64,000 nucleotides of DNA from Methanogenium sp. S4BF. Its GTDB lineage: Archaea; Halobacteriota; Methanomicrobia; Methanomicrobiales; Methanomicrobiaceae. The translations under genes and the position numbers were made by a program. The notes beneath the pieces were generated by a model. The model made no database searches. It was not told where the DNA came from and was given only the letters and a program-made list of their open reading frames with translations. This document shows positions 1-64,000 of the stretch, piece after piece (position 1 is the first letter of the stretch; each line of letters starts with the position of its first letter). The stretch spans positions 865,940 to 929,939 of the forward strand of contig NZ_CP091277.1 of assembly GCF_029633965.1 (NCBI RefSeq). Reading direction: 5' to 3'.

Positions 1-1
1 G

Positions 2-829
2 TTTGCGAAATCAAATAATATACCATACATTTTGCAGGCACATGGGTCGTTATGCACTTTTTTTCAAAAAAAAGAAATTAAAAAAGTATTTGATTATCTA
101 TGGGGTTTTGATCTCCTGGCTGATTCTGCCGGTTTTATTGCACTTTCCACAGCAGAAATGATGCAATACGAATCAATGGGTGCAAAAACAGAAAATATTG
201 AAATAATTCCAAATGGAATATCACTTGACAAATATGATGGATTAAATAAATACGAATCATTTAAACATCAATATGGTATTGAATCTGAGAAAGTGATTCT
301 CTATTTAGGGCGTGTTAACAAGGGCAAAGGATTAGATCTGCTGCTTAAAGCATTTTCTCTCGTTAAGATGAACTACAATAATGTAAAATTAGTAATAATT
401 GGTCCTGACGATGGTGCCCTGAATGATCTCAAGACAATTGCAAACGAATTAGCAATCGATCAGGATGTCATATTCACCGGTTTCGTTAGTGAAGAGGAAA
501 AAATAGCAGCATTACTCGATGCAGACATCTTTGCTACTCCATATTATTGGGGATTTCCGGTAACTTTTATTGAAGCCATGGCATGCAGAACTCCAATAAT
601 TACATCCAGAAACGAAAATAATCTGGAATGGATCGATAATTTTGTAGGATATACAACTGACTACAGTGAAACATGTTTCGCCACCTCTATTGAAAAATTG
701 TTACTGGATGATGAGGTCAGAGAACGGTTTGCTTCAAATGGACTTCAGCTTGTTAAACAAAAATATGACTGGAATAAAATTGTTGATGATGTTGAAAAAA
801 TATACTCAAAGCATTCTATATCTAAGTGA
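2..829 (+). CDS. Glycosyltransferase family 4 (GT-B), 5' end cut by window edge
   Basis: Transfers a sugar from a nucleotide-sugar donor in surface polysaccharide or glycan assembly; the acceptor cannot be predicted. The frame is open from base 2, and the codons before the first in-frame TTG (32) read IPYILQAHGS, a usual GT4 N-domain stretch, so the gene starts outside the window. The C-terminal Rossmann half is complete: ILYLGRVNKGKGLDLLLKAF opens the GT-B C-domain, then VIIGPDDG, VIFTGFVSEEEK and GFPVTFIEAMACRTPII, which carries the donor-binding E-x7-E region. It is A+T rich like the next two genes and faces them tail to tail. Family assignment is firm; specificity is unknown. Confidence 0.85.
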   Translation, partial: FAKSNNIPYILQAHGSLCTFFQKKEIKKVFDYLWGFDLLADSAGFIALSTAEMMQYESMGAKTENIEIIPNGISLDKYDGLNKYESFKHQYGIESEKVILYLGRVNKGKGLDLLLKAFSLVKMNYNNVKLVIIGPDDGALNDLKTIANELAIDQDVIFTGFVSEEEKIAALLDADIFATPYYWGFPVTFIEAMACRTPIITSRNENNLEWIDNFVGYTTDYSETCFATSIEKLLLDDEVRERFASNGLQLVKQKYDWNKIVDDVEKIYSKHSISK

Positions 830-892
830 TAATTAAAATGATTGCATTCAGATACATAGATTATTTTACAAGTCAACGAATTATAAAATCAA

Positions 893-1948
893 TTATGCCA
901 TCAATATTTTCAATCCGTCTTTTGTTCCCTTCAGGTAGGCCTGAGTCTGATCCAGGTTCTTTTCGTAGAGCAGATATACTCCAACATTAAACCAAAATTC
1001 CATAATAAAAAAATAACACAGATAAAATAGCTGTTGGTAAATTTTTGCGTGTTTCTTCATAAATAAAAACTCATTTCGCACCATGTAGTATATTGCAATA
1101 GATCTCCCTTTCCCACTTTTTGTTGACCCCCCTCCTTTATGCCAAACCTTCGAATTATATGCATACACTGATTTCCAGCCTTCCCTATATCCTCGCATAC
1201 CCCAGTCATTCTCTTCTCTAAATGAAATGAAGGTGCTATCCAGCATTCCCACCAGTTTTATCATACTGACCTTTGCCAATAGACAGGAACCATGAATATA
1301 AGCAACCTCGTTGTTCTCATCATATTGGCCAACATCATTTTGATTATACCCAATATGCTTAGGATGAAAAGTCCAGGTATTCTGTTTCGCTCCTGCAAAC
1401 TGAATCGTCTTTTTGCTCCCATTATAGTTATAATAATATATTTTTGGTCCGACAAACCCGACCTGACAATCACTTTCTCCAGCAGTAATTAGTTCTGTCA
1501 GAAAATTCCTGTCAACCACGGTATCATTATTGAGAAGCAAAACATATTGAGGATTTAAATAATCAATTGCGAATCTCATCGCAATGTTATTGCCTTCCGT
1601 AAAACCTTCGTTTTTTTCATTTTTCACCAGTATTAATCTCTGATTTGAGGGGATAGACTGAAAAGCATTTTCGTAAGATGATACTGATTCAATATATTTT
1701 TGCTCATATTCAAAAATGTGAATTGGTTTGTTACCCATTTGGTAATCTATAAAGTCTGATTGGACAGGCGTATTGCCACAACAGTAATTTCTGATCTGAT
1801 CCAGTGAATCATTTTCTGATCCATTATCCACAACCACCACATCAAAATTGGGATACGATATCTGATAGACAGACTCCAAACACTCGATTGTATCCTCCCA
1901 TCCATTCCAGTTCAGAATAATGATCGAAACACGAGGAGCTGCTTCCAT
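893..1948 (-). CDS. Glycosyltransferase family 2 (GT-A, rhamnosyltransferase-like)
   Basis: Inverting sugar transferase of the cell-surface glycan cluster. The N-terminus SIIILNWNGWEDTIECL followed by VVVVDNGSENDS is the GT2 nucleotide-binding fold. LLLNNDTVVD supplies the NDD/DXD-like metal site, and a hydrophobic stretch near the C-terminus (YFFIMEFWFNVGVYLLY) suggests membrane association. An upstream in-frame GTG (1957) is possible, but ATG 1948 sits 5 nt after GGTGA and is preferred. Lying beside dTDP-rhamnose genes it may use that donor; this is inference only. Confidence 0.85.
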   Translation of the reverse strand: MEAAPRVSIIILNWNGWEDTIECLESVYQISYPNFDVVVVDNGSENDSLDQIRNYCCGNTPVQSDFIDYQMGNKPIHIFEYEQKYIESVSSYENAFQSIPSNQRLILVKNEKNEGFTEGNNIAMRFAIDYLNPQYVLLLNNDTVVDRNFLTELITAGESDCQVGFVGPKIYYYNYNGSKKTIQFAGAKQNTWTFHPKHIGYNQNDVGQYDENNEVAYIHGSCLLAKVSMIKLVGMLDSTFISFREENDWGMRGYREGWKSVYAYNSKVWHKGGGSTKSGKGRSIAIYYMVRNEFLFMKKHAKIYQQLFYLCYFFIMEFWFNVGVYLLYEKNLDQTQAYLKGTKDGLKILMA

Positions 1949-2111
1949 ATTATTCACCCCTCTTGCATATCATCAGGCATCTTCCTTCCAAATTTTATTT
2001 TTTCGGTCATGCTCCCCAACGGCCCCCTCTCACTGTGGGGGCAGACAATGGCGATACCGGCAGAAAGTAAAAGATACACATCATTTAACCTATATAAGTC
2101 ATTTGTGAGGC

Positions 2112-3458
2112 TCAAAGACCTTCCAGTAATTTCAAATACCTGCTGTTCTGCGCATCCCGGGACAGATTTTCAAGATCCAATCCCCTATCATCCCTCAGCT
2201 CTCCTAGAGTCCCCCTCTCCCAGTTCTCATAGAGCAGTTCCAGACATTCCAGTATCTGTGGGGATTGGGATAAACAACCAATGCCTAAATGATGTTTTCG
2301 AATAAGTTCAAGAAAATAGGTGTCCTCACTTCCTGCGACACCAAAAATAACTTTTCCACTTCGAATATAATCAAAAAATTTTCCTGTTAGCATATATCTT
2401 CCCCTTCTTTCATCAGCATAATTGAGAAATAATACATCACACTCCAACATGGTTTTTAAGGAAATATCGTTATTTACCGGGGGCAGCACTTCGAGAGTCT
2501 CAGGAAACTGCTTTTTTACTTTTTCTACATCAGCAGCATCGGATGTATTTACACCGACAAATCTTAGCAGCACCATTTTATTTTCCTGAAATATTTGAAA
2601 TGCCTTCAGAAATGTAGGTATATCATAGTACCCCCCCTTATCAAATGAAACACCACCGACATATCCAATAATCATCCGATCAGTGAGCTGGTGACCGGAC
2701 GCAGTATCATGATTCGCATACTTCTCCAAAACCTCATCCCAATTCTGTTTGGAATATCCGTTCAGGACAACCTCGCACTTATCTCCTGGCAGGCAAAACT
2801 GGGATGAAACATCTGAGAGCATCCTCTCATTGAGAAATACAACTTTATCTGCATATTTCAGAGCATTTCGCTCAATATACGACGATATTGCATATGATAA
2901 ATAGGGGGTATTCCAGGGATCCCGGTAGTCAATGATTACATTCACTTCAGGAAAACGCTTTTTTATCTGTGGAACAAGACAAAACAGCGAAAACGGAGGG
3001 CCGCTTATTATTACATGCCGGATCCCCTTTTCAGATATCGTTCTAAATATGTGTTCCCGTGCATTTCTGATAAATAAGTAACCACCCGTTCCCATACCAC
3101 GATTTGGCTCATTAAAAATTCCCTTCTCAAGAGAAATGAGATTTGACTTATAAACAAAATATTCCGCAATACCTTTCATCTTGTTTTTTAATTCGCTTCC
3201 AGTATGTTCCCCCTCCGGCACAGCGTTATCCTCCGAAGAAATTGCTGCATTGGAAGAACCAATCGGAATAGGATGAAATCGAATTTTGTGGCCGGAGTCA
3301 CCCCAGTATTCCGCATTTCGTGAGTGGACGACATACACATCATATAAGTGATCGTGAAGATAATCAGCCAAAAAATACATCCGTTGACACCCCCCCCATG
3401 GGCTGTATGGAATCATATTCGTCGTGATAATCATTACCGATCTCTCACGATTTCTCAT
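2112..3458 (-). CDS. GT4-like glycosyltransferase
   Basis: A 448-residue GT-B glycosyltransferase, likely adding a sugar to a surface polysaccharide. It opens with MIITTNMIPYSPWGGCQR, the typical N-domain start with a glycine-rich loop. The middle has VIIDYRDPWNTPY, and the C-domain begins at MIIGYVGGVSFDKGG, followed by LRFVGVN. Some of the strongest GT4 E-x7-E signature is weak here, so the subfamily is uncertain. ATG 3458 lies about 8 nt after a GAGGG motif; a later ATG (3434) is an alternative. It lies 55 bp downstream of rfbA on the same strand and may be in its operon. Confidence 0.75.
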   Translation of the reverse strand: MRNRERSVMIITTNMIPYSPWGGCQRMYFLADYLHDHLYDVYVVHSRNAEYWGDSGHKIRFHPIPIGSSNAAISSEDNAVPEGEHTGSELKNKMKGIAEYFVYKSNLISLEKGIFNEPNRGMGTGGYLFIRNAREHIFRTISEKGIRHVIISGPPFSLFCLVPQIKKRFPEVNVIIDYRDPWNTPYLSYAISSYIERNALKYADKVVFLNERMLSDVSSQFCLPGDKCEVVLNGYSKQNWDEVLEKYANHDTASGHQLTDRMIIGYVGGVSFDKGGYYDIPTFLKAFQIFQENKMVLLRFVGVNTSDAADVEKVKKQFPETLEVLPPVNNDISLKTMLECDVLFLNYADERRGRYMLTGKFFDYIRSGKVIFGVAGSEDTYFLELIRKHHLGIGCLSQSPQILECLELLYENWERGTLGELRDDRGLDLENLSRDAQNSRYLKLLEGL

Positions 3459-3513
3459 ATTTTGTGGCCCTCATGTAGCAATTTGTTTCCTCAAGTGATT
3501 ATACACAGTTATT

Positions 3514-4224
3514 TTAGAGAGCCCTCTTCTCCTGAACCATCATGCTCGCTCTCAGCAAACTATCAAATGTGCCCGCATCACTCCAGAATCCTTTGAGGAT
3601 CGCAAATTCCATTGCCCCCCTTCTGATGTAGGAGTTGTTGACGTCTGTAATTTCGAGCTCGCCACGCCCGGAAGGTACGAGAGTCCTGATGCTGTCAAAG
3701 ACACGCCCGTCGTAGAAGTATAGGCCGGTGACAGCGTTGTTTGACTTTGGCTCTTTCGGTTTCTCCTCTATGCCGATGACCTGATTTCCGTCAACCTCCG
3801 CGACACCGAAGCGGTAGGGGTCTGGCACTTCCTTGAGGAAAATCTTCGCCCCACCCTCGAACGCCTCGACATCCTTTCTGAAATTATCCTGAAATATGTT
3901 GTCACCGAGAATGACTGCCACATCCTCCTTGCGGGCCCAGCGCTCCGCGAGACCGAGCGCCTGTGCAATTCCACCGGCCTCGTCCTGAATTTCATAGGTA
4001 ATTCGGATGCCAAACTCCGACCCGGACCCAAGGAGCTCAAGAAAGTCGCCGGCATGGCCTTTGCCGGAAACGATCATAACCTCCGTTATCCCTGCGTCAA
4101 TGAGGGTATGGAGCGGATAGTAGATCATCGGTTTGTCGTAGACGGGCAGCAGGTGCTTGTTCGTCACCTTGGTAAGGGGGTGAAGGCGGGATCCTGTCCC
4201 CCCGGCGAGGATAATGCCTTTCAT
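3514..4224 (-). CDS. rfbA: Glucose-1-phosphate thymidylyltransferase, short archaeal type
   Basis: Makes dTDP-glucose from dTTP and glucose-1-phosphate, the first step toward dTDP-L-rhamnose. The N-terminus carries LAGGTGSRLHPLT, the nucleotidyl-transferase pyrophosphorylase signature, and KHLLPVYDKPMIYYPL. VILGDNIF has the catalytic Asp, and ITDVNNSYI is typical near the C-terminus. At 236 residues it is shorter than the roughly 290-residue bacterial tetrameric enzymes and lacks their C-terminal helical extension, as in other short archaeal forms. Its ATG overlaps the rfbD stop as ATGA. It is the last rhamnose gene in the operon. Confidence 0.93.
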   Translation of the reverse strand: MKGIILAGGTGSRLHPLTKVTNKHLLPVYDKPMIYYPLHTLIDAGITEVMIVSGKGHAGDFLELLGSGSEFGIRITYEIQDEAGGIAQALGLAERWARKEDVAVILGDNIFQDNFRKDVEAFEGGAKIFLKEVPDPYRFGVAEVDGNQVIGIEEKPKEPKSNNAVTGLYFYDGRVFDSIRTLVPSGRGELEITDVNNSYIRRGAMEFAILKGFWSDAGTFDSLLRASMMVQEKRAL

Positions 4225-5042
4225 AATGATATCTCCCTGGATCTCTTGGATCTGATTTTCAGGTAGTCTGTCAGGGCGTCCTGCCAGGGACGCATTGGAT
4301 TTGTCTTTGTATTTTCAAGGACGGAAAACTTCGGTCGCTTAGCGGGCCGGAGGAACTCTTCGGATGAGCAGGGCTCCACATTCGGTATGATTGCAGAGGC
4401 AAATTCAAACCACGAACATATGCGATCGTTTGTGATATGATATATCCCGGGCTCCCCTTTGACTATCTCCGGTGTCTTTGAAGCGAGGTCGCGAGTATTG
4501 GTGGGTTTCCCGAACTGGTCATTGACAACCCGGACCATCTCCATCTCTGTGGAGAGCCGGATCATCGTCTCGACAAAATTCGGGCCATGCAGGCCAAAAA
4601 GCCAGGACGTACGGATGATACGATAATCCTCCATCGCCACCATAATCCTCTGCTCACCGCTGAGCTTTGATGCCCCGTAGACGTTGATCGGATGTGGTGT
4701 ATCCACCTCTTGATACGACTCCTGTGAGCCATCGAATACATAGTCTGTGCTGTAGTGGACAAGAGCCGCCCCTGCCTCATGGCAGGCGGCAGCAAGGTAG
4801 CCGGGACCCTCACCATTCACTGCAAATGCGAGTTCCTGCTGTTCTTCACAGCCATCGACATTCGTGAACGCCGCGGCGTTGATGACAAGCGACGGTTTCA
4901 GGTCGAAAATAAAGGACGATACCGCTTTTTCATCGGTGATGTCGAGTTCGTGGCCCCGGCAAACCGCACCGGGATAGACCTCCTGCAGATCGTGACCGAG
5001 CATACCGGACGCCCCGAGGATGAGCACCTTTTTTTCCGTCAT
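4221..5042 (-). CDS. rfbD: dTDP-4-dehydrorhamnose reductase
   Basis: NAD(P)H-dependent reduction of dTDP-4-dehydrorhamnose to dTDP-L-rhamnose, the last step of the pathway. It is an extended short-chain dehydrogenase: GASGMLGHDL binds the cofactor near the N-terminus, YSTDYVFDG and YGASKLSGEQ carry the Ser/Thr-Tyr-Lys site, and RTSWLFG follows. The frame is open 11 codons upstream, but ATG 5042 overlaps the rfbB stop (ATGA) and starts the conserved MTEKKVLILGASG, so it is chosen. It is translationally coupled on both sides. Confidence 0.93.
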   Translation of the reverse strand: MTEKKVLILGASGMLGHDLQEVYPGAVCRGHELDITDEKAVSSFIFDLKPSLVINAAAFTNVDGCEEQQELAFAVNGEGPGYLAAACHEAGAALVHYSTDYVFDGSQESYQEVDTPHPINVYGASKLSGEQRIMVAMEDYRIIRTSWLFGLHGPNFVETMIRLSTEMEMVRVVNDQFGKPTNTRDLASKTPEIVKGEPGIYHITNDRICSWFEFASAIIPNVEPCSSEEFLRPAKRPKFSVLENTKTNPMRPWQDALTDYLKIRSKRSREISL

Positions 5043-6010
5043 CGGGCCCCTTCCTTTAGTGGGCGCCACCACCATTCGTTCTCACCATACCACCGGACTG
5101 TCGCCGTCATCGCCTCGTCAAAGGGAAATGCGGGCTCCCAGCCTATCCTGCGGAGCTTGGAAAAGTCGAGCGAGTAGCGGAAGTCATGCCCTTTCCGATC
5201 CTCGACATACTCAATCATCGACTCATCCTTGCCGAGCGCCCTAAGAATTGTATGCGTAATTTCGAGGTTCGTCTTCTCCTCACCGCCGCCGATATTGTAT
5301 GCCTCACCGGGCTTACCGTTTTCGAGAAGAAAGTCGATAGCCCTGCAGTGGTCAGTGACAAAGAGCCAGTCGCGGACGTTCTCCCCGGTTCCGTAGATAG
5401 GGACCTTCTTCCCCTCCATGAGATTCGTCGCAAAAAGGGGAATGAGCTTTTCAGGATACTGGAAAGGCCCATAATTGTTCGTGCATCTGGTGACGATCAC
5501 CGGCAGCCGGTGTGTGTGCCAGTATGAGAGGGCGAGGAGGTCGGACCCCGCCTTGGTCGATGAATAGGGACTCGAGGGATTCAGATTGTCGGTCTCAACA
5601 AAAGATCCCTCACGAGTACTTCCGTAGACTTCATCAGTTGAGACATGGATGAACCGTTCGATCCCATGGGCAAGGGCTGCGTCCAGCATCGTAAAGGTCC
5701 CAAGCACATTGGTCTTCACAAAGACCGATCCGTCGGCGATGGAACGATCCACATGGCTCTCCGCTGCGAAGTGGACCACCGTGTCTATGTGATATTGATC
5801 CAGCACCCCATCCACGACTGCCCGGTCGCAGATGTCGCCCTGTACAAACGCGTAGCGGGAATCGTCCTCAATGTCCCTGAGGTTCGCCGGGTTGCCGGCG
5901 TAGGTGAGGACATCAAGGTTCGTGACTGAAATCGTGGGATGGCTCTCCAGCATATGGCGGATAAAATTGCTGCCGATGAAACCGGACCCCCCTGTGACCA
6001 ACAGATGCAT
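5039..6010 (-). CDS. rfbB: dTDP-glucose 4,6-dehydratase
   Basis: Converts dTDP-glucose to dTDP-4-keto-6-deoxyglucose with tightly bound NAD+. It shows GGSGFIGSNFIRH (NAD binding) at the N-terminus, STDEVYGS with the catalytic Asp-Glu pair, YSSTKAGSDLL with the Tyr-x3-Lys site, RCTNNYGPFQYPEKLIP and VRDWLFVTDH. At 323 residues it is full length. ATG 6010 follows GGGAGAAG. It lies between rfbC (22 bp upstream) and rfbD (ATGA overlap). Confidence 0.95.
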   Translation of the reverse strand: MHLLVTGGSGFIGSNFIRHMLESHPTISVTNLDVLTYAGNPANLRDIEDDSRYAFVQGDICDRAVVDGVLDQYHIDTVVHFAAESHVDRSIADGSVFVKTNVLGTFTMLDAALAHGIERFIHVSTDEVYGSTREGSFVETDNLNPSSPYSSTKAGSDLLALSYWHTHRLPVIVTRCTNNYGPFQYPEKLIPLFATNLMEGKKVPIYGTGENVRDWLFVTDHCRAIDFLLENGKPGEAYNIGGGEEKTNLEITHTILRALGKDESMIEYVEDRKGHDFRYSLDFSKLRRIGWEPAFPFDEAMTATVRWYGENEWWWRPLKEGAR

Positions 6011-6032
6011 CTTCTCCCACTCCCGGAATGGA

Positions 6033-6509
6033 TTAACCGTGTTTCACTCCGGGGACAAGCCCCCAGTCGTAAGGTATTTCATCAGTATCCGGAGGCAGGC
6101 GGAACTCATCCGGATCGGAGTAATTATAGGCAAGTGTAGGGATACTGACAAAGAATGCTGTCGTATCACCGATAGCTTTGAACCCATGGCAGACTCCCGG
6201 CGGTACGGTGACAAGAGCGGGGTTCTTCTCCCCGATGAAAAGCTCCATGAGATTTCGGAATGTTGGCGAGTCCTCCCGGTCATCGTAGAGCGCGACCTTC
6301 ATCATCCCATGGACACAGGTGAAGTTATCTGTCTGCTTCTTGTGGTAATGCCATGCCTTGACAACACCGGGATATGCTGTTGTACAGTACACCTGCCCAA
6401 ACTGTGAGTATATTTCATCATCACATCGCAGGATTTCCATCAGCCAGCCGCGCTCATCCGGGATGACTTTGAGATGTTTGATGTGCACCCCATCTATATC
6501 AGCATTCAT
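6033..6509 (-). CDS. rfbC: dTDP-4-dehydrorhamnose 3,5-epimerase family protein
   Basis: Cupin-fold epimerase acting between RfbB and RfbD. WHYHKKQTDNF contains the catalytic-region His, PPGVCHGF is the second signature, and Tyr in TLAYNYSDPDEF matches the family's acid. At 158 residues it is a little shorter than classical RfbC (about 180) and diverges in places, so a related 3,5- or 3-epimerase activity cannot be excluded, but synteny with rfbB, rfbD and rfbA favours rhamnose. An in-frame GTG exists two codons upstream; ATG 6509 lies 22 bp from a TATA box, so the transcript is probably leaderless. First gene of the operon. Confidence 0.88.
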   Translation of the reverse strand: MNADIDGVHIKHLKVIPDERGWLMEILRCDDEIYSQFGQVYCTTAYPGVVKAWHYHKKQTDNFTCVHGMMKVALYDDREDSPTFRNLMELFIGEKNPALVTVPPGVCHGFKAIGDTTAFFVSIPTLAYNYSDPDEFRLPPDTDEIPYDWGLVPGVKHG

Positions 6510-6530
6510 TGACACAGGGTCGTATTTATT

Positions 6531-6539
6531 GTATATAAA
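6531..6539 (-). promoter_or_regulatory. TATA box of the rhamnose operon
   Basis: On the minus strand this reads TTTATATAC, a strong archaeal TATA element, ending 22 bp before ATG 6509 with no Shine-Dalgarno between. Spacing implies a start site at or very close to the ATG (leaderless mRNA). Confidence 0.6.
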
Positions 6540-6544
6540 TCTGC

Positions 6545-6949
6545 ACGTGCAAAACCTAAAATAAACAAAGTATAAATATACAATAAAATTTTTTATTAAT
6601 AGACTATTAACATGAGAATCACAACAATCAATATATTATTATACCCAGGATGACCTTACACAATACCTTATCATCGTTTGACTGAACATTGGCATTTTTT
6701 TCCAGCTATTATTCAAAGCATTATTCAAAGTATTCACATTCTCAATCGATTTTGTCTGATAGCTGCTGGAGCAGAATGCAACGCAAAGGAATCGCCACCC
6801 AGTCTCTGCTTAGACCCTTCACTTGCTCTGATCCTGATTAATAGAGAGATTGGATGATAGGAAACAGCCTCTCCCCCTTTCGATCCGTTCCCGGCGGTTC
6901 ATTCACCCCCGAGTACCCCCCATTTCACCCATCCTTTCTACCAATTTCC
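6545..6949. other. Gene-free stretch upstream of the transposase remnant
   Basis: No open frame with family resemblance, RNA fold or RBS was seen. It begins as A+T-rich promoter DNA of the rhamnose operon. It may hold the lost 5' part of the transposase that is recognisable from about 6950, but I cannot read it. Confidence 0.5.
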
Positions 6950-7404
6950 TGAATAAAACTCCCAAACAGTTTTATTCTTGGGAGGATCATTCCCACAACC
7001 ACTATTGATTCTTCGGGATTCACCAGCCAATGTGCCAGCCGATATTACTCGCGATACACAGGAAAAATGCGAAAGAACGTTCTGAAAACGCCATTTCGGT
7101 TGATACACATAAACAGGCGATCATGTTCGCAAACTCTCCCTGAAGCCGGTATATGAACTCAAACACTAAAAAACTGCTCAGACAACATCAAAGAACCTAA
7201 AAATGAGGATTTGTTTTGATAGCAGGGATTATTCAGCAGTATCATGAAAGAGATAAAGTCGACACAGCATTCCCCGTCATTGAAAGAAAATTTGCGGAAG
7301 AATCAAATGCACGAAAATATCGATATCGGGCCAGGGAATACAAAATATAAATGATCCTCCATAGCCTTACAAACGCGACTCAATCTGCAGTTTTGTTACT
7401 ATAC
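6950..7404 (+). pseudogene. Eroded IS transposase (DDE, IS5/ISNCY-like)
   Basis: Readable as a transposase in two frames. From about 7001 one frame gives [18 protein letters not shown] then [10 protein letters not shown]. Near 7093 it shifts to another frame giving [12 protein letters not shown], then after stops [18 protein letters not shown], then IIQQYHERDKVDTAF and ARKYRYRAREYKI, a stop, and MILHSL. These pieces follow the order of the DDE transposases common in methanogens (TIDSSGF, SISVDT, RNKVETVF, KLIIHNL-type blocks). At least one frameshift, several in-frame stops, and a gap where the middle DDE block should be show it is dead. No terminal repeats or target duplications were identified. 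Confidence 0.72.
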
Positions 7405-8131
7405 CCGGGGAATTCACCAGAGCCAATCTTTCGAATTTGGCCCCCATTCTTTCAGTTGAATAGGAAGAAGGAATGATCTTTTTCTTCCTATCTGACTGCG
7501 AGAAATCCCTATGATTTACCAATACGAAATTGAGGCAACCCGATCTGCCAGTCAGTATTGCATATCACATCCGGAATGGAGCCGGACTGGTCGGTGAGAC
7601 TCACATTCAAACGAAAAGAGGGGAAAATTACTTACCGATTGAGGGAATTGTGTGATTGAGAGAATGATGTGGTCATGAACGGCAGTGGCCCTGCAGTGCT
7701 TCTATGCATTCGGGCCGTGGCGTGATCCATCTCCGGAGTATGCAGCGGAGATAAAGAGTGAAGTTCATCGAATGAAGGAGACCTACAGCCGACAGTCCAC
7801 CCCCCGGGGAATGAACAGACCCGCTTTGCCTACGTATAAGACAGCGTCCGGGGGCGAATACCTTTGCCATGGAGGGAGATAGGGGCGGAGAAGGGAACTT
7901 CTTAAAATACCCGAGGGGACGAGATCCACAGGTTGCCGGACATTTTCCGATTACGGGATGCATTTGGATCAGAACCGGATTGTAGATTGAATAAAGGAGA
8001 TTAATGTCTGATATCCAAGGAACGTGAGTGGCCCACAGGGAGGGGAGATGTGATACAAGACATTAGGTTCTGGAAGATTTGAATGATGAATGAAAAAATG
8101 GTGTGTTGGGGGCGTATGCGGTGAGGAGAAG
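7405..8131. other. Gene-free stretch with one inverted repeat
   Basis: No convincing gene. A perfect 10-bp inverted repeat (7460-7469 with 7482-7491, ATAGGAAGAA and its complement, 12-nt loop) could fold as a hairpin. Short frames on both strands have no family resemblance and no ribosome binding site. Probably leftover DNA from the decayed insertion. Confidence 0.4.
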
Positions 8132-8647
8132 ATGACAGCAGGCACCTCAAATGGTTTGGCACTGCACAGGTTCATGATTGTGGTGCTCGGGATCGTATTG
8201 CTCTTTGCAATTGCTGCAATTGTATTTGTCATCCTTGTACCGATTGAAGGCGAGCATTACACGGAATTTTATCTTCTCGGGAAGGATGGAGTGGCAGCAG
8301 GATATCCCGAACGGATACGTATCGGAGAGCCAGAAACGGTGATCATCGGCATTCACAATCACGAGTATAGGGATGTTGCATATCAGGTAGAGGTTTATCT
8401 TCTTGACGAAACCACTGACTGGAATGAGTCGGTTATCAATGCCATGGCGCCCCTCGACGAGTTTAGGGTCAACCTTTCGCATGATCAAAACGAGGAGCGG
8501 ATGTTTACATTTTTTGTCAATGAGACGGAATACAATCGCCTCGAATTTCTGCTCTTCAACGAAAAGGTGCCGCCAGAACAGGTGATGGGGGAAGAGAGGA
8601 TCAATGCCAGCTATCGTGATCTTCACCTTTGGATACAGGTGGAATAG
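8132..8647 (+). CDS. DUF1616-like membrane-anchored protein
   Basis: A 171-residue protein with one transmembrane helix (about residues 12-35, FMIVVLGIVLLFAIAAIVFVILV) and a C-terminal extracellular domain. HYTEFYLLGKDGVAAGYP and VIIGIHNHEYRDVAYQVEVYL match the C-terminal, beta-sandwich-like part of archaeal DUF1616 proteins, which are often coded near surface glycan genes. The usual four-helix N-terminal half is absent. An ATG at 8090 is in frame, but 8132 follows GGTGAGGAG and removes an unlikely leader. Function unknown; a role in surface or exopolysaccharide assembly is only suggested by context. Confidence 0.7.
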   Translation: MTAGTSNGLALHRFMIVVLGIVLLFAIAAIVFVILVPIEGEHYTEFYLLGKDGVAAGYPERIRIGEPETVIIGIHNHEYRDVAYQVEVYLLDETTDWNESVINAMAPLDEFRVNLSHDQNEERMFTFFVNETEYNRLEFLLFNEKVPPEQVMGEERINASYRDLHLWIQVE

Positions 8648-8826
8648 GAAGGATGCCCCCTTTATTCACCGGAGTGTATTTTTCAATTTTAATCAACCCC
8701 TGCCACTTCCTGAAAGTACACATTTTCATTCTCCAAAAGGCAGAGAATGATTTGAATTGTTGGTGTTGAGATTATAATACTGGAATCTGATCAGGCATAT
8801 CATTGGATTTAAGGTGGTATTTGAAC

Positions 8827-10422
8827 ATGCCATATGAGGACATCGTCGAGAATATGGGGATTGGAATACGGGTGGCAATCCTGCTGGGGCTGATTGGCAT
8901 ATTCCTCTTTCCATGGGTTTTTGAGGTTGCCGGACCGGAACTGGGGCCGACGCTGCTCCCAATGCCCTCATCTCCTGATGATATGCCAGAGAGATCCTCA
9001 TTCATTGTTGCAGCACATGACAGCAGTGCGGCATTGAAGTCGGGGGCCGATTATGTATGTGACGGAGCGCAGGACCAGAAGGAAATAAATGCGGCATTTA
9101 ATGCATTACCCCAGGGAGGTGAAGTGATCCTTACTCAGGGGACATTCAATTGCGATGAGGCAATTTTACCCGGGGGACACACAAAACTTCGTGGTCAGGG
9201 CGTTACGAATACATTTCTTAAATTTTCGAAAGACGGGCAAATCCTGGTGGACAAAGAATATGTTACGCTGGAAAAATTCTATATTTCGGGGAGTGCCCAC
9301 ACGGCAGATATTATGTGGTATGGTGTCATCACCCTCCGGGCGGGCCATTGCACCGTCCGTGATGTCACAGGCACCTGCGATAAAACAATCGAGGCAGTAT
9401 TCATGGTGATATCCGTTGATTCGAACGGATACAACAAAATCATTGAAGATATTGAGTTTACCAGTTGTAAGGCCATTGATCCCGCGGGATTTGGATTTAT
9501 ACACAACTCCTGGTCAGACGAATACAATCTCATAAAAAATGTCCGATATACTAATTGCCATGCGATCAACTGCGGAAGATATGATCAATTTAATCCCTGG
9601 GTAACCGGATTTGACTTTGCAGAGCTAAACGACATGGACAATCTCCGGGTGACAGGGTGCATTGCAGAGGGGTGCTGGGAATCTGGGTTCCATTTTGAAT
9701 ATGATCCCATCGTAACCGACGCCATATTAACAGACTGTATCGCGAGGAACAACGGTCAGAAGCCATTTCCAACTATGAATACACAGGAATTCCTGGCCGG
9801 ATTCTATGTTGGAAGGGGCGATGTCACATTCCGGAACTGTCAGGCAGAGGGAAACAGTTTTGCCGGATTCTATGTCGATGATGGAAGTGATGTGAAAATA
9901 AATGGCTGCACGGATTTAAATACGGCGGTCGGCGAAAGCGATTTCTCCATATATAAGCCAGCCTCGTTCTATATTATCTCCAGCACTACCCCTGTGATGA
10001 TGGAGGACTGTTCAAGTATAGACTCGAATGGGCATGGGCTCTTCATGGGGCCGGTTACCGCCCAGGTGGAAAACTTCGTCATCACGAATGCGGCAGGGAT
10101 GGATGGAACTGCCGTACAGTTGGGAACAGTCAGTGGTTCCGTCGATATCCACGCATCCGGAAACAGGGCACCAACCCTTATTAGTGTTGTAGGAGGCATA
10201 AATCTGGATTTCACCGGAAGTATTGTTTCAGATGTTGCTCAACCGTTTGTTGTTGATGGATCCGGCACCAGCAATATAGTAATCCATGATGTCGAAACAA
10301 TTTCAAATACACTTCCTGCTAAATCAACAGGAATAACCATAACGGAAAATGTGCCGGCAGGAGCAGTGCAGATAGTAAACTGCCATGTGATTTCACCAAA
10401 GTCATCTTTCGGTTTCATGTAG
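8827..10422 (+). CDS. Membrane-anchored right-handed parallel beta-helix protein
   Basis: Extracellular beta-helix protein held by an N-terminal transmembrane segment (about residues 14-34). The helix domain starts at FIVAAHDSSAALKSGADYVCDG, the pectate-lyase-3 type opening (A-D-Y-V-C-D-G, then [16 protein letters not shown]). It then carries many rungs with NC/DC turns such as [16 protein letters not shown] and LTDCIARNN. Such folds bind or cleave polysaccharides; no catalytic set could be assigned. TTG 8803 is in frame, but ATG 8827 has AAGGTGG about 8 nt upstream. It is a close paralog of the protein at 11673-14759. Confidence 0.85.
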   Translation: MPYEDIVENMGIGIRVAILLGLIGIFLFPWVFEVAGPELGPTLLPMPSSPDDMPERSSFIVAAHDSSAALKSGADYVCDGAQDQKEINAAFNALPQGGEVILTQGTFNCDEAILPGGHTKLRGQGVTNTFLKFSKDGQILVDKEYVTLEKFYISGSAHTADIMWYGVITLRAGHCTVRDVTGTCDKTIEAVFMVISVDSNGYNKIIEDIEFTSCKAIDPAGFGFIHNSWSDEYNLIKNVRYTNCHAINCGRYDQFNPWVTGFDFAELNDMDNLRVTGCIAEGCWESGFHFEYDPIVTDAILTDCIARNNGQKPFPTMNTQEFLAGFYVGRGDVTFRNCQAEGNSFAGFYVDDGSDVKINGCTDLNTAVGESDFSIYKPASFYIISSTTPVMMEDCSSIDSNGHGLFMGPVTAQVENFVITNAAGMDGTAVQLGTVSGSVDIHASGNRAPTLISVVGGINLDFTGSIVSDVAQPFVVDGSGTSNIVIHDVETISNTLPAKSTGITITENVPAGAVQIVNCHVISPKSSFGFM

Positions 10423-11640
10423 AATGGGCAGTACCGGATGGATTCATTATGAGGGGAAAATGTGAAATTATGGACTCTGCAGAAAACCTCTCGCCCCCAT
10501 TTAAAGAGCCATAGTATGGAGGATCATTCTGATCCTGATTTCTTTCATCCGGCGGTACCATTTTCCCGATCGAACGATTTCTCCAGACACCCTCTTTAGA
10601 ATCGAAAATACCCCGCCACCCCATTTCTCTGACCATTTTTATCCCGGCTGAAATTCTCAAAACATCCTCATCCGATATTTTTCGGAGAAAACAGTTCTAA
10701 TCCATTCAAGAACAGGAATTACAGATTAAGCTCCAATCAACTCCAAAATCAATCTGTGAATGTCTTCAGAATCATATCATTATTCATACGAAAACACCCC
10801 GATGATGGTATCCTCCGGACCGGATATCCGGGATTTTGCATACCGGGAATCATGCACCGGCAGATCTGAAACTTGCAGGCAAGGATCGTCAGTTTATCTG
10901 AATCAACAGCAATGAAAGCCCCGGTGATTTATTTCGTGTCCTGTTGATTTCTGGAATAAAGAGGGCCTGCACAGGGGCACTAAACCCGTTAGAATCAATC
11001 GACGTACTTGTGATCAGCCCTCCCTTTTCATGCAATATGCAAATACCACATTTCAGAATAATTTCTGAGAAGGCAGGTATGCGCGTCAAATATTTTTGAA
11101 TAGGAGGAAAAAACACGATGCCCGTCAATTCAGGCACGTCCTGTATTGGAGTTGAGATCTGCATCAATTCAGAGATATCACGACAATACATCCAGACTTT
11201 TATTTCATAATGGTCATGCCCAAAAGCAGACACTGCCATATTCCCCCGTATTGCCTCTTAGAAAATTTGGAAGAATGGGGAAGAATATGAGAATTATTTA
11301 TGACGCTAAAGAGAGGTTTTCACAAGGTTGATACACCTGTTCTCAGACATTATTAAAGGAACTCCCGAAATTTTGTGGTGAAAAACCCTGAAGTTCCCGT
11401 ACGATCGATATTTCGATCGCTGTTTATTATGGGATTTCTACAAGGCGAAAATTTCCGATTGTCTCAAAAGACAGAACGAAGACACCATACCAGGTGAGAA
11501 ATCCATCATATGATTTGATTGTTTGTGTTCGAAATGATTATATATGCAGACAATAGAATGTGATTTATTTTTCTAACAAATCAATATGATGCTATTTATT
11601 GATATCACCATGTATATCTTCTTATGTCAATCATACCAAT
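10423..11640. other. Long gene-poor stretch between the two beta-helix genes
   Basis: Over 1.2 kb without a gene I can support. Two minus-strand open frames exist (10415-10696, containing SAGIKMVREMGWRGIF, and 10889-11239, 116 codons). Neither resembles a family I know, and neither has a good start signal. The right end (about 11520-11640) is strongly A+T rich and likely holds the promoter of the next gene. The stretch could be decayed coding DNA separating the duplicated genes. Confidence 0.4.
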
Positions 11641-11672
11641 ATATCACCATTGACATGAGGTGATGTCATATT

Positions 11673-14600
11673 CTGAAAAATCATGTGACTAAATTGCTTT
11701 TGGGGATGGTATTTCTTATCTGCCTTGTACAGGCGGTAAGCGCAGCCTCCCTTCTGGTAGCTGCAAGCGATAGCAGTGTGCTATCGAAAAATCAGGCTAA
11801 TTATATATGTGACGGAATTCAGGACCAGAATGAGATAAATGCGGCATTTAATGCATTACCCCAGGGGGGGGAAGTGATCCTTTCCGAAGGAACATTCAAT
11901 TTTGATAAAGCCATTTATCCCAAGACCGGTATCACACTGCGTGGACAGGGCGATACAAAAACATTTCTGGAATTTACGAAAGATGGGTTAATACAGGTGG
12001 ACAAAGAATATGTCACGCTTGAAAAATTTCATATGTCCGGGAGTACCCACACAGCAAATCTTGAGTGGCTGGGTGTTATTACCATACGGGCAGGTCATTG
12101 TGCCGTCCGCGATGTCACAGGCACCAGCGATAAAACTATCGAGGCAGTATTCAAAGTGCTGACTGTTGACTGGAGCGGTTACAACAAGAACATCGAAGAC
12201 ATTGAATTTACCCGGTGTAAAGCCATAGATCCCGCCGGGTTTGGATTCCAGCACGATGCATGGGGATCAAAATACAAGCTCATAAAAAATGTGAGATATA
12301 CTGATTGTCAGGCAATCAACTGTGGGAGATTTGAACAATTCTATCCCTGGGTTACCGGATTCGACTTTGCAGAACTGAACGATATGGAGAATCTCCGGGT
12401 TACAGGGTGCATCGCTGAAGGGAGCTGGGAATCAGGATTCCATTTTGAATATGATCCCGTCGTCACCGACGCTGTATTAACAGATTGTATTGCGAGAAAC
12501 AACGGACAGAAGCCATTTCCGGCCACCTACACACAGGAGTTCCTTGCCGGATACTTTATCGGAAAAGGTGAGGTTACATTAGTGAATTGTCAGGCGGAAG
12601 GAAACAGTTTTGCAGGATTCTATGCCGATGATGCAAGCAATGTAAAAATGTATGGCTGCACTGACGTAAATACTGCAATCGACGAAAACGATTTTTCCGT
12701 CTGGAAACCGGCATCATTCGTTATGCTCTACACCTGGACTGCACCGTTTGTTATGGAGGACTGCTCAAGCATTAACTCAAATGGGCGCGGTCTCTTCGTT
12801 GGGGCAGATCCCACCTGGCCCGTTAAAGGTCAGGTCAAAAACTTTGTCATGACAAATGCAGCGGGTGTAGATGGAAGTGCCATACAGCTGAGGGGTGTTG
12901 AGGGCTCTTTTGATATTGATGCGTCCGGAAACCGGGCATCAACTCTCATCAGTGTGAACAAAGGTGTAAATGCGGATTTTACCGGAAATATTGTGTCGGA
13001 TGTTGCCCGGCCGTTTGTCTTTGATGGATCTGCCTTCAGCAATACATTCGTTCATGATGTTGTGACAGTGTCAAAGACCCTTCCTGTTGGTTCAACGGGA
13101 ATTACATTAACCAGTCAGGTTCCTTCTGGAGCAGTCCAGGTCAAAGACTGTGTTGTAGTTTCATCACCATCAATCCCAACACCAACGCCAACACCAATAC
13201 CCACACCAACCCCAACCCCGATACCAACGCCGTCTCCGGTTCAGCCCTCCGGTGAGGTTCTGTTTGTCGTCGGGAATACGAATCTGAATACGGGTGATGC
13301 AGCGGTAAAGGGCCGGCTTGAAGCCAGCGGTTACACGGTGAAGGTTGTGGGCGATGCTGCCAGCTCGGCCTCGGATGCAGAGGGCAGGGATCTGATCCTC
13401 GTCTCCTCCACCTGTTTATCAGCGAGCGTCAACAGCAAGTTCATGGATGTATCCGTACCCCTGATCACCTGGGAACCCGACATCTATGATGATATGAAAA
13501 TGACCGGCACTGTCCGGGCAGACGATTACGAGTGGGTGACAGGGCAGACACAGGTGCAGATTACCAACCCGTCCCATCCCCTCGCGGCTGGACTGAGCGG
13601 CACCGTTACTGTTACCAGTGCAGCGAATCTGCAGGCTTTCGGCGTGCCGAGCGCTGAATGTATTGGCGCGGCTTCTCTCTCACAGGACACGAACAAATAC
13701 GTTGTTTACGGATATGAAACGGGTGCAACGATGGTGGGAATGAAAGCCCCCGCAAAACGTGTGGGCTTCTTCCTTTACGATACATCCGCTTCAACGCTGA
13801 CGGCAGATGGCTGGGCATTATTTGATGCGGCAGTCGACTGGTCTGTTGGAACAGAAATTCCTACTCCAACACCAACGCCAACTCCAACACCAACACCAAC
13901 ACCAACGCCAACGCCAACGCCAACACCAACACCAACGCCAACACCAACTCCAACGCCAACACCTACACCTGTTCTGAGCCCCCCGGTAGCAGCGTTCAGT
14001 GCAGATGTAGTGTCAGGAACTGCCCCGCTGGAAGTTACATTCACGGATGAAAGTACAGGCATTCCCGAATCATACACATGGTACTTTGGAGACGGGAAAA
14101 CCTCGTACGAACATAATCCGACCCATGTCTACACAGAACCGGGCACATATTCGGTGACCCTCAGAACAATCAACACAGAAGGCATTGACCTTGAGTCTAA
14201 GCAGGGCTTTATCACGGTAACTGGCGAGGACAGCCCGGCAGAAGTTAAAAACCCGCCGGTGGCCGCGTTCAGTGCAGATAAAGTATCAGGCATTGCACCA
14301 CTGAAGATTGTCTTCACGGATGAAAGTATGAACAACCCGGATTCATATACATGGAATTTTGGTGACGGTGCAGTAGCATCAGAAGAAAACCCGGAACATG
14401 TCTACACACAGCCAGGCATATACACGGTTACCCTGAAGGTTGCCAATGCTGATGGAACAGATACCGAAACAAAAACGGGCTACATATCCGTAACTGCTGC
14501 ACAGGTACCAGCTGAACCGGTAGCAGCATTCACCGCTGACAACGTACGCGGACTGGCACCAATGCAGGTAACCTTTACCGATCAAAGCCAGGGCAATCCC

Positions 14601-14759
14601 ACGTCATGGACATGGTACTTCGGAGACGGGAAAACCTCGTACGAACATAATCCGACGCATACCTACACAAAACCCGGCACATACTCAGTAACCCTGAGAG
14701 TAATAAATGAAGAAGGAGTTGACTTCGAACGTAAAAAGGGATATATAACCATTATTTAG
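11673..14759 (+). CDS. Secreted multidomain beta-helix / ThuA-like / triple-PKD protein
   Basis: Large surface protein. From GTG 11685: signal peptide (cleavage near AVSA), beta-helix domain (about residues 25-490) paralogous to the gene at 8827, Pro-Thr linker (about 495-520), a GATase/ThuA-like domain (about 522-720, starting [16 protein letters not shown]), a second Pro-Thr linker (about 724-763), and three PKD domains (about 765-846, 857-936, 943-1024) with [19 protein letters not shown]-type cores. PKD domains usually mediate carbohydrate or surface contacts. There is no C-terminal anchor or PGF-CTERM tail. The start is odd: GAGGTGAT (11657-11664) is 8 nt before CTG 11673, which gives a normal basic signal-peptide start ([11 protein letters not shown]), while GTG 11685 is 20 nt away. 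Confidence 0.85.
13857..13971 (+). repeat. Pro-Thr linker tandem repeat
   Basis: About 115 bp of near-tandem 6-bp units (CC-A-AC-N / ACN-CCA) encoding a run of alternating Pro and Thr. Most Thr codons are ACA, ACG or ACT and Pro codons are CCA. It separates the ThuA-like domain from the first PKD domain. A similar shorter run with interspersed Ile lies at 13171-13248. The DNA is prone to slippage, so length may vary between strains. Confidence 0.85.
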
Positions 14760-15086
14760 AGCATATATCCAAACACATTTTCTCTCTTTTTTTAACTCTC
14801 TGAAGAGCATTGGTAACCACTTCAGGTACAGAATTTTCGGCTGGTGTGAAATATTCATGCCCATCCGGGAGTCTTAGGCGTATAGCGCGCCCTGTAGAAT
14901 TCCTCAAATTAAAAAATAAAACAACAATAAAACAAAAGCGTGAAGACAAATTAAGAATTTTCCTGATATGACTCTTAATCTTGCAAAAAAATAGAGGTTT
15001 CGGGCCCATTCAATAAGGAAAAGACCAAACAATGGAATGTTTTTCTGATCGGAAATACCGTTGCAAATTTCGCAATCATAATCGAT
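14760..15086. other. Convergent intergenic region
   Basis: 327 bp between the end of the surface protein gene and the end of the iscU-like gene. A T-run (CTCTCTTTTTTT) lies about 25-30 bp after the stop of the first gene and could serve as its terminator. No gene seen. Confidence 0.4.
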
Positions 15087-15659
15087 TCACAACGATATGG
15101 CTTTTTTACCCTCTTCTTTCTGAGAATCTTTCTCCTCCTCTTCCTTCGCAATCCTCGCGTCCATCCTCTCCATCTTTTTCGTCAGCACTTCCATGAGCTG
15201 CTCTTCCTCCAGCGCATGCTTTTCATCCGGGGTGAGCTTCTCCGGCAGCCAGGACGGCCGCACTTTCCCCTCCCCTTCGAAAAAGGTCCTGATGGCCCGC
15301 CGGAGTGCCCCCACCGCGAGAACGCCGCAATGAAATTTCACACCGGGGAGTCCGCCAAGCTCTTCGGAGACTTCCTTCCAGCTGGCACCCCACGCCTCTT
15401 CAAGGGTTTTTCCCTTCACCATCTCGGTGATGATACTGGATGCAGCGATATTTGCCGCACACCCATAACTTTCAAAGCTTACATCGGTGATCGTCCGGGT
15501 CTTTTCATCAATCTTCAGGTAGATGGCGATCATATCCCCGCAGGCCCTGCTGCCAACGAGCGCTTCAACATCTGCATCCTCCATCTTCCCCTGATTTTTC
15601 GGGTTTTTAAACAACTCCAGCACTTTTGGATTATACGCTAACGGAATTCGGCTTGACAT
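15087..15659 (-). CDS. iscU: IscU/NifU-N type iron-sulfur scaffold protein
   Basis: Scaffold on which [2Fe-2S]/[4Fe-4S] clusters are built from desulfurase-derived sulfur. Three conserved Cys are present: Cys40 in SRACGD (with Asp42 as the labile-cluster Asp), Cys67 in SYGCAANIA and Cys111 in FHCGVLA. The N-terminal part to about residue 130 is a full IscU fold. The remaining 60 residues form a Lys/Glu-rich, probably coiled-coil tail not found in bacterial IscU. It lies 4 bp after iscS in the same operon. Confidence 0.92.
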   Translation of the reverse strand: MSSRIPLAYNPKVLELFKNPKNQGKMEDADVEALVGSRACGDMIAIYLKIDEKTRTITDVSFESYGCAANIAASSIITEMVKGKTLEEAWGASWKEVSEELGGLPGVKFHCGVLAVGALRRAIRTFFEGEGKVRPSWLPEKLTPDEKHALEEEQLMEVLTKKMERMDARIAKEEEEKDSQKEEGKKAISL

Positions 15660-15663
15660 AGCA

Positions 15664-16893
15664 TTAACCTCCTCTGAAAGGACTGATTGACCGAATCCGC
15701 GAAACCGCTTCGGGGAAACAGGTCAATACATATTCAACATCCTCTGCGGTGAGAAACGGCGTGGTCTTCATGAGGATGCTCCCGTGGGCCTCCTCGTATT
15801 TTCGCTTTAACGCAAGCAGCACATGGCTCGGTTCAAGGATACGGCTGGTGCATGCACTCCCGCTTGAGAGATACACACCCTTCAGGCTCATCTCGACCGT
15901 CATCGCCTCACCCTCGCAGTTCAGGAAACTGAGGTTCACATTATCCGGCGCACGTGCCGCTCCCACAGGCCCGTTCAGCAACGTATCATCAATTTCATCG
16001 ATGATCCCCCTGATGAGCCGGTCACGGAGTGCAGTCATACGGGTGATGTACTCCCCACGGTTTTGGGTCATCATCTCAACCGCTTTTGCAAACCCCACAA
16101 TCCCCGGTATGTTCTCCAATCCGGCCCACAGTTTCTGGGTACTGAGCTGGCCCCGGACGATGGGCTCCAGCTCCAGCCCTTCCTTCACATACAGGGCACC
16201 GACCCCCTTTGGCCCGAATACCTTATGGCTGCTGAAAGATGCAAGATCCACGCCGAGATCTGCCAAATCAAGGCCCATCCTGCAGAAGGCATCACATGCG
16301 TCGAAGTGTATCTTCACCCCCTCATCCTTGTCCCTCACCCGGTCAATGATCGCATGGATATCCTGTATCACCCCGATTTCATGATTCACGGGAGCAATAC
16401 TGACCAGCAGTGTATCGCCGTCAACCTGTCCGGCGAGATATTCCTGGTCGACAAATCCGTTTGTGTCCACAGGAACCTTCACCACCGTATATCCCTGCTC
16501 CTGCAGGCGTTCAGCCGGGAACATAACGCTCAGGTGCTCAATGGCTGAAACAATGATCTTTTTCCGTTTCCTCCCGGCCTGTGCAAGACCCGATATCGCG
16601 AGATTGTTTGCCTCTGTGCCGCTGTGGGTATACACAATCTCGTCAGGGTGGCAGTGGAAGGCCTCCCCAATAACCAGCGAACGCGTATAGAGTGTTTCGT
16701 ATGTTTCCCACCCGATCCGGTGCGTGATGGAGGGGTGCCCCCTCCCGCCACTGAGGTACGCATTGCGCATCGCCTCAAGCGCCTCCGGAAAAATAGGACC
16801 CGAGTTCTCCGCATCGAGATACACCTCCCGTTCGGGAATTCCATGCGCCTCAAGAAGGTCGGCAATATCCCTGGTGACATCGCTTGAAATCAT
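15664..16893 (-). CDS. iscS: Cysteine desulfurase (NifS/IscS family)
   Basis: PLP enzyme that takes sulfur from cysteine as a persulfide. VYLDAENSGPIFPEALEAM opens the fold. HSGTEANNLAI and IEHLSV bind PLP, SSHKVFGPKGVGALY carries the Schiff-base Lys, and LSSGSACTSRILEPSH carries the persulfide Cys in the long IscS-type loop. The frame is open 27 codons upstream, but ATG 16893 overlaps the TusA-like stop as ATGA and fits the family N-terminus (409 residues). Supplies sulfur to the adjoining scaffold and probably to the TusA-like carrier. Confidence 0.94.
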   Translation of the reverse strand: MISSDVTRDIADLLEAHGIPEREVYLDAENSGPIFPEALEAMRNAYLSGGRGHPSITHRIGWETYETLYTRSLVIGEAFHCHPDEIVYTHSGTEANNLAISGLAQAGRKRKKIIVSAIEHLSVMFPAERLQEQGYTVVKVPVDTNGFVDQEYLAGQVDGDTLLVSIAPVNHEIGVIQDIHAIIDRVRDKDEGVKIHFDACDAFCRMGLDLADLGVDLASFSSHKVFGPKGVGALYVKEGLELEPIVRGQLSTQKLWAGLENIPGIVGFAKAVEMMTQNRGEYITRMTALRDRLIRGIIDEIDDTLLNGPVGAARAPDNVNLSFLNCEGEAMTVEMSLKGVYLSSGSACTSRILEPSHVLLALKRKYEEAHGSILMKTTPFLTAEDVEYVLTCFPEAVSRIRSISPFRGG

Positions 16894-17120
16894 TCCATGA
16901 CCTCGATATAGATCTCGAATACATCGCCGGACCGCTCGACCGAAAGGAGCTTGTGGCCGACACTCGATGTCCATTCTTTCACGTCAGAAGGGGCGGCGGG
17001 GTCGGTTGCAAGCAATTTCACAATCTTCTGAGGAGCTGCCGCCGATACCGCCTGACTGAGGGCGATCAGGGGGCCCGGACATGATTTGAATGTAGCATCC
17101 ACGATAATGTCTGCTTCCAT
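16890..17120 (-). CDS. TusA-family sulfur carrier
   Basis: A 76-residue SirA/TusA fold protein. The key site is Cys14 in KSCPGPLI, the CPxP-type sulfur-carrying cysteine, followed by the typical beta-alpha-beta fold with LLATDPAAPSDVKEW and HKLLSVERSGDVFEIYI. It overlaps iscS by ATGA and lies 9 bp after the DsrE-like gene. Family members accept a persulfide from a cysteine desulfurase and pass it on, for example in tRNA thiolation or sulfur metabolism. The final acceptor here is unknown. Confidence 0.9.
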   Translation of the reverse strand: MEADIIVDATFKSCPGPLIALSQAVSAAAPQKIVKLLATDPAAPSDVKEWTSSVGHKLLSVERSGDVFEIYIEVME

Positions 17121-17129
17121 GCAACCACC

Positions 17130-17540
17130 TCAGGATATGAACAGGGAGACATCCGCATCACGGGCAAGCCCGAGGAACGTGGATGCGCCTGCCACCTCAT
17201 CCACAAAGCTCTCCAGATCATCCTCTTTCATCCCAAAAAGGCCGAGTGTCGCCGAGCAGGCATATATCCGGATCCTGCCGGTGGCTCTCCCCTGTTCCAG
17301 CAATTCGTGCCATCCGATCATTGCCCCCGATTCTATTGCCCCCATGAGCATGTCGCTACAATACTTGTAATCCTCGCTCACCGCCGAGGGTTCATACCCT
17401 TTTTTCAGAGCCAATAGTCCCCAGAACGTAAAGAAAAGATCAGCGTCCCAACCGGATATCGCCGCAGTTGTTGCCAGAGTGGCTGCAGGAAACAATTTGT
17501 CCAGTTTTTCCGATGTAATGATAAGTGAAATTTTTGGCAT
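17130..17540 (-). CDS. DsrE/DsrF-like family protein
   Basis: A 136-residue DsrE-fold protein (MPKISLIITSEKLDKLFPA start, then a Gly/Ala-rich beta-alpha unit, FFTFWGLLALKKGY, and IRIYACSATLGLFGM). Cys in IYACSAT sits where family members carry the active Cys. DsrE proteins exchange sulfur with TusA, and this gene heads the tusA-iscS-iscU operon. The frame opens at 17561, but ATG 17540 is 7 nt after GGTGA and starts the family sequence. Confidence 0.85.
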   Translation of the reverse strand: MPKISLIITSEKLDKLFPAATLATTAAISGWDADLFFTFWGLLALKKGYEPSAVSEDYKYCSDMLMGAIESGAMIGWHELLEQGRATGRIRIYACSATLGLFGMKEDDLESFVDEVAGASTFLGLARDADVSLFIS

Positions 17541-17774
17541 ATGCAGTTCACCATCCCCCACAATGGATTGAACTGCCTAATGATCAAATCCATATAAATA
17601 CCTGCCGTTAAAACGGGAGGTGCCGGATCAGCGTTCACAAATTCGTACCAGTTCACAGCACCCAAACATTTTAAAAAATATTCCCATACCGGTTCCGTCA
17701 GAACACGGTAATTACGTAGATTCAGCCTGTTTCTAAATCGAAATGATAATCAATCACCAAAAAGATAAACCGAT

Positions 17775-19268
17775 ATGAAACATTCCCAAAACGGTGACTC
17801 TTTAGGCAAATATGGCTTATTGATCATTTCCATCGCACTTGCCACCTTTATGGCATCGCTGGATGGAACCATTGTAAATATTGCTCTCCCCACAATATCC
17901 GCATCCTTTGATATCTCATCCAGTACCGTAAGCTGGGTTTCCACCGCCTATCTGTTAGTGATGGCAGGATGCGTGCTGATCTTCGGAAAGATATCAGACA
18001 TCATCGGGTTTAAGAAGATATTCCTCTCAGGATTCGTGGTATTTTCCCTGGGATCCTTTTTATGTGGATTCTTACCCGAGATCCTCGACTCATTTTATAC
18101 CCTGGTGGGCTCCCGCGTCATTCAGGCAGTCGGCGGTGCCATGATCTCTGCCATTGGCCCGGCGATGATCACCGCGTTTATCCCCATGAACCTCAAGGGA
18201 AAGGCGATGGGCATCATCATGACCATTGCAGCTCTCGGTACTGCCCTCGGGCCAACCCTTGGAGGATTTTTAACCCAGTATATGTCCTGGCACTGGATCT
18301 TCTTCATCAATGTACCGGTCGGCATTATTGCCGTCATTCTGGGCGCAAAAGTCATCCCCGCCACACCATCCCGTGGTAACCTCTCCGGCTTTGACAGGAG
18401 CGGGGCTGCACTGATATTCATCGGGCTTGCATCGCTTCTCTTTGCAGTCTCGGAGGGCGATACGCTGGGATGGACGTCCCTTCCCATCGCAGGGTCCATC
18501 GTCCTTGCCATCGCATCCCTGGGATACTTCATCCTGCACGAACTGAAATCAGCCGACCCCATCCTCGAACTCTCCCTGTTTAAAAACAAAAATTTCCTGC
18601 TCACCAATCTGATCATGTCTCTTGTCTTCTTTAGTTTCGCAGGAATCAATTATCTGCTCCCGTTTTATCTGGAATATGTACAGGGGTTCGACACCTCATC
18701 AGCAGGCCTCATTTTAACCGCACTCTCCGTTGCCATGATGATCGCTGGCATTCTTGCAGGAGCGATTTATAATAAAACAGGAGGGCGCATTCTCTGCATT
18801 GCCGCGGCGGGTTCTCTTGCTGTCGGATATTTCCTGATAACGAAACTCAGTGCCGATACCAGTGTAGGATTTATCGTGCTCTGCCTCCTGATCATCGGCT
18901 TTGGTCTGGGTCTTGTCATCACCCCCCTATCCAATATGATCATGAACTCCGTTTCCCGGAAAAATCAGGGAATGGTCTCAAGCCTGACTAGTCTTGAGCG
19001 GTTCGCCCCCATGACCATCGGCATTGCGATATTCAACCTGATCTTTATCCAGGGAATGTCAGCGATTGCAGAACACCGGGGGGTCACCCAGGATGCCCCG
19101 GTTACGATAAAAATGTCCGTTCTTGCCGCAGGATTTGATCTGGCATTCTTCTTCGCATTTATTTTTGCCATTATCATCCTTGGACTGACCATTCTTGCAC
19201 GACAGGAGATACACCCGGATTATGCGAATGGCGACGAAAATGAAGAGCCGGCTATGGGAATTATCTAA
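17775..19268 (+). CDS. MFS multidrug exporter, DHA2 (14-TM) family
   Basis: Proton-driven drug or metabolite exporter of the EmrB/QacA type. The first helix holds the motif D1-like LDGTIVNIALP, loop 2-3 has motif A (GKISDIIGFKK), and helix 5 has motif C (GPTLGGFLTQ). Length (497 residues) and the count of hydrophobic segments fit 14 helices. It is divergent from the dsrE operon across about 230 bp. No regulator gene adjoins, and the substrate is unknown. No good RBS at ATG 17775. Confidence 0.9.
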   Translation: MKHSQNGDSLGKYGLLIISIALATFMASLDGTIVNIALPTISASFDISSSTVSWVSTAYLLVMAGCVLIFGKISDIIGFKKIFLSGFVVFSLGSFLCGFLPEILDSFYTLVGSRVIQAVGGAMISAIGPAMITAFIPMNLKGKAMGIIMTIAALGTALGPTLGGFLTQYMSWHWIFFINVPVGIIAVILGAKVIPATPSRGNLSGFDRSGAALIFIGLASLLFAVSEGDTLGWTSLPIAGSIVLAIASLGYFILHELKSADPILELSLFKNKNFLLTNLIMSLVFFSFAGINYLLPFYLEYVQGFDTSSAGLILTALSVAMMIAGILAGAIYNKTGGRILCIAAAGSLAVGYFLITKLSADTSVGFIVLCLLIIGFGLGLVITPLSNMIMNSVSRKNQGMVSSLTSLERFAPMTIGIAIFNLIFIQGMSAIAEHRGVTQDAPVTIKMSVLAAGFDLAFFFAFIFAIIILGLTILARQEIHPDYANGDENEEPAMGII

Positions 19269-19470
19269 CCATTCTTTTTTGTTCAAAACCCCACAGGGTA
19301 TTTCTTTTCTCAAAAGAGAAGCGGCATCCATGGCATAGTGCCCCCCCCGAACGTAAATGATGAGGAAACATTTCGGCACTTCAGGCGTCAGAGGGGTATT
19401 GATGCCTTCTGAGGTATGTATGCCCGTACAACACAGCTCAAAAACAGATAACACCTGCAGGAAAAGAACG

Positions 19471-20628
19471 TTATGATTCACATTTGTCCTGCAGATACCG
19501 GATAACATCCGAGATATCTGAGCGATCAATCAGGGAAATGCCGTAATGGCGTACGATCATATTTCTGACCTTTTCTGACTCAATCCAGCCGTTGTCAAGC
19601 GCATTTATCAGGTTGTCAATCTCTTTGATGTACGGCACGACCTTCTCTGTCACCTCTTCACCGCACTCAAGGTCAATGATGCTCAGAATAATCTGAAGGG
19701 GGTTTCGAATATGATCATTTAGGACAGCAAACTGCTCCATATTCTTGTCAATCTGGACAAATGCCTCCTTTTTCATATTTTCGAGAACGGTATATTCGGT
19801 GATATCCCTCAGGTATAACACCGACTGCTTAAAAACGCCATTTTCGATTATGGGCATATTCCGGAGAGAATATATCGCAAATTTGCCATCATGACGGTAT
19901 TTAATATCCTCTTCAAAATATTCATGCAGCAAAAAAGAATCCCGTATCTCTGAATCCTGGTCGGAAGAGAAAAAGGAGTCCATAACTTTCAGATTCATCC
20001 CCTGAATCTCTCCCCGTATGCCGCTGTTCCGGCACAGGGTTTCAAAGGCATCATTATAAATGATCACCCGGAAGTGCTCGTCAATTACCACAAGAATATC
20101 ATGAAGCGTATTAATCGTCGTTCGGTATTGAAATTCAGAGTACCGGATTGCCGCTTCCATCCTCTCGCGTTCCGTAATATCACGGCATAAAACAGTTATA
20201 TAACTGTCCCTCTCAAAGTGGGCTGAACTAATACTCAGCTCCATCCGTATTTCCTGACCATCCCTGGCAGACACCTGTGCACGGATAATTTCCGATGACT
20301 GGATGTCAGATTTCATCATGGCAATGATTTGATGAAGCCGGTAGTGATGTGCTACATCAAATATCGTCATATTCAGGAGTTCCTTACCGGTATACCCAAG
20401 CATTTTCTCAGCGCGGCTGTTCGCATCGATAATGCGTCCTGAAGAGGGTTCAAGAATGAATACAATATCGCGGGTGCTGTCAAGTGCGACCCGGAACCGT
20501 TCCAGCTCCTCCTGTTTATACTGAAGCTGCGGATAATAACTCTTCTTAATAGAGGCTTCGCCAAACCCGATTATGCGATTTCTGATCTCTTTGAGATCCT
20601 CCTCATACTGTTTTTTATCCATCGTCAT
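19471..20628 (-). CDS. PAS-domain sensor protein with kinase-like tail but no ATPase domain
   Basis: 385 residues with an N-terminal coiled region (1-45), PAS1 (about 46-155, VFILEPSSGRIIDANSRAEKMLGYT, ending ITVLCRDITERERMEAAI), PAS2 (about 170-285, ending VLYLRDITEYTVLENM), and a histidine-kinase-like dimerisation helix (LNDHIRNPLQIILSII). HisKA-like His is visible (NDHIRNP), but the C-terminus stops about 65 residues later with no N/G boxes, so it cannot phosphorylate itself by the usual domain. Such proteins are frequent in methanogens. It lies 67 bp after the alcohol dehydrogenase gene. Confidence 0.82.
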   Translation of the reverse strand: MTMDKKQYEEDLKEIRNRIIGFGEASIKKSYYPQLQYKQEELERFRVALDSTRDIVFILEPSSGRIIDANSRAEKMLGYTGKELLNMTIFDVAHHYRLHQIIAMMKSDIQSSEIIRAQVSARDGQEIRMELSISSAHFERDSYITVLCRDITERERMEAAIRYSEFQYRTTINTLHDILVVIDEHFRVIIYNDAFETLCRNSGIRGEIQGMNLKVMDSFFSSDQDSEIRDSFLLHEYFEEDIKYRHDGKFAIYSLRNMPIIENGVFKQSVLYLRDITEYTVLENMKKEAFVQIDKNMEQFAVLNDHIRNPLQIILSIIDLECGEEVTEKVVPYIKEIDNLINALDNGWIESEKVRNMIVRHYGISLIDRSDISDVIRYLQDKCES

Positions 20629-20695
20629 TTCGGCTTACTCAGACTATCATTTACCAATCAGGGAGGTAAGTTCATTTTCACAGACAAACAGCGTC

Positions 20696-21856
20696 TCAAA
20701 GGACACGCTCAAACAGACGGGACAGATCATCCACATCAGGAATTCTCGGATTGGTCGCAATACAGGGATCAGAAGCGGTATGTGCAACCAGATACGGAAT
20801 ATCATCAGCTGATGCGCCATATTCGGAAAGGGTCACCAGATCGTCCGGCCGTCCCCGCATCTCTGTAATTTTTTCAAACATTGCGGCGACAATTTTTTCA
20901 TCATCGAACAGGTCTGGAGAGACGCCAAGAATGTCTGCAATTTTCCGATATTTCCGGTTCGATGACGAATAATTATACGGAATGACGCTCTGCATCACGA
21001 TTGAACTGGCAAGTCCGTGCGGCAGATCAAACAGGGCACCGATGGCATGAGACATCGCATGGATGAGCCCAAGCCCTGCATTGGAAAACGCAATTCCCGC
21101 ATACATGCTCGCCATCAGTGACTGAAAACGAAAGCCGGGATCATTCGTATAATCCCCTGAAAACGGAAACAAACCCGCGATAATTTTTATCGATTCAAGC
21201 GCAAGCATGTCACTGAAATGCGACGAACCATTGGAAACATAGGCTTCAATGGCATGAGTAAAGGCATCCATGCCTGAATTTATGGTGACCGTTTCCGGCT
21301 GTGTCATCAACGGGATAGTATCGATGAGAGAGACATCCGGAACAAGGGACTTGGAAATAATGAGTTTTTTTGTTTTTTTTGCCGGATCGCAGATCACGGC
21401 ATATTGTGAGACATCTGCTGCACTCCCTGCTGTTGTCGGGACACAGATCAACGGTGGCATTGGATTTCTCACCAGATCGACGCCGATATAATCCATGATC
21501 GTCCCACCGTTTGCTGCCACGATACCGATTCCCTTTGCGCAGTCAAGGACACTGCCCCCTCCGATTGCAAGAATACCGGTGCATTCTTCACTCAGATAGG
21601 CATCTGCTCCTGCCATTACGTTATAATCGCGGGGATTCTCCTCAATATCTGTGAAGATGACATATTCAGTACCGGATTCATCAAGACTCTGGAGGATTTC
21701 CCGAATCCATTTCTGGCGAAAAATATTGTCGTCAGTTGTGATGAGAACCCTATCCGAATGAAAATTTCTGGTATACCTGCCGGCATACATTCGTGAATTA
21801 TCACCGGTAATAATCTCCGGAATAACATATTTCCGGTGCTCACGAATCATCTCCAT
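20696..21856 (-). CDS. Iron-containing alcohol dehydrogenase family protein
   Basis: Group III, NAD(P)-dependent dehydrogenase or reductase. GGGSVLDCAKGIGI binds the dinucleotide. The metal site is visible as Asp/His in GMDAFTHAIEAY and the two His in LIHAMSHAIGALFDLPHG. Full length at 386 residues. ATG 21856 is 8 nt after GAGGTGA. The substrate cannot be read; candidates include short alcohols or hydroxyaldehydes. Same strand as the PAS protein, possibly co-transcribed. Confidence 0.9.
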   Translation of the reverse strand: MEMIREHRKYVIPEIITGDNSRMYAGRYTRNFHSDRVLITTDDNIFRQKWIREILQSLDESGTEYVIFTDIEENPRDYNVMAGADAYLSEECTGILAIGGGSVLDCAKGIGIVAANGGTIMDYIGVDLVRNPMPPLICVPTTAGSAADVSQYAVICDPAKKTKKLIISKSLVPDVSLIDTIPLMTQPETVTINSGMDAFTHAIEAYVSNGSSHFSDMLALESIKIIAGLFPFSGDYTNDPGFRFQSLMASMYAGIAFSNAGLGLIHAMSHAIGALFDLPHGLASSIVMQSVIPYNYSSSNRKYRKIADILGVSPDLFDDEKIVAAMFEKITEMRGRPDDLVTLSEYGASADDIPYLVAHTASDPCIATNPRIPDVDDLSRLFERVL

Positions 21857-21978
21857 TCAGGACGTCACCTCATAAAATCTAATGCTATGTTTTCTCTGTC
21901 TGGTTAAATAGGATATGATTACTGCACCCTGCAGGAATAACTATATTCCTCCCGGCAGACATGGTTTTTTGTATGGCA

Positions 21979-22431
21979 ATGTACAGGAAAGAAGGGATGC
22001 TGTGGATCACACTGGCAGTATGCTGTGCGATAGTATTGACGGCCTGCGGGGGATGCACCGATTCTGCACCGGGGGATATCACCGACAGGGACATTACGGT
22101 TATAACAAACACGCCCTCCACTACCCCATCAACCGGTCAGCAGGTGTACGGAAATCTCGTTATTGACGTGCCGGATTTTGTCCAGCACTGGAAAGCGGAC
22201 GGGACATGTTTCTGGGAAGGCCGAATCCATGTTACCAATACCGGAGATACTCCTGAAATGAATGTCGTCATCCGTTCCTATCTCCTGCGTACAGCCGATG
22301 GTGAAAAAGAATATGTTGACAGTAAAACCCTGCAGCGGGTAAACCCCGGCGAATCCCTTTCCTATATATCACAACTGTCTGGCTCATGCGATACAGACTA
22401 TTACATTGTGGTAAAGGCAGATACCGAATAA
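21979..22431 (+). CDS. Predicted lipoprotein, unknown function
   Basis: About 150 residues beginning with a lipoprotein signal: basic MYRKEG, hydrophobic LWITLAVCCAIVLTAC and a lipobox cysteine (LTAC). After a Thr/Ser/Pro-rich linker comes an FxLYD-like beta-sandwich (VYGNLVIDVPD, IHVTNTGDTPEMNVVIRSYL, NPGESLSY). This layout is common among methanogen surface lipoproteins of unknown role. ATGs at 21961, 21976, 21979 and 21997 are possible; 21979 gives the best charged n-region. Confidence 0.7.
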   Translation: MYRKEGMLWITLAVCCAIVLTACGGCTDSAPGDITDRDITVITNTPSTTPSTGQQVYGNLVIDVPDFVQHWKADGTCFWEGRIHVTNTGDTPEMNVVIRSYLLRTADGEKEYVDSKTLQRVNPGESLSYISQLSGSCDTDYYIVVKADTE

Positions 22432-22713
22432 CCATCGCCCAAAACCCGGTATTCAAAGAAAGCCCGGATACCCACCCTCAATAATCACGATTCTCTCACC
22501 ACTCATTTTTGCACCTGTCGAAATGCCCTCCCGGACATGGACATGGCAGGTACACCTGCGGTTCCGGCAGGATATGCAAGAGTCGGAAGAAAACAGAATA
22601 ATCCTGATCCTTTCATCCGGAAACAAGAACGCAGCAGCACCCTTGCAGACCGGATTTTTTCCGTCCGGACGAAACCCAAATATTCTTATTGGTTCTCCTC
22701 TTTCAGTCCTCAT

Positions 22714-23382
22714 ATGAAGATCCTTGCAGTGAACGCAAGCCCCCGGAGGAAAAACAGCAACACGCTTCAGCTGGTAGAAGCGGCACTCACGGGAGCGGCA
22801 GAGGCAGGAGCGGATACAGAATATCTGGACCTGTGTGAATACGACATCAGATACTGCACAGCATGCGCAATCTGCTACAAGACCGGGGAATGCCCGATTA
22901 AGGACGATTACGCAGAGATATTAGCTAAAATGGAGGAGGCTGACGGGCTGATTCTGGGATCACCCGTATACATAAATGCCGTAACAGCACAGCTCAAAAC
23001 ACTGCTCGACAGGATGGCAGACGTCATCCATTGTCAGGCATTTACCGGAAAATACGGCATCGCAGTCACCACCGGCGGCGGAGGGGGGACAGATGAAGTC
23101 ATCTCATATCTGGGAACCACCCTTCAGGTGCTTGGAGCAACCATGTGCGGCGGCGTGGCTGCAGTCATGGCAGACGGCCCGGAGAGATTTGAAGAACAAA
23201 AAACGGTGGCCGCAAATGCAGGAAAAATCCTGGTACAGGCAATACGGGAAAAGAACAGATATCCGGAACAGGAGGTATTCCATGCGCAGATGCAGGAGCA
23301 TATGACAGCACTCGTCCGTGCGAACCCGGACACCATGCAGCATGAATACGAGTACCTGAAAAACCGGGGATGGCTTGAATAG
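22714..23382 (+). CDS. NADPH-dependent FMN reductase / flavodoxin-family iron-sulfur flavoprotein-like
   Basis: Flavin-binding protein: NASPRRKNSNTLQL is the FMN phosphate loop, YCTACAICYKTGECPIKDDY is the Cys-rich loop typical of iron-sulfur flavoproteins or their relatives, and ILGSPVYINAVTAQLKTLLDR is the second flavin loop. 222 residues. Long upstream frame rejected; ATG 22714 starts the family sequence. AAATATTCTTA lies about 30 bp upstream with no RBS, suggesting leaderless mRNA. The cysteine spacing resembles Isf proteins that pass electrons in methanogens, but cluster binding is not proven. Confidence 0.87.
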   Translation: MKILAVNASPRRKNSNTLQLVEAALTGAAEAGADTEYLDLCEYDIRYCTACAICYKTGECPIKDDYAEILAKMEEADGLILGSPVYINAVTAQLKTLLDRMADVIHCQAFTGKYGIAVTTGGGGGTDEVISYLGTTLQVLGATMCGGVAAVMADGPERFEEQKTVAANAGKILVQAIREKNRYPEQEVFHAQMQEHMTALVRANPDTMQHEYEYLKNRGWLE

Positions 23383-23386
23383 GTTT

Positions 23387-24406
23387 TTAGACCACGATTG
23401 GGGTCTTCTCTCCGCATGCCCGGCACTGTGAGCCGTCAAGGCCGGAGGCATCCGCCATAAATCCCCTTCGTTCAATGAGGAGTGCGCCGCAGGACGGACA
23501 ATAGGTATTCTGATAGTCAGTATGTCCCACATTTCCGGTGTACGGGTACAAAATTCCCTCTTCCTTTGCCATGACGCACGCACGCTCAAGTGTGCCTGCA
23601 GATGTCGGAGCCGTATGGTCCATGTGATACTGCGGATAAAATCCGGTGAAATGCATCGGCGTTTCCGGACCCAGATTTTCCACTACCCAGCGAATAAGGG
23701 AGCGAATCTCATCCGGACTGTCATTCATTCCGGGGATTATAAGGGTCACGGTTTCAATATGCATCCCGCACTCCTTTGCCACCACTGTTGATTCAAGGAC
23801 AGGCGCGAGACGGGCCGAACAGACCGAGCGGTAAAAGGAATCGGAAAATGATTTAATATCAACCCGGAAGGCATCAAGGACAGGTGCGATATCCTTCAGT
23901 GCCTCTTCGGTCATGTATCCGTTTGTCACATAAATCGTCTTCAGATCCTGATCGTGTGCAAGACGCCCCATATCCTTGGTATATTCATGCCAGATGGTTG
24001 GTTCATTATAGGTCCAGGCAATACTCCTGCACCCGGCCTTCACAGCGCGGCGCACACCCTCTTCAGGGGAGAGCGTATGAAGCATGCCCCTGAATTCAGA
24101 AATCTGAGATATCTGCCAGTTCTGACAGTGCTTACACCGGAAATTGCACCCAACCCCCCCCAGTGAATAGGAAAGCGTTCCCGGCAGGAAATGATTCAGG
24201 GGTTTCTTCTCGATGAGGTCTATTGCCTCGGCACTCACTTTCCCATAGGTAAGGGGATGCAGTGTTCCGGCAACATTCTCCCGGACGCCGCAGATCCCTG
24301 CTTTTCCGTCATGAATCCTGCACCGGTGTGCGCAGAGATCACAGCAGATCACATTCTCTCCGCATGCATGACACATCTCAGCCTTTCTCTCAGTCACCAC
24401 ATCCAT
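23387..24406 (-). CDS. AmmeMemoRadiSam-system radical SAM enzyme (PflA-like)
   Basis: Radical SAM protein of about 340 residues. The N-terminal MCHACGENVICCDLCAHRC region and CxxCG at the C-terminus (CPSCGALL and CRACGEK) are zinc-ribbon-like. The cluster-binding motif is CNFRCKHCQNW, followed by WTYNEPTIWHEY. This arrangement identifies the radical SAM member of the AmmeMemoRadiSam group, whose substrate is unknown. The frame runs to 24568, but ATG 24406 removes an unlikely leader that would overlap the promoter of the divergent pyrH. No AMMECR1 or Memo partner lies nearby. Confidence 0.88.
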   Translation of the reverse strand: MDVVTERKAEMCHACGENVICCDLCAHRCRIHDGKAGICGVRENVAGTLHPLTYGKVSAEAIDLIEKKPLNHFLPGTLSYSLGGVGCNFRCKHCQNWQISQISEFRGMLHTLSPEEGVRRAVKAGCRSIAWTYNEPTIWHEYTKDMGRLAHDQDLKTIYVTNGYMTEEALKDIAPVLDAFRVDIKSFSDSFYRSVCSARLAPVLESTVVAKECGMHIETVTLIIPGMNDSPDEIRSLIRWVVENLGPETPMHFTGFYPQYHMDHTAPTSAGTLERACVMAKEEGILYPYTGNVGHTDYQNTYCPSCGALLIERRGFMADASGLDGSQCRACGEKTPIVV

Positions 24407-24485
24407 CCTGCCCCTGCACTCCGTGAAAGAAAATAGTGAGGCAATGTAATAAACTTTAAGCCATGCAGACAAATCAATAGCCTGA

Positions 24486-25187
24486 ATGAAAACCATTGTG
24501 ATATCACTGGGTGGCTCCGTTCTGGTGCCGGATATCGGGAATAATAATATTAAACAATACCGTGACATCCTGAGCAGTCTGAAGGATATCTGCCGGATTT
24601 TTATCGTTGTCGGAGGAGGAGGCGAAGCCCGCCGCTACATCGGAGCAGCACGTGATCTCACTATTGATGAAGGGACTGCTGACGAAATTGGGATTCTTGT
24701 TACCCGGCTCAACGCCACCCTCCTGATGCATGCACTGTCAAAGGACAGCTTCCCACAGATCCCGGAGTCATATAACGATGCACTGATTGCCGGCGAAAGC
24801 GGCAAGATAGTCATTATGGGCGGCGTGACCCCTGCACAGACAACAGATGCCGTTGCCGCGGTACTTGCCGAACGCGCAGGTGCAGACCTCTTAATTAACG
24901 CCACGGCAGTTGACGGCATCTACACCGCAGACCCGCGGAAGGATGCATCTGCTGAAAAGATCCCGTTCCTGACGCCGGATGAACTGATTGAGATCGTACA
25001 GACCGGGCGCATGGATGCGGGGGCAAACAATGTCATTGACCTCGTCGCGGCCAAAGTCATACAGCGCAGCAAGGTTCCGATGGTGGTGCTTGACGGCAGG
25101 GACCCGGAAAATGTACGCACCCTCATCCAAACCGGGAAAAACAACGGTAGTCTGGTATCATATACCCCTGATCCGGCAGTATTCTGA
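24486..25187 (+). CDS. pyrH: Uridylate kinase (archaeal type)
   Basis: Phosphorylates UMP to UDP with ATP. Amino-acid kinase fold: KTIVISLGGSVLVPD at the N-terminus, VVGGGGEARRYI, GADLLINATAVDGIYTADP, and FDLVAAKVIQRSK-like VIDLVAAKVIQRSKVPMVV. 233 residues, the archaeal length. A T-run (25202-25211) follows the stop. The gene is divergent from the radical SAM gene and just upstream of tRNA-Pro. Confidence 0.92.
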   Translation: MKTIVISLGGSVLVPDIGNNNIKQYRDILSSLKDICRIFIVVGGGGEARRYIGAARDLTIDEGTADEIGILVTRLNATLLMHALSKDSFPQIPESYNDALIAGESGKIVIMGGVTPAQTTDAVAAVLAERAGADLLINATAVDGIYTADPRKDASAEKIPFLTPDELIEIVQTGRMDAGANNVIDLVAAKVIQRSKVPMVVLDGRDPENVRTLIQTGKNNGSLVSYTPDPAVF

Positions 25188-25221
25188 GAATCATATCGGC
25201 ACCTTTTTTTAGCCGACACGC

Positions 25222-25230
25222 CAATATAAT
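25222..25230 (+). promoter_or_regulatory. TATA box of tRNA-Pro
   Basis: CAATATAAT starting 21 bp before the mature 5' end of tRNA-Pro, in G+C-rich surroundings. Spacing suits a start site at or a few bases before the tRNA. Confidence 0.5.
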
Positions 25231-25242
25231 GTGCAACCAAGG

Positions 25243-25317
25243 GGGGCAGTAGGGTAGCCTGGTCCATCCTAGAGCGTTTGGGACGCTTTGACGGCAGTTC
25301 GAATCTGCCCTGCCCCA
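25243..25317 (+). tRNA. tRNA-Pro (anticodon TGG)
   Basis: Acceptor GGGGCAG pairs perfectly with CTGCCCC; T-arm GGCAG-TTCGAAT-CTGCC; anticodon stem GAGCG/CGCTT around TTTGGGA, giving anticodon TGG at positions 34-36. D-arm GGGT/ATCC with the AGCCTGGTCC loop seen in archaeal tRNA-Pro. No intron, and CCA is not encoded. Confidence 0.95.
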
Positions 25318-25326
25318 TCTATTATT

Positions 25327-25977
25327 ATGATTCAGGAAGAAGCAGACCTGATTCTTTGTATCCTCACCGAAGATTATCCAGTTCATAATGGCGTGATATC
25401 TTTTCTTGAATTCGAAAATCCGTTCCAGATCCTTATTCTCACCATCCTGTCCGCACAGACAACGGACAGAATCGTAAATCAGGTCCGCGGTCCGCTTTTC
25501 CGGAACTATCCCGATGCATACGCACTGGCGCATGCCGCTCATGAAGACGTGGAGTCAATCATCCGTCCGACCGGATTTTACCACACCAAAGCAAAGAACA
25601 TCATCGCAACCGCCCGTGCCCTTGTCGCACACTACGACGGAGAGGTACCCCAGAGCATGGACGAGCTGGTCACCCTGCCGGGAGTCGGCAGAAAGACGGC
25701 GAACATTGTCCTGAACCATGCATTCGGACGGAATGTAGGAATCGCCGTTGATACCCATGTGCAACGGCTTTCCCAGAGAATCGGCTTTTCTGATGCAGCA
25801 GCGCCGGATGCGGTTGAAAAAGATCTGATGCACCTCTTTGACCACTCCCAGTGGAAATACATCAATTATCTCCTCATATCACACGGGCGGGCCGTCTGCA
25901 CCGCAAAGAAACCCAATTGCACGGCATGTAAAATATCCGGTCACTGCCGCTTTTTCAGGGAAAAAATCAGTACCTGA
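25327..25977 (+). CDS. nth: Endonuclease III
   Basis: DNA glycosylase/AP lyase for oxidised pyrimidines. The helix-hairpin-helix LPGVGRKTANIVL includes the catalytic Lys, Asp in AVDTHVQRL is the second catalytic residue, and the C-terminal CTAKKPNCTACKISGHC (C-x6-C-x2-C-x5-C) holds the [4Fe-4S] cluster. 216 residues. The frame opens upstream, but that would overlap the tRNA; ATG 25327 is the first past it. Confidence 0.95.
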   Translation: MIQEEADLILCILTEDYPVHNGVISFLEFENPFQILILTILSAQTTDRIVNQVRGPLFRNYPDAYALAHAAHEDVESIIRPTGFYHTKAKNIIATARALVAHYDGEVPQSMDELVTLPGVGRKTANIVLNHAFGRNVGIAVDTHVQRLSQRIGFSDAAAPDAVEKDLMHLFDHSQWKYINYLLISHGRAVCTAKKPNCTACKISGHCRFFREKIST

Positions 25978-26056
25978 ATGTGCTCCTGAAACCGATCTCA
26001 AAATTCTCCCTACCGGAGATATCACCCGACGATGATATTGAAAACCACCTTTCGGG

Positions 26057-26755
26057 TCATTCTTCTGTTTCACCAAAATATTCAAGAATGACAGACAGTA
26101 TCTCATGTACAGGACCGACGCCGGTTTCGTCAAGTATCTCCGGTATGGTCTGCACATATTCAGAACCACTCACAATGTCCTCCGGGCAGTTTTCAACCAG
26201 ACACTGAAGATTCTCCTTCGTCACCTCCGGGTGGAACTGGAGTCCGAGAACCTTTTCTCCATACAGAAATCCCTGATTTTTACAGCCGACGCTCTGGAAG
26301 AGATGGATGGAACCCTGAGGTAGTGCAAACGTGTCGCCGTGCCAGTGAAAGGCGATAAAGCGGTCTGGCATACAGGCGCAAAGGACCGCCTTTTCAGCAT
26401 CATCCGTCTTTTCAACCGGGAACCACCCAATCTCGGGATACGTATTCTTTCTTACTTCGGCACCCAGCACCGCTGCGATAAGCTGTGCCCCAAGGCAGAT
26501 ACCAAGGACCTTTTTTCCGGAGTCAATTGCCGATTTTAGAAATTTCTTCTCCGCCGACAGCCAGGGATATCTGTCCTCCTCATATACGTTCATGGATCCG
26601 CCCATCACCACAACAAGGTCGCATTCATCAGGAGAAGGCAGAGGATCCCCGGAAAACAGGCAGGTCTCATAAAATGAGTGACCGTTCATTTCTGCCCAGA
26701 CACGGATATACCCCGTATCTTCAAACGACTCGTGCAGGAGGGAATGGATTCTCAT
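26057..26755 (-). CDS. Class I glutamine amidotransferase-like protein
   Basis: 232-residue GATase1 protein resembling the stand-alone GMP-synthase-glutaminase-like group. The nucleophile Cys is in GICLGAQLIA, His and Glu of the triad in LQFHPEVTKE, and DLVVVMGGSMNVYEED is the family's oxyanion region. ATG 26755 follows GGAGGT by 3-4 nt; the frame continues upstream, but the RBS decides this start. No synthase partner adjoins, so the acceptor of ammonia, or another role such as gamma-glutamyl hydrolysis, is unknown. Confidence 0.85.
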   Translation of the reverse strand: MRIHSLLHESFEDTGYIRVWAEMNGHSFYETCLFSGDPLPSPDECDLVVVMGGSMNVYEEDRYPWLSAEKKFLKSAIDSGKKVLGICLGAQLIAAVLGAEVRKNTYPEIGWFPVEKTDDAEKAVLCACMPDRFIAFHWHGDTFALPQGSIHLFQSVGCKNQGFLYGEKVLGLQFHPEVTKENLQCLVENCPEDIVSGSEYVQTIPEILDETGVGPVHEILSVILEYFGETEE

Positions 26756-26988
26756 CGTACCTCCGTCCGGATTATGCAATATGGGGAATTCATGAATATG
26801 CCATATACCATTTTTTTCAGAAAACCCTTTCTCGTGGTGGAACAGAAAAATCTGACGCAATTCATCTATGTATTTGCTATAGATGGTTCGCTCCCGGCGG
26901 ACTGAAGCGAGAAATCATTGGCCACCGTTCGCATATTATCTCTTAGCATTCGGTCGAACAGGTCAATGAAAAAAATGAAATTGGCATT

Positions 26989-28170
26989 TCACAGGAAAAC
27001 GGAGGCATACAGGACATATACCACCCAGGTAACAAGAGCGGTCGCCGGGATGGTAATGATCCATGCCACCACAATCTCACGGACAATACCCCACCTCACA
27101 GCAGACGAATACCCGCGTGTTGCACCGGCACCCATGATAGCACCACTCATTGCATGCGTCGTTGAAACGGGCACACCCAGTGAGGTCATTATGGAAAGTA
27201 CCGCCCCTCCCGCCATTGAAGCTGAAAAACCCTGATATGGCCGGATTTTTGTGATCTTGTTCGCCATTTTATCAACAACGCGCCATCCCCCGAGAAGGGT
27301 ACCCATAGAAATTGCACCACACGATGCAAGGATTACCCAGAGAGGCACAGAAAATTCGGAGAGAATTCCGCCGGCAACAAGCATAGCAGTAATAACACCC
27401 ATTGCATTCTGGGCATCATTTGCACCGTGCCCAATTGCCTGGAATGAACCTGCTGCAATCGTAAGGGGCCTGAACGCTGCATTCAGGCGGGACGGATTCT
27501 GCTTTTTCCCCAGATGCATAATCACAAGGCCTATCAGGAAGGACGATATGAGGCCAAGCATCGGAGATATGACAATAAATATTACCACCGCAAGAATTCC
27601 GGATATCTTAAGGTAGCCGCCGATGATGAGCGCAGGAATAATAATGGTGACCCCCACCAGGAAGGCCAGCGGTGCCTTACCCCTCCACTCACCCTTGCGA
27701 AGAACGGCGATTGCAATATAGAGGAGCATACTGAACATTCCGCCCACAGCCATTGCCAGAACAACTGTTACCACAAGATCCCATGCCGGCCAGAGAATCG
27801 CACCGACACCGGCACCCGCGATACCGGCACCCAGCAGACCACCAATGAGTGCATGTGAACTGGATACCGGAATACCCAGCATCGATGTCGTAAAAACCCA
27901 GAGAACTGCGCCAAACATTGCCGCAAGAAGCATATGGGTCGTCATGAAGCCAGGGTCAACGATACCCTTTCCAATCGTGGCAGCAATTGCTGTGGTAAAG
28001 ATGAGAGGGCCCAGGAGGTTAAAGAATGAGGCCAGTAATACTGCCTTCAACGGGGACAGGGATTTTGTCGCAATGATCGTTGCAATTGAATTAGCTGCAT
28101 CATTCAGCCCATTGGCAAAGTTAAATGCCAGTGCCAGAAAAATTCCCAGTCCGATAATCAGAGTATCCAT
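26989..28170 (-). CDS. pit: Inorganic phosphate transporter, PiT family
   Basis: Low-affinity phosphate permease of about 10 helices. Both family signatures are visible: GLNDAANSIATIIATKSL near the N-terminus and GANDAQNAMGVIT in the second half, with TTHAMSGAIMGAG near the end. 393 residues. It begins 8 bp after the PhoU-like gene and is almost certainly cotranscribed with it, the usual arrangement. Confidence 0.93.
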   Translation of the reverse strand: MDTLIIGLGIFLALAFNFANGLNDAANSIATIIATKSLSPLKAVLLASFFNLLGPLIFTTAIAATIGKGIVDPGFMTTHMLLAAMFGAVLWVFTTSMLGIPVSSSHALIGGLLGAGIAGAGVGAILWPAWDLVVTVVLAMAVGGMFSMLLYIAIAVLRKGEWRGKAPLAFLVGVTIIIPALIIGGYLKISGILAVVIFIVISPMLGLISSFLIGLVIMHLGKKQNPSRLNAAFRPLTIAAGSFQAIGHGANDAQNAMGVITAMLVAGGILSEFSVPLWVILASCGAISMGTLLGGWRVVDKMANKITKIRPYQGFSASMAGGAVLSIMTSLGVPVSTTHAMSGAIMGAGATRGYSSAVRWGIVREIVVAWIITIPATALVTWVVYVLYASVFL

Positions 28171-28178
28171 AATTCACA

Positions 28179-28808
28179 TCAGGAGTGGCGTATTGCAATA
28201 TCACTCAGCACGTTTGCAGCGTTTTCACACCGGTCAGTCGCGCTTTCCAGTTTTTCATAAATATCCTTATATTTGATCAGTCGGATTGCATCAGGACACC
28301 TGAATATTGCCTGGATTGCCTCACCCAGCAGATCGTCACCGAGATTTTCGAGCCGATTGATTTCAATACAGCGCTCTTCTATGACTTTCTGGTTCTTCAG
28401 ATCCCGAATACCCTTCACTGCAAACTGAAGTTCTTCAGCGGAAACCAGAATCAGTTTTGACAATTCAACCATGAACCGGTCCGTCTCCGGGATGCCATAG
28501 AGATACATCATCCGGGTGGCACCATCAATAAAATCGAGAATGTCATCCAGAGCGGAAGCAAGGCGAGAGATTTCATCCGGCTCTATTGGTGTAATGAACG
28601 TCGTATTCAGCAGCTGGTAGATATTATGGGTAATATTATCTCCCTTATGCTCATACGATTTCATTTTATGGCATTTATTTTTCAGATCATCATAATTTTC
28701 GACCGTATACACAAGGAATTCAGCCGCATCCCGTACGTTATCAGCTGATTCCTCCAGAAGGTCATAAAATTGTTTATCCTGTGGAATAATCCAGTCTTTC
28801 ATCCCCAT
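28179..28808 (-). CDS. DUF47 (PhoU-like) partner of the phosphate transporter
   Basis: All-helical 209-residue protein of the TIGR00153/DUF47 family, distantly like PhoU. It has the acidic metal-binding helices (CHKMKSYEHKGDNITHNIY and CIEINRLENLGDDLL, the E-x3-D-type motif twice). These proteins regulate or gate the adjoining Pit permease. First gene of the pair. Confidence 0.88.
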   Translation of the reverse strand: MGMKDWIIPQDKQFYDLLEESADNVRDAAEFLVYTVENYDDLKNKCHKMKSYEHKGDNITHNIYQLLNTTFITPIEPDEISRLASALDDILDFIDGATRMMYLYGIPETDRFMVELSKLILVSAEELQFAVKGIRDLKNQKVIEERCIEINRLENLGDDLLGEAIQAIFRCPDAIRLIKYKDIYEKLESATDRCENAANVLSDIAIRHS

Positions 28809-29289
28809 GCAGATACCTGCAATTTAATTCACCCGAGTCCGTAAAAGGCTTTGGAAAAGGGCGGGAGAATGACACGTCAGATCATTACTATGGCCCGAAA
28901 ATTAAGGCATTTTTTTAAAAATCAGGCAGATATCCGGGATGCATGTCAAGAGATATTGATCAGGAACAAATAGACCCGGAATACCGGGAACGTGCTGATA
29001 TCAGGATTAGGGTTTGAACGCCCATGTGACACACCAGAGTGAAGGGAAACATCGCTATCAGGCAGGTCTCTCCGGCGAACCATTCACCCATGCGTTATCC
29101 CCCATCGTCATTCTTTCTGCATGAATGTCAATTACCACAGGGAAACACAGCAGGACCGGCTCCCGGTGATGCACAAACCGGTTGCTCTTTCCATAGCCCT
29201 TCCGGAGATAAAAAAGGATACCTGACGTATTTGAATCGAAGATACATGATGCAATGTGAGAAAGAACGGGACGAACAACAAAATTCAGA
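28809..29289. other. Intergenic region, mostly without recognisable content
   Basis: 480 bp upstream of the DUF47 gene and downstream of tRNA-Ala on the minus strand. It contains A+T-rich promoter-like DNA near 28895-28925. A short 24-codon frame (28943-29017) and a longer one (29039-29308, overlapping the tRNA) lack resemblance to known proteins. No RNA fold seen. Confidence 0.4.
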
Positions 29290-29361
29290 TGGACCGAGCG
29301 GGAATTGAACCCGCGGCCTCTACCATGCCAAGGTAGCGATCTTCCCCTGATCTATCGGCCC
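29290..29361 (-). tRNA. tRNA-Ala (anticodon GGC)
   Basis: On the minus strand: acceptor GGGCCGA with TCGGTCC, including the G3-U70 pair that marks tRNA-Ala; D-arm GATC/GATC; anticodon stem CTACC/GGTAG around TTGGCAT, anticodon GGC; T-arm GCGGG-TTCAATT-CCCGC. CCA not encoded, no intron. Confidence 0.95.
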
Positions 29362-29399
29362 ACTGTGCATATTAACTTCGTATTCATAGGATAAAATGA

Positions 29400-30536
29400 T
29401 TATTTATTCATCGCAGGCAGACTGCGAAGAAAATACTGAAGACGGGCCCGTGCTTCGCTTATAGTATCCGGTGCAACACGGGTGCCGTTCTCCAGTGCCG
29501 GCACGATTAGGGCCGTTCCCCCGGATGGATGTTCCGAGGTGACGGGAAGGAGGAGTCTTTTTCCGCCTTCAGTCAGGTACACCTGTTTCACCCCTCCCTT
29601 TTTCCCCCGTTTCGAAACCGGTTCGCCGTTCCGTTCGACAATATCCATGGAGAAGTCGATTACCGGGGCATTGGCAATAGCGCCCCCGACACCAAATGCA
29701 TCCACAATATCACCATAGGCAATAATATCGGATTCCGTCACCCCTCCGCTTAAAAATATTTTCACATGGGGAAACCCGTGCAGGTCCAACTCCCACCTGA
29801 CTTCCTCAAGAATAGCACGCATATCCCCCCTGCGGGAACGGGGCGTATCGAGCCGCACCGCCTCTGCACCGGCCTGTGCTGCTGCAAGGGCTTCACGTTT
29901 CTCATCGCAGAAGGTATCACAGAGATATATCCGGGGAACATTCGGGGGTGCGTGCCTGTTAAAAGCAGCCCATCCGGCCCCTGCTGAGCCAAGACTCATG
30001 ATCAGTGCATGCGGCATGGTGCCTGCAAGGGGAATACCTGCCGGGGCACAGGTATTGCTCACGCCGGCCACACCGCCGATCCATGCCGCCCGTTCAATCA
30101 TACCGGCAATTGCAGGATGCTGCCTTCGTGAACCAAAGGAATAGAGCGGTTTGTCACCTGCGATACAGGTGAGACGTGCAGCTGCACTGGCAACACCGGA
30201 TGCATGGCAGAGGAAGCCGAGAATTGAGGTTTCATATCTGCAAAAATCAAGATATTTGCCTGATATTCTGAGAACAGGTTCACCGGGATAGAATATCGTT
30301 CCCTCAGGCATGGCAGAGATATCAAGCGGCAGACCATCCAGAAGGGACAACACATCTTCAGTGCCGCAGACGACCCCCCACTCATCGGGAAGCGAGGACG
30401 CAGTTATTTCCACGGCAACGTCAGGATTGCACCCTTCTCCACGCAGGGTTTCGTCAGTGTGCACAAAGTAAACATCCGTACATTCACCCGATGCGATTGC
30501 TGCATCACTGACAATTCCAAACCTGCTTATCATCAT
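29400..30536 (-). CDS. pncB: Nicotinate phosphoribosyltransferase
   Basis: Makes nicotinate mononucleotide from nicotinate and PRPP in NAD salvage. Archaeal type of about 380 residues: GECTDVYFVHTDETL at the N-terminus, YSFGSRRQHPAIAGMIERAA with the substrate-binding Arg/His, LDTPRSRRGDMRAIL, and LSGGVTESDI plus FGVGGAIANAPVIDF for phosphate binding. A TTG start at 30575 is possible; ATG 30536 (or the ATG just after) fits family length. Lies 38 bp upstream of the tRNA-Ala gene on the same strand. Confidence 0.9.
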   Translation of the reverse strand: MMISRFGIVSDAAIASGECTDVYFVHTDETLRGEGCNPDVAVEITASSLPDEWGVVCGTEDVLSLLDGLPLDISAMPEGTIFYPGEPVLRISGKYLDFCRYETSILGFLCHASGVASAAARLTCIAGDKPLYSFGSRRQHPAIAGMIERAAWIGGVAGVSNTCAPAGIPLAGTMPHALIMSLGSAGAGWAAFNRHAPPNVPRIYLCDTFCDEKREALAAAQAGAEAVRLDTPRSRRGDMRAILEEVRWELDLHGFPHVKIFLSGGVTESDIIAYGDIVDAFGVGGAIANAPVIDFSMDIVERNGEPVSKRGKKGGVKQVYLTEGGKRLLLPVTSEHPSGGTALIVPALENGTRVAPDTISEARARLQYFLRSLPAMNK

Positions 30537-30653
30537 CTGTGAGGTTGGACGACATCGGATATCAATCTGATTCAAACCGTTCCGTCGTTTTTATGACCCA
30601 ATCATACAGATAGTACACCAGAGATTGTCCGACATGGTTTATTCCATTCAGGC

Positions 30654-31343
30654 ATGACGGAGCAGATATATATGCTAGGCATAATTGGCGGTACCAGTCT
30701 TCTTTTTGCTGAATTACCTGACCTGAAAAAAACAGAGATCGCCACACCCCATGGTACTGCAGAAGTATATCAGGGAGAGATTGCGCTCCTGCTGAGGCAC
30801 CAGTACGGCATGCCCCCTCACCGGATCAATTTTCCTGCCTGTCTCTCTGCCCTTGCCATCGCCGGAGTTGACCGGGTAGTGGCATTCGGTTCAGTGGGTT
30901 CCCTGCAGAAATCAATCCGGCCGGGTTCAATCATCATCCCGGATGACTATGCAAGTATGGCAGCAGTGCCGACGATCCACAACCATTCCCAGGCGCATGT
31001 CATGCCGGGCATAGACGCGAAGCTGAGTGCAGAGGTCGCCGCCTGCATCCCTGAGGCACAGCAGGGGGGCACCTATGTGCAGACAAGCGGCCCCCGCATC
31101 GAGACAAAAGCTGAGGTCAGTGCACTCTCCCGGATAGGGGATGTCGTTGGCATGACCATCTCATCAGAAGCAACCCTCGCCAATGAACTGGGCATTCCCT
31201 TTTCTGCAATCTGCATGGTCGACAATTATGCACACGGCATTGGAGAGGACGGACTCTCGTATGAGCAGATTCTCAACTTTGCACGGGCCAACACAAAAAA
31301 GACGGAAATGATACTTGAACGAATCATCACACGAATCGGGTGA
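30654..31343 (+). CDS. S-methyl-5'-thioinosine phosphorylase (MTAP/PNP family)
   Basis: Trimeric purine nucleoside phosphorylase. LGIIGGTSL opens the family, TSGPRIETKAE binds substrate and GMTISSEATLANEL follows. The purine-contact position reads VDNYAHG: Asn where adenine-specific MTAP has Asp, fitting a 6-oxopurine such as methylthioinosine. It sits directly before a 5'-deoxyadenosine deaminase, which would make that substrate. ATG 30654 or 30672; the second has GGAG 9 nt upstream and gives the usual MLGIIGG start. Confidence 0.85.
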   Translation: MTEQIYMLGIIGGTSLLFAELPDLKKTEIATPHGTAEVYQGEIALLLRHQYGMPPHRINFPACLSALAIAGVDRVVAFGSVGSLQKSIRPGSIIIPDDYASMAAVPTIHNHSQAHVMPGIDAKLSAEVAACIPEAQQGGTYVQTSGPRIETKAEVSALSRIGDVVGMTISSEATLANELGIPFSAICMVDNYAHGIGEDGLSYEQILNFARANTKKTEMILERIITRIG

Positions 31344-31347
31344 CACT

Positions 31348-32670
31348 ATGACAGAAAAAATCGATGGCTACGAACAGAACAGGACAAAGTTCATTCAGAA
31401 TGCACAGGTAAACGGAAAAACGCAGGACATCTATATCGATGCATCCGGAGTCATCCGGTCGGTTGGCACCGATATCAGAGCAGAGTTCCGGGGCCAGGCA
31501 GAATGCATCATCGATGCCTCAGGGATGGTCGCCATTCCGGGGCTCGTGAATACCCATACCCATGCTGCAATGTCCCTCCTGCGCGGATACGCAGATGACA
31601 TGCACCTTCAGGAGTGGCTCTCAGAAAAGATCTGGCCCCTTGAAGCGCATCTCACCGGCGAAGACGTCTACTGGGGCACAAAACTTGCCTGCCTTGAAAT
31701 GATCCGTTCCGGCACCACGGCATTCAACGACATGTACTTTTTTATGCAGGATGCAGCCCGTGCCGTAGATGAAGCCGGTATCCGCGCAACGTTCTGCCAC
31801 GGGTTTATCGATTTTGACATCCCTGAAAAGCGGGAGACGGAAATAGCCGCCACCAAAAACCTCGTCAAACACATCAAGTCACTGGAAAATTCACGGCTGC
31901 AGGCCGCCGTCGGGCCGCACGCACCCTATACCGTATCACGCGAAGGGCTGGAGTGGTGTGCTGAATTCTCCCGGGCAGAGGATATCATGCTGCACATCCA
32001 CCTCAGTGAGACAGAGGGCGAGGTAGCCGGATGCATGGAAAAACACCAGATGCGGCCCGCGGCCTTCCTTGATTCATGTGGATGCCTTTCTGAGCGGACT
32101 CTTGCAGCACACTGCTGCTGGCTTGACGATGAGGAGTGCAGACTGCTTGGCAGCCGCAGGGTGAGTGTCTCACACAACCCGTCCTCAAATATGAAACTCG
32201 CGGTCAACCGGGCACTCCCCTACCAGGCACTCAAAGAGGCCGGCGTAAATATCACCCTGGGAACGGACGGATGCTCATCCAACAATAATCTGGACATGCT
32301 TGAAGAGATGAAGTTCGCAGCCCTGCTGCAGAAGTTCTTCTGGAACAGCGACACCCTGCTGCCGGCAGATGAAGCACTTGCGATGGCCACCGCAAACGGT
32401 GCACAGGCTCTGGGCATCCCAACCGGAGCAATTCAGGAAGGAAGCCCGGCAGACATTGTGTTAATCGATGCAAAAACACCCTCAATGGTTCCGATGCACA
32501 ACTGTGTCTCAAACATTGTGTATTCCTGCACCGGAGGAGCGGTTGACACGGTCATCTGCGACGGCAGAATTCTGATGGCAGACAAATGCATTCCCGGCGA
32601 ATACGAAATCCTTGAAAAAGCACAGGGCATTGCAACCCAGCTGGTTGAACGGGCAAACGCCCCGCAATAG
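31348..32670 (+). CDS. dadD: 5'-deoxyadenosine / methylthioadenosine deaminase (DadD/MtaD)
   Basis: Amidohydrolase that deaminates 5'-deoxyadenosine, MTA and S-adenosylhomocysteine. Metal ligands: NTHTHAAMSLLRGYADD, LHIHLSE, LAAHCCWL and LGTDGCSSNNNLDM. 440 residues. ATG 31348 is 4 bp past the phosphorylase stop with GGGTGA as RBS; earlier in-frame starts overlap that gene. Together the two enzymes recycle byproducts of radical SAM enzymes and polyamine or methylation chemistry to hypoxanthine and a 5-modified ribose-1-phosphate. Confidence 0.9.
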   Translation: MTEKIDGYEQNRTKFIQNAQVNGKTQDIYIDASGVIRSVGTDIRAEFRGQAECIIDASGMVAIPGLVNTHTHAAMSLLRGYADDMHLQEWLSEKIWPLEAHLTGEDVYWGTKLACLEMIRSGTTAFNDMYFFMQDAARAVDEAGIRATFCHGFIDFDIPEKRETEIAATKNLVKHIKSLENSRLQAAVGPHAPYTVSREGLEWCAEFSRAEDIMLHIHLSETEGEVAGCMEKHQMRPAAFLDSCGCLSERTLAAHCCWLDDEECRLLGSRRVSVSHNPSSNMKLAVNRALPYQALKEAGVNITLGTDGCSSNNNLDMLEEMKFAALLQKFFWNSDTLLPADEALAMATANGAQALGIPTGAIQEGSPADIVLIDAKTPSMVPMHNCVSNIVYSCTGGAVDTVICDGRILMADKCIPGEYEILEKAQGIATQLVERANAPQ

Positions 32671-32686
32671 CCGAAAAAATACCTGC

Positions 32687-32713
32687 CTGCCGAAGTACCG
32701 GCAGATCTTTTTT
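32687..32713 (+). terminator. Hairpin plus T-run after dadD
   Basis: CTGCCG and CGGCAG form a perfect 6-bp stem with a 6-nt loop, followed by ATC and six T, then a second T-run. Looks like an intrinsic terminator 17 bp past the stop codon. Confidence 0.6.
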
Positions 32714-32868
32714 CATTTTTTCCCCTGAGAAAACTGCACCTGAAATCCTGTTGAAAGGCTCAGTGCTGGTGTCGTAAGAAATTTTTAAAAACCATGCGAA
32801 TGCATACCGGGCAGATGATTCCCGAACCCGATACACGAAGAAATTATTCGGATCGGAATAAAAAAGGG

Positions 32869-34569
32869 TTATGCGGTTTCAATTCGTGCCTCGTTCTCAA
32901 GGCCCAGTTCTTTGATGGATATCTCCTGCATCTCGCCCTTCCGGATCTTACCGGTGACCGTGGCGGGGAAGCCTGAAACGAATTTGACATAGCGCGGCGT
33001 CTTATACCGTGCAATCCGACCTTCACAGTAGGCCTTGACTTCCTCTTCCGTCATTTCAAACCCGTCATGCAGTTTAATCCATGCCATCAGTTCTTCGCCA
33101 TACTTCTCATCCGGCACACCGATGATATACACATCCTCTATTTTTGGATGGGTATGGAAGAACTCCTCAATCTCACGGGGATAGATATTCTCTCCGCCGC
33201 GGATGACCATCTCCTTGATTCTTCCGACAATCCGCACATACCCCTCTTCATCCATCGTGCCAAGATCACCGGTATGGTTCCACCCGTCCGCATCAATCGT
33301 CGAACGCGTTGCACTGGGATTGTTGTAGTAGCATTTCATGACCACATACCCGCGCGCACAGATTTCACCGGGCATGCCCCGCGGCACGATCTTTTGGGTC
33401 TGCGGATCAATGATTTTGATCTCCACATGCGGGAATGCCTTGCCAACAGTTGATACACGGCGTTCAATCGGATCGTGCGTTGTTGTCATGGTCACCCCCG
33501 GCGAGGTCTCGGTCTGGCCATAGACGATCACTACATCGGTCATGTTCATCTTTTCAGAGATGGCCCGCATGTACTCGGTCGGACAGGGAGAACCTGCCAT
33601 AATCCCCGTCCTGAGAGTGGTATACTTATATTTGGTAAAATTCGGATGCTTGAGTTCGGCGATGAACATCGTCGGAACACCGTGCAGTGCGGTGCATTTC
33701 TCTTCCTGAACCGTCTTCAGCACTGCCTCGGCATCAAATGTCGGGGATGGCAGTACCATGGCAGCACCATGGGTCACACATACCAGATTGGAGAGCACCA
33801 TCCCAAAGCAATGGTAGAAGGGGACAGGAATGCAAAGGCGGTCATTGCTGGTAAACGACATCCCCTCCCCGATACAGTATCCGTTATTCAGCACATTATG
33901 ATGGGTGAGCACAACACCCTTCGGGTAGCCGGTCGTACCCGATGTATACTGAATATTGATGGGATCATCAAATGAGAGGGATTCCTCGCGTTCCTGAAGC
34001 TCATCCGGACTGATATTTTTCCCTTTCTCAAGGATTTCATCCCAGGTAAACATGCCGTTATAGGGAATATCCCCCATGAATACCACATTGCGAAGGAACG
34101 GGTATTTTTCACTGGACACTTTACCCGGCCTGCTCTCAATGGCTTCCGGACACGCCTCATAGAACATGCCGACATAATCGGATGACTTGAACCGACCCTG
34201 GAGAATAAGGGTATGCACCTCTGCCTGTTTCAGCGCATAATCCAGCTCAAACGTGCGGTACGCCGGATTGATATTGACCATAATCGCGCCGATTTTGGCG
34301 GTGGCAAACTGAACAAGAATCCATTCTGCATAATTCATTGCCCAGATAGCAACGCGGTCCCCTTTTTTGACGCCAATTGCCATCAGACTGCGCCCAAGCA
34401 TCTCCACACGGGCATTAAATTCTGCATATGTCCAGCGGACATCCTGTTCAACGGAGACAACGGCCTCATTATCGGGATATTTATCGACTATCGAGTCAAG
34501 CATATCTCCAATCGTCATCCCCATCAGAGGAATATCAGAGATACCACTGGAGTAGCTGTGCTGAATCAT
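32869..34569 (-). CDS. AMP-forming acyl-CoA synthetase family protein
   Basis: 566-residue ANL-superfamily enzyme that activates a carboxylic acid via acyl-AMP to acyl-CoA. YTSGTTGYPKGVVLTHHN is the P-loop, VYGQTETSPGV the aromatic/Glu motif, GWNHTGDLGTMDEEGYVRIVGR the hinge region, and MVIRGGENIYPREIEEF precedes the catalytic Lys region near the C-terminus (TVTGKIRK). It resembles medium-chain fatty acid-CoA ligases. In a methanogen the physiological acid is unclear (fatty, branched or aromatic acids are possible). Confidence 0.9.
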   Translation of the reverse strand: MIQHSYSSGISDIPLMGMTIGDMLDSIVDKYPDNEAVVSVEQDVRWTYAEFNARVEMLGRSLMAIGVKKGDRVAIWAMNYAEWILVQFATAKIGAIMVNINPAYRTFELDYALKQAEVHTLILQGRFKSSDYVGMFYEACPEAIESRPGKVSSEKYPFLRNVVFMGDIPYNGMFTWDEILEKGKNISPDELQEREESLSFDDPINIQYTSGTTGYPKGVVLTHHNVLNNGYCIGEGMSFTSNDRLCIPVPFYHCFGMVLSNLVCVTHGAAMVLPSPTFDAEAVLKTVQEEKCTALHGVPTMFIAELKHPNFTKYKYTTLRTGIMAGSPCPTEYMRAISEKMNMTDVVIVYGQTETSPGVTMTTTHDPIERRVSTVGKAFPHVEIKIIDPQTQKIVPRGMPGEICARGYVVMKCYYNNPSATRSTIDADGWNHTGDLGTMDEEGYVRIVGRIKEMVIRGGENIYPREIEEFFHTHPKIEDVYIIGVPDEKYGEELMAWIKLHDGFEMTEEEVKAYCEGRIARYKTPRYVKFVSGFPATVTGKIRKGEMQEISIKELGLENEARIETA

Positions 34570-34664
34570 CAGTACATTATCTTTTTCTATATCTACTTAT
34601 GAATCGCGATCGCAATCACAATTCTTATTACACAGGGCATCGACATTATTATGCAATTCTGTGA

Positions 34665-34832
34665 GGGGTCGTGGCCTAGTCCGGCATGGCGACGGGCTCC
34701 AACGGTCTTTGCGTATGATGAACAATGGGTCTACTGAAAACCTGATGATGACCCGTTGGAGCACTGATGCAAGTCGTGCTCACGCATGTCGGAGAGACCC
34801 GTCGATCGTGAGTTCAAATCTCACCGACCCCA
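34665..34832 (+). tRNA. tRNA-Trp (anticodon CCA) with a 94-nt intron
   Basis: Exon 1 34665-34702, exon 2 34797-34832. Acceptor GGGGTCG/CGACCCC perfect; anticodon stem ACGGG/CCCGT; loop C-T-CCA-A-A gives anticodon CCA; T-arm GTGAG-TTCAAAT-CTCAC. The intron sits at the usual 37/38 position. A bulge-helix-bulge is visible: CTCC (34697-34700) pairs with GGAG (34791-34794), flanked by 3-nt bulges AAC and AGA that hold both cut sites. A T-run follows. Confidence 0.96.
34703..34796 (+). ncRNA. tRNA-Trp intron acting as a box C/D methylation guide RNA
   Basis: The intron has box C ATGATGA (34715-34721), D' CTGA (34734-34737), C' within TGATGATGA (34743-34751) and D CTGA (34764-34767), with terminal stem TTTGC/GCAAG. 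The guide before D (CCGTTGGAGC) pairs with GCTCCAACGG of the exon 1/intron joint, placing the fifth base from D on C34. The guide before D' (GGGTCT) pairs with AGACCC at the intron/exon 2 joint, placing the fifth base on C39. The same architecture is known in other Euryarchaeota, where it directs 2'-O-methylation of nucleotides 34 and 39. Confidence 0.92.
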
Positions 34833-34890
34833 CTTTTTGAGAGTATTTTTATTAGCCTACATCAAATAGATACTGGCTTAGGAGACACTC

Positions 34891-36081
34891 ATGTATCTTA
34901 TAGGAGAATCACTCGAGGGCGAAGGTACTGAACTTGCCCACATCGATCTTATGATCGGTGATAAAAACGGACCGGTTGGCACCGCATTTGCCAATGCAAT
35001 GTCCCAGCTGTCTGCGGGCCATACGCCCCTGCTTGCTGTCGTCCGGCCCAATCTGCTGACAAAACCAGCCACACTCATTATACCAAAAGTAACCCTGAAA
35101 AAGGGATCACAGGTTAATGCAATTTTCGGCGCGGTTCAGGCCGCAGTCGCCAAGGCTGTTGCTGACAGCGTTGAAGAAGGTGTCTTTGATGACGTGGATA
35201 TTGAAGATATTGTCATTCTGGCAAGCATCTACCTGCACCCGGACGCAGCAGACTACAACCGCATTTACCGCTACAACTACGGCGCAACAAAACAGGCCAT
35301 TGAACGGGCATTTGCACAGTTCCCGAGCAAAGAAGTCCTCATAAAAGAGAAAGACCGCGCAGGACATGCAGTTATGGGATTCAAAGTTCACCGTCTCTGG
35401 GACCCGCCATACCTGCAGGTGGCCATGGACCTTGTCGACATGAAATCCGTCGAGCGCGTCCTGACTGAAGTTCCGAAAAATGACCACGTGCTCATTGAAG
35501 CAGGAACACCACTTATCAAACAGTTCGGGCTGAATGTGATCTCAGAAATCCGGAAGATCCGTCCGGACGCATTCATCATCGCCGACCTCAAGACCCTTGA
35601 CACCGGCAATCTTGAAGCACGAATGGCAGCGAATGCATCTGCAGACGCCGTTGTTGTCTCCGGTCTTGCACCAGTATCAACCATCGAGAAATTCATCCTT
35701 GAAGCAAAAAAGACCGGCATCTACTCTGTCATCGACATGCTCAATGTCGCAGACCCTGTTGCGCTCATCAAAGACCTTGCTTCCCGTGGCGCAGCGCCAA
35801 GCATTGTTGAACTGCACCGTGCAATCGATGACGAAGGCACTGAATATAACTGGGGCAACATCGCGGCAATCAAAGAAGCAGCCGGCGGAAACCTTCTCGT
35901 CGCAACCGCAGGCGGCATCAGGCAGCATGTGGTGAAGACCGCACTGAAGTCCGGCGCAGACATCCTTGTGGTGGGCCGTGCAATCACCGCAAGCAAGAAT
36001 ATCAAGAACGCAGCTGAACAGTTCATCGAAGAACTCAACAGTGAAGAGATTGATCAGTTCAGAATTATGACTGATTTCTAA
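34891..36081 (+). CDS. fae-hps: Bifunctional formaldehyde-activating enzyme / 3-hexulose-6-phosphate synthase
   Basis: Fusion of Fae (about residues 1-160) and Hps (about 165-396). The Fae half has the catalytic His in GTELAHIDLMIGDKNGPVG and condenses formaldehyde with tetrahydromethanopterin. The Hps half (VAMDLVDMKSVERVL, DAFIIADLKTLDTGN, IELHRAIDDEG) links formaldehyde and ribulose-5-phosphate; in archaea it mainly runs backward to make ribulose-5-phosphate. Start ATG 34891 is 5-6 nt after AGGAGA. It follows tRNA-Trp. RpiA in this window would use the product. Confidence 0.95.
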   Translation: MYLIGESLEGEGTELAHIDLMIGDKNGPVGTAFANAMSQLSAGHTPLLAVVRPNLLTKPATLIIPKVTLKKGSQVNAIFGAVQAAVAKAVADSVEEGVFDDVDIEDIVILASIYLHPDAADYNRIYRYNYGATKQAIERAFAQFPSKEVLIKEKDRAGHAVMGFKVHRLWDPPYLQVAMDLVDMKSVERVLTEVPKNDHVLIEAGTPLIKQFGLNVISEIRKIRPDAFIIADLKTLDTGNLEARMAANASADAVVVSGLAPVSTIEKFILEAKKTGIYSVIDMLNVADPVALIKDLASRGAAPSIVELHRAIDDEGTEYNWGNIAAIKEAAGGNLLVATAGGIRQHVVKTALKSGADILVVGRAITASKNIKNAAEQFIEELNSEEIDQFRIMTDF

Positions 36082-36104
36082 GCAGAAATCGCAAAAAAAA
36101 TACC

Positions 36105-36124
36105 GAAGCGGAAATTCCCGCTTC
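36105..36124 (-). terminator. Hairpin between convergent genes
   Basis: GAAGCGG and CCGCTTC form a 7-bp stem with a 6-nt loop. On the minus strand it is followed 4 nt later by eight T (36093-36100 on +), so it fits a terminator for the metallo-hydrolase gene and may also stop Fae-Hps transcription. Confidence 0.5.
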
Positions 36125-36126
36125 TC

Positions 36127-36783
36127 TCATATTTCTATTGTAACACCAGGTGCAAGCACCTTTACCCGGATATCTGTTGTCCGCTCAAGCGTCTTCTTAA
36201 ATGCCTCTGCATCCTGTTCGATGGGGGGGAAGGTGTTGTAATGCATCGGGATGACCGTATCAGCACCGAGGAATTCAGCGGCCATCATTGCCTCGGCGGG
36301 CCCCATCGTATATCTCCCGCCAATGGGCAGCAGTGCGACTTCCGGGTGGTAGAGCTCACGAATAAGCTTCATATCAGAAAAGAGCCCGGTGTCACCGGCA
36401 TGATAGATGACCCTGCCATCCATCCTGATAACAAACCCAGCGGCCACTCCTCCGTAGAATCCGTGCTGACCCGTACATTCGAGCCAGGATGAATGGAGTG
36501 CGGGTGTCATGGTAAATCGAACACCTTCTACCTCTATTGTCCCCCCGATGTTCATTCCTTCCGCAGGTATTCCCTGACTCTGCAGCCAGTGGGCAATCTC
36601 ATTCACCGCGACGACAGGTGCTGAAAATGACATGGTCTCGCCAAAATGATCAGCATGCCCGTGAGTAACGGCCACAATATCCACATCCTTCGGAACATTC
36701 CCCCCAGGAATAAAAGGGTCGACAATAACTCTCTTTGAGCCTTCAATCACAAAGCATGAATGACCAAACCATGTTATCTTCAT
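36127..36783 (-). CDS. Metallo-beta-lactamase-fold hydrolase, UPF0173
   Basis: 218-residue metal-dependent hydrolase. MKITWFGHSCFVI is the family N-terminus, THGHADHFGE carries H-x-H-x-D-H, YHAGDTGLF the Asp and VIPMHYNTFPPI the last His. Substrate unknown. ATG 36783 has no RBS; TATA-like DNA lies about 25 bp before it. Confidence 0.9.
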   Translation of the reverse strand: MKITWFGHSCFVIEGSKRVIVDPFIPGGNVPKDVDIVAVTHGHADHFGETMSFSAPVVAVNEIAHWLQSQGIPAEGMNIGGTIEVEGVRFTMTPALHSSWLECTGQHGFYGGVAAGFVIRMDGRVIYHAGDTGLFSDMKLIRELYHPEVALLPIGGRYTMGPAEAMMAAEFLGADTVIPMHYNTFPPIEQDAEAFKKTLERTTDIRVKVLAPGVTIEI

Positions 36784-36846
36784 GGTATACAGATTATTCA
36801 GAACTTATACAAAAAAATTAAGATTAAAAGTATGATTCAATACTTT

Positions 36847-37482
36847 TCAGCTGATATCGGCAAGTTCAGCTTCGGTTATATCTATTGCTTCTGCAAGTCC
36901 GTCATTATTCAGTCCGCCGGTCATCGACTCGGTCAGGTCACGGTCCTCCATCACATCACGAATCCGTTCGAGATAGGGATCTAAGGTAGGGTCACGCTCC
37001 TGCTCAATCACATGCCGGTACTCACGCAATGTTGACGGGCTGATGCCAAGTTCTTCACTGATCTCCTTCATCGTATTGCCTGAATCCAGAAGCTCCTCCA
37101 TACGGGCGCGTTCAAAGGGCATCTTGAAATCAAGTTCTCTGAACAGCTTCAGCCTGACACGGGCACGCGCAACAGTCTTGGAAAGTTTCTCATCGCCAAG
37201 CACACGCGCAATTTCCGTATCATTCTTCCCGTCATAGTATGCACAGACAAGCTGGGCAAGCTGGCGGGGAGGAAGTTTGGTTTTGAAATGGCCCTGATCT
37301 AGGATATCACGCATGATGAGAGCAACTTCACGTTCAATAGCTTCCTTGTCGCGGAGGGTTCCGTGGATCTTTCTCATCGGTTCAACAATGGTTGTCTTGT
37401 TGGTAATGTCTGTGAAAAGGTCAAGAAGCTCCTTCTTGCGCTGGTTCATTCTTGCCTGTTTCTTACTCTTGCTTTCCCGCAT
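36847..37482 (-). CDS. HTH protein (conditioned-medium-induced-protein-4-like), unknown role
   Basis: About 211 residues, basic and Lys-rich at the N-terminus, with two predicted helix-turn-helix segments: NDTEIARVLGDEKLSKTVARARVRL and then EEISEELGISPSTLREYRHVI-type residues in the C-terminal half. An acidic tail ends in AELADIS. It recalls the archaeal family named conditioned medium-induced protein 4, from memory only. ATG 37482 has GGTGA 6 nt upstream; a GTG at 37488 is in frame. Likely a DNA-binding regulator; targets unknown. Confidence 0.7.
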   Translation of the reverse strand: MRESKSKKQARMNQRKKELLDLFTDITNKTTIVEPMRKIHGTLRDKEAIEREVALIMRDILDQGHFKTKLPPRQLAQLVCAYYDGKNDTEIARVLGDEKLSKTVARARVRLKLFRELDFKMPFERARMEELLDSGNTMKEISEELGISPSTLREYRHVIEQERDPTLDPYLERIRDVMEDRDLTESMTGGLNNDGLAEAIDITEAELADIS

Positions 37483-37573
37483 TCGCACTCACCGGAATCT
37501 GCTTTATAATGTGTATGATACAATATAAGGCTTTTCTTCCGTGCAATAGTAAATTCAGCGCTCGTTAAAATAT

Positions 37574-37583
37574 CTTTTATAAT
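37574..37583 (+). promoter_or_regulatory. TATA box of glyS-hef
   Basis: CTTTTATAAT lies 36-45 bp before the glyS ATG, with GAGG-like bases between, so a short leader is expected. Confidence 0.45.
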
Positions 37584-37618
37584 CACGCGTAGAATATAGA
37601 GGAAAGCAGTGATCCATA

Positions 37619-39346
37619 ATGGGCGATATCTACGATAATGTAATGGAACTTGCACGAAGGCGGGGCTTTGTCTGGCCGTCTTCAGAGTGCTACGGGGCGG
37701 TAGCCGGATTTATTGATTATGGTCCCCTCGGAGCAATGCTGAAGCGGAAAATCGAAAATCTATGGCGTGGTTTTTACATCATCCGTGAGGGATACTATGA
37801 AATCGAAGCACCGACCGTCGGCGTTGAATCGATTTATATTGCCTCCGGCCATGTCAAGGGATTTGCAGACAAAATGTGTCAGTGCCCCTCCTGCAGGGAG
37901 TATCACCGGGCAGATCACATCGCTGAAGAACACGGGACGGCAAATGCCGATTCCCTGAGTCCGGAAGCACTTGCGGAGATTATTAATGGCCTCCCCTGTC
38001 CGTCATGCGGAGAGCCGATTGAAAACGCAGATGTGTTCTACTTTAACCTGATGTTTCAGACCACAATCGGGCCGGGTTCACAGCGAACCGGATACCTGCG
38101 CCCGGAAACAGCACAGGGCATATTTACGGACTTCAATCGTCTCTCACGGTTTTACCGTGAAAAATTACCGTTTGGAGCCGTTCAGGTAGGCAAATCCTAT
38201 AGAAATGAGATCTCTCCCCGGCAGGGAATGATCCGCCTTCGTGAATTTACGCAGGCGGAAGCGGAAATATTCATTCATCCCGACCATAAGGACCATCCCG
38301 ATTTCGGCCGGTATGCAGACTATTCCATCCCCCTCTGGGGACAGACGCAGCAGATGCAGGACATAAAGCCCATCACCGTCACGATGCGCCAGGCCGTTGA
38401 TTCCGGACTGGTTGCCAATGAATATGTGGCCTATTATATTGCCCTGACACATGAGTTTTTGACGCAGGTCGGCATCAATCCGGATAAGCTGCGTTTCCGC
38501 CAGCATCTTCCGACAGAATGTGCCCATTACGCACTGGACTGCTGGGATGCAGAAATATTCTCAGAACGCTTCGGGTGGGTTGAAACAGTCGGCATTGCAG
38601 ACCGTACGGATTATGACCTGAAGGCTCATGCAAAGGAGAGCGGAGACAGCTTTACCGTATTCATCCCGTATGATGAAGTCCGGCAAGAAAACCGCAGGAG
38701 AATTGTGCCCGACATGGGTGCAATGGGGCCGCATTACCGGGGAAAAGCAAAGGCAGTCGCCGATGCACTGATAGACTCTGCACCCGGTCCGGACGGTGCC
38801 ACCATCACCATTGACGGGGAAGAACTCTTTATCCCGGCAGACCTGTACCAGATTCGTGAAGAGACCGTTGAAGTTCGTGGTGAAGAAGTCATGCCGCACG
38901 TTGTCGAACCGTCATACGGCATCGACCGGATTCTTTACTGCACCCTTGAACATTCCTATGAAGAAGAGGATGTGGATGGGGAAATCAGGAAGGTGCTCCA
39001 CCTGAACCCGGCCGTTGCTCCGGTGCAGGCAGCAGTATTCCCGTTGATGAACAAGGACGGACTTGACACCATTGCACGGGATCTTACCACCAGTCTCCAA
39101 AAACACGGCATCCTTGCGCAATATGACGATAACGGGGCAATCGGAAGAAGATACCGAAGGCAGGACGAGATCGGCACCCCGTATGCCATCACTGTCGATT
39201 ATGATTCACTGGAGGACAACACCGTCACCCTGCGTGAGAGAGACAGCATGCAGCAGGTACGTCTTCCGGCCACCCTTGTACCGGAAACCCTCACCAGCCT
39301 GATTCAAGGAACCCTGCCGTTTTCTGAAGCGGGCAGGAAGATATGA
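37619..39346 (+). CDS. glyS: Glycyl-tRNA synthetase
   Basis: Class II alpha-2 enzyme charging tRNA-Gly. RRGFVWPSSECYGAVAGFIDYGPLGA at the N-terminus, RPETAQGIFTDF and FGAVQVGKSYRNEISPRQG (motif 2), VEPSYGIDRILYC (motif 3), and a C-terminal anticodon-binding domain (APVQAAVFPLMNKDGL on). An archaeal zinc-ribbon-like insert is seen near residues 85-150 (CQCPSCREYH, CPSCGEP). Overlaps hef by ATGA. Confidence 0.95.
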   Translation: MGDIYDNVMELARRRGFVWPSSECYGAVAGFIDYGPLGAMLKRKIENLWRGFYIIREGYYEIEAPTVGVESIYIASGHVKGFADKMCQCPSCREYHRADHIAEEHGTANADSLSPEALAEIINGLPCPSCGEPIENADVFYFNLMFQTTIGPGSQRTGYLRPETAQGIFTDFNRLSRFYREKLPFGAVQVGKSYRNEISPRQGMIRLREFTQAEAEIFIHPDHKDHPDFGRYADYSIPLWGQTQQMQDIKPITVTMRQAVDSGLVANEYVAYYIALTHEFLTQVGINPDKLRFRQHLPTECAHYALDCWDAEIFSERFGWVETVGIADRTDYDLKAHAKESGDSFTVFIPYDEVRQENRRRIVPDMGAMGPHYRGKAKAVADALIDSAPGPDGATITIDGEELFIPADLYQIREETVEVRGEEVMPHVVEPSYGIDRILYCTLEHSYEEEDVDGEIRKVLHLNPAVAPVQAAVFPLMNKDGLDTIARDLTTSLQKHGILAQYDDNGAIGRRYRRQDEIGTPYAITVDYDSLEDNTVTLRERDSMQQVRLPATLVPETLTSLIQGTLPFSEAGRKI

Positions 39347-41601
39347 ATTATATATCCCATTCTTTTATCAAACCTGAATCAATTGAAAGACGTGATTATC
39401 AGCTTTCCATAGCAGCATCGGTACTGCAGGAAAACTCAATGGTTGTCCTGCCAACAGGCCTCGGCAAGACAGCCATTGCGCTGATAGCAACCGCGTCACG
39501 CCTGTTGAATGCTGGCGGCAAGGTGCTGATGATGGCACCAACGAAACCTCTTGTTGAGCAGCATTATCGGTTTTTTTCAAAATATCTCCGGGTTGAAGGG
39601 GCAGAGGAGACAGAGACGGATTCCGGTGTCTTCGCGATGTTCACCGGTGATACACCGAACCAGAAGCGTGTGCAGCAGTGGGAGAGCGCAACCTGCATCT
39701 TTGCAACACCACAGGTGATCAAAAATGACTGCCTCGCCGGCAGATACCGTCTCACCGATGTCTCGCTTTTAATCGTGGATGAATGCCACCGGGCAGTCGG
39801 CAACTATGCATACGTGTTCATCGCACAGGAATACTTCCGGCAGGCAAAAAATGCGCTTCTGCTTGCTATGACCGCATCCCCCGGCAGCAACCGGCAGAAG
39901 GTGCAGGAGATCTGTGAAAACCTGATGGTGGGAAGAGTGGAGAGCCGTACGGAAACAGACGCTGACGTAAAGCCCTACATCCACGAACGGGAAATCACCC
40001 ATATCTCCGTCCCATTACCGAAAGAACTGGAATATGTCATTAAAACATTAAACCAGCTGCTGGGCACCCGTCTCTCAATGCTTTCAGGATTCGGGTATAC
40101 GGTACCCGCCCCTGATAAATTATCGATGAAGGCAATGAATGCCATATCAGCACAGGTGCAGGCACGCATCAAACAGCAGGACCAGACAGGATTTGTCGGC
40201 GCATCCGTTCACGCCGAATGCATGAAGCTTCGCCATGCCATCTCCCTTGCGGAAACCCAGGGAAGTGAAGCACTCAAACAGTACCTCTTCAAACTTCAGG
40301 CGGAAGCAACCGATGCAAAGGCATCAAAGGCAAGTATTCGCCTCGCACAGGACCCGGCATTCCAGAATTTAACCGCTCAGGCAAAAGGGTGGCAGGAAGA
40401 ACTCCTGCAAAAGCCGGAATATATCGTAAAAATCGTGCAGAAACAGCTCACCGAATTCCCGGAAAGCAGAATCATCATCTTTGCCACCTTCCGCGACACG
40501 GTAAATCTCATCGTGAAAAAGCTCACCACGGAGGGCATTGAAAGCCACCGGTTTGTCGGGCAGGCAAGCCGCGACACCGAAAAAGGGTTATCGCAAAAAG
40601 AGCAGCTTGCAACCCTTGCCCGGTTCCGGGAGGGCGCATTTAAGGTGCTTGTCGCGACATCCGTCGGTGAAGAGGGGCTGGATGTTCCCTCCACCGACCT
40701 GGTGATATTCTATGAGGCCGTTCCGTCAGAGATCCGCAGCATTCAGCGAAAAGGCAGAACCGGAAGACACGGCGCAGGGAATATCATTGTTCTTGTCACC
40801 GAGGGAACCGCTGATGAAACCTACCGGTGGATCAGTCATTCACGGGAGAAATCCATGCAGAAAGGCATCTCTTCGTTAAAGAAAACCCCGCATACCAGCT
40901 CCCCGGTACCGGCAGAGAAAAATCAGCAGATGAGCATCATCGATTTTGACGGTGAACCGGAGAAGAAAATAATCGCTGATGACCGGGAGACCTCATCTGC
41001 CGTGGTGGAATGGCTCCATAAAAAAAATACTATCGGCCTTGAAATAACCCGGCTTGAATACGGCGACTATGCCATCGGAAACCAGATGCTTGTTGAGAGA
41101 AAAACGGCACGGGACTTTGTTGACACGCTCGTTGAACGGGATCTGCTGGGACAGATAAAACAGATGGCAGATGCCTGCGAGCATCCGGTGCTCATCATCG
41201 AAGGGGCGGCGGACCTCTATACCCAGAGAAACATTGCACCCAATGCCATCCGTGGTGCCCTTGCCGCAATCGGTGTGCAGTTTGGCGTCTCGGTATTCAT
41301 GGTTTCAGGACCGGAGGAGACGGCGGAGATGCTCTATGTTCTCATGAACCGTGAACTGGGAGAACCATCCGGACGTCCGTCACTGCACCATCACAAGTCA
41401 TACCAGTCAGAACGTGAACAGCTTGAGTATATTCTGTCATCGTTTCCGGGGATTGGCCCGCATCAGGCCCGCAGCCTCCTGGAACACTTCGGTTCCCTTT
41501 CCGCGGTAATCTCTGCATCAGAAGAAGAACTCAGAGAAGTTGAGGGAATCGGCCAAAAAATATCGGGAGTCATCACCGGACTCTCCCACAAAAAATACTG
41601 A
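39343..41601 (+). CDS. hef: Hef-type helicase-nuclease
   Basis: Acts on stalled forks and branched DNA. The N-terminal SF2 helicase has PTGLGKTAIAL (Walker A), VDECHRAVG (Walker B) and RKGRTGRHG (motif VI). The C-terminal XPF nuclease has GDYAIGNQMLVERKTARDF (ERK-x3-D). Two C-terminal helix-hairpin-helix units follow (FPGIGPHQARSLLEHFG, VEGIGQKISGVI). 752 residues, usual for Hef. Coupled to glyS. Confidence 0.95.
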   Translation: MNYISHSFIKPESIERRDYQLSIAASVLQENSMVVLPTGLGKTAIALIATASRLLNAGGKVLMMAPTKPLVEQHYRFFSKYLRVEGAEETETDSGVFAMFTGDTPNQKRVQQWESATCIFATPQVIKNDCLAGRYRLTDVSLLIVDECHRAVGNYAYVFIAQEYFRQAKNALLLAMTASPGSNRQKVQEICENLMVGRVESRTETDADVKPYIHEREITHISVPLPKELEYVIKTLNQLLGTRLSMLSGFGYTVPAPDKLSMKAMNAISAQVQARIKQQDQTGFVGASVHAECMKLRHAISLAETQGSEALKQYLFKLQAEATDAKASKASIRLAQDPAFQNLTAQAKGWQEELLQKPEYIVKIVQKQLTEFPESRIIIFATFRDTVNLIVKKLTTEGIESHRFVGQASRDTEKGLSQKEQLATLARFREGAFKVLVATSVGEEGLDVPSTDLVIFYEAVPSEIRSIQRKGRTGRHGAGNIIVLVTEGTADETYRWISHSREKSMQKGISSLKKTPHTSSPVPAEKNQQMSIIDFDGEPEKKIIADDRETSSAVVEWLHKKNTIGLEITRLEYGDYAIGNQMLVERKTARDFVDTLVERDLLGQIKQMADACEHPVLIIEGAADLYTQRNIAPNAIRGALAAIGVQFGVSVFMVSGPEETAEMLYVLMNRELGEPSGRPSLHHHKSYQSEREQLEYILSSFPGIGPHQARSLLEHFGSLSAVISASEEELREVEGIGQKISGVITGLSHKKY

Positions 41602-41982
41602 TTAATATTGAGCTTTTTTTAGCGCGTGCAGGGCATCCGTTCCTGCGCGCACTGCATCCATATACATTTTTGCGTCCTCCGGACGGGAGGCCTCCATCGC
41701 TTTTGTGCACAGTGCACAGATCGTCTGCTCCAGAGATTCACACACGGAACCGGATACCTGCACCCCGGTCTCCTGAACACGGGGTTGGGAGATGACCGGT
41801 TTTTCCGCCAGATTAGCTGTATTATCTTCAGAAACCCCTGGTTTACCCAGTTCCTTACAGACGACACAGCATTGTCCCCCTTTTATCTCAAACAATGGCG
41901 CCCCACAGTCTTTGCATGTGGCAGAAAGCATCCTCCCACCGTTCAGCAGATATGATGCCATCACTTCATCTTCACTTTTCAT
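41602..41982 (-). CDS. Autoantigen-p27-like zinc ribbon protein
   Basis: 126 residues of the Sjogren's syndrome/scleroderma autoantigen 1 family, frequent in Euryarchaeota. A zinc ribbon is visible: [26 protein letters not shown]. The C-terminal helix has a Leu/Ala-rich repeat ([15 protein letters not shown]). The frame extends to 42177, but the upstream part is hydrophobic and unlike the family; ATG 41982 is chosen. Function unknown. Divergent from the UPF0147 gene. Confidence 0.8.
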
Positions 41983-42055
41983 CTGTAATCTCCGGTTTCT
42001 CAAATATCTTATATATGCTATTACTAAAATGTATACTGCGAAGGTGGAAAAAATA

Positions 42056-42319
42056 ATGGGTGACCCTGAAGTAACAATCAAAAACTGTGTAATGATGCTC
42101 CAGCAAATGATGGAAGACAATACCATTCCACGCAACATCAGAAGAGTCGCGGATGATACCCGCAAAGTGCTCATCAATGATTCTCAGCAGCTCGGGCTGC
42201 GTGCAGCTACTGCGATATCCATTATTGATGAAATCAGTAATGATCCAAATATGCCGGTTCACGCCCGCACACGGATCTGGGAACTGGTCTCCCAGTTAGA
42301 GACGATCCCGCTGGACTAA
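42056..42319 (+). CDS. UPF0147 family protein
   Basis: 87-residue all-helical protein conserved in archaea, unknown function. [29 protein letters not shown] and [25 protein letters not shown] are the family core. The frame is open far upstream, but ATG 42056 has AAGGTGG about 8 nt before it and gives family length; ATG 42029 is an alternative. Confidence 0.85.
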
Positions 42320-42384
42320 CCATTTCTTAATACTTTTCTTAAAACGTATTTTCGGTTGTCTGTTCTCCTTTGAGACCAGGGATT

Positions 42385-42810
42385 TCAGATGCCGATAACA
42401 CTGCAGACTATTGTGCGCTCCCGTGATGCCCTCACATCAAGCTCTATCAGCACTGGCTGCTGCCATCTGCCGGTTCTTATGGTGCCATGCGAGACAGGGA
42501 TTGTTAATGACGGGCCGATGAGAGCGGCACGCACATGGGAACGTCCGTTTCCATCCCCCCACGCCTGGTCATGGGCATAGTTCTTTTCCGATGACGCAAC
42601 TGCTTCAAGGGCATCCATCAGATCAGCAAGCACACCGGGTTCATACTCAATGGTTGTCAGCGCAGCAGTAGACCCGGGAACATAAGCACACACAATCCCG
42701 TCACGGACCCCGGACCGGCTAACCACCTGCTGAAGGGGCCCTGACAGATTGAGGATATCGCCCTCACCCGCTGTCCTGAATACAAGATCTTCCTGGTACA
42801 TATCGATCAT
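42385..42810 (-). CDS. YjbQ/UPF0047 family protein
   Basis: 141-residue beta-structured protein of the secondary thiamine-phosphate synthase/UPF0047 family. The core motif region is DGIVCAYVPGSTAALTTIEYEPG, with NGRSHVRAALIGPSLTIPVSHG and GRWQQPVLIELD near the C-terminus. Reported thiamine-related activity in homologs is a weak guide; the true role is unclear. Weak start signal. Confidence 0.85.
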   Translation of the reverse strand: MIDMYQEDLVFRTAGEGDILNLSGPLQQVVSRSGVRDGIVCAYVPGSTAALTTIEYEPGVLADLMDALEAVASSEKNYAHDQAWGDGNGRSHVRAALIGPSLTIPVSHGTIRTGRWQQPVLIELDVRASRERTIVCSVIGI

Positions 42811-42895
42811 ATGCAGATGAGAACTCCTGCGATACGTAGTTTTGGGTCATCAGGCATAAAAGGACATATATGCCTGTTTGACATAGGCATCTGAT

Positions 42896-43735
42896 ATGAC
42901 AGACATATCCATGCAACAGGTGAGAAAACTGCTCTGCATCCTCCTTGCGATTTATTTCGTGACAGGATTTGTAACAGCAGGGCCGCCCACCATCCTCATC
43001 TCATCATCCCCCAGCGGGGCAGGAGTGTATATCGAAGGTGCATACAAGGGCGACACACCCCTCGACCTGACAGGGCGCTATTCACCCGGATCCTATTCTA
43101 TTGAACTGAGGAAAGACGGCTATATCTCCTGGCTTGGCACCCTGGAAGTGAAAAGCAGTGAGACCACGTCGATATCTGCTACCCTGATGCCGTACAAAGG
43201 AAATGCCGATATTTCATCCACACCGGCAGGAGCAACCATATACCTTGACGGAACATATGCCGGGATTTCCCCCCGCGTCATCAGTGACATTCCCACGGGA
43301 AAACATACCATAGCATTAAAACTGGATGGATATTACGACTGGAACACCGAGATAGAGGTTGTTCAGGGAAAAACGGTCACCATCAGTGCAAAAATGGAGA
43401 AAAGCGAAATCCCATACGACGGTTCAATAAATATCCAGTCCACACCATCCAATGCCGAAGTATACGTCGATGATGTTTTCAAGGGATATACCCCTCTCAT
43501 AATCCGGGAACTCGGACCCGCCAATTACCACATCAACCTGAAACTGGAAGGATACCAGGACTGGGATGCAAGTGTTGATGTAAGTGTCGATGAACAGGAA
43601 AAAATCAGTGCAAATCTCTATCCTTCCGCGGGAACGTCACCATCCGAAACAACGACACCCTTATCTCCTGTCATTCCCGTAATCGCGTTAGGAATTATTG
43701 GTATGGCAGTCTGCTGCACGAAAAAAAATGATTAA
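42896..43735 (+). CDS. Secreted PEGA-domain protein with C-terminal anchor
   Basis: Signal peptide (about residues 10-28), then three PEGA domains of about 65-70 residues (ISSSPSGAGVYIEGAYKGDTPL, SSTPAGATIYLDGTYAGISP, QSTPSNAEVYVDDVFKGYTPL), a Thr/Ser-rich stretch, and a C-terminal hydrophobic helix ending in a basic tail (CCTKKND). PEGA domains are cell-surface, possibly layer-binding modules. ATG 42896 has a TATA-like ACATATATG about 25 bp upstream. Ends 1 bp before the convergent gyrA stop. Confidence 0.88.
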   Translation: MTDISMQQVRKLLCILLAIYFVTGFVTAGPPTILISSSPSGAGVYIEGAYKGDTPLDLTGRYSPGSYSIELRKDGYISWLGTLEVKSSETTSISATLMPYKGNADISSTPAGATIYLDGTYAGISPRVISDIPTGKHTIALKLDGYYDWNTEIEVVQGKTVTISAKMEKSEIPYDGSINIQSTPSNAEVYVDDVFKGYTPLIIRELGPANYHINLKLEGYQDWDASVDVSVDEQEKISANLYPSAGTSPSETTTPLSPVIPVIALGIIGMAVCCTKKND

Positions 43736-48209
<4,474 letters not shown>

Positions 48210-48351
48210 TTAATTCAGACATATAACTCTGTTTTTTCATAACCACCACTAAAACCTCAGCTCTGACAGAATCAAAAATGTCAATGAAATTAATTAGTAT
48301 AATATAGGCTTTTTCAGACTTTAATGATTGCTCACTCTCACTTTCACCCTC

Positions 48352-48660
48352 TCAGTCGTACTTGCCGATCTGCGGATCAGGGATGCCGAGATTCCGGTCA
48401 ATTGCAACCACCAGTCTTTTGAGAATACGTACCACAGATTCGGCATCCTCTTTATCCATACTGCCGTTCTGGTGCCACATGACATTTTTCCGGAGCATGA
48501 CAACCAGTTCTTCAACTTCCGTCCCCAGAAACTGTTCGGGTACCTGCATCTCCGTCAGATGATCACTGACACCTGCCCATGCCTGTTCCGGAGGCAGGGC
48601 AAAATGCCGTGCAATCAACATGATATTGGTAATAAAACCTCGTCCGAACTGACTCTCCAT
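48352..48660 (-). CDS. Conserved-looking small protein, unknown function
   Basis: About 102 residues, mostly helical (ITNIMLIARHFALPPEQAWAGV, VEELVVMLRKNVMWHQ, SVVRILKRLVVAIDRNLGIPD). No family recognised. Codon use and length look genuine, and a TGAG-like site precedes ATG 48660; a GTG lies three codons upstream. It sits about 170 bp upstream of gyrB on the same strand, so it could be co-transcribed with gyrase. Confidence 0.65.
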   Translation of the reverse strand: MESQFGRGFITNIMLIARHFALPPEQAWAGVSDHLTEMQVPEQFLGTEVEELVVMLRKNVMWHQNGSMDKEDAESVVRILKRLVVAIDRNLGIPDPQIGKYD

Positions 48661-48738
48661 AGAATACACTCATCATACAACATGAAAAAAATGCTGGCGT
48701 GATATCCGATGAACACAGACCATAAAAAAAGTCAGTAT

Positions 48739-49896
48739 CTATCGCCTGCCACCAAAAAGCAGACTCCTGAGCTCTGCTTTTGCAACCGTACGTGCTATCC
48801 GGAAGAAGGTTGGATTTTTCATCAGCCGGAGAATCAGTTCCGTTGGCCGGTCCATATCACCATATTCAACTATCGTCCGCTTCATTTCCGGCGTGTTCAG
48901 TGCCCTGCAGATATCGCTGATATCATTCGTGGAAATATTTGACCTCATTTCAAGGAACCGGTAGCCAAAATCCAGTTCTTTCCCAAAGTCTGCACTCCAT
49001 GCCGATTCATACGGGGAAAGGGATGTGTCATCAAACCGGTCCTCTTCGCAGCAGACAGACGCCACATCTGCTGCATGCCGGGAAGACCGGACACCGGTAT
49101 ACACGCCCCCTCCGGAAGTGGGTTTTGCAAATCCGGCCGCATCGCCCACAAACAGGGTCCGTGCACCATAGGTCCGGGGCATCACGCCCATCGGGATGGT
49201 GCCTGTCACCTGATGCAGGCATGAATCACTGAAATTGCGGATGAATGAGGAGAAACGACTCTGCACATCCGCCCCTCCTGCAAGACCCACTCTCACTCTG
49301 CCCTCCCCGGCAGGAATGGCCCAGCCAAAAAAATCAGGGGAGGCATCCGGATAAATATGCACAAATGCGGTGTCCGTTTCATACGGAACATCGGCCTGAA
49401 TTCCGGCATAAAACCGAAGGGGCGGCTTCATTCCGCGAATGGACCGGATATGGCTGCGTGGCCCGTCTGCAGCAATCAGGAGGCGAAACGGAATCTCACG
49501 GTGGCCGCCCACTCCCTTCGTAAAGAGCACATTGTCCCGGATATCATATGCATAGGTTTTGAGCAGGATATCAGCACCGGCTGATACCGCATTCTCCGCC
49601 ATTTCCCGGTCAAGGGCACCCCTGTCCACCACGAGGGCCTTGGTTTTGCCGGCATCAAAGTTCAGTTCACACCCACGGGAAGAATGAAGCGTGGCACCCC
49701 GCACCGCCTGAATCACCGAGTCCGATGACACGTGACACTCAACAAAGGCATTCTCACTCAGAAGACCGGCACACTGAACAGGATATCCGACAGATGCATG
49801 CTCTTCTATCATCAGTGTCCGGAGCCCTGAAGCAGCACAGTATCGTGCCGCTGCAGACCCGGCAGGCCCTGCACCGACAACAATCACATCGTACAT
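48739..49896 (-). CDS. Geranylgeranyl reductase family FAD protein
   Basis: 385 residues. VVGAGPAGSAAARYCAASG is the FAD Rossmann motif, GYPVQCAGLLS the family's PxxCAG motif, and RTLFVGDAAGFAKPTSGGGVYTGVRS the second FAD site. The family reduces double bonds of archaeal isoprenoid lipid chains or related polyprenyls. This member could be digeranylgeranylglycerophospholipid reductase or a paralog; the sequence alone does not decide. Confidence 0.88.
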   Translation of the reverse strand: MYDVIVVGAGPAGSAAARYCAASGLRTLMIEEHASVGYPVQCAGLLSENAFVECHVSSDSVIQAVRGATLHSSRGCELNFDAGKTKALVVDRGALDREMAENAVSAGADILLKTYAYDIRDNVLFTKGVGGHREIPFRLLIAADGPRSHIRSIRGMKPPLRFYAGIQADVPYETDTAFVHIYPDASPDFFGWAIPAGEGRVRVGLAGGADVQSRFSSFIRNFSDSCLHQVTGTIPMGVMPRTYGARTLFVGDAAGFAKPTSGGGVYTGVRSSRHAADVASVCCEEDRFDDTSLSPYESAWSADFGKELDFGYRFLEMRSNISTNDISDICRALNTPEMKRTIVEYGDMDRPTELILRLMKNPTFFRIARTVAKAELRSLLFGGRR

Positions 49897-50007
49897 CTAC
49901 ATTCAATAGGCATGAATCATGGATAAAAACTCGGGAATATTTCATAATCAAAGAATTCCGCCGGGTGAAGAGGTATATACCCGCCAGAGCTCATTACTAC
50001 AGTATCG

Positions 50008-50370
50008 ATGAAAGATGATTCCGATTTTACGTGGAAACAATGCCTGATAATCCGCAGTGATGTAAAAATGAGCTGCGGGAAAAAGTGTGCACAACTCGCC
50101 CATGCTGCAGTTGGGGCATATGAAAAGTCCGATAAAATCACGCGGAAAAAGTGGTTTAATGAAGGGATGAAGAAAGTGGTGCTTAAGGCCCCTTCCCTTC
50201 GCGATCTCTATGAAATCAAGGCCAATGCAGAAATGGCAGGAATAGCCACCTCGCTTATCACCGATGCGGGCCGGACTGAGGTCGAACCCGGTACCGTCAC
50301 CGCCCTTGGACTTGGTCCGGCACTCTCAGAAGATCTGGACAGAATTACCGGGGACCTGCAGCTCTTATGA
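50008..50370 (+). CDS. pth2: Peptidyl-tRNA hydrolase, Pth2 type
   Basis: Frees tRNA from stalled peptidyl-tRNA. MSCGKKCAQLAHAAVGAYE holds the Pth2 Lys/His active region, and TSLITDAGRTEVEPGTVTALGLGPA is the second signature. 120 residues. Coupled to truD by ATGA. GGTATATAC lies about 35 bp before the ATG and there is no RBS. Confidence 0.95.
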   Translation: MKDDSDFTWKQCLIIRSDVKMSCGKKCAQLAHAAVGAYEKSDKITRKKWFNEGMKKVVLKAPSLRDLYEIKANAEMAGIATSLITDAGRTEVEPGTVTALGLGPALSEDLDRITGDLQLL

Positions 50371-51635
50371 AACAATCACCATATCCTGTCGAACAGACAC
50401 TTGGCATGCAGTATTATGTCTGTGACAATGAAGGCATCCAGGGTCTCTTACGCCAGGAAGCAGAAGACTTCATTGTGCATGAAATAAACAACCCGGTACA
50501 GTCATCCGGAAAATACCTGATCTGCAGTCTGGAGAAGAAAAACTGGGAGCTCCAGCGTGCGGTGAAGGAAATTGCCAAAATACTCGGCATCAGTCATCGC
50601 CGGATCTCGTGGGCAGGGACCAAAGACAAACATGCTGTCACCACCCAGCTGATATCCCTGTATGATATCGCAGAAACTGATATCGAAAATATCCACCTGA
50701 AGGACATTACCCTGACGCCGGTTGGCAGATCTGATCAGCAGTTATCACTGGGAGATCTGCAGGGAAACCGCTTTGAAATTACCCTGCGTTCATGCATCTC
50801 AGGCAACCTGACCGAGGCAGTCGCTCAGGCAGATTCCTGTGTCAAAACAGGAGTCCCCAATTATTTTGGAATTCAGCGGTTTGGTGTTCAACGACCGGTC
50901 ACTCATCTTGTGGGTAAACAGATTCTGCTCGAGGACTATAAAGAGGCAGTCAGGACATATGTGGGATTCCCTTCAGAAGGAGAGCCTGAGAGTGTTGCAA
51001 AAGCCCGGACGGATTATCTCTCAGACAATGATCCCAAAAAAGCCCTTGAAAATCTTCCGGTCCAGATGAGGTATGAACGCGCCATCCTCCATCACCTTGC
51101 AGAAAGGCCGGAAGACTATGAAGGTGCACTCAAACGTGTTCCCCCAAAGCTCCTCTCGATGTTTGTTTCAGCATATCAGTCATGGCTTTTTAACATGGGC
51201 CTTTCCCACAGAATTCAGATGGGGTACGCCTTGTCTGAACCGGCACCGGGAGACAGAATCCTGTTTCAGAACGGAAAAACTGACATCGTCGGGGAATCAA
51301 ACGCCGCCCAGGCAGCGGTGCTCATCAGACGGGGCCGTGCCCACATCTGCCTTGAGATGCCGGGTGAAAAGACCGTACCCACCGGGAGCCCGTCTGAACA
51401 GCACATATCCAGCCTGATGGAGGCAGACGGCATATCCTATGCATCATTCAGAAAAGCAGGGGAATTAACCGACATGTCATTTAAGGGGGCATTACGCATG
51501 ATCAGCGTCAGCACCACGGTTGAATCGGAGGTATGTGACGATATCGTGCGCCTCTCATTCTCACTTGGGCCGGGACAGTATGCAACCACCATCTGCAGGG
51601 AATATATGAAGGCTGATCCCGTCCGGATGATTTAA
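50367..51635 (+). CDS. truD: tRNA pseudouridine synthase TruD
   Basis: Modifies U13 of tRNA. Asp in GTKDKHAVTTQ is the nucleophile; NYFGIQRFG and the archaeal-length RNA-binding insert (about residues 150-330) are present; PVRMI at the end. 422 residues as usual in archaea. Confidence 0.95.
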   Translation: MKQSPYPVEQTLGMQYYVCDNEGIQGLLRQEAEDFIVHEINNPVQSSGKYLICSLEKKNWELQRAVKEIAKILGISHRRISWAGTKDKHAVTTQLISLYDIAETDIENIHLKDITLTPVGRSDQQLSLGDLQGNRFEITLRSCISGNLTEAVAQADSCVKTGVPNYFGIQRFGVQRPVTHLVGKQILLEDYKEAVRTYVGFPSEGEPESVAKARTDYLSDNDPKKALENLPVQMRYERAILHHLAERPEDYEGALKRVPPKLLSMFVSAYQSWLFNMGLSHRIQMGYALSEPAPGDRILFQNGKTDIVGESNAAQAAVLIRRGRAHICLEMPGEKTVPTGSPSEQHISSLMEADGISYASFRKAGELTDMSFKGALRMISVSTTVESEVCDDIVRLSFSLGPGQYATTICREYMKADPVRMI

Positions 51636-51654
51636 AAAAAGAACACGGAAAATC

Positions 51655-52440
51655 TCAGGGATACGCAGATACGGCATTAATTGCGTCGAAGAGATTCCCC
51701 ATCTCATCGACCAGTCCGATACTTTGTGCATAATCCCCGCGAATGGGGCGTGCGTCCTCTATTATCGAACGCTCAACTCCCCGCTGGGCAACCACATCAT
51801 CGATGAATATTTCAGAACTCTCGTTTACAAGCTCCTGAAGATATACCCGCTCGTCATCGGTGAGTCCCCGGTAGGGGGACGTAATATCTTTTTTATCACC
51901 GGATTTGAGCACATCGACAGAGACCCCTTCATCTTCGAGTGATTTACTGTAGTCAAAAATCGTCCATATAGTGCCGATACTGCCGGTCATCGTATCCGGA
52001 TTGGCATAGATAACATCAGCGTGGGAACTGATGTGATACGCAGCAGAGGTTGCGATATCCCCCATGGAAACAATGACAGGTTTCCGCTCTTTTGCATACT
52101 CAATATCACGGATGATTTCCTGCGCTGCAGCGGGAGAGCCTCCGGGACTGTTCACCCGGAGAACGATTCCCTCGACGAGCGGGTCGTCTGCCGACGCACG
52201 CAGTTCACGCCCGATATATTCACTTCCCGCATATCCGTTTCCATTTACATTCGCCGAAACAATGGTGCCTTCCACACGGATTACAGAGATGCTGAACTCT
52301 TCTGAGACCGTCCATACTGCAGCCATCACTATGGCTGCAAGAAGAAGTGCAGTAATTCCCCCCAGAAAAAAATATTTCAGCCAGCCACGGCGCATTTTTT
52401 TTCGGTTGATTCTGTCTACTTCACCCGCAAGCCAGCCCAT
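51655..52440 (-). CDS. sppA: Signal peptide peptidase SppA, S49 family
   Basis: Membrane-anchored serine protease. A single transmembrane helix (about residues 25-46) with an external catalytic domain: Ser in GDIATSAAYHISSHADV and Lys in SGDKKDITSPYRGLTDDE, as in short SppA of Bacillus and archaea. GSIGTIWTIFDYSKSL follows the Ser. 261 residues. ATG 52440 has GTGAGG 7 nt upstream. Confidence 0.93.
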   Translation of the reverse strand: MGWLAGEVDRINRKKMRRGWLKYFFLGGITALLLAAIVMAAVWTVSEEFSISVIRVEGTIVSANVNGNGYAGSEYIGRELRASADDPLVEGIVLRVNSPGGSPAAAQEIIRDIEYAKERKPVIVSMGDIATSAAYHISSHADVIYANPDTMTGSIGTIWTIFDYSKSLEDEGVSVDVLKSGDKKDITSPYRGLTDDERVYLQELVNESSEIFIDDVVAQRGVERSIIEDARPIRGDYAQSIGLVDEMGNLFDAINAVSAYP

Positions 52441-52453
52441 GGAATTTCCTCAC

Positions 52454-53131
52454 TCAATAGAGTATATCATACTCTGTAACCAGATTCTTTCCGCACATAT
52501 AATGGTTTTTCAGGCTCAGGTGAAACATTTCATCCACCGAATTGATATGCATGCCGCCGACAAGAGAAGGCGTATCAGCTCCACCGACAATAAACGGAAG
52601 ATGAATAAGACGCAATTCGTCCACAAGTCCGTTCTTAAACATATAATAATTCAGTGTCGGACCCCCTTCCACCATAAGTGTTCTGACATTGTATTGTTCA
52701 TACAGGAGGGTCATAAGAAGAGGATAGTCAATATCTTTTTTCCCTGCGACCAGCACATCAGCACCCTTCTTCCGGAGTGCTGCCACCCGCTCCGGAGGTG
52801 CCCCCTCAGACACCGCAATCACCGTCTGCGCATCAGGCCCCAGTACATTTGAATCAAGAGGAATATCGGCACCCCTGTTTGGGATGACGCGAATGGGATT
52901 CTTCCCTTCCGCAAGCCTGACCGTGAGCATCGAGTTATCAATCCTGATGGTATTGGAACCTACCATAATTGCATCATATTCGGCACGCGTCTTATGGAGC
53001 AGCACCTCTGTTTCCGGGTCCATAAACTGCATGAGAATCTTGCTTGATGCACCTTTCCAGAGCGTAAGTTTCCCATCGACAGTCATCTCTGACATAATAA
53101 GAACATGTGGCCGGGTTATCCGATTTATCAT
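52454..53131 (-). CDS. arfC: 2,5-diamino-6-ribosylaminopyrimidinone 5'-phosphate reductase
   Basis: NAD(P)H reductase of the archaeal riboflavin/F420 branch. HVLIMSEMTVDGKLTLWKG opens the RibD-C fold; YDAIMVGSNTIRIDNSMLTVR and TLMVEGGPTLNYYMFKNGLVDELRL are the family signatures. 225 residues. ATG 53131 follows GGGGTAATAT. Same strand as sppA but 13 bp apart without overlap. Confidence 0.9.
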   Translation of the reverse strand: MINRITRPHVLIMSEMTVDGKLTLWKGASSKILMQFMDPETEVLLHKTRAEYDAIMVGSNTIRIDNSMLTVRLAEGKNPIRVIPNRGADIPLDSNVLGPDAQTVIAVSEGAPPERVAALRKKGADVLVAGKKDIDYPLLMTLLYEQYNVRTLMVEGGPTLNYYMFKNGLVDELRLIHLPFIVGGADTPSLVGGMHINSVDEMFHLSLKNHYMCGKNLVTEYDILY

Positions 53132-53289
53132 ATATTACCCCAGTATATCTATTCTTAATCTGTATGTGCAATTAATGTAATTATACGATAGGGATACGGA
53201 CAGGAGATTCCCTTAACATCTGCATTCGTTGCAATATTGAGTATTAACAAAGAATTATACCCTTAATCTTCCCATCTGTGTATACGATA

Positions 53290-53934
53290 ATGAATATTAC
53301 AGCGCTTAGACCCCGTGCAATAAAAACCCTTGATCCTCTTGCACATGCCTGTGCAAAGACAGGGATTACCCCAAATCAACTGACATTGCTTGCAATCATA
53401 TCGGGTATTGCATGCGCTGTCCTCTATGCAAACAGGATGTTTGTCGCCGGAAGCATCATGCTCCTTGTTTCTGGCATCCTTGATCTTATTGATGGCGGTG
53501 TAGCACGGATTAATAACAAATCCAGCGGTTTTGGAGCAGTTTTTGACTGGATAGCCGACAAATATATCGATGCTCTTGCGCTGCTGGGAGTCGGAATGTC
53601 CGGTATTGCCATCATCTCGCATATAATTTCCGTGAATGGATTTCCCGCACATACCCTTGATTTTACGGTAGTTGCAATCGCCATCATCGGCTCTCTTATG
53701 AACACGTTTATAAAACCGGTAGTGTATGCTGAAATCGGGTATGATACCAGAGAGGATGGAAAAATCGCTGACCCCCTGGAAGGCATTGGTTTTTTTGGCC
53801 GCCCTGAAACCCTGATTATTCTCATCATCGGTGGATTCAGCGGATATATATGGATTTCAGCTATTATTGTCGCTCTCTGTACCAATTTATCAGCAATTCA
53901 GAGGATTATGTATCTTTACCGAACCATCCCCTGA
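53290..53934 (+). CDS. CDP-alcohol phosphatidyltransferase family protein
   Basis: Integral membrane enzyme that joins a CDP-archaeol-type lipid to an alcohol head group. The catalytic motif is intact: DLIDGGVARINNKSSGFGAV then FDWIADKYID (D-G-x2-A-R-x8-G-x3-D-x3-D). About five hydrophobic helices. Head group could be inositol phosphate, serine or glycerol phosphate. GTG 53278 is in frame; ATG 53290 is chosen. Its 3' end overlaps the archaeosortase gene on the other strand by 29 bp. Confidence 0.88.
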   Translation: MNITALRPRAIKTLDPLAHACAKTGITPNQLTLLAIISGIACAVLYANRMFVAGSIMLLVSGILDLIDGGVARINNKSSGFGAVFDWIADKYIDALALLGVGMSGIAIISHIISVNGFPAHTLDFTVVAIAIIGSLMNTFIKPVVYAEIGYDTREDGKIADPLEGIGFFGRPETLIILIIGGFSGYIWISAIIVALCTNLSAIQRIMYLYRTIP

Positions 53935-54715
53935 TTTCTCTGACAAATAAATCCACAATTCCAGCCATTTCTTCTCCAAGCCGGGGATTTATCCGGTACA
54001 GCATATACGCAATTGCAATAAACGCAAACAGTGCTCCGATTTCCGCAACAAAATTGTGCGCCCAGAAGAAACTCTCATAGCCCATCTCTCCGTTTGAGGC
54101 TATCTCCGGGAAATACGGGAACCACTGATCACCATAAGCCATGATAATAAAGGTATTTCGTAAGAGGTTTAGCACAAAAATCGCCGGCACGACAACAAGA
54201 AACGACAGAACTTTTTGCTTTACAGAAGACGGTATCGCCCAGGCAACACCCAGCATGATTGCCATGCCCTGAATACCGGTGCATGCGAGAATTATTTCTA
54301 CGCGATACACATCAGCCCTGAACATATTCCATTCAACCAGCTCATAGGGAAAACCAATTCCGGTAAACATCCATGCAAGCAGGTCAACATTTACCGCAAT
54401 AAGCCAGTCGGCAAGCGCCGGTATCAGCATGAAAGGAGCGAATATGACATATGCAATACCCGCCATCCGGCTCAGTGTGATGCTGAATTTATTCTCTTCA
54501 AGCAGTTTGGGGACGATGATTATCAGGAACGGTATGCCAAGGAAGGCGGCAACCGGGTACATAAAATTATTTGCAATAATATAATCCGGAAATTTTGCAA
54601 AAAGGACCCCGATAATACTGATCCAGCCGGCAATTGCAAAATATTTTCTGAAACCTGTGGGGAAGAGAAACAGAAAAAATGCAATAAAGGATATGAGAAC
54701 AAAAATCTCCTGCAT
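53906..54715 (-). CDS. artA: Archaeosortase A
   Basis: Multi-helix membrane transpeptidase that processes PGF-CTERM surface proteins and links them to lipid. The exosortase-type active site is visible: Cys in ILACTGIQGMAIM, Arg in LNLLRNTFIIMAYG, and His/Asn in FWAHNFVAEIG. 269 residues. No PGF-CTERM substrate is seen in this window. It is convergent with a CDP-alcohol phosphatidyltransferase, an enzyme type linked to ArtA function in haloarchaea. Confidence 0.88.
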   Translation of the reverse strand: MQEIFVLISFIAFFLFLFPTGFRKYFAIAGWISIIGVLFAKFPDYIIANNFMYPVAAFLGIPFLIIIVPKLLEENKFSITLSRMAGIAYVIFAPFMLIPALADWLIAVNVDLLAWMFTGIGFPYELVEWNMFRADVYRVEIILACTGIQGMAIMLGVAWAIPSSVKQKVLSFLVVVPAIFVLNLLRNTFIIMAYGDQWFPYFPEIASNGEMGYESFFWAHNFVAEIGALFAFIAIAYMLYRINPRLGEEMAGIVDLFVREIRGWFGKDT

Positions 54716-54820
54716 TACATTCCATTATCCATATACCTTGAAATAATTTTCACAATTTGAATTTCTGTGAAACACACATATTCCATATCTTAATCTGACT
54801 CTACATCCAATGAGTAACAG

Positions 54821-55138
54821 ATGAAGTTCTGTCCAAAATGTAAATCACTTATGATCTCTTCAGAAGGCCTTTTCCGGTGCAAAAAATGCGGTCATACTGA
54901 AGAACCGGGCGAAAATACAGAAAAGATGACAATTCGCAATAAACGGGTGGAGAAGGATATTGTCATCGTTGATGAAGCAGACGAAGTGAGGACGCTCCCC
55001 ACCGTCTCTGCAAAATGTCCGGAATGTGGCAATGACATCGCAGAATGGTGGCTTAGGCAGCTTCGGTCAGCAGATGAATCGGAGACACGGTTCTTCCGCT
55101 GCACCAAGTGCAAATTCACCTGGCGCGAATACGATTAA
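54821..55138 (+). CDS. tfs: Transcription factor S (TFIIS/RPB9-like)
   Basis: RNA polymerase cleavage factor. N-terminal zinc ribbon (FCPKCKSLM, RCKKCGHTE), C-terminal ribbon (KCPECGNDIAEWWLRQLRSAD, FRCTKCKFTWREYD) containing the acidic DE-type loop region (ADESETR). 105 residues, full length. Confidence 0.94.
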   Translation: MKFCPKCKSLMISSEGLFRCKKCGHTEEPGENTEKMTIRNKRVEKDIVIVDEADEVRTLPTVSAKCPECGNDIAEWWLRQLRSADESETRFFRCTKCKFTWREYD

Positions 55139-55164
55139 ATTAAAAAAATAAAATTTTTGCTTTT

Positions 55165-57228
55165 TTACAGCAGACCAGGTGCTGAAACCCGGAACTGCTG
55201 CCAGAGTACCCTTCCGATAACCCTGAAGGTGAAATCAAGTTCTTCAAAGCTTGGAATCGAGTGCTGGCGCAGGAGTTTTCTGCCCCGGTCCATCGAAGCT
55301 CCACCAAGAAGAGAACAGATAATACGCTTTTCGGTATTCCCGGAAAGTTTCAGGATCTGGTTGGCAAGCTGTTCTGATGACAGAATATTGTTCGGGAACC
55401 CTACGATAAAGCACATGTCCCAGAGATCGTCATGTTTGGCGAGAACCTCAAAGGTCTGTTCAAACCGGCGTTCTGATGCGTCACCCAACAGATCGACAGG
55501 ATTTCCTTTGTTCCAGAATTCAGGCAGGAATTCGTCCATCTCTGCAACAACGTCTGCGGGCAGGTCCACAATATCGATACCGTAGCGTTCTGCATAGTCG
55601 GATGACAGCACAGCAAATCCACCGGCGTTTGTGACGATAACAGCACGCGAGCCCTTCGGATATCTCTTGGGATGAGAGAGCATCTCAGCTGCAAGGAACG
55701 CCCCTGTCAGGGTATGGACGGCAAGGACACCGGACCGCCTGAACGCTTCCATATATACATCGTAGGAGCCGGAAAGGGATCCCGTATGGGAGGCTGCAGC
55801 CTGCGAACCACGGTGAGAAGAACCGGATTTAATGGCAATAATGGGTTTTGTCTTCGAAACCTCACTTGCAACCTTCATAAAGGCCTCTCCATCACTGATC
55901 TGCTCGATGTACATGATGATTGCCTTTGTATTGGGGTCACGCTCAACCCATCGCATGTAGTCAAAGAAGTTCAGATCAGACTGGTTTCCGACGGAAACGA
56001 CAGCGGAAAAGCCAATATCCTCAGAAAGACTCCAGTCCACAACGGTATTTACAATCGCACCACTCTGGGAAAGGAATGCAATATTGCCCGGACGGGGTGA
56101 CTGGTGCACATATGTTGTATCAAGGCCGCGGGGCGGAACAATGAGTCCCAGACAGTTAGGTCCGACAATGCGTGTGCCATACCTGTTGGCAATCGCAACA
56201 ACCCGCTCTTCAAGGGCTTTGCCGTCTTCACCCATCTCTTTGAATCCCGCAGTGATAACAACCGCCACCGTGACGCCTTTTTCACCACATTCTTCAACGA
56301 CCTGAGGCACATACATCGCAGGGACGGTGATGACCGCCATATCGACCGGTGCCGGAATATCTTTAATGGTCGGATACGCCTTCAGACCCTGAATGGTATC
56401 GCGCTTATTATTCACCGGATAGAGCTGACCGGGGAAATGAAGAAGATTATGCATCACCGCATATCCCATCTTTGTGGGGTCATCTGATGCACCGATGATG
56501 GCAACCGAACGGGGATTGAAGTATTCAAGAGGAACATCCGGACGTTCTGCCTTTTTCTCCACGGCCTTGCCATCCGTCATGATAACACGTGAATCGACAG
56601 CACAGGCGCCGGATTCATACAGACGTAATGGGTTGATGTCAAATTCCTTTACCTGCTCATTCTCCTCAAAGAACCGGCAGACATTCATAATTGCATTTAC
56701 CAGTGTCTCTTCATCTTTTGGTTTTGAACCACGGTATCCGGAGATCAGGGGATAACTTCTGATCTCTTTAACCATCGCCCTCACATCCTCCTCGGTTGTC
56801 GGAAGAATCCTGAGGGTCACATCCTTCATCAGCTCAACAAGCGTGCCGCCTGCGCCAAAGGTAATGACCTTGCCGAAGGTTGGATCGGTTTTTCCGCCGA
56901 TGATCAGCTCAAGACCGGGTTTTGCCTGTTCTTCGATGATAACCCCTTCAATTTTCGCCTTCGGGTTATATTCCTTGACACTTGTCACAATCCGGTTAAA
57001 AGCAGCCTGAGCACCTTCTTTTGTTCCGATACTGGTGACAACACCTCCGGAATCACTCTTATGAATAATCTGTGGTGAAACAATCTTCATCACAACAGGG
57101 AATCCAATACTTTCTGCAACATCTCCTGCTTCTTCTGCAGTGGTTACGATCTTAAACGCAGGTACAGGAACACCATACTTTCCAAGGATCTCATACCCTT
57201 CTGCTTCACTTAACATCCATTCCTTCAT
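55165..57228 (-). CDS. acd: ADP-forming acetate/acyl-CoA synthetase, fused beta-alpha order
   Basis: Makes ATP from acyl-CoA, ADP and phosphate, or runs in reverse. N-terminal half (about 1-230) is the ATP-grasp beta domain (VMKIVSPQIIHKSDSGGV, GAGGTLVELMKDVTLRI). C-terminal half (about 235-687) is the alpha domain (VAIIGASDDPTKMGYAV, LSQSGAIVNTVVDWS, AASHTGSLSGSYD with the phospho-His). This beta-first order is the reverse of the more usual alpha-beta fusion. ATG 57228 follows GTGAGG by about 10 nt. Its 5' end faces acs. Confidence 0.9.
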   Translation of the reverse strand: MKEWMLSEAEGYEILGKYGVPVPAFKIVTTAEEAGDVAESIGFPVVMKIVSPQIIHKSDSGGVVTSIGTKEGAQAAFNRIVTSVKEYNPKAKIEGVIIEEQAKPGLELIIGGKTDPTFGKVITFGAGGTLVELMKDVTLRILPTTEEDVRAMVKEIRSYPLISGYRGSKPKDEETLVNAIMNVCRFFEENEQVKEFDINPLRLYESGACAVDSRVIMTDGKAVEKKAERPDVPLEYFNPRSVAIIGASDDPTKMGYAVMHNLLHFPGQLYPVNNKRDTIQGLKAYPTIKDIPAPVDMAVITVPAMYVPQVVEECGEKGVTVAVVITAGFKEMGEDGKALEERVVAIANRYGTRIVGPNCLGLIVPPRGLDTTYVHQSPRPGNIAFLSQSGAIVNTVVDWSLSEDIGFSAVVSVGNQSDLNFFDYMRWVERDPNTKAIIMYIEQISDGEAFMKVASEVSKTKPIIAIKSGSSHRGSQAAASHTGSLSGSYDVYMEAFRRSGVLAVHTLTGAFLAAEMLSHPKRYPKGSRAVIVTNAGGFAVLSSDYAERYGIDIVDLPADVVAEMDEFLPEFWNKGNPVDLLGDASERRFEQTFEVLAKHDDLWDMCFIVGFPNNILSSEQLANQILKLSGNTEKRIICSLLGGASMDRGRKLLRQHSIPSFEELDFTFRVIGRVLWQQFRVSAPGLL

Positions 57229-57447
57229 TTATGCCATCCTCACGTATCAGAATATAACACTGATTTTCAGGGAATCATTACAACAAATGACGAATCCAAC
57301 TTCGTCACGTTTCTATCATTTTGTTTGATCGGCTCATACATATATGTTTGTAATAGTTAATCATGATAAATCCTGAAATTCGGGACAAAACAAAATGACT
57401 TTAATCATTGGAAGAAATTGAGTAGTGTTTCAGAAGCGTGATAATTC

Positions 57448-59343
57448 ATGACAAATTCTACGGAAACTCCCGGATTCACCCAAAAAGTGTATAAACCGGC
57501 CCCGGAATATCGAAACGACGCAAGAATTAAAGACTACGCCCTGTCATATGCAAACTTTGAGAAAGATCCTGAGGATTTCTGGAGGCGCGTTGCCTCAGAC
57601 CTGCTCTGGTTCAGACCATGGGACAAGGTCCAGGAATGGGAATATCCCCATGCAAAATGGTTTGTGAATGCAAAATGCAACATCACCTACAACTGTCTGG
57701 AACGTCATCTGAAGAACAACCGGCGAAATAAAGTAGCGTTGTTCTGGCACGGAGAAGACGGAACAGAGAAAATCTACACCTATGACCGGCTGCACAAAGC
57801 AGTCATGCAGTTTGCAAGTGCATTAAAGAACCTTGGTGTCGGGAAGGGGGATGTTGTATGCATTTACATGCCGACAGTTCCCGAACAGGTCATAGCAATG
57901 CTTGCCTGTGCACGTATCGGCGCGGTACATACCGTCGTATTCGCCGGATATGGCGCGTCGGCACTGAACCAGCGAATTGTCGGTTCAGGTGCAAAGGTGG
58001 TCATTACTGCAGACGCTTCCATGCGCAGGGGAAAAAGCATTCCGCTTAAGCCGATTGTCGAAGAGGCACTCATTCATGCACCCAGTGTCGAACGGGTGGT
58101 AGTCCTCCGCATCCAGGATCCTCCGACATGTCTTCTCGATGATTTTGAGGTCGATTTCTACGAGATCATGAAAAAGGCAGAGAAGAACTGCCCGCCTGAA
58201 GAGATGGATGCTGAGGATACCCTCTTCATTCTCTACACATCAGGCACAACCGGTGCGCCAAAAGGGATTGTCCACACCTGCGGAGGGTATATGGTCGGTG
58301 CGTATTACACCACCAAATATGTCCTGAATGTCAAGGATAACGACGTATACTGGTGCACCGCAGACCCGGGATGGATTACCGGACACACATATGCCATATA
58401 CGGGCCCCTCCTTCTGGGCTCAACGATATTCATGACGGAAAATACACCGGACTATCCCGATGTCGGCATATGGTGGCACCTGATTGAATCATACGGGATT
58501 AATGTCCTCTATACTGCACCGACCGCCATCCGGATGTTTATGCGATATGGTGAGGAGTGGCCAAATAAATATGATCTCAGCTCTCTCAGAATCCTTGCAT
58601 CAGTCGGTGAACCCCTCAATCCTGAAGCATTTGAGTGGTATTATAATGTGATCGGCAAACAGAGATGCCCCATCATTGATACATGGTGGCAGACAGAAAC
58701 CGGAAGTCATATGATCACCACGCTTGCCGGAGAGGAGATGAAACCCGGATATGCAGGAAAACCGATACCGGGAATCAAGGCAGATGTGGTCGATAAAGAA
58801 GGAAACCCTGTACCTCCCCACCAGGCAGGATATCTTGCAATCACATATCCCTGGCCATCAATGATGCGTCAGGTCCACAATGACGCCGAACGCTATCTGA
58901 CATACTGGAATTCAGGAAACCACCAGTATTACAGCACAAACGACCTCGCCATAAAAGATGACGACGGATACATCATGATCCTCGGACGGTCAGATGATCT
59001 TATTATCGTAAGCGGGCATAATATCGGAACAGCCGAGGTAGAAAGTGCACTGATATCCCATCATGCAGTAGCTGAAGCAGCAGCCATCGGAAAACCCGAC
59101 CCGGTGAAAGGAAACCTGGTGAAGGTATTTGTCATACTTATTGAAGGGACGGTCGTCACAGAGAAGCTGGTTCATGATCTCAAGTATCATGTCAGGCAGA
59201 CACTGGGGCCGATTGCAGTGCCTTCTGCAATTGAATTTGTTGATTCATTACCGAAGACCAGAAGCGGTAAAATTATGCGTCGTGTCCTGAAAGCAAAGGA
59301 AATGGGAATAGATCCGGGAGACATCTCAACACTGGATGAGTAA
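57448..59343 (+). CDS. acs: AMP-forming acetyl-CoA synthetase
   Basis: Activates acetate with ATP to acetyl-CoA. YTSGTTGAPKGIVHTCGGY is the P-loop, DTWWQTETGSHMIT the acetate-specific Trp/Glu motif (WWQTETG), and SVGEPLNPEAFEWYY the CoA region; the catalytic C-terminal Lys is in PKTRSGKIMRRVLK. 631 residues. Divergent from acd; the promoter of both lies within about 220 bp. GTGAT near 57440 may be its RBS. Confidence 0.94.
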   Translation: MTNSTETPGFTQKVYKPAPEYRNDARIKDYALSYANFEKDPEDFWRRVASDLLWFRPWDKVQEWEYPHAKWFVNAKCNITYNCLERHLKNNRRNKVALFWHGEDGTEKIYTYDRLHKAVMQFASALKNLGVGKGDVVCIYMPTVPEQVIAMLACARIGAVHTVVFAGYGASALNQRIVGSGAKVVITADASMRRGKSIPLKPIVEEALIHAPSVERVVVLRIQDPPTCLLDDFEVDFYEIMKKAEKNCPPEEMDAEDTLFILYTSGTTGAPKGIVHTCGGYMVGAYYTTKYVLNVKDNDVYWCTADPGWITGHTYAIYGPLLLGSTIFMTENTPDYPDVGIWWHLIESYGINVLYTAPTAIRMFMRYGEEWPNKYDLSSLRILASVGEPLNPEAFEWYYNVIGKQRCPIIDTWWQTETGSHMITTLAGEEMKPGYAGKPIPGIKADVVDKEGNPVPPHQAGYLAITYPWPSMMRQVHNDAERYLTYWNSGNHQYYSTNDLAIKDDDGYIMILGRSDDLIIVSGHNIGTAEVESALISHHAVAEAAAIGKPDPVKGNLVKVFVILIEGTVVTEKLVHDLKYHVRQTLGPIAVPSAIEFVDSLPKTRSGKIMRRVLKAKEMGIDPGDISTLDE

Positions 59344-59354
59344 TCAGGCAACCA

Positions 59355-59362
59355 TTTATATA
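59355..59362 (+). promoter_or_regulatory. TATA box of the TBP gene
   Basis: TTTATATA ends 26 bp before the TBP ATG; the sequence between is A/T and has no Shine-Dalgarno, so the transcript is probably leaderless. Confidence 0.55.
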
Positions 59363-59387
59363 CTTTTTAAATCCTTTTATATAATAC

Positions 59388-59948
59388 ATGAAGGGCAATC
59401 CAGAGGACTCTCTGAAAATAGAAAATATCGTCGCGTCTGCAAAAGTAGCAGAATCTCTTGATCTTCAGGTGATTTCATCTCAGATTAAAGATGCTGAATA
59501 CAATAAAAAACGGTTTCCCGGCGTTGTTCTCCGGATGCAGGATCCAAAGATAGCAGCGCTTGTCTTTGGTTCCGGCAAAGTCGTGCTTACCGGTGCAAAG
59601 AGTTTGGACAGCCTCTCAAGAGGTCTTGAAATACTTGGAGACAGACTGAGGGAGCTGAAAATTGATATTGCAGATGAACTGGAATATAAAGTTCAGAATA
59701 TTGTAACATCAGCAGATCTTGGAACACCGATTAACCTGAACAAAATCGCCGTTGGATTCAATCTTGACCGGATCGAATACGAACCGGAGCAATTCCCCGG
59801 ACTGGTCTACCGGCTTGAAGAACCAAAGGTGGTCGTTCTCCTGTTTGGATCAGGAAAACTGATTATCACCGGCGGAAAAGTAACAGAAGACGCCAAAATG
59901 GCAGTAAATAAAATATTATCTGACCTTACAAACCTGGGCCTGATTTAG
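59388..59948 (+). CDS. tbp: TATA-box-binding protein
   Basis: General transcription factor. Two direct repeats of the TBP fold: IVASAKVAESLDL / FPGVVLRMQDPKIAALVFGSGKVVLTGAK and IVTSADLGTPINL / FPGLVYRLEEPKVVVLLFGSGKLIITGGK. 186 residues with the usual lack of a long acidic tail. Confidence 0.95.
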   Translation: MKGNPEDSLKIENIVASAKVAESLDLQVISSQIKDAEYNKKRFPGVVLRMQDPKIAALVFGSGKVVLTGAKSLDSLSRGLEILGDRLRELKIDIADELEYKVQNIVTSADLGTPINLNKIAVGFNLDRIEYEPEQFPGLVYRLEEPKVVVLLFGSGKLIITGGKVTEDAKMAVNKILSDLTNLGLI

Positions 59949-60060
59949 GCTCGAATATTCTTCTTTTTTCATTTTCTTCACCAATATTAGTCTCAATGAT
60001 ACATACAACAATGTATTTATAGTATTTTGAATAATTAAAGTTGTATTCTCGGTGATAAAT

Positions 60061-60456
60061 ATGAGAATGGAAAAAGTTATGGTCTTCACCGAAGAAGACG
60101 AAGAATTTTCAAATCTTCTTACTGAAATAGGGTTGAAACGGAATGTTGCCAAGGTTCTTATTTATCTTGCAATGACAGAAGAAGCAACCTCACGGGAGAT
60201 AGAGCGAAGCAGTGATCTTCGCCAGCCGGAAGTCAGCATTGCGATGCGTACCTTAAAAGAGAACGAATGGATTGAAAGCCGGGAATCAAAAGCAGAGAGT
60301 AAGGGACGGCCGGTGAAAATATACTGCCTGTCAAAACCAATTACCGAAATAATGGATATGATTGAGAAAAACAAACGAGAAGAAGTTGAAAATCAATTGA
60401 AGCTGATTCAGAAGATACGGATTCACCTTCAGAATCAGCAGACTATTTCAAATTAA
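60061..60456 (+). CDS. Winged-helix transcription regulator (TrmB/ArsR-like), unknown target
   Basis: About 131 residues. ATSREIERSSDLRQPEVSIAMRTLKENEWI is the winged helix. The C-terminal half is a Lys/Glu-rich helix likely to dimerise. MINMRM offers two starts; ATG 60061 gives the shorter form. It lies 112 bp after tbp on the same strand. Its 3' end overlaps rpiA by 9 bp on the opposite strand. Confidence 0.8.
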   Translation: MRMEKVMVFTEEDEEFSNLLTEIGLKRNVAKVLIYLAMTEEATSREIERSSDLRQPEVSIAMRTLKENEWIESRESKAESKGRPVKIYCLSKPITEIMDMIEKNKREEVENQLKLIQKIRIHLQNQQTISN

Positions 60457-61161
60457 AAGAATCTCAGCTGATTCCCTGTTTCCAATTACTATTTTTGATT
60501 TCCCAATAAACTCAGCGAATATGCCACAGGACAGAACACCAGGGATATTGTTTATCTGAATCTCGAGCGCCAGTGGATCGGTAATTTCTGAGAACGTACA
60601 GTCAATAATCCAGTTTCCATTGTCTGTAATGACAGGACCATCTTTTTTCACACCCTCGCGCACCTGGGGATTGCCCCCCATTTCACGCAGCTGTTTTGCC
60701 GCAAGTGAAGCAGCAGACGGGATGACCTCAACAGGCACGGGTGCAGTTAACCTTGCGGTTTTCTTGCTTGCATCTGCTACAACAACAAAGAGGCGTGATG
60801 CAGAAGCGACGCACCGTTCCTGAGTCTGGGCAGCACCCCTCCCCTTTATCAGATTCCCTTTGGGGTCTATCTGATCAGCTCCGTCAATGGCAATATCCAG
60901 TTCTGAGTAGTCATGCAGGGTCGCAAGAGGAATCCCATATTCACGCGCCCGGCACTCTGCCTGATATGATGTCGGAATTCCGACAATCTTCATCCCATTC
61001 CGGATCTTTTCAGCCAGTATCTCCATTGCATAAAATACCGTTGACCCGGTGCCAAGTCCAACAACCATTCCGTCTTCAACCAGTTCTGCAGCAAAATATC
61101 CGGCATTTTTCTTTGCAAGAATCTGATCCGATTCTATCGCCGATTGGGAAGTCATACCCAT
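60448..61161 (-). CDS. rpiA: Ribose-5-phosphate isomerase A
   Basis: Interconverts ribose-5-phosphate and ribulose-5-phosphate. GLGTGSTVFYAME, AIDGADQID and KGRGAAQTQE are the family motifs (sugar-phosphate and catalytic Asp/Glu region). About 237 residues. An in-frame ATG at 61194 exists, but GGAG is 8 nt before ATG 61161. It can use the ribulose-5-phosphate made by Fae-Hps. Confidence 0.94.
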   Translation of the reverse strand: MGMTSQSAIESDQILAKKNAGYFAAELVEDGMVVGLGTGSTVFYAMEILAEKIRNGMKIVGIPTSYQAECRAREYGIPLATLHDYSELDIAIDGADQIDPKGNLIKGRGAAQTQERCVASASRLFVVVADASKKTARLTAPVPVEVIPSAASLAAKQLREMGGNPQVREGVKKDGPVITDNGNWIIDCTFSEITDPLALEIQINNIPGVLSCGIFAEFIGKSKIVIGNRESAEILLI

Positions 61162-61851
61162 GTATTGTACTCCCAACAGGTAAATGCTTAACATACCTCC
61201 CTGCTGTTCACAAAAACGATTTCTGATGAGTGGCTTTCACCACAGTGCCTGTTTTTGGCACATGAGCTCTGATAAAAAGAGGTGCAAACCTGTCACTTCT
61301 AAAAATACAAGGGGCATGCATCCCAGGGATGACGATGAAATACCTGAAGCCTGCCACAGAATATTTCTGCGATCAACGAAATGAAGAAGATTTCAACACG
61401 GATACGATGACGGCGGAGATATCAGATGAAAGGGCATTCCGTGCTGTCGCTGCACCAGTACTACCCGCATCATATTCATACCTGCATCGCACCAGGTGCA
61501 CATCAATGACTCATCGTGGCTCAATAATGCAGTGGGAGAGATCTGCCGCCGGCCCGTTTTTGGATTTTTGGATGTGTACATCTGCCAGGTGACCAAAGTG
61601 ATGATCTGCACCACAAGTACCATTCCTGCAGGGTAATTTCAGCCCCTGAAATCCACATCACCAAAATACAAAGGCATCCCGGGAGCCATTGCAGGCTTTC
61701 CTGATCGAGCAGACACTACTGACCCGCATCAGGTTATGATAGCCATTTTTCCATCATATCGTCGAACGCAGAGGAAAACAGCAGGCGAAAAAGGCGGGCA
61801 GTGATATCATCATGAAGGAGATGAACGACCGTCCGGTACTAAAAGAGAAAA
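61162..61851. other. Gene-poor intergenic region
   Basis: About 690 bp. The left edge carries rpiA's promoter. A roughly 67-codon open stretch on the plus strand (about 61436-61636) contains HINDSSWLNNAVGEICRRPV, which matches no family I know, lacks a start signal, and may be a remnant. Nothing else recognisable. Confidence 0.4.
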
Positions 61852-61881
61852 AAACCGAAAAATCACCCGATTTTTCGGTTT
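61852..61881 (-). terminator. Strong hairpin terminator after the SelB-like gene
   Basis: A 13-bp perfect inverted repeat (61852-61864 with 61869-61881, 4-nt loop) starts 9 bp past the stop codon. On the minus strand it runs into a T-run (TTTTTT, then TCTCTTTT), the look of an intrinsic terminator. Confidence 0.7.
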
Positions 61882-61889
61882 GGGGATTC

Positions 61890-62852
61890 TCAGTTCAGAA
61901 TAACAGACCCGGCAATTCTGAGTTTTCCGCCATCCAGATAATGAATAACGGCCTTCTCTCCCGGGAGATATGCAATTTCCTTGTCCAGTTCAATCACAAC
62001 AGAGCAGGAATGCCAGTCAGCCTCATTGGTAACGGAGGTAATCCGCCCGGTAACAAACTGTGTCCACAGGCCGATATGCACGACAAGACCCTCGCGCAGC
62101 GGTTCAGGCCAGAACCGGACGACTTTTGCTGTACCGCTTACCTCTGAGGTCACTTTTATCGAGGGGTCCGTCGTCAGCACCATGCCGCGCTCAAGCTCCT
62201 CAGCACTGATATTTTTTAAGGCCAGTCCAACCCTGTCTGTCTGATACGCCTCTTTGGCATCAGCATCATGTTTCTGAATCGAACGAATCTGGCACGTCAT
62301 CTCTCCGGGCAGCACCGTGACCATATCATGCTGATGGATGGTTCCTTTCTCGACACTGCCAAGCACAACCGTACCGATTCCCTTCACATTAAAGGCATGA
62401 TCAATCATCACAAACCCGGTCCCCGGAATGGGATCCGGATACGTAATCTCTCCTGCCATGGAAAGGAACCGTTCACGAAGCTCGATTGGGTTGTCTTCCA
62501 CAAACTCATACCCTTCGAGAACCGTGCCACGGATCAGGGGTGCAATCTGTGATTTATCGAGGTAATTCTGCAGCACGATCATGCCGGACTCAATCCCCAT
62601 GACATCCAGCATGATGACCATTTCACCCAGCACAGGAGTAATCGCATCAATCACCACTAATGCAGAATCAGACATCGCAACGGCATAATAAAGGGGAGCC
62701 AGCCGGTCAGGATACCGTGTTGGTTCGATAATCGTTACCGTGTCATCATCTTTTTTCAGATTTATAAATGTAATATCAGATTCTGTGCCAGATTTACCGA
62801 TATTTTTTGCATACCCATGAGGTCCGAGCATGACGATATTTAGATTCGGCAT
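61890..62852 (-). CDS. SelB-like elongation factor paralog with degenerate GTPase domain (aSelBL-like)
   Basis: About 320 residues with EF-Tu-like domain layout but lost GTP-binding motifs. The N-terminal domain starts LNIVMLGPHGYAKNIGKSG, where a P-loop GHVDHGKT would be; the DxxG and NKxD regions are replaced by EPTRYPDRLAP and QNYLDKSQ. Domains 2 and 3 look normal (GTVVLGSVEKGTI, VTVLPGEM, RVGLALKNISAEELERGMVL). This matches the archaeal aSelBL group of SelB-like proteins known to lack GTPase residues. ATG 62852 is used; an earlier in-frame ATG lies 16 codons up. It may be co-transcribed with gltX (52 bp downstream). Confidence 0.82.
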   Translation of the reverse strand: MPNLNIVMLGPHGYAKNIGKSGTESDITFINLKKDDDTVTIIEPTRYPDRLAPLYYAVAMSDSALVVIDAITPVLGEMVIMLDVMGIESGMIVLQNYLDKSQIAPLIRGTVLEGYEFVEDNPIELRERFLSMAGEITYPDPIPGTGFVMIDHAFNVKGIGTVVLGSVEKGTIHQHDMVTVLPGEMTCQIRSIQKHDADAKEAYQTDRVGLALKNISAEELERGMVLTTDPSIKVTSEVSGTAKVVRFWPEPLREGLVVHIGLWTQFVTGRITSVTNEADWHSCSVVIELDKEIAYLPGEKAVIHYLDGGKLRIAGSVILN

Positions 62853-62903
62853 AGTGCTAAAATATGGGAATTTAAGGGAGATGAGTCTTTGGATTACCAA
62901 TAA

Positions 62904-64000
62904 TTATTTGTGGGCAAAATATGCTGAAACGTCCGTTTCAGACGCACGGTCTATCCGTGCAAATCCTACCCGCTCAAACTGAACAACCGCATTCAGTTCG
63001 CCGGTGACTTCAGGTTCACAGAACCCCTCGATGATGCCCTCAGGTGTATGAAGCATACATCCGAAAGCCTGATCCTGAGGGAGCCACTGAACAATCTGTG
63101 CATGTTCCGCCCGTGCCTCATCCAGAGAATCACCGGAATATTCCAGGGAAAACCCATCATCAGACTTCGTTACCCGGACATTAAAGAGATCTTTGAGCCT
63201 GAGCATCCTGCCATCCTCAAGTTCATCACCCGGCAGGTAAACAGCACCGGTGAACCGCAGCGAACGGGTACCCTGTGCTTCATCATTGGGGTTTATCAAC
63301 GGGCGTGCAACCCGCTCTGACACATCGGGAATATGGCATAATACCGGGTTTGGAACAAAGAAATACCGTTTTGCTATCGGATCAACAATCGCTTTATTGG
63401 CTGCATAGAGATTGTCCCAGGAGAAATTGATATCCGTCTGTCCGATGCCGATGTCGATCATTGCATTCCGGACTGCTTCCGGGGAAAAACCTCTCCGTGC
63501 GATTGCCTTCAGCGTGCCAAGATGAATGTCATCCCAGCCGGTGTACTCCCCGGAGGCAATACCTGCCTTCATTGCGGACGTGGAAAGCACAATCTCTTCA
63601 ATGGACATCCGGCCATAATGGAAATAGGTCGGCTGCTCCCACCCAAAATAATCATAGATGTACTTCTGTCTGCGGGTATTTGCGATATGGTCTTTCCCCC
63701 GTATGACATGGGTCATGCCCAGGAGATGATCGTCCACTGCAACAGAGAAGTTCATCAGAGGGTATACCCGTGCATCGCACCGGGGATGTGGGGGGCTTGC
63801 CACAATTCTGAAGATGGAGAACTCACGCATTGCCGGGTCGGGATGAGCGATATCGGTCTTCACCCGGACGGTGATCTGCCCTTCTTCAAAACTCCCTGCG
63901 AGCATATCCTTCCAGAGCGCAAGATTCTGCTCAACGGTCTGATCTCTGCATGGACATGCTGTTTTGTTGTTCTTGAGATCCCTGAATATCTCTGCATCAC
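62904..64000 (-). CDS. gltX: Glutamyl-tRNA synthetase (3' part, 5' end outside window)
   Basis: Non-discriminating archaeal GluRS class. About 365 C-terminal residues are present; the reverse frame continues to the window edge (NNKTACPCRDQTVEQNLALWKDM before the visible SFEEGQITVR), so the N-terminal HIGH region lies beyond 64000. Visible features are the Rossmann region after it (PLMNFSVAVDDHLLGMTHVIRGKDH) and the all-beta anticodon-binding C-domain. Confidence 0.93.
   Translation of the reverse strand, partial: DAEIFRDLKNNKTACPCRDQTVEQNLALWKDMLAGSFEEGQITVRVKTDIAHPDPAMREFSIFRIVASPPHPRCDARVYPLMNFSVAVDDHLLGMTHVIRGKDHIANTRRQKYIYDYFGWEQPTYFHYGRMSIEEIVLSTSAMKAGIASGEYTGWDDIHLGTLKAIARRGFSPEAVRNAMIDIGIGQTDINFSWDNLYAANKAIVDPIAKRYFFVPNPVLCHIPDVSERVARPLINPNDEAQGTRSLRFTGAVYLPGDELEDGRMLRLKDLFNVRVTKSDDGFSLEYSGDSLDEARAEHAQIVQWLPQDQAFGCMLHTPEGIIEGFCEPEVTGELNAVVQFERVGFARIDRASETDVSAYFAHK

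Follow-up and report, generated by a model that had tools for sequence, protein, structure and literature searches.

The window, the 64,000-nt stretch of Methanogenium sp. S4BF DNA analysed here, comes from a 2.51-Mb genome in a single contig (G000) and contains a tRNA-Trp gene split by an intron with the layout of a box C/D guide RNA (Table 1). ARAGORN at default settings did not call this tRNA; the Rfam tRNA model matches across the whole gene. Apparently directly downstream lies a gene that, from its sequence, we take to encode formaldehyde-activating enzyme.

Table 1. Features of the tRNA-Trp gene and its intron (positions within the window).
Feature	Position	Strand	Basis
tRNA-Trp(CCA) gene	34665-34832	+	Rfam tRNA 48.5 bits, exon parsing
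tRNA-Trp exon 1	34665-34702	+	exon parsing
94-nt intron between positions 37 and 38, box C/D guide inside (sR3 type)	34703-34796	+	Rfam RF01133, homologous introns
Bulge-helix-bulge central helix, 5' strand CUCC (C32-C35; predicted)	34697-34700	+	sequence, both strands retained by homologous introns
Terminal stem I, 5' strand UUUGCG (predicted)	34708-34713	+	sequence, inference
Box C AUGAUGA	34715-34721	+	sequence, sR3 alignment
D' guide AUGGGUCU (nts 9-2)	34725-34732	+	pairing with AG|ACCCGU, intron/exon 2 junction
Box D' CUGA	34734-34737	+	sequence
Box C' AUGAUGA	34745-34751	+	sequence, sR3 alignment
D guide CCGUUGGAGC (nts 11-2)	34753-34762	+	pairing with GCUCCAA|CGG, exon 1/intron junction
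Box D CUGA	34764-34767	+	sequence
Terminal stem I, 3' strand UGCAAG (predicted)	34768-34773	+	sequence, inference
Putative anti-guide element GUGCUC	34776-34781	+	complementary to GAGCAC 34759-34764 (D-guide nts 5-1 and C of box D)
Bulge-helix-bulge central helix, 3' strand GGAG (predicted)	34791-34794	+	sequence, conserved in homologues
tRNA-Trp exon 2	34797-34831	+	exon parsing

Boxes, guides and splice site

The Rfam sR3 model (RF01133) matches the intron with its full model length, between 34711 and 34769, at 59.8 bits (gathering threshold 41, E = 2.4e-12), and no substantive difference from the family was seen; the RF01133 consensus itself has a GGGUCU D' guide, of the C39 type, as does the window. 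We checked the coordinates and boxes of the intron RNA letter by letter, and the boxes stand in the order C, D', C', D, as an initial annotation of this DNA had them, within an intron at the 37/38 site. A UGAUGA starting at 34743 overlaps box C'. Both guides cross a splice joint, as that annotation had also claimed. The target of the D guide comprises seven bases of exon 1 and three of the intron and forms a 10-bp duplex (guide nts 2-11), and that of the D' guide comprises two intron and six exon 2 bases in a duplex of 8 bp with one G.U. Under the N+5 rule, nucleotide 5 of the D guide (G34759) lies opposite C34 (34699) and nucleotide 5 of the D' guide (G34729) opposite C39 (34798), again as first read. 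In its ordered boxes, its junction-crossing duplexes and its N+5 sites, the RNA agrees with the archaeal tRNA-Trp intron box C/D guides (sR3/sR50).

The terminal stem and the bulge-helix-bulge, described earlier as readable, can both be placed on the sequence. Stem I would consist of six base pairs, two of them G.U, with k-turn spacing. The bulges AA|C and AG|A are legible beside the CUCC and GGAG strands; ViennaRNA, however, favours a shifted register. The genome encodes tRNA splicing endonuclease domains of its own.

The two guide regions also complement one another: 34723-34731 on the D' side can form nine base pairs, one of them G.U, with 34750-34758 on the D side (CAAUGGGUC/GACCCGUUG), and the two are paired in the minimum-energy fold. 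This mutual complementarity may be a by-product of both regions matching the same exon and intron sequences.

Guide and target in the order and the phylum

The same RNA was found in 133 of the 150 Methanomicrobiales genomes (104 of the 108 good ones), which excludes chance. Exon 2 of every tRNA-Trp read from this order carries ACCCGU, which gives C39, and the D' guide is GGGUCU in nearly all of the introns read. C39 is found as well in families f8, f9, f14, f21, f28 and others, that is, in most other families of the phylum. U39 is confined within the phylum to haloarchaea, where exon 2 reads AUCAGU and is paired with a guide ending in UGAUAU, in line with the initial annotation, which had given position 39 as U in well-studied members of that group.

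Pairing partners were tallied over 149 distinct introns. With counts that are phylogenetically inflated, since base 39 switched essentially once, in haloarchaea, D' nucleotide 5 and base 39 are G-C in 121 introns, A-U in 22 and G.U in 5; D' nucleotide 7 and base 41 are G-C in 116 and U-A in 28; D' nucleotide 3 and intron position -1 are C-G in 119 and A-U in 27; D nucleotide 9 and intron position +1 are G-C in 118 and U-A in 28; and D nucleotide 2 and base 31 are C-G in 116 and U-A in 22. The guide-target co-change expected of an sR3/sR50 guide is therefore present in relatives, and across the phylum the D' guide co-varies with base 39, a covariation that the initial annotation had proposed to look for among related methanogens. 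Because intron positions +1 and -1 switch with their guide partners, the co-change also provides an evolutionary argument for the unspliced precursor as the target that has been selected and conserved.

One lineage, L124, combines C39 with A41 and has a matching guide; it appears to be an intermediate, consistent with stepwise change. The most parsimonious reading within the phylum, the range over which base 39 was compared (its state elsewhere being taken from reviews), is that the change would have occurred in haloarchaea and not in the methanogen. Of what had been proposed for base 39, the joint change of guide and target holds over the 149 introns; the idea that C39 was the altered state in this organism does not, as C39 is order-wide.

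Box-less homologous introns in close relatives had been named as evidence that would speak against a guide. Among the readable introns of the order there is a single such case, L153 in G077, a decayed intron in which the splice strands survive but neither the D guide nor box D does; such a local loss does not refute the guide reading. Elsewhere in the phylum the tRNA-Trp intron is absent from f10 and f19, and in f16 it is a box-less 32 nt (L173-L176, L178, L179). Several families thus lack an intron guide, so the methyls are not essential, which agrees with the intron deletion in Haloferax volcanii, where the tRNA-Trp intron was dispensable. A search of the lineages without an intron guide for a free-standing C34 guide gave one match in 52 genomes with the exact pattern TGATGA-N{1,9}-YTGGAGNNCTGA, which a divergent guide could escape. 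Relaxed patterns found no tRNA-Trp exon in G053 and G092, by loss or through an assembly gap, and in G133 the intron is interrupted by an N gap.

Some introns vary in other ways. Five from the order (L053, L054, L055, L056, L057) reach 129-207 nt through long inserts between D' and C', where their relatives have a short loop. In L067 (G013), one or more additional nucleotides ahead of box D' would move the N+5 site off base 39. The haloarchaeal f13 introns L133, L134, L135, L136 and L138 place a D' guide G opposite U39, a G.U at the methylation site itself. An f8 assembly (G240) carries an f6-type tRNA-Trp intron (L192) on a small contig, probably a contamination.

A probable dual guide for the tRNA-Trp precursor

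That the archaeal tRNA-Trp intron encodes a box C/D guide, whose RNP methylates C34 and base 39, is established (PMC4090602, PMC7994747, PMC6313347). The pre-tRNA-Trp intron of Haloferax volcanii (Clouet d'Orval 2001; Singh 2004; both as cited in PMC4090602 and PMC7994747) is like that of the window an intronic dual-guide box C/D RNA acting on bases 34 and 39 of its own tRNA, with U at base 39 where the window has C. The D boxes of haloarchaea are mostly CCGA, whereas those of the window are CUGA. Pyrococcus sR50, likewise in the tRNA-Trp intron, shares location, guides and targets with the window RNA (PMC7994747, PMC6313347), although Um39 is reported in P. abyssi and the window has C39. C39 has also been listed before: for tRNA-Trp, the review PMC6313347 gives "Cm34 and Um39 (or Cm39)".

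We consider it very likely, at roughly 95%, that the window intron is a dual-guide box C/D RNA that methylates its own precursor at C34 and C39. L7Ae, Nop5 and fibrillarin would assemble on the C/D and C'/D' motifs of the intron; these partners, which sR3/sR50 guides use, are encoded in the genome, with fibrillarin and Nop genes adjacent and two L7Ae-family matches. The D guide, lying across the exon 1/intron junction, would direct 2'-O-methylation of C34, and the D' guide, across the intron/exon 2 junction, methylation of C39. Both modifications would be made on unspliced pre-tRNA-Trp, in cis or in trans, and the splicing endonuclease would then cleave at the bulge-helix-bulge. The mechanistic literature concerns Haloferax and Pyrococcus, and in Thermococcus the excised tRNA-Trp intron is circular (PMC9014305); for this organism, studied archaea serve as the model for the methylation itself, for the order of steps, for whether the RNA acts in cis or in trans, and for whether the intron becomes circular once excised.

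The shorter D' duplex of the window, with its G.U, would suit a guide that is active at C34 alone and whose C39 side is weak or lost, and the D' side departs from the canonical form elsewhere too, in the five haloarchaeal introns with G.U at base 39, in L067 with its extra nucleotide and in L056, whose D' box is CGGA. In the window, however, both D' and C' have their canonical sequence and the guide base at 39 is a G, which forms a Watson-Crick pair, and across the introns bases 39 and 41 switch jointly with the guide, which makes such a one-sided guide improbable. An ordinary tRNA intron, with its resemblance to the boxes due to chance or left over from a decayed guide, is a reading for which the G077 intron offers a precedent in the same order; it deserves almost no credence against the Rfam E-value, the intact boxes and junction-spanning duplexes and the conservation across the order, and is already refuted by the guide-target co-change.

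The dual-guide RNA of the window is thus a well-formed representative of an already known system, for which the direction of the C39/U39 change is corrected. The comparison adds broad support to the known mechanism, and the natural variants, with C39 or U39, a G.U at that base, no intron or a decayed guide, can be used to ask what both methyls do.

A putative anti-guide element

In the minimum-energy fold of the window RNA, the GUGCUC that follows box D is paired with GAGCAC. GYGCUC lies 3' of box D in many introns with a long tail, and where the 3' extension is long, GCUC follows box D in 80 of 124 introns, while shuffles give a mean of 13. The base 5' of GCUC is U where guide nucleotide 1 is A (65 introns) and C where it is G (9), with six exceptions; it thus matches guide nucleotide 1 in 74 of the 80. 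That nucleotide lies outside the target pairing, yet it co-varies with the element as A-U or G-C, even within families. The cleanest case is f3, whose sampled members all belong to one genus: at almost one and the same site, introns with A1 have U and those with G1 have C. When guides were permuted within families, a procedure that only partly removes within-family relatedness, 0 of 1000 permutations reached the observed complementarity total. Since the complementarity fit takes the best window per guide, the argument draws on the permutation and on the count anchored at GCUC and sets the raw pair table aside.

Haloarchaea have a comparable complementarity at another place. Instead of GUGCUC 3' of box D, their spacer between boxes C and D' carries ACUCCAG, which pairs with CUGGAGU of the D guide at all seven positions in 20 of 27 introns. 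We found no description of an anti-guide element in the literature, in which the primary tRNA-Trp intron work was covered through reviews, and the element may be new.

As an addition to the dual-guide explanation, the GUGCUC pairing might form a self-masking fold that keeps the D guide off exon 1 until RNP assembly or after excision, a role that we regard as possible while leaning slightly against it. The excess of GCUC over shuffles with its matching base, the permutation result, the lack of a target partner for guide nucleotide 1 and the haloarchaeal ACUCCAG/CUGGAGU complementarity all speak for masking, and in a minority of introns, L172 and L181 among them, in silico removal of the element frees the D guide to pair with exon 1. 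In the window, by contrast, removal gives no rise in guide/exon pairing; the element is absent from short introns (the Archaeoglobus-like f9, and f4), three f1 introns (L065, L257, L259) set A against C, and some within-family relatedness stays in the permutation. More tentative still is a general form of the proposal, in which many of these introns keep a third, self-directed pairing, through a methanogen GYGCUC downstream of box D or a haloarchaeal ACUCCAG upstream of D', that would mask the guide and box D, either switching the RNA between splicing-competent and guide-competent folds or silencing the excised intron. The masking role of the element is a guess, and the folding result is mixed. 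A possible anti-guide helix would give a handle on how one RNA serves as both splicing substrate and guide. In the ViennaRNA run on protection of the bulge-helix-bulge by the anti-guide element, CUC was able to pair in two GAG registers.
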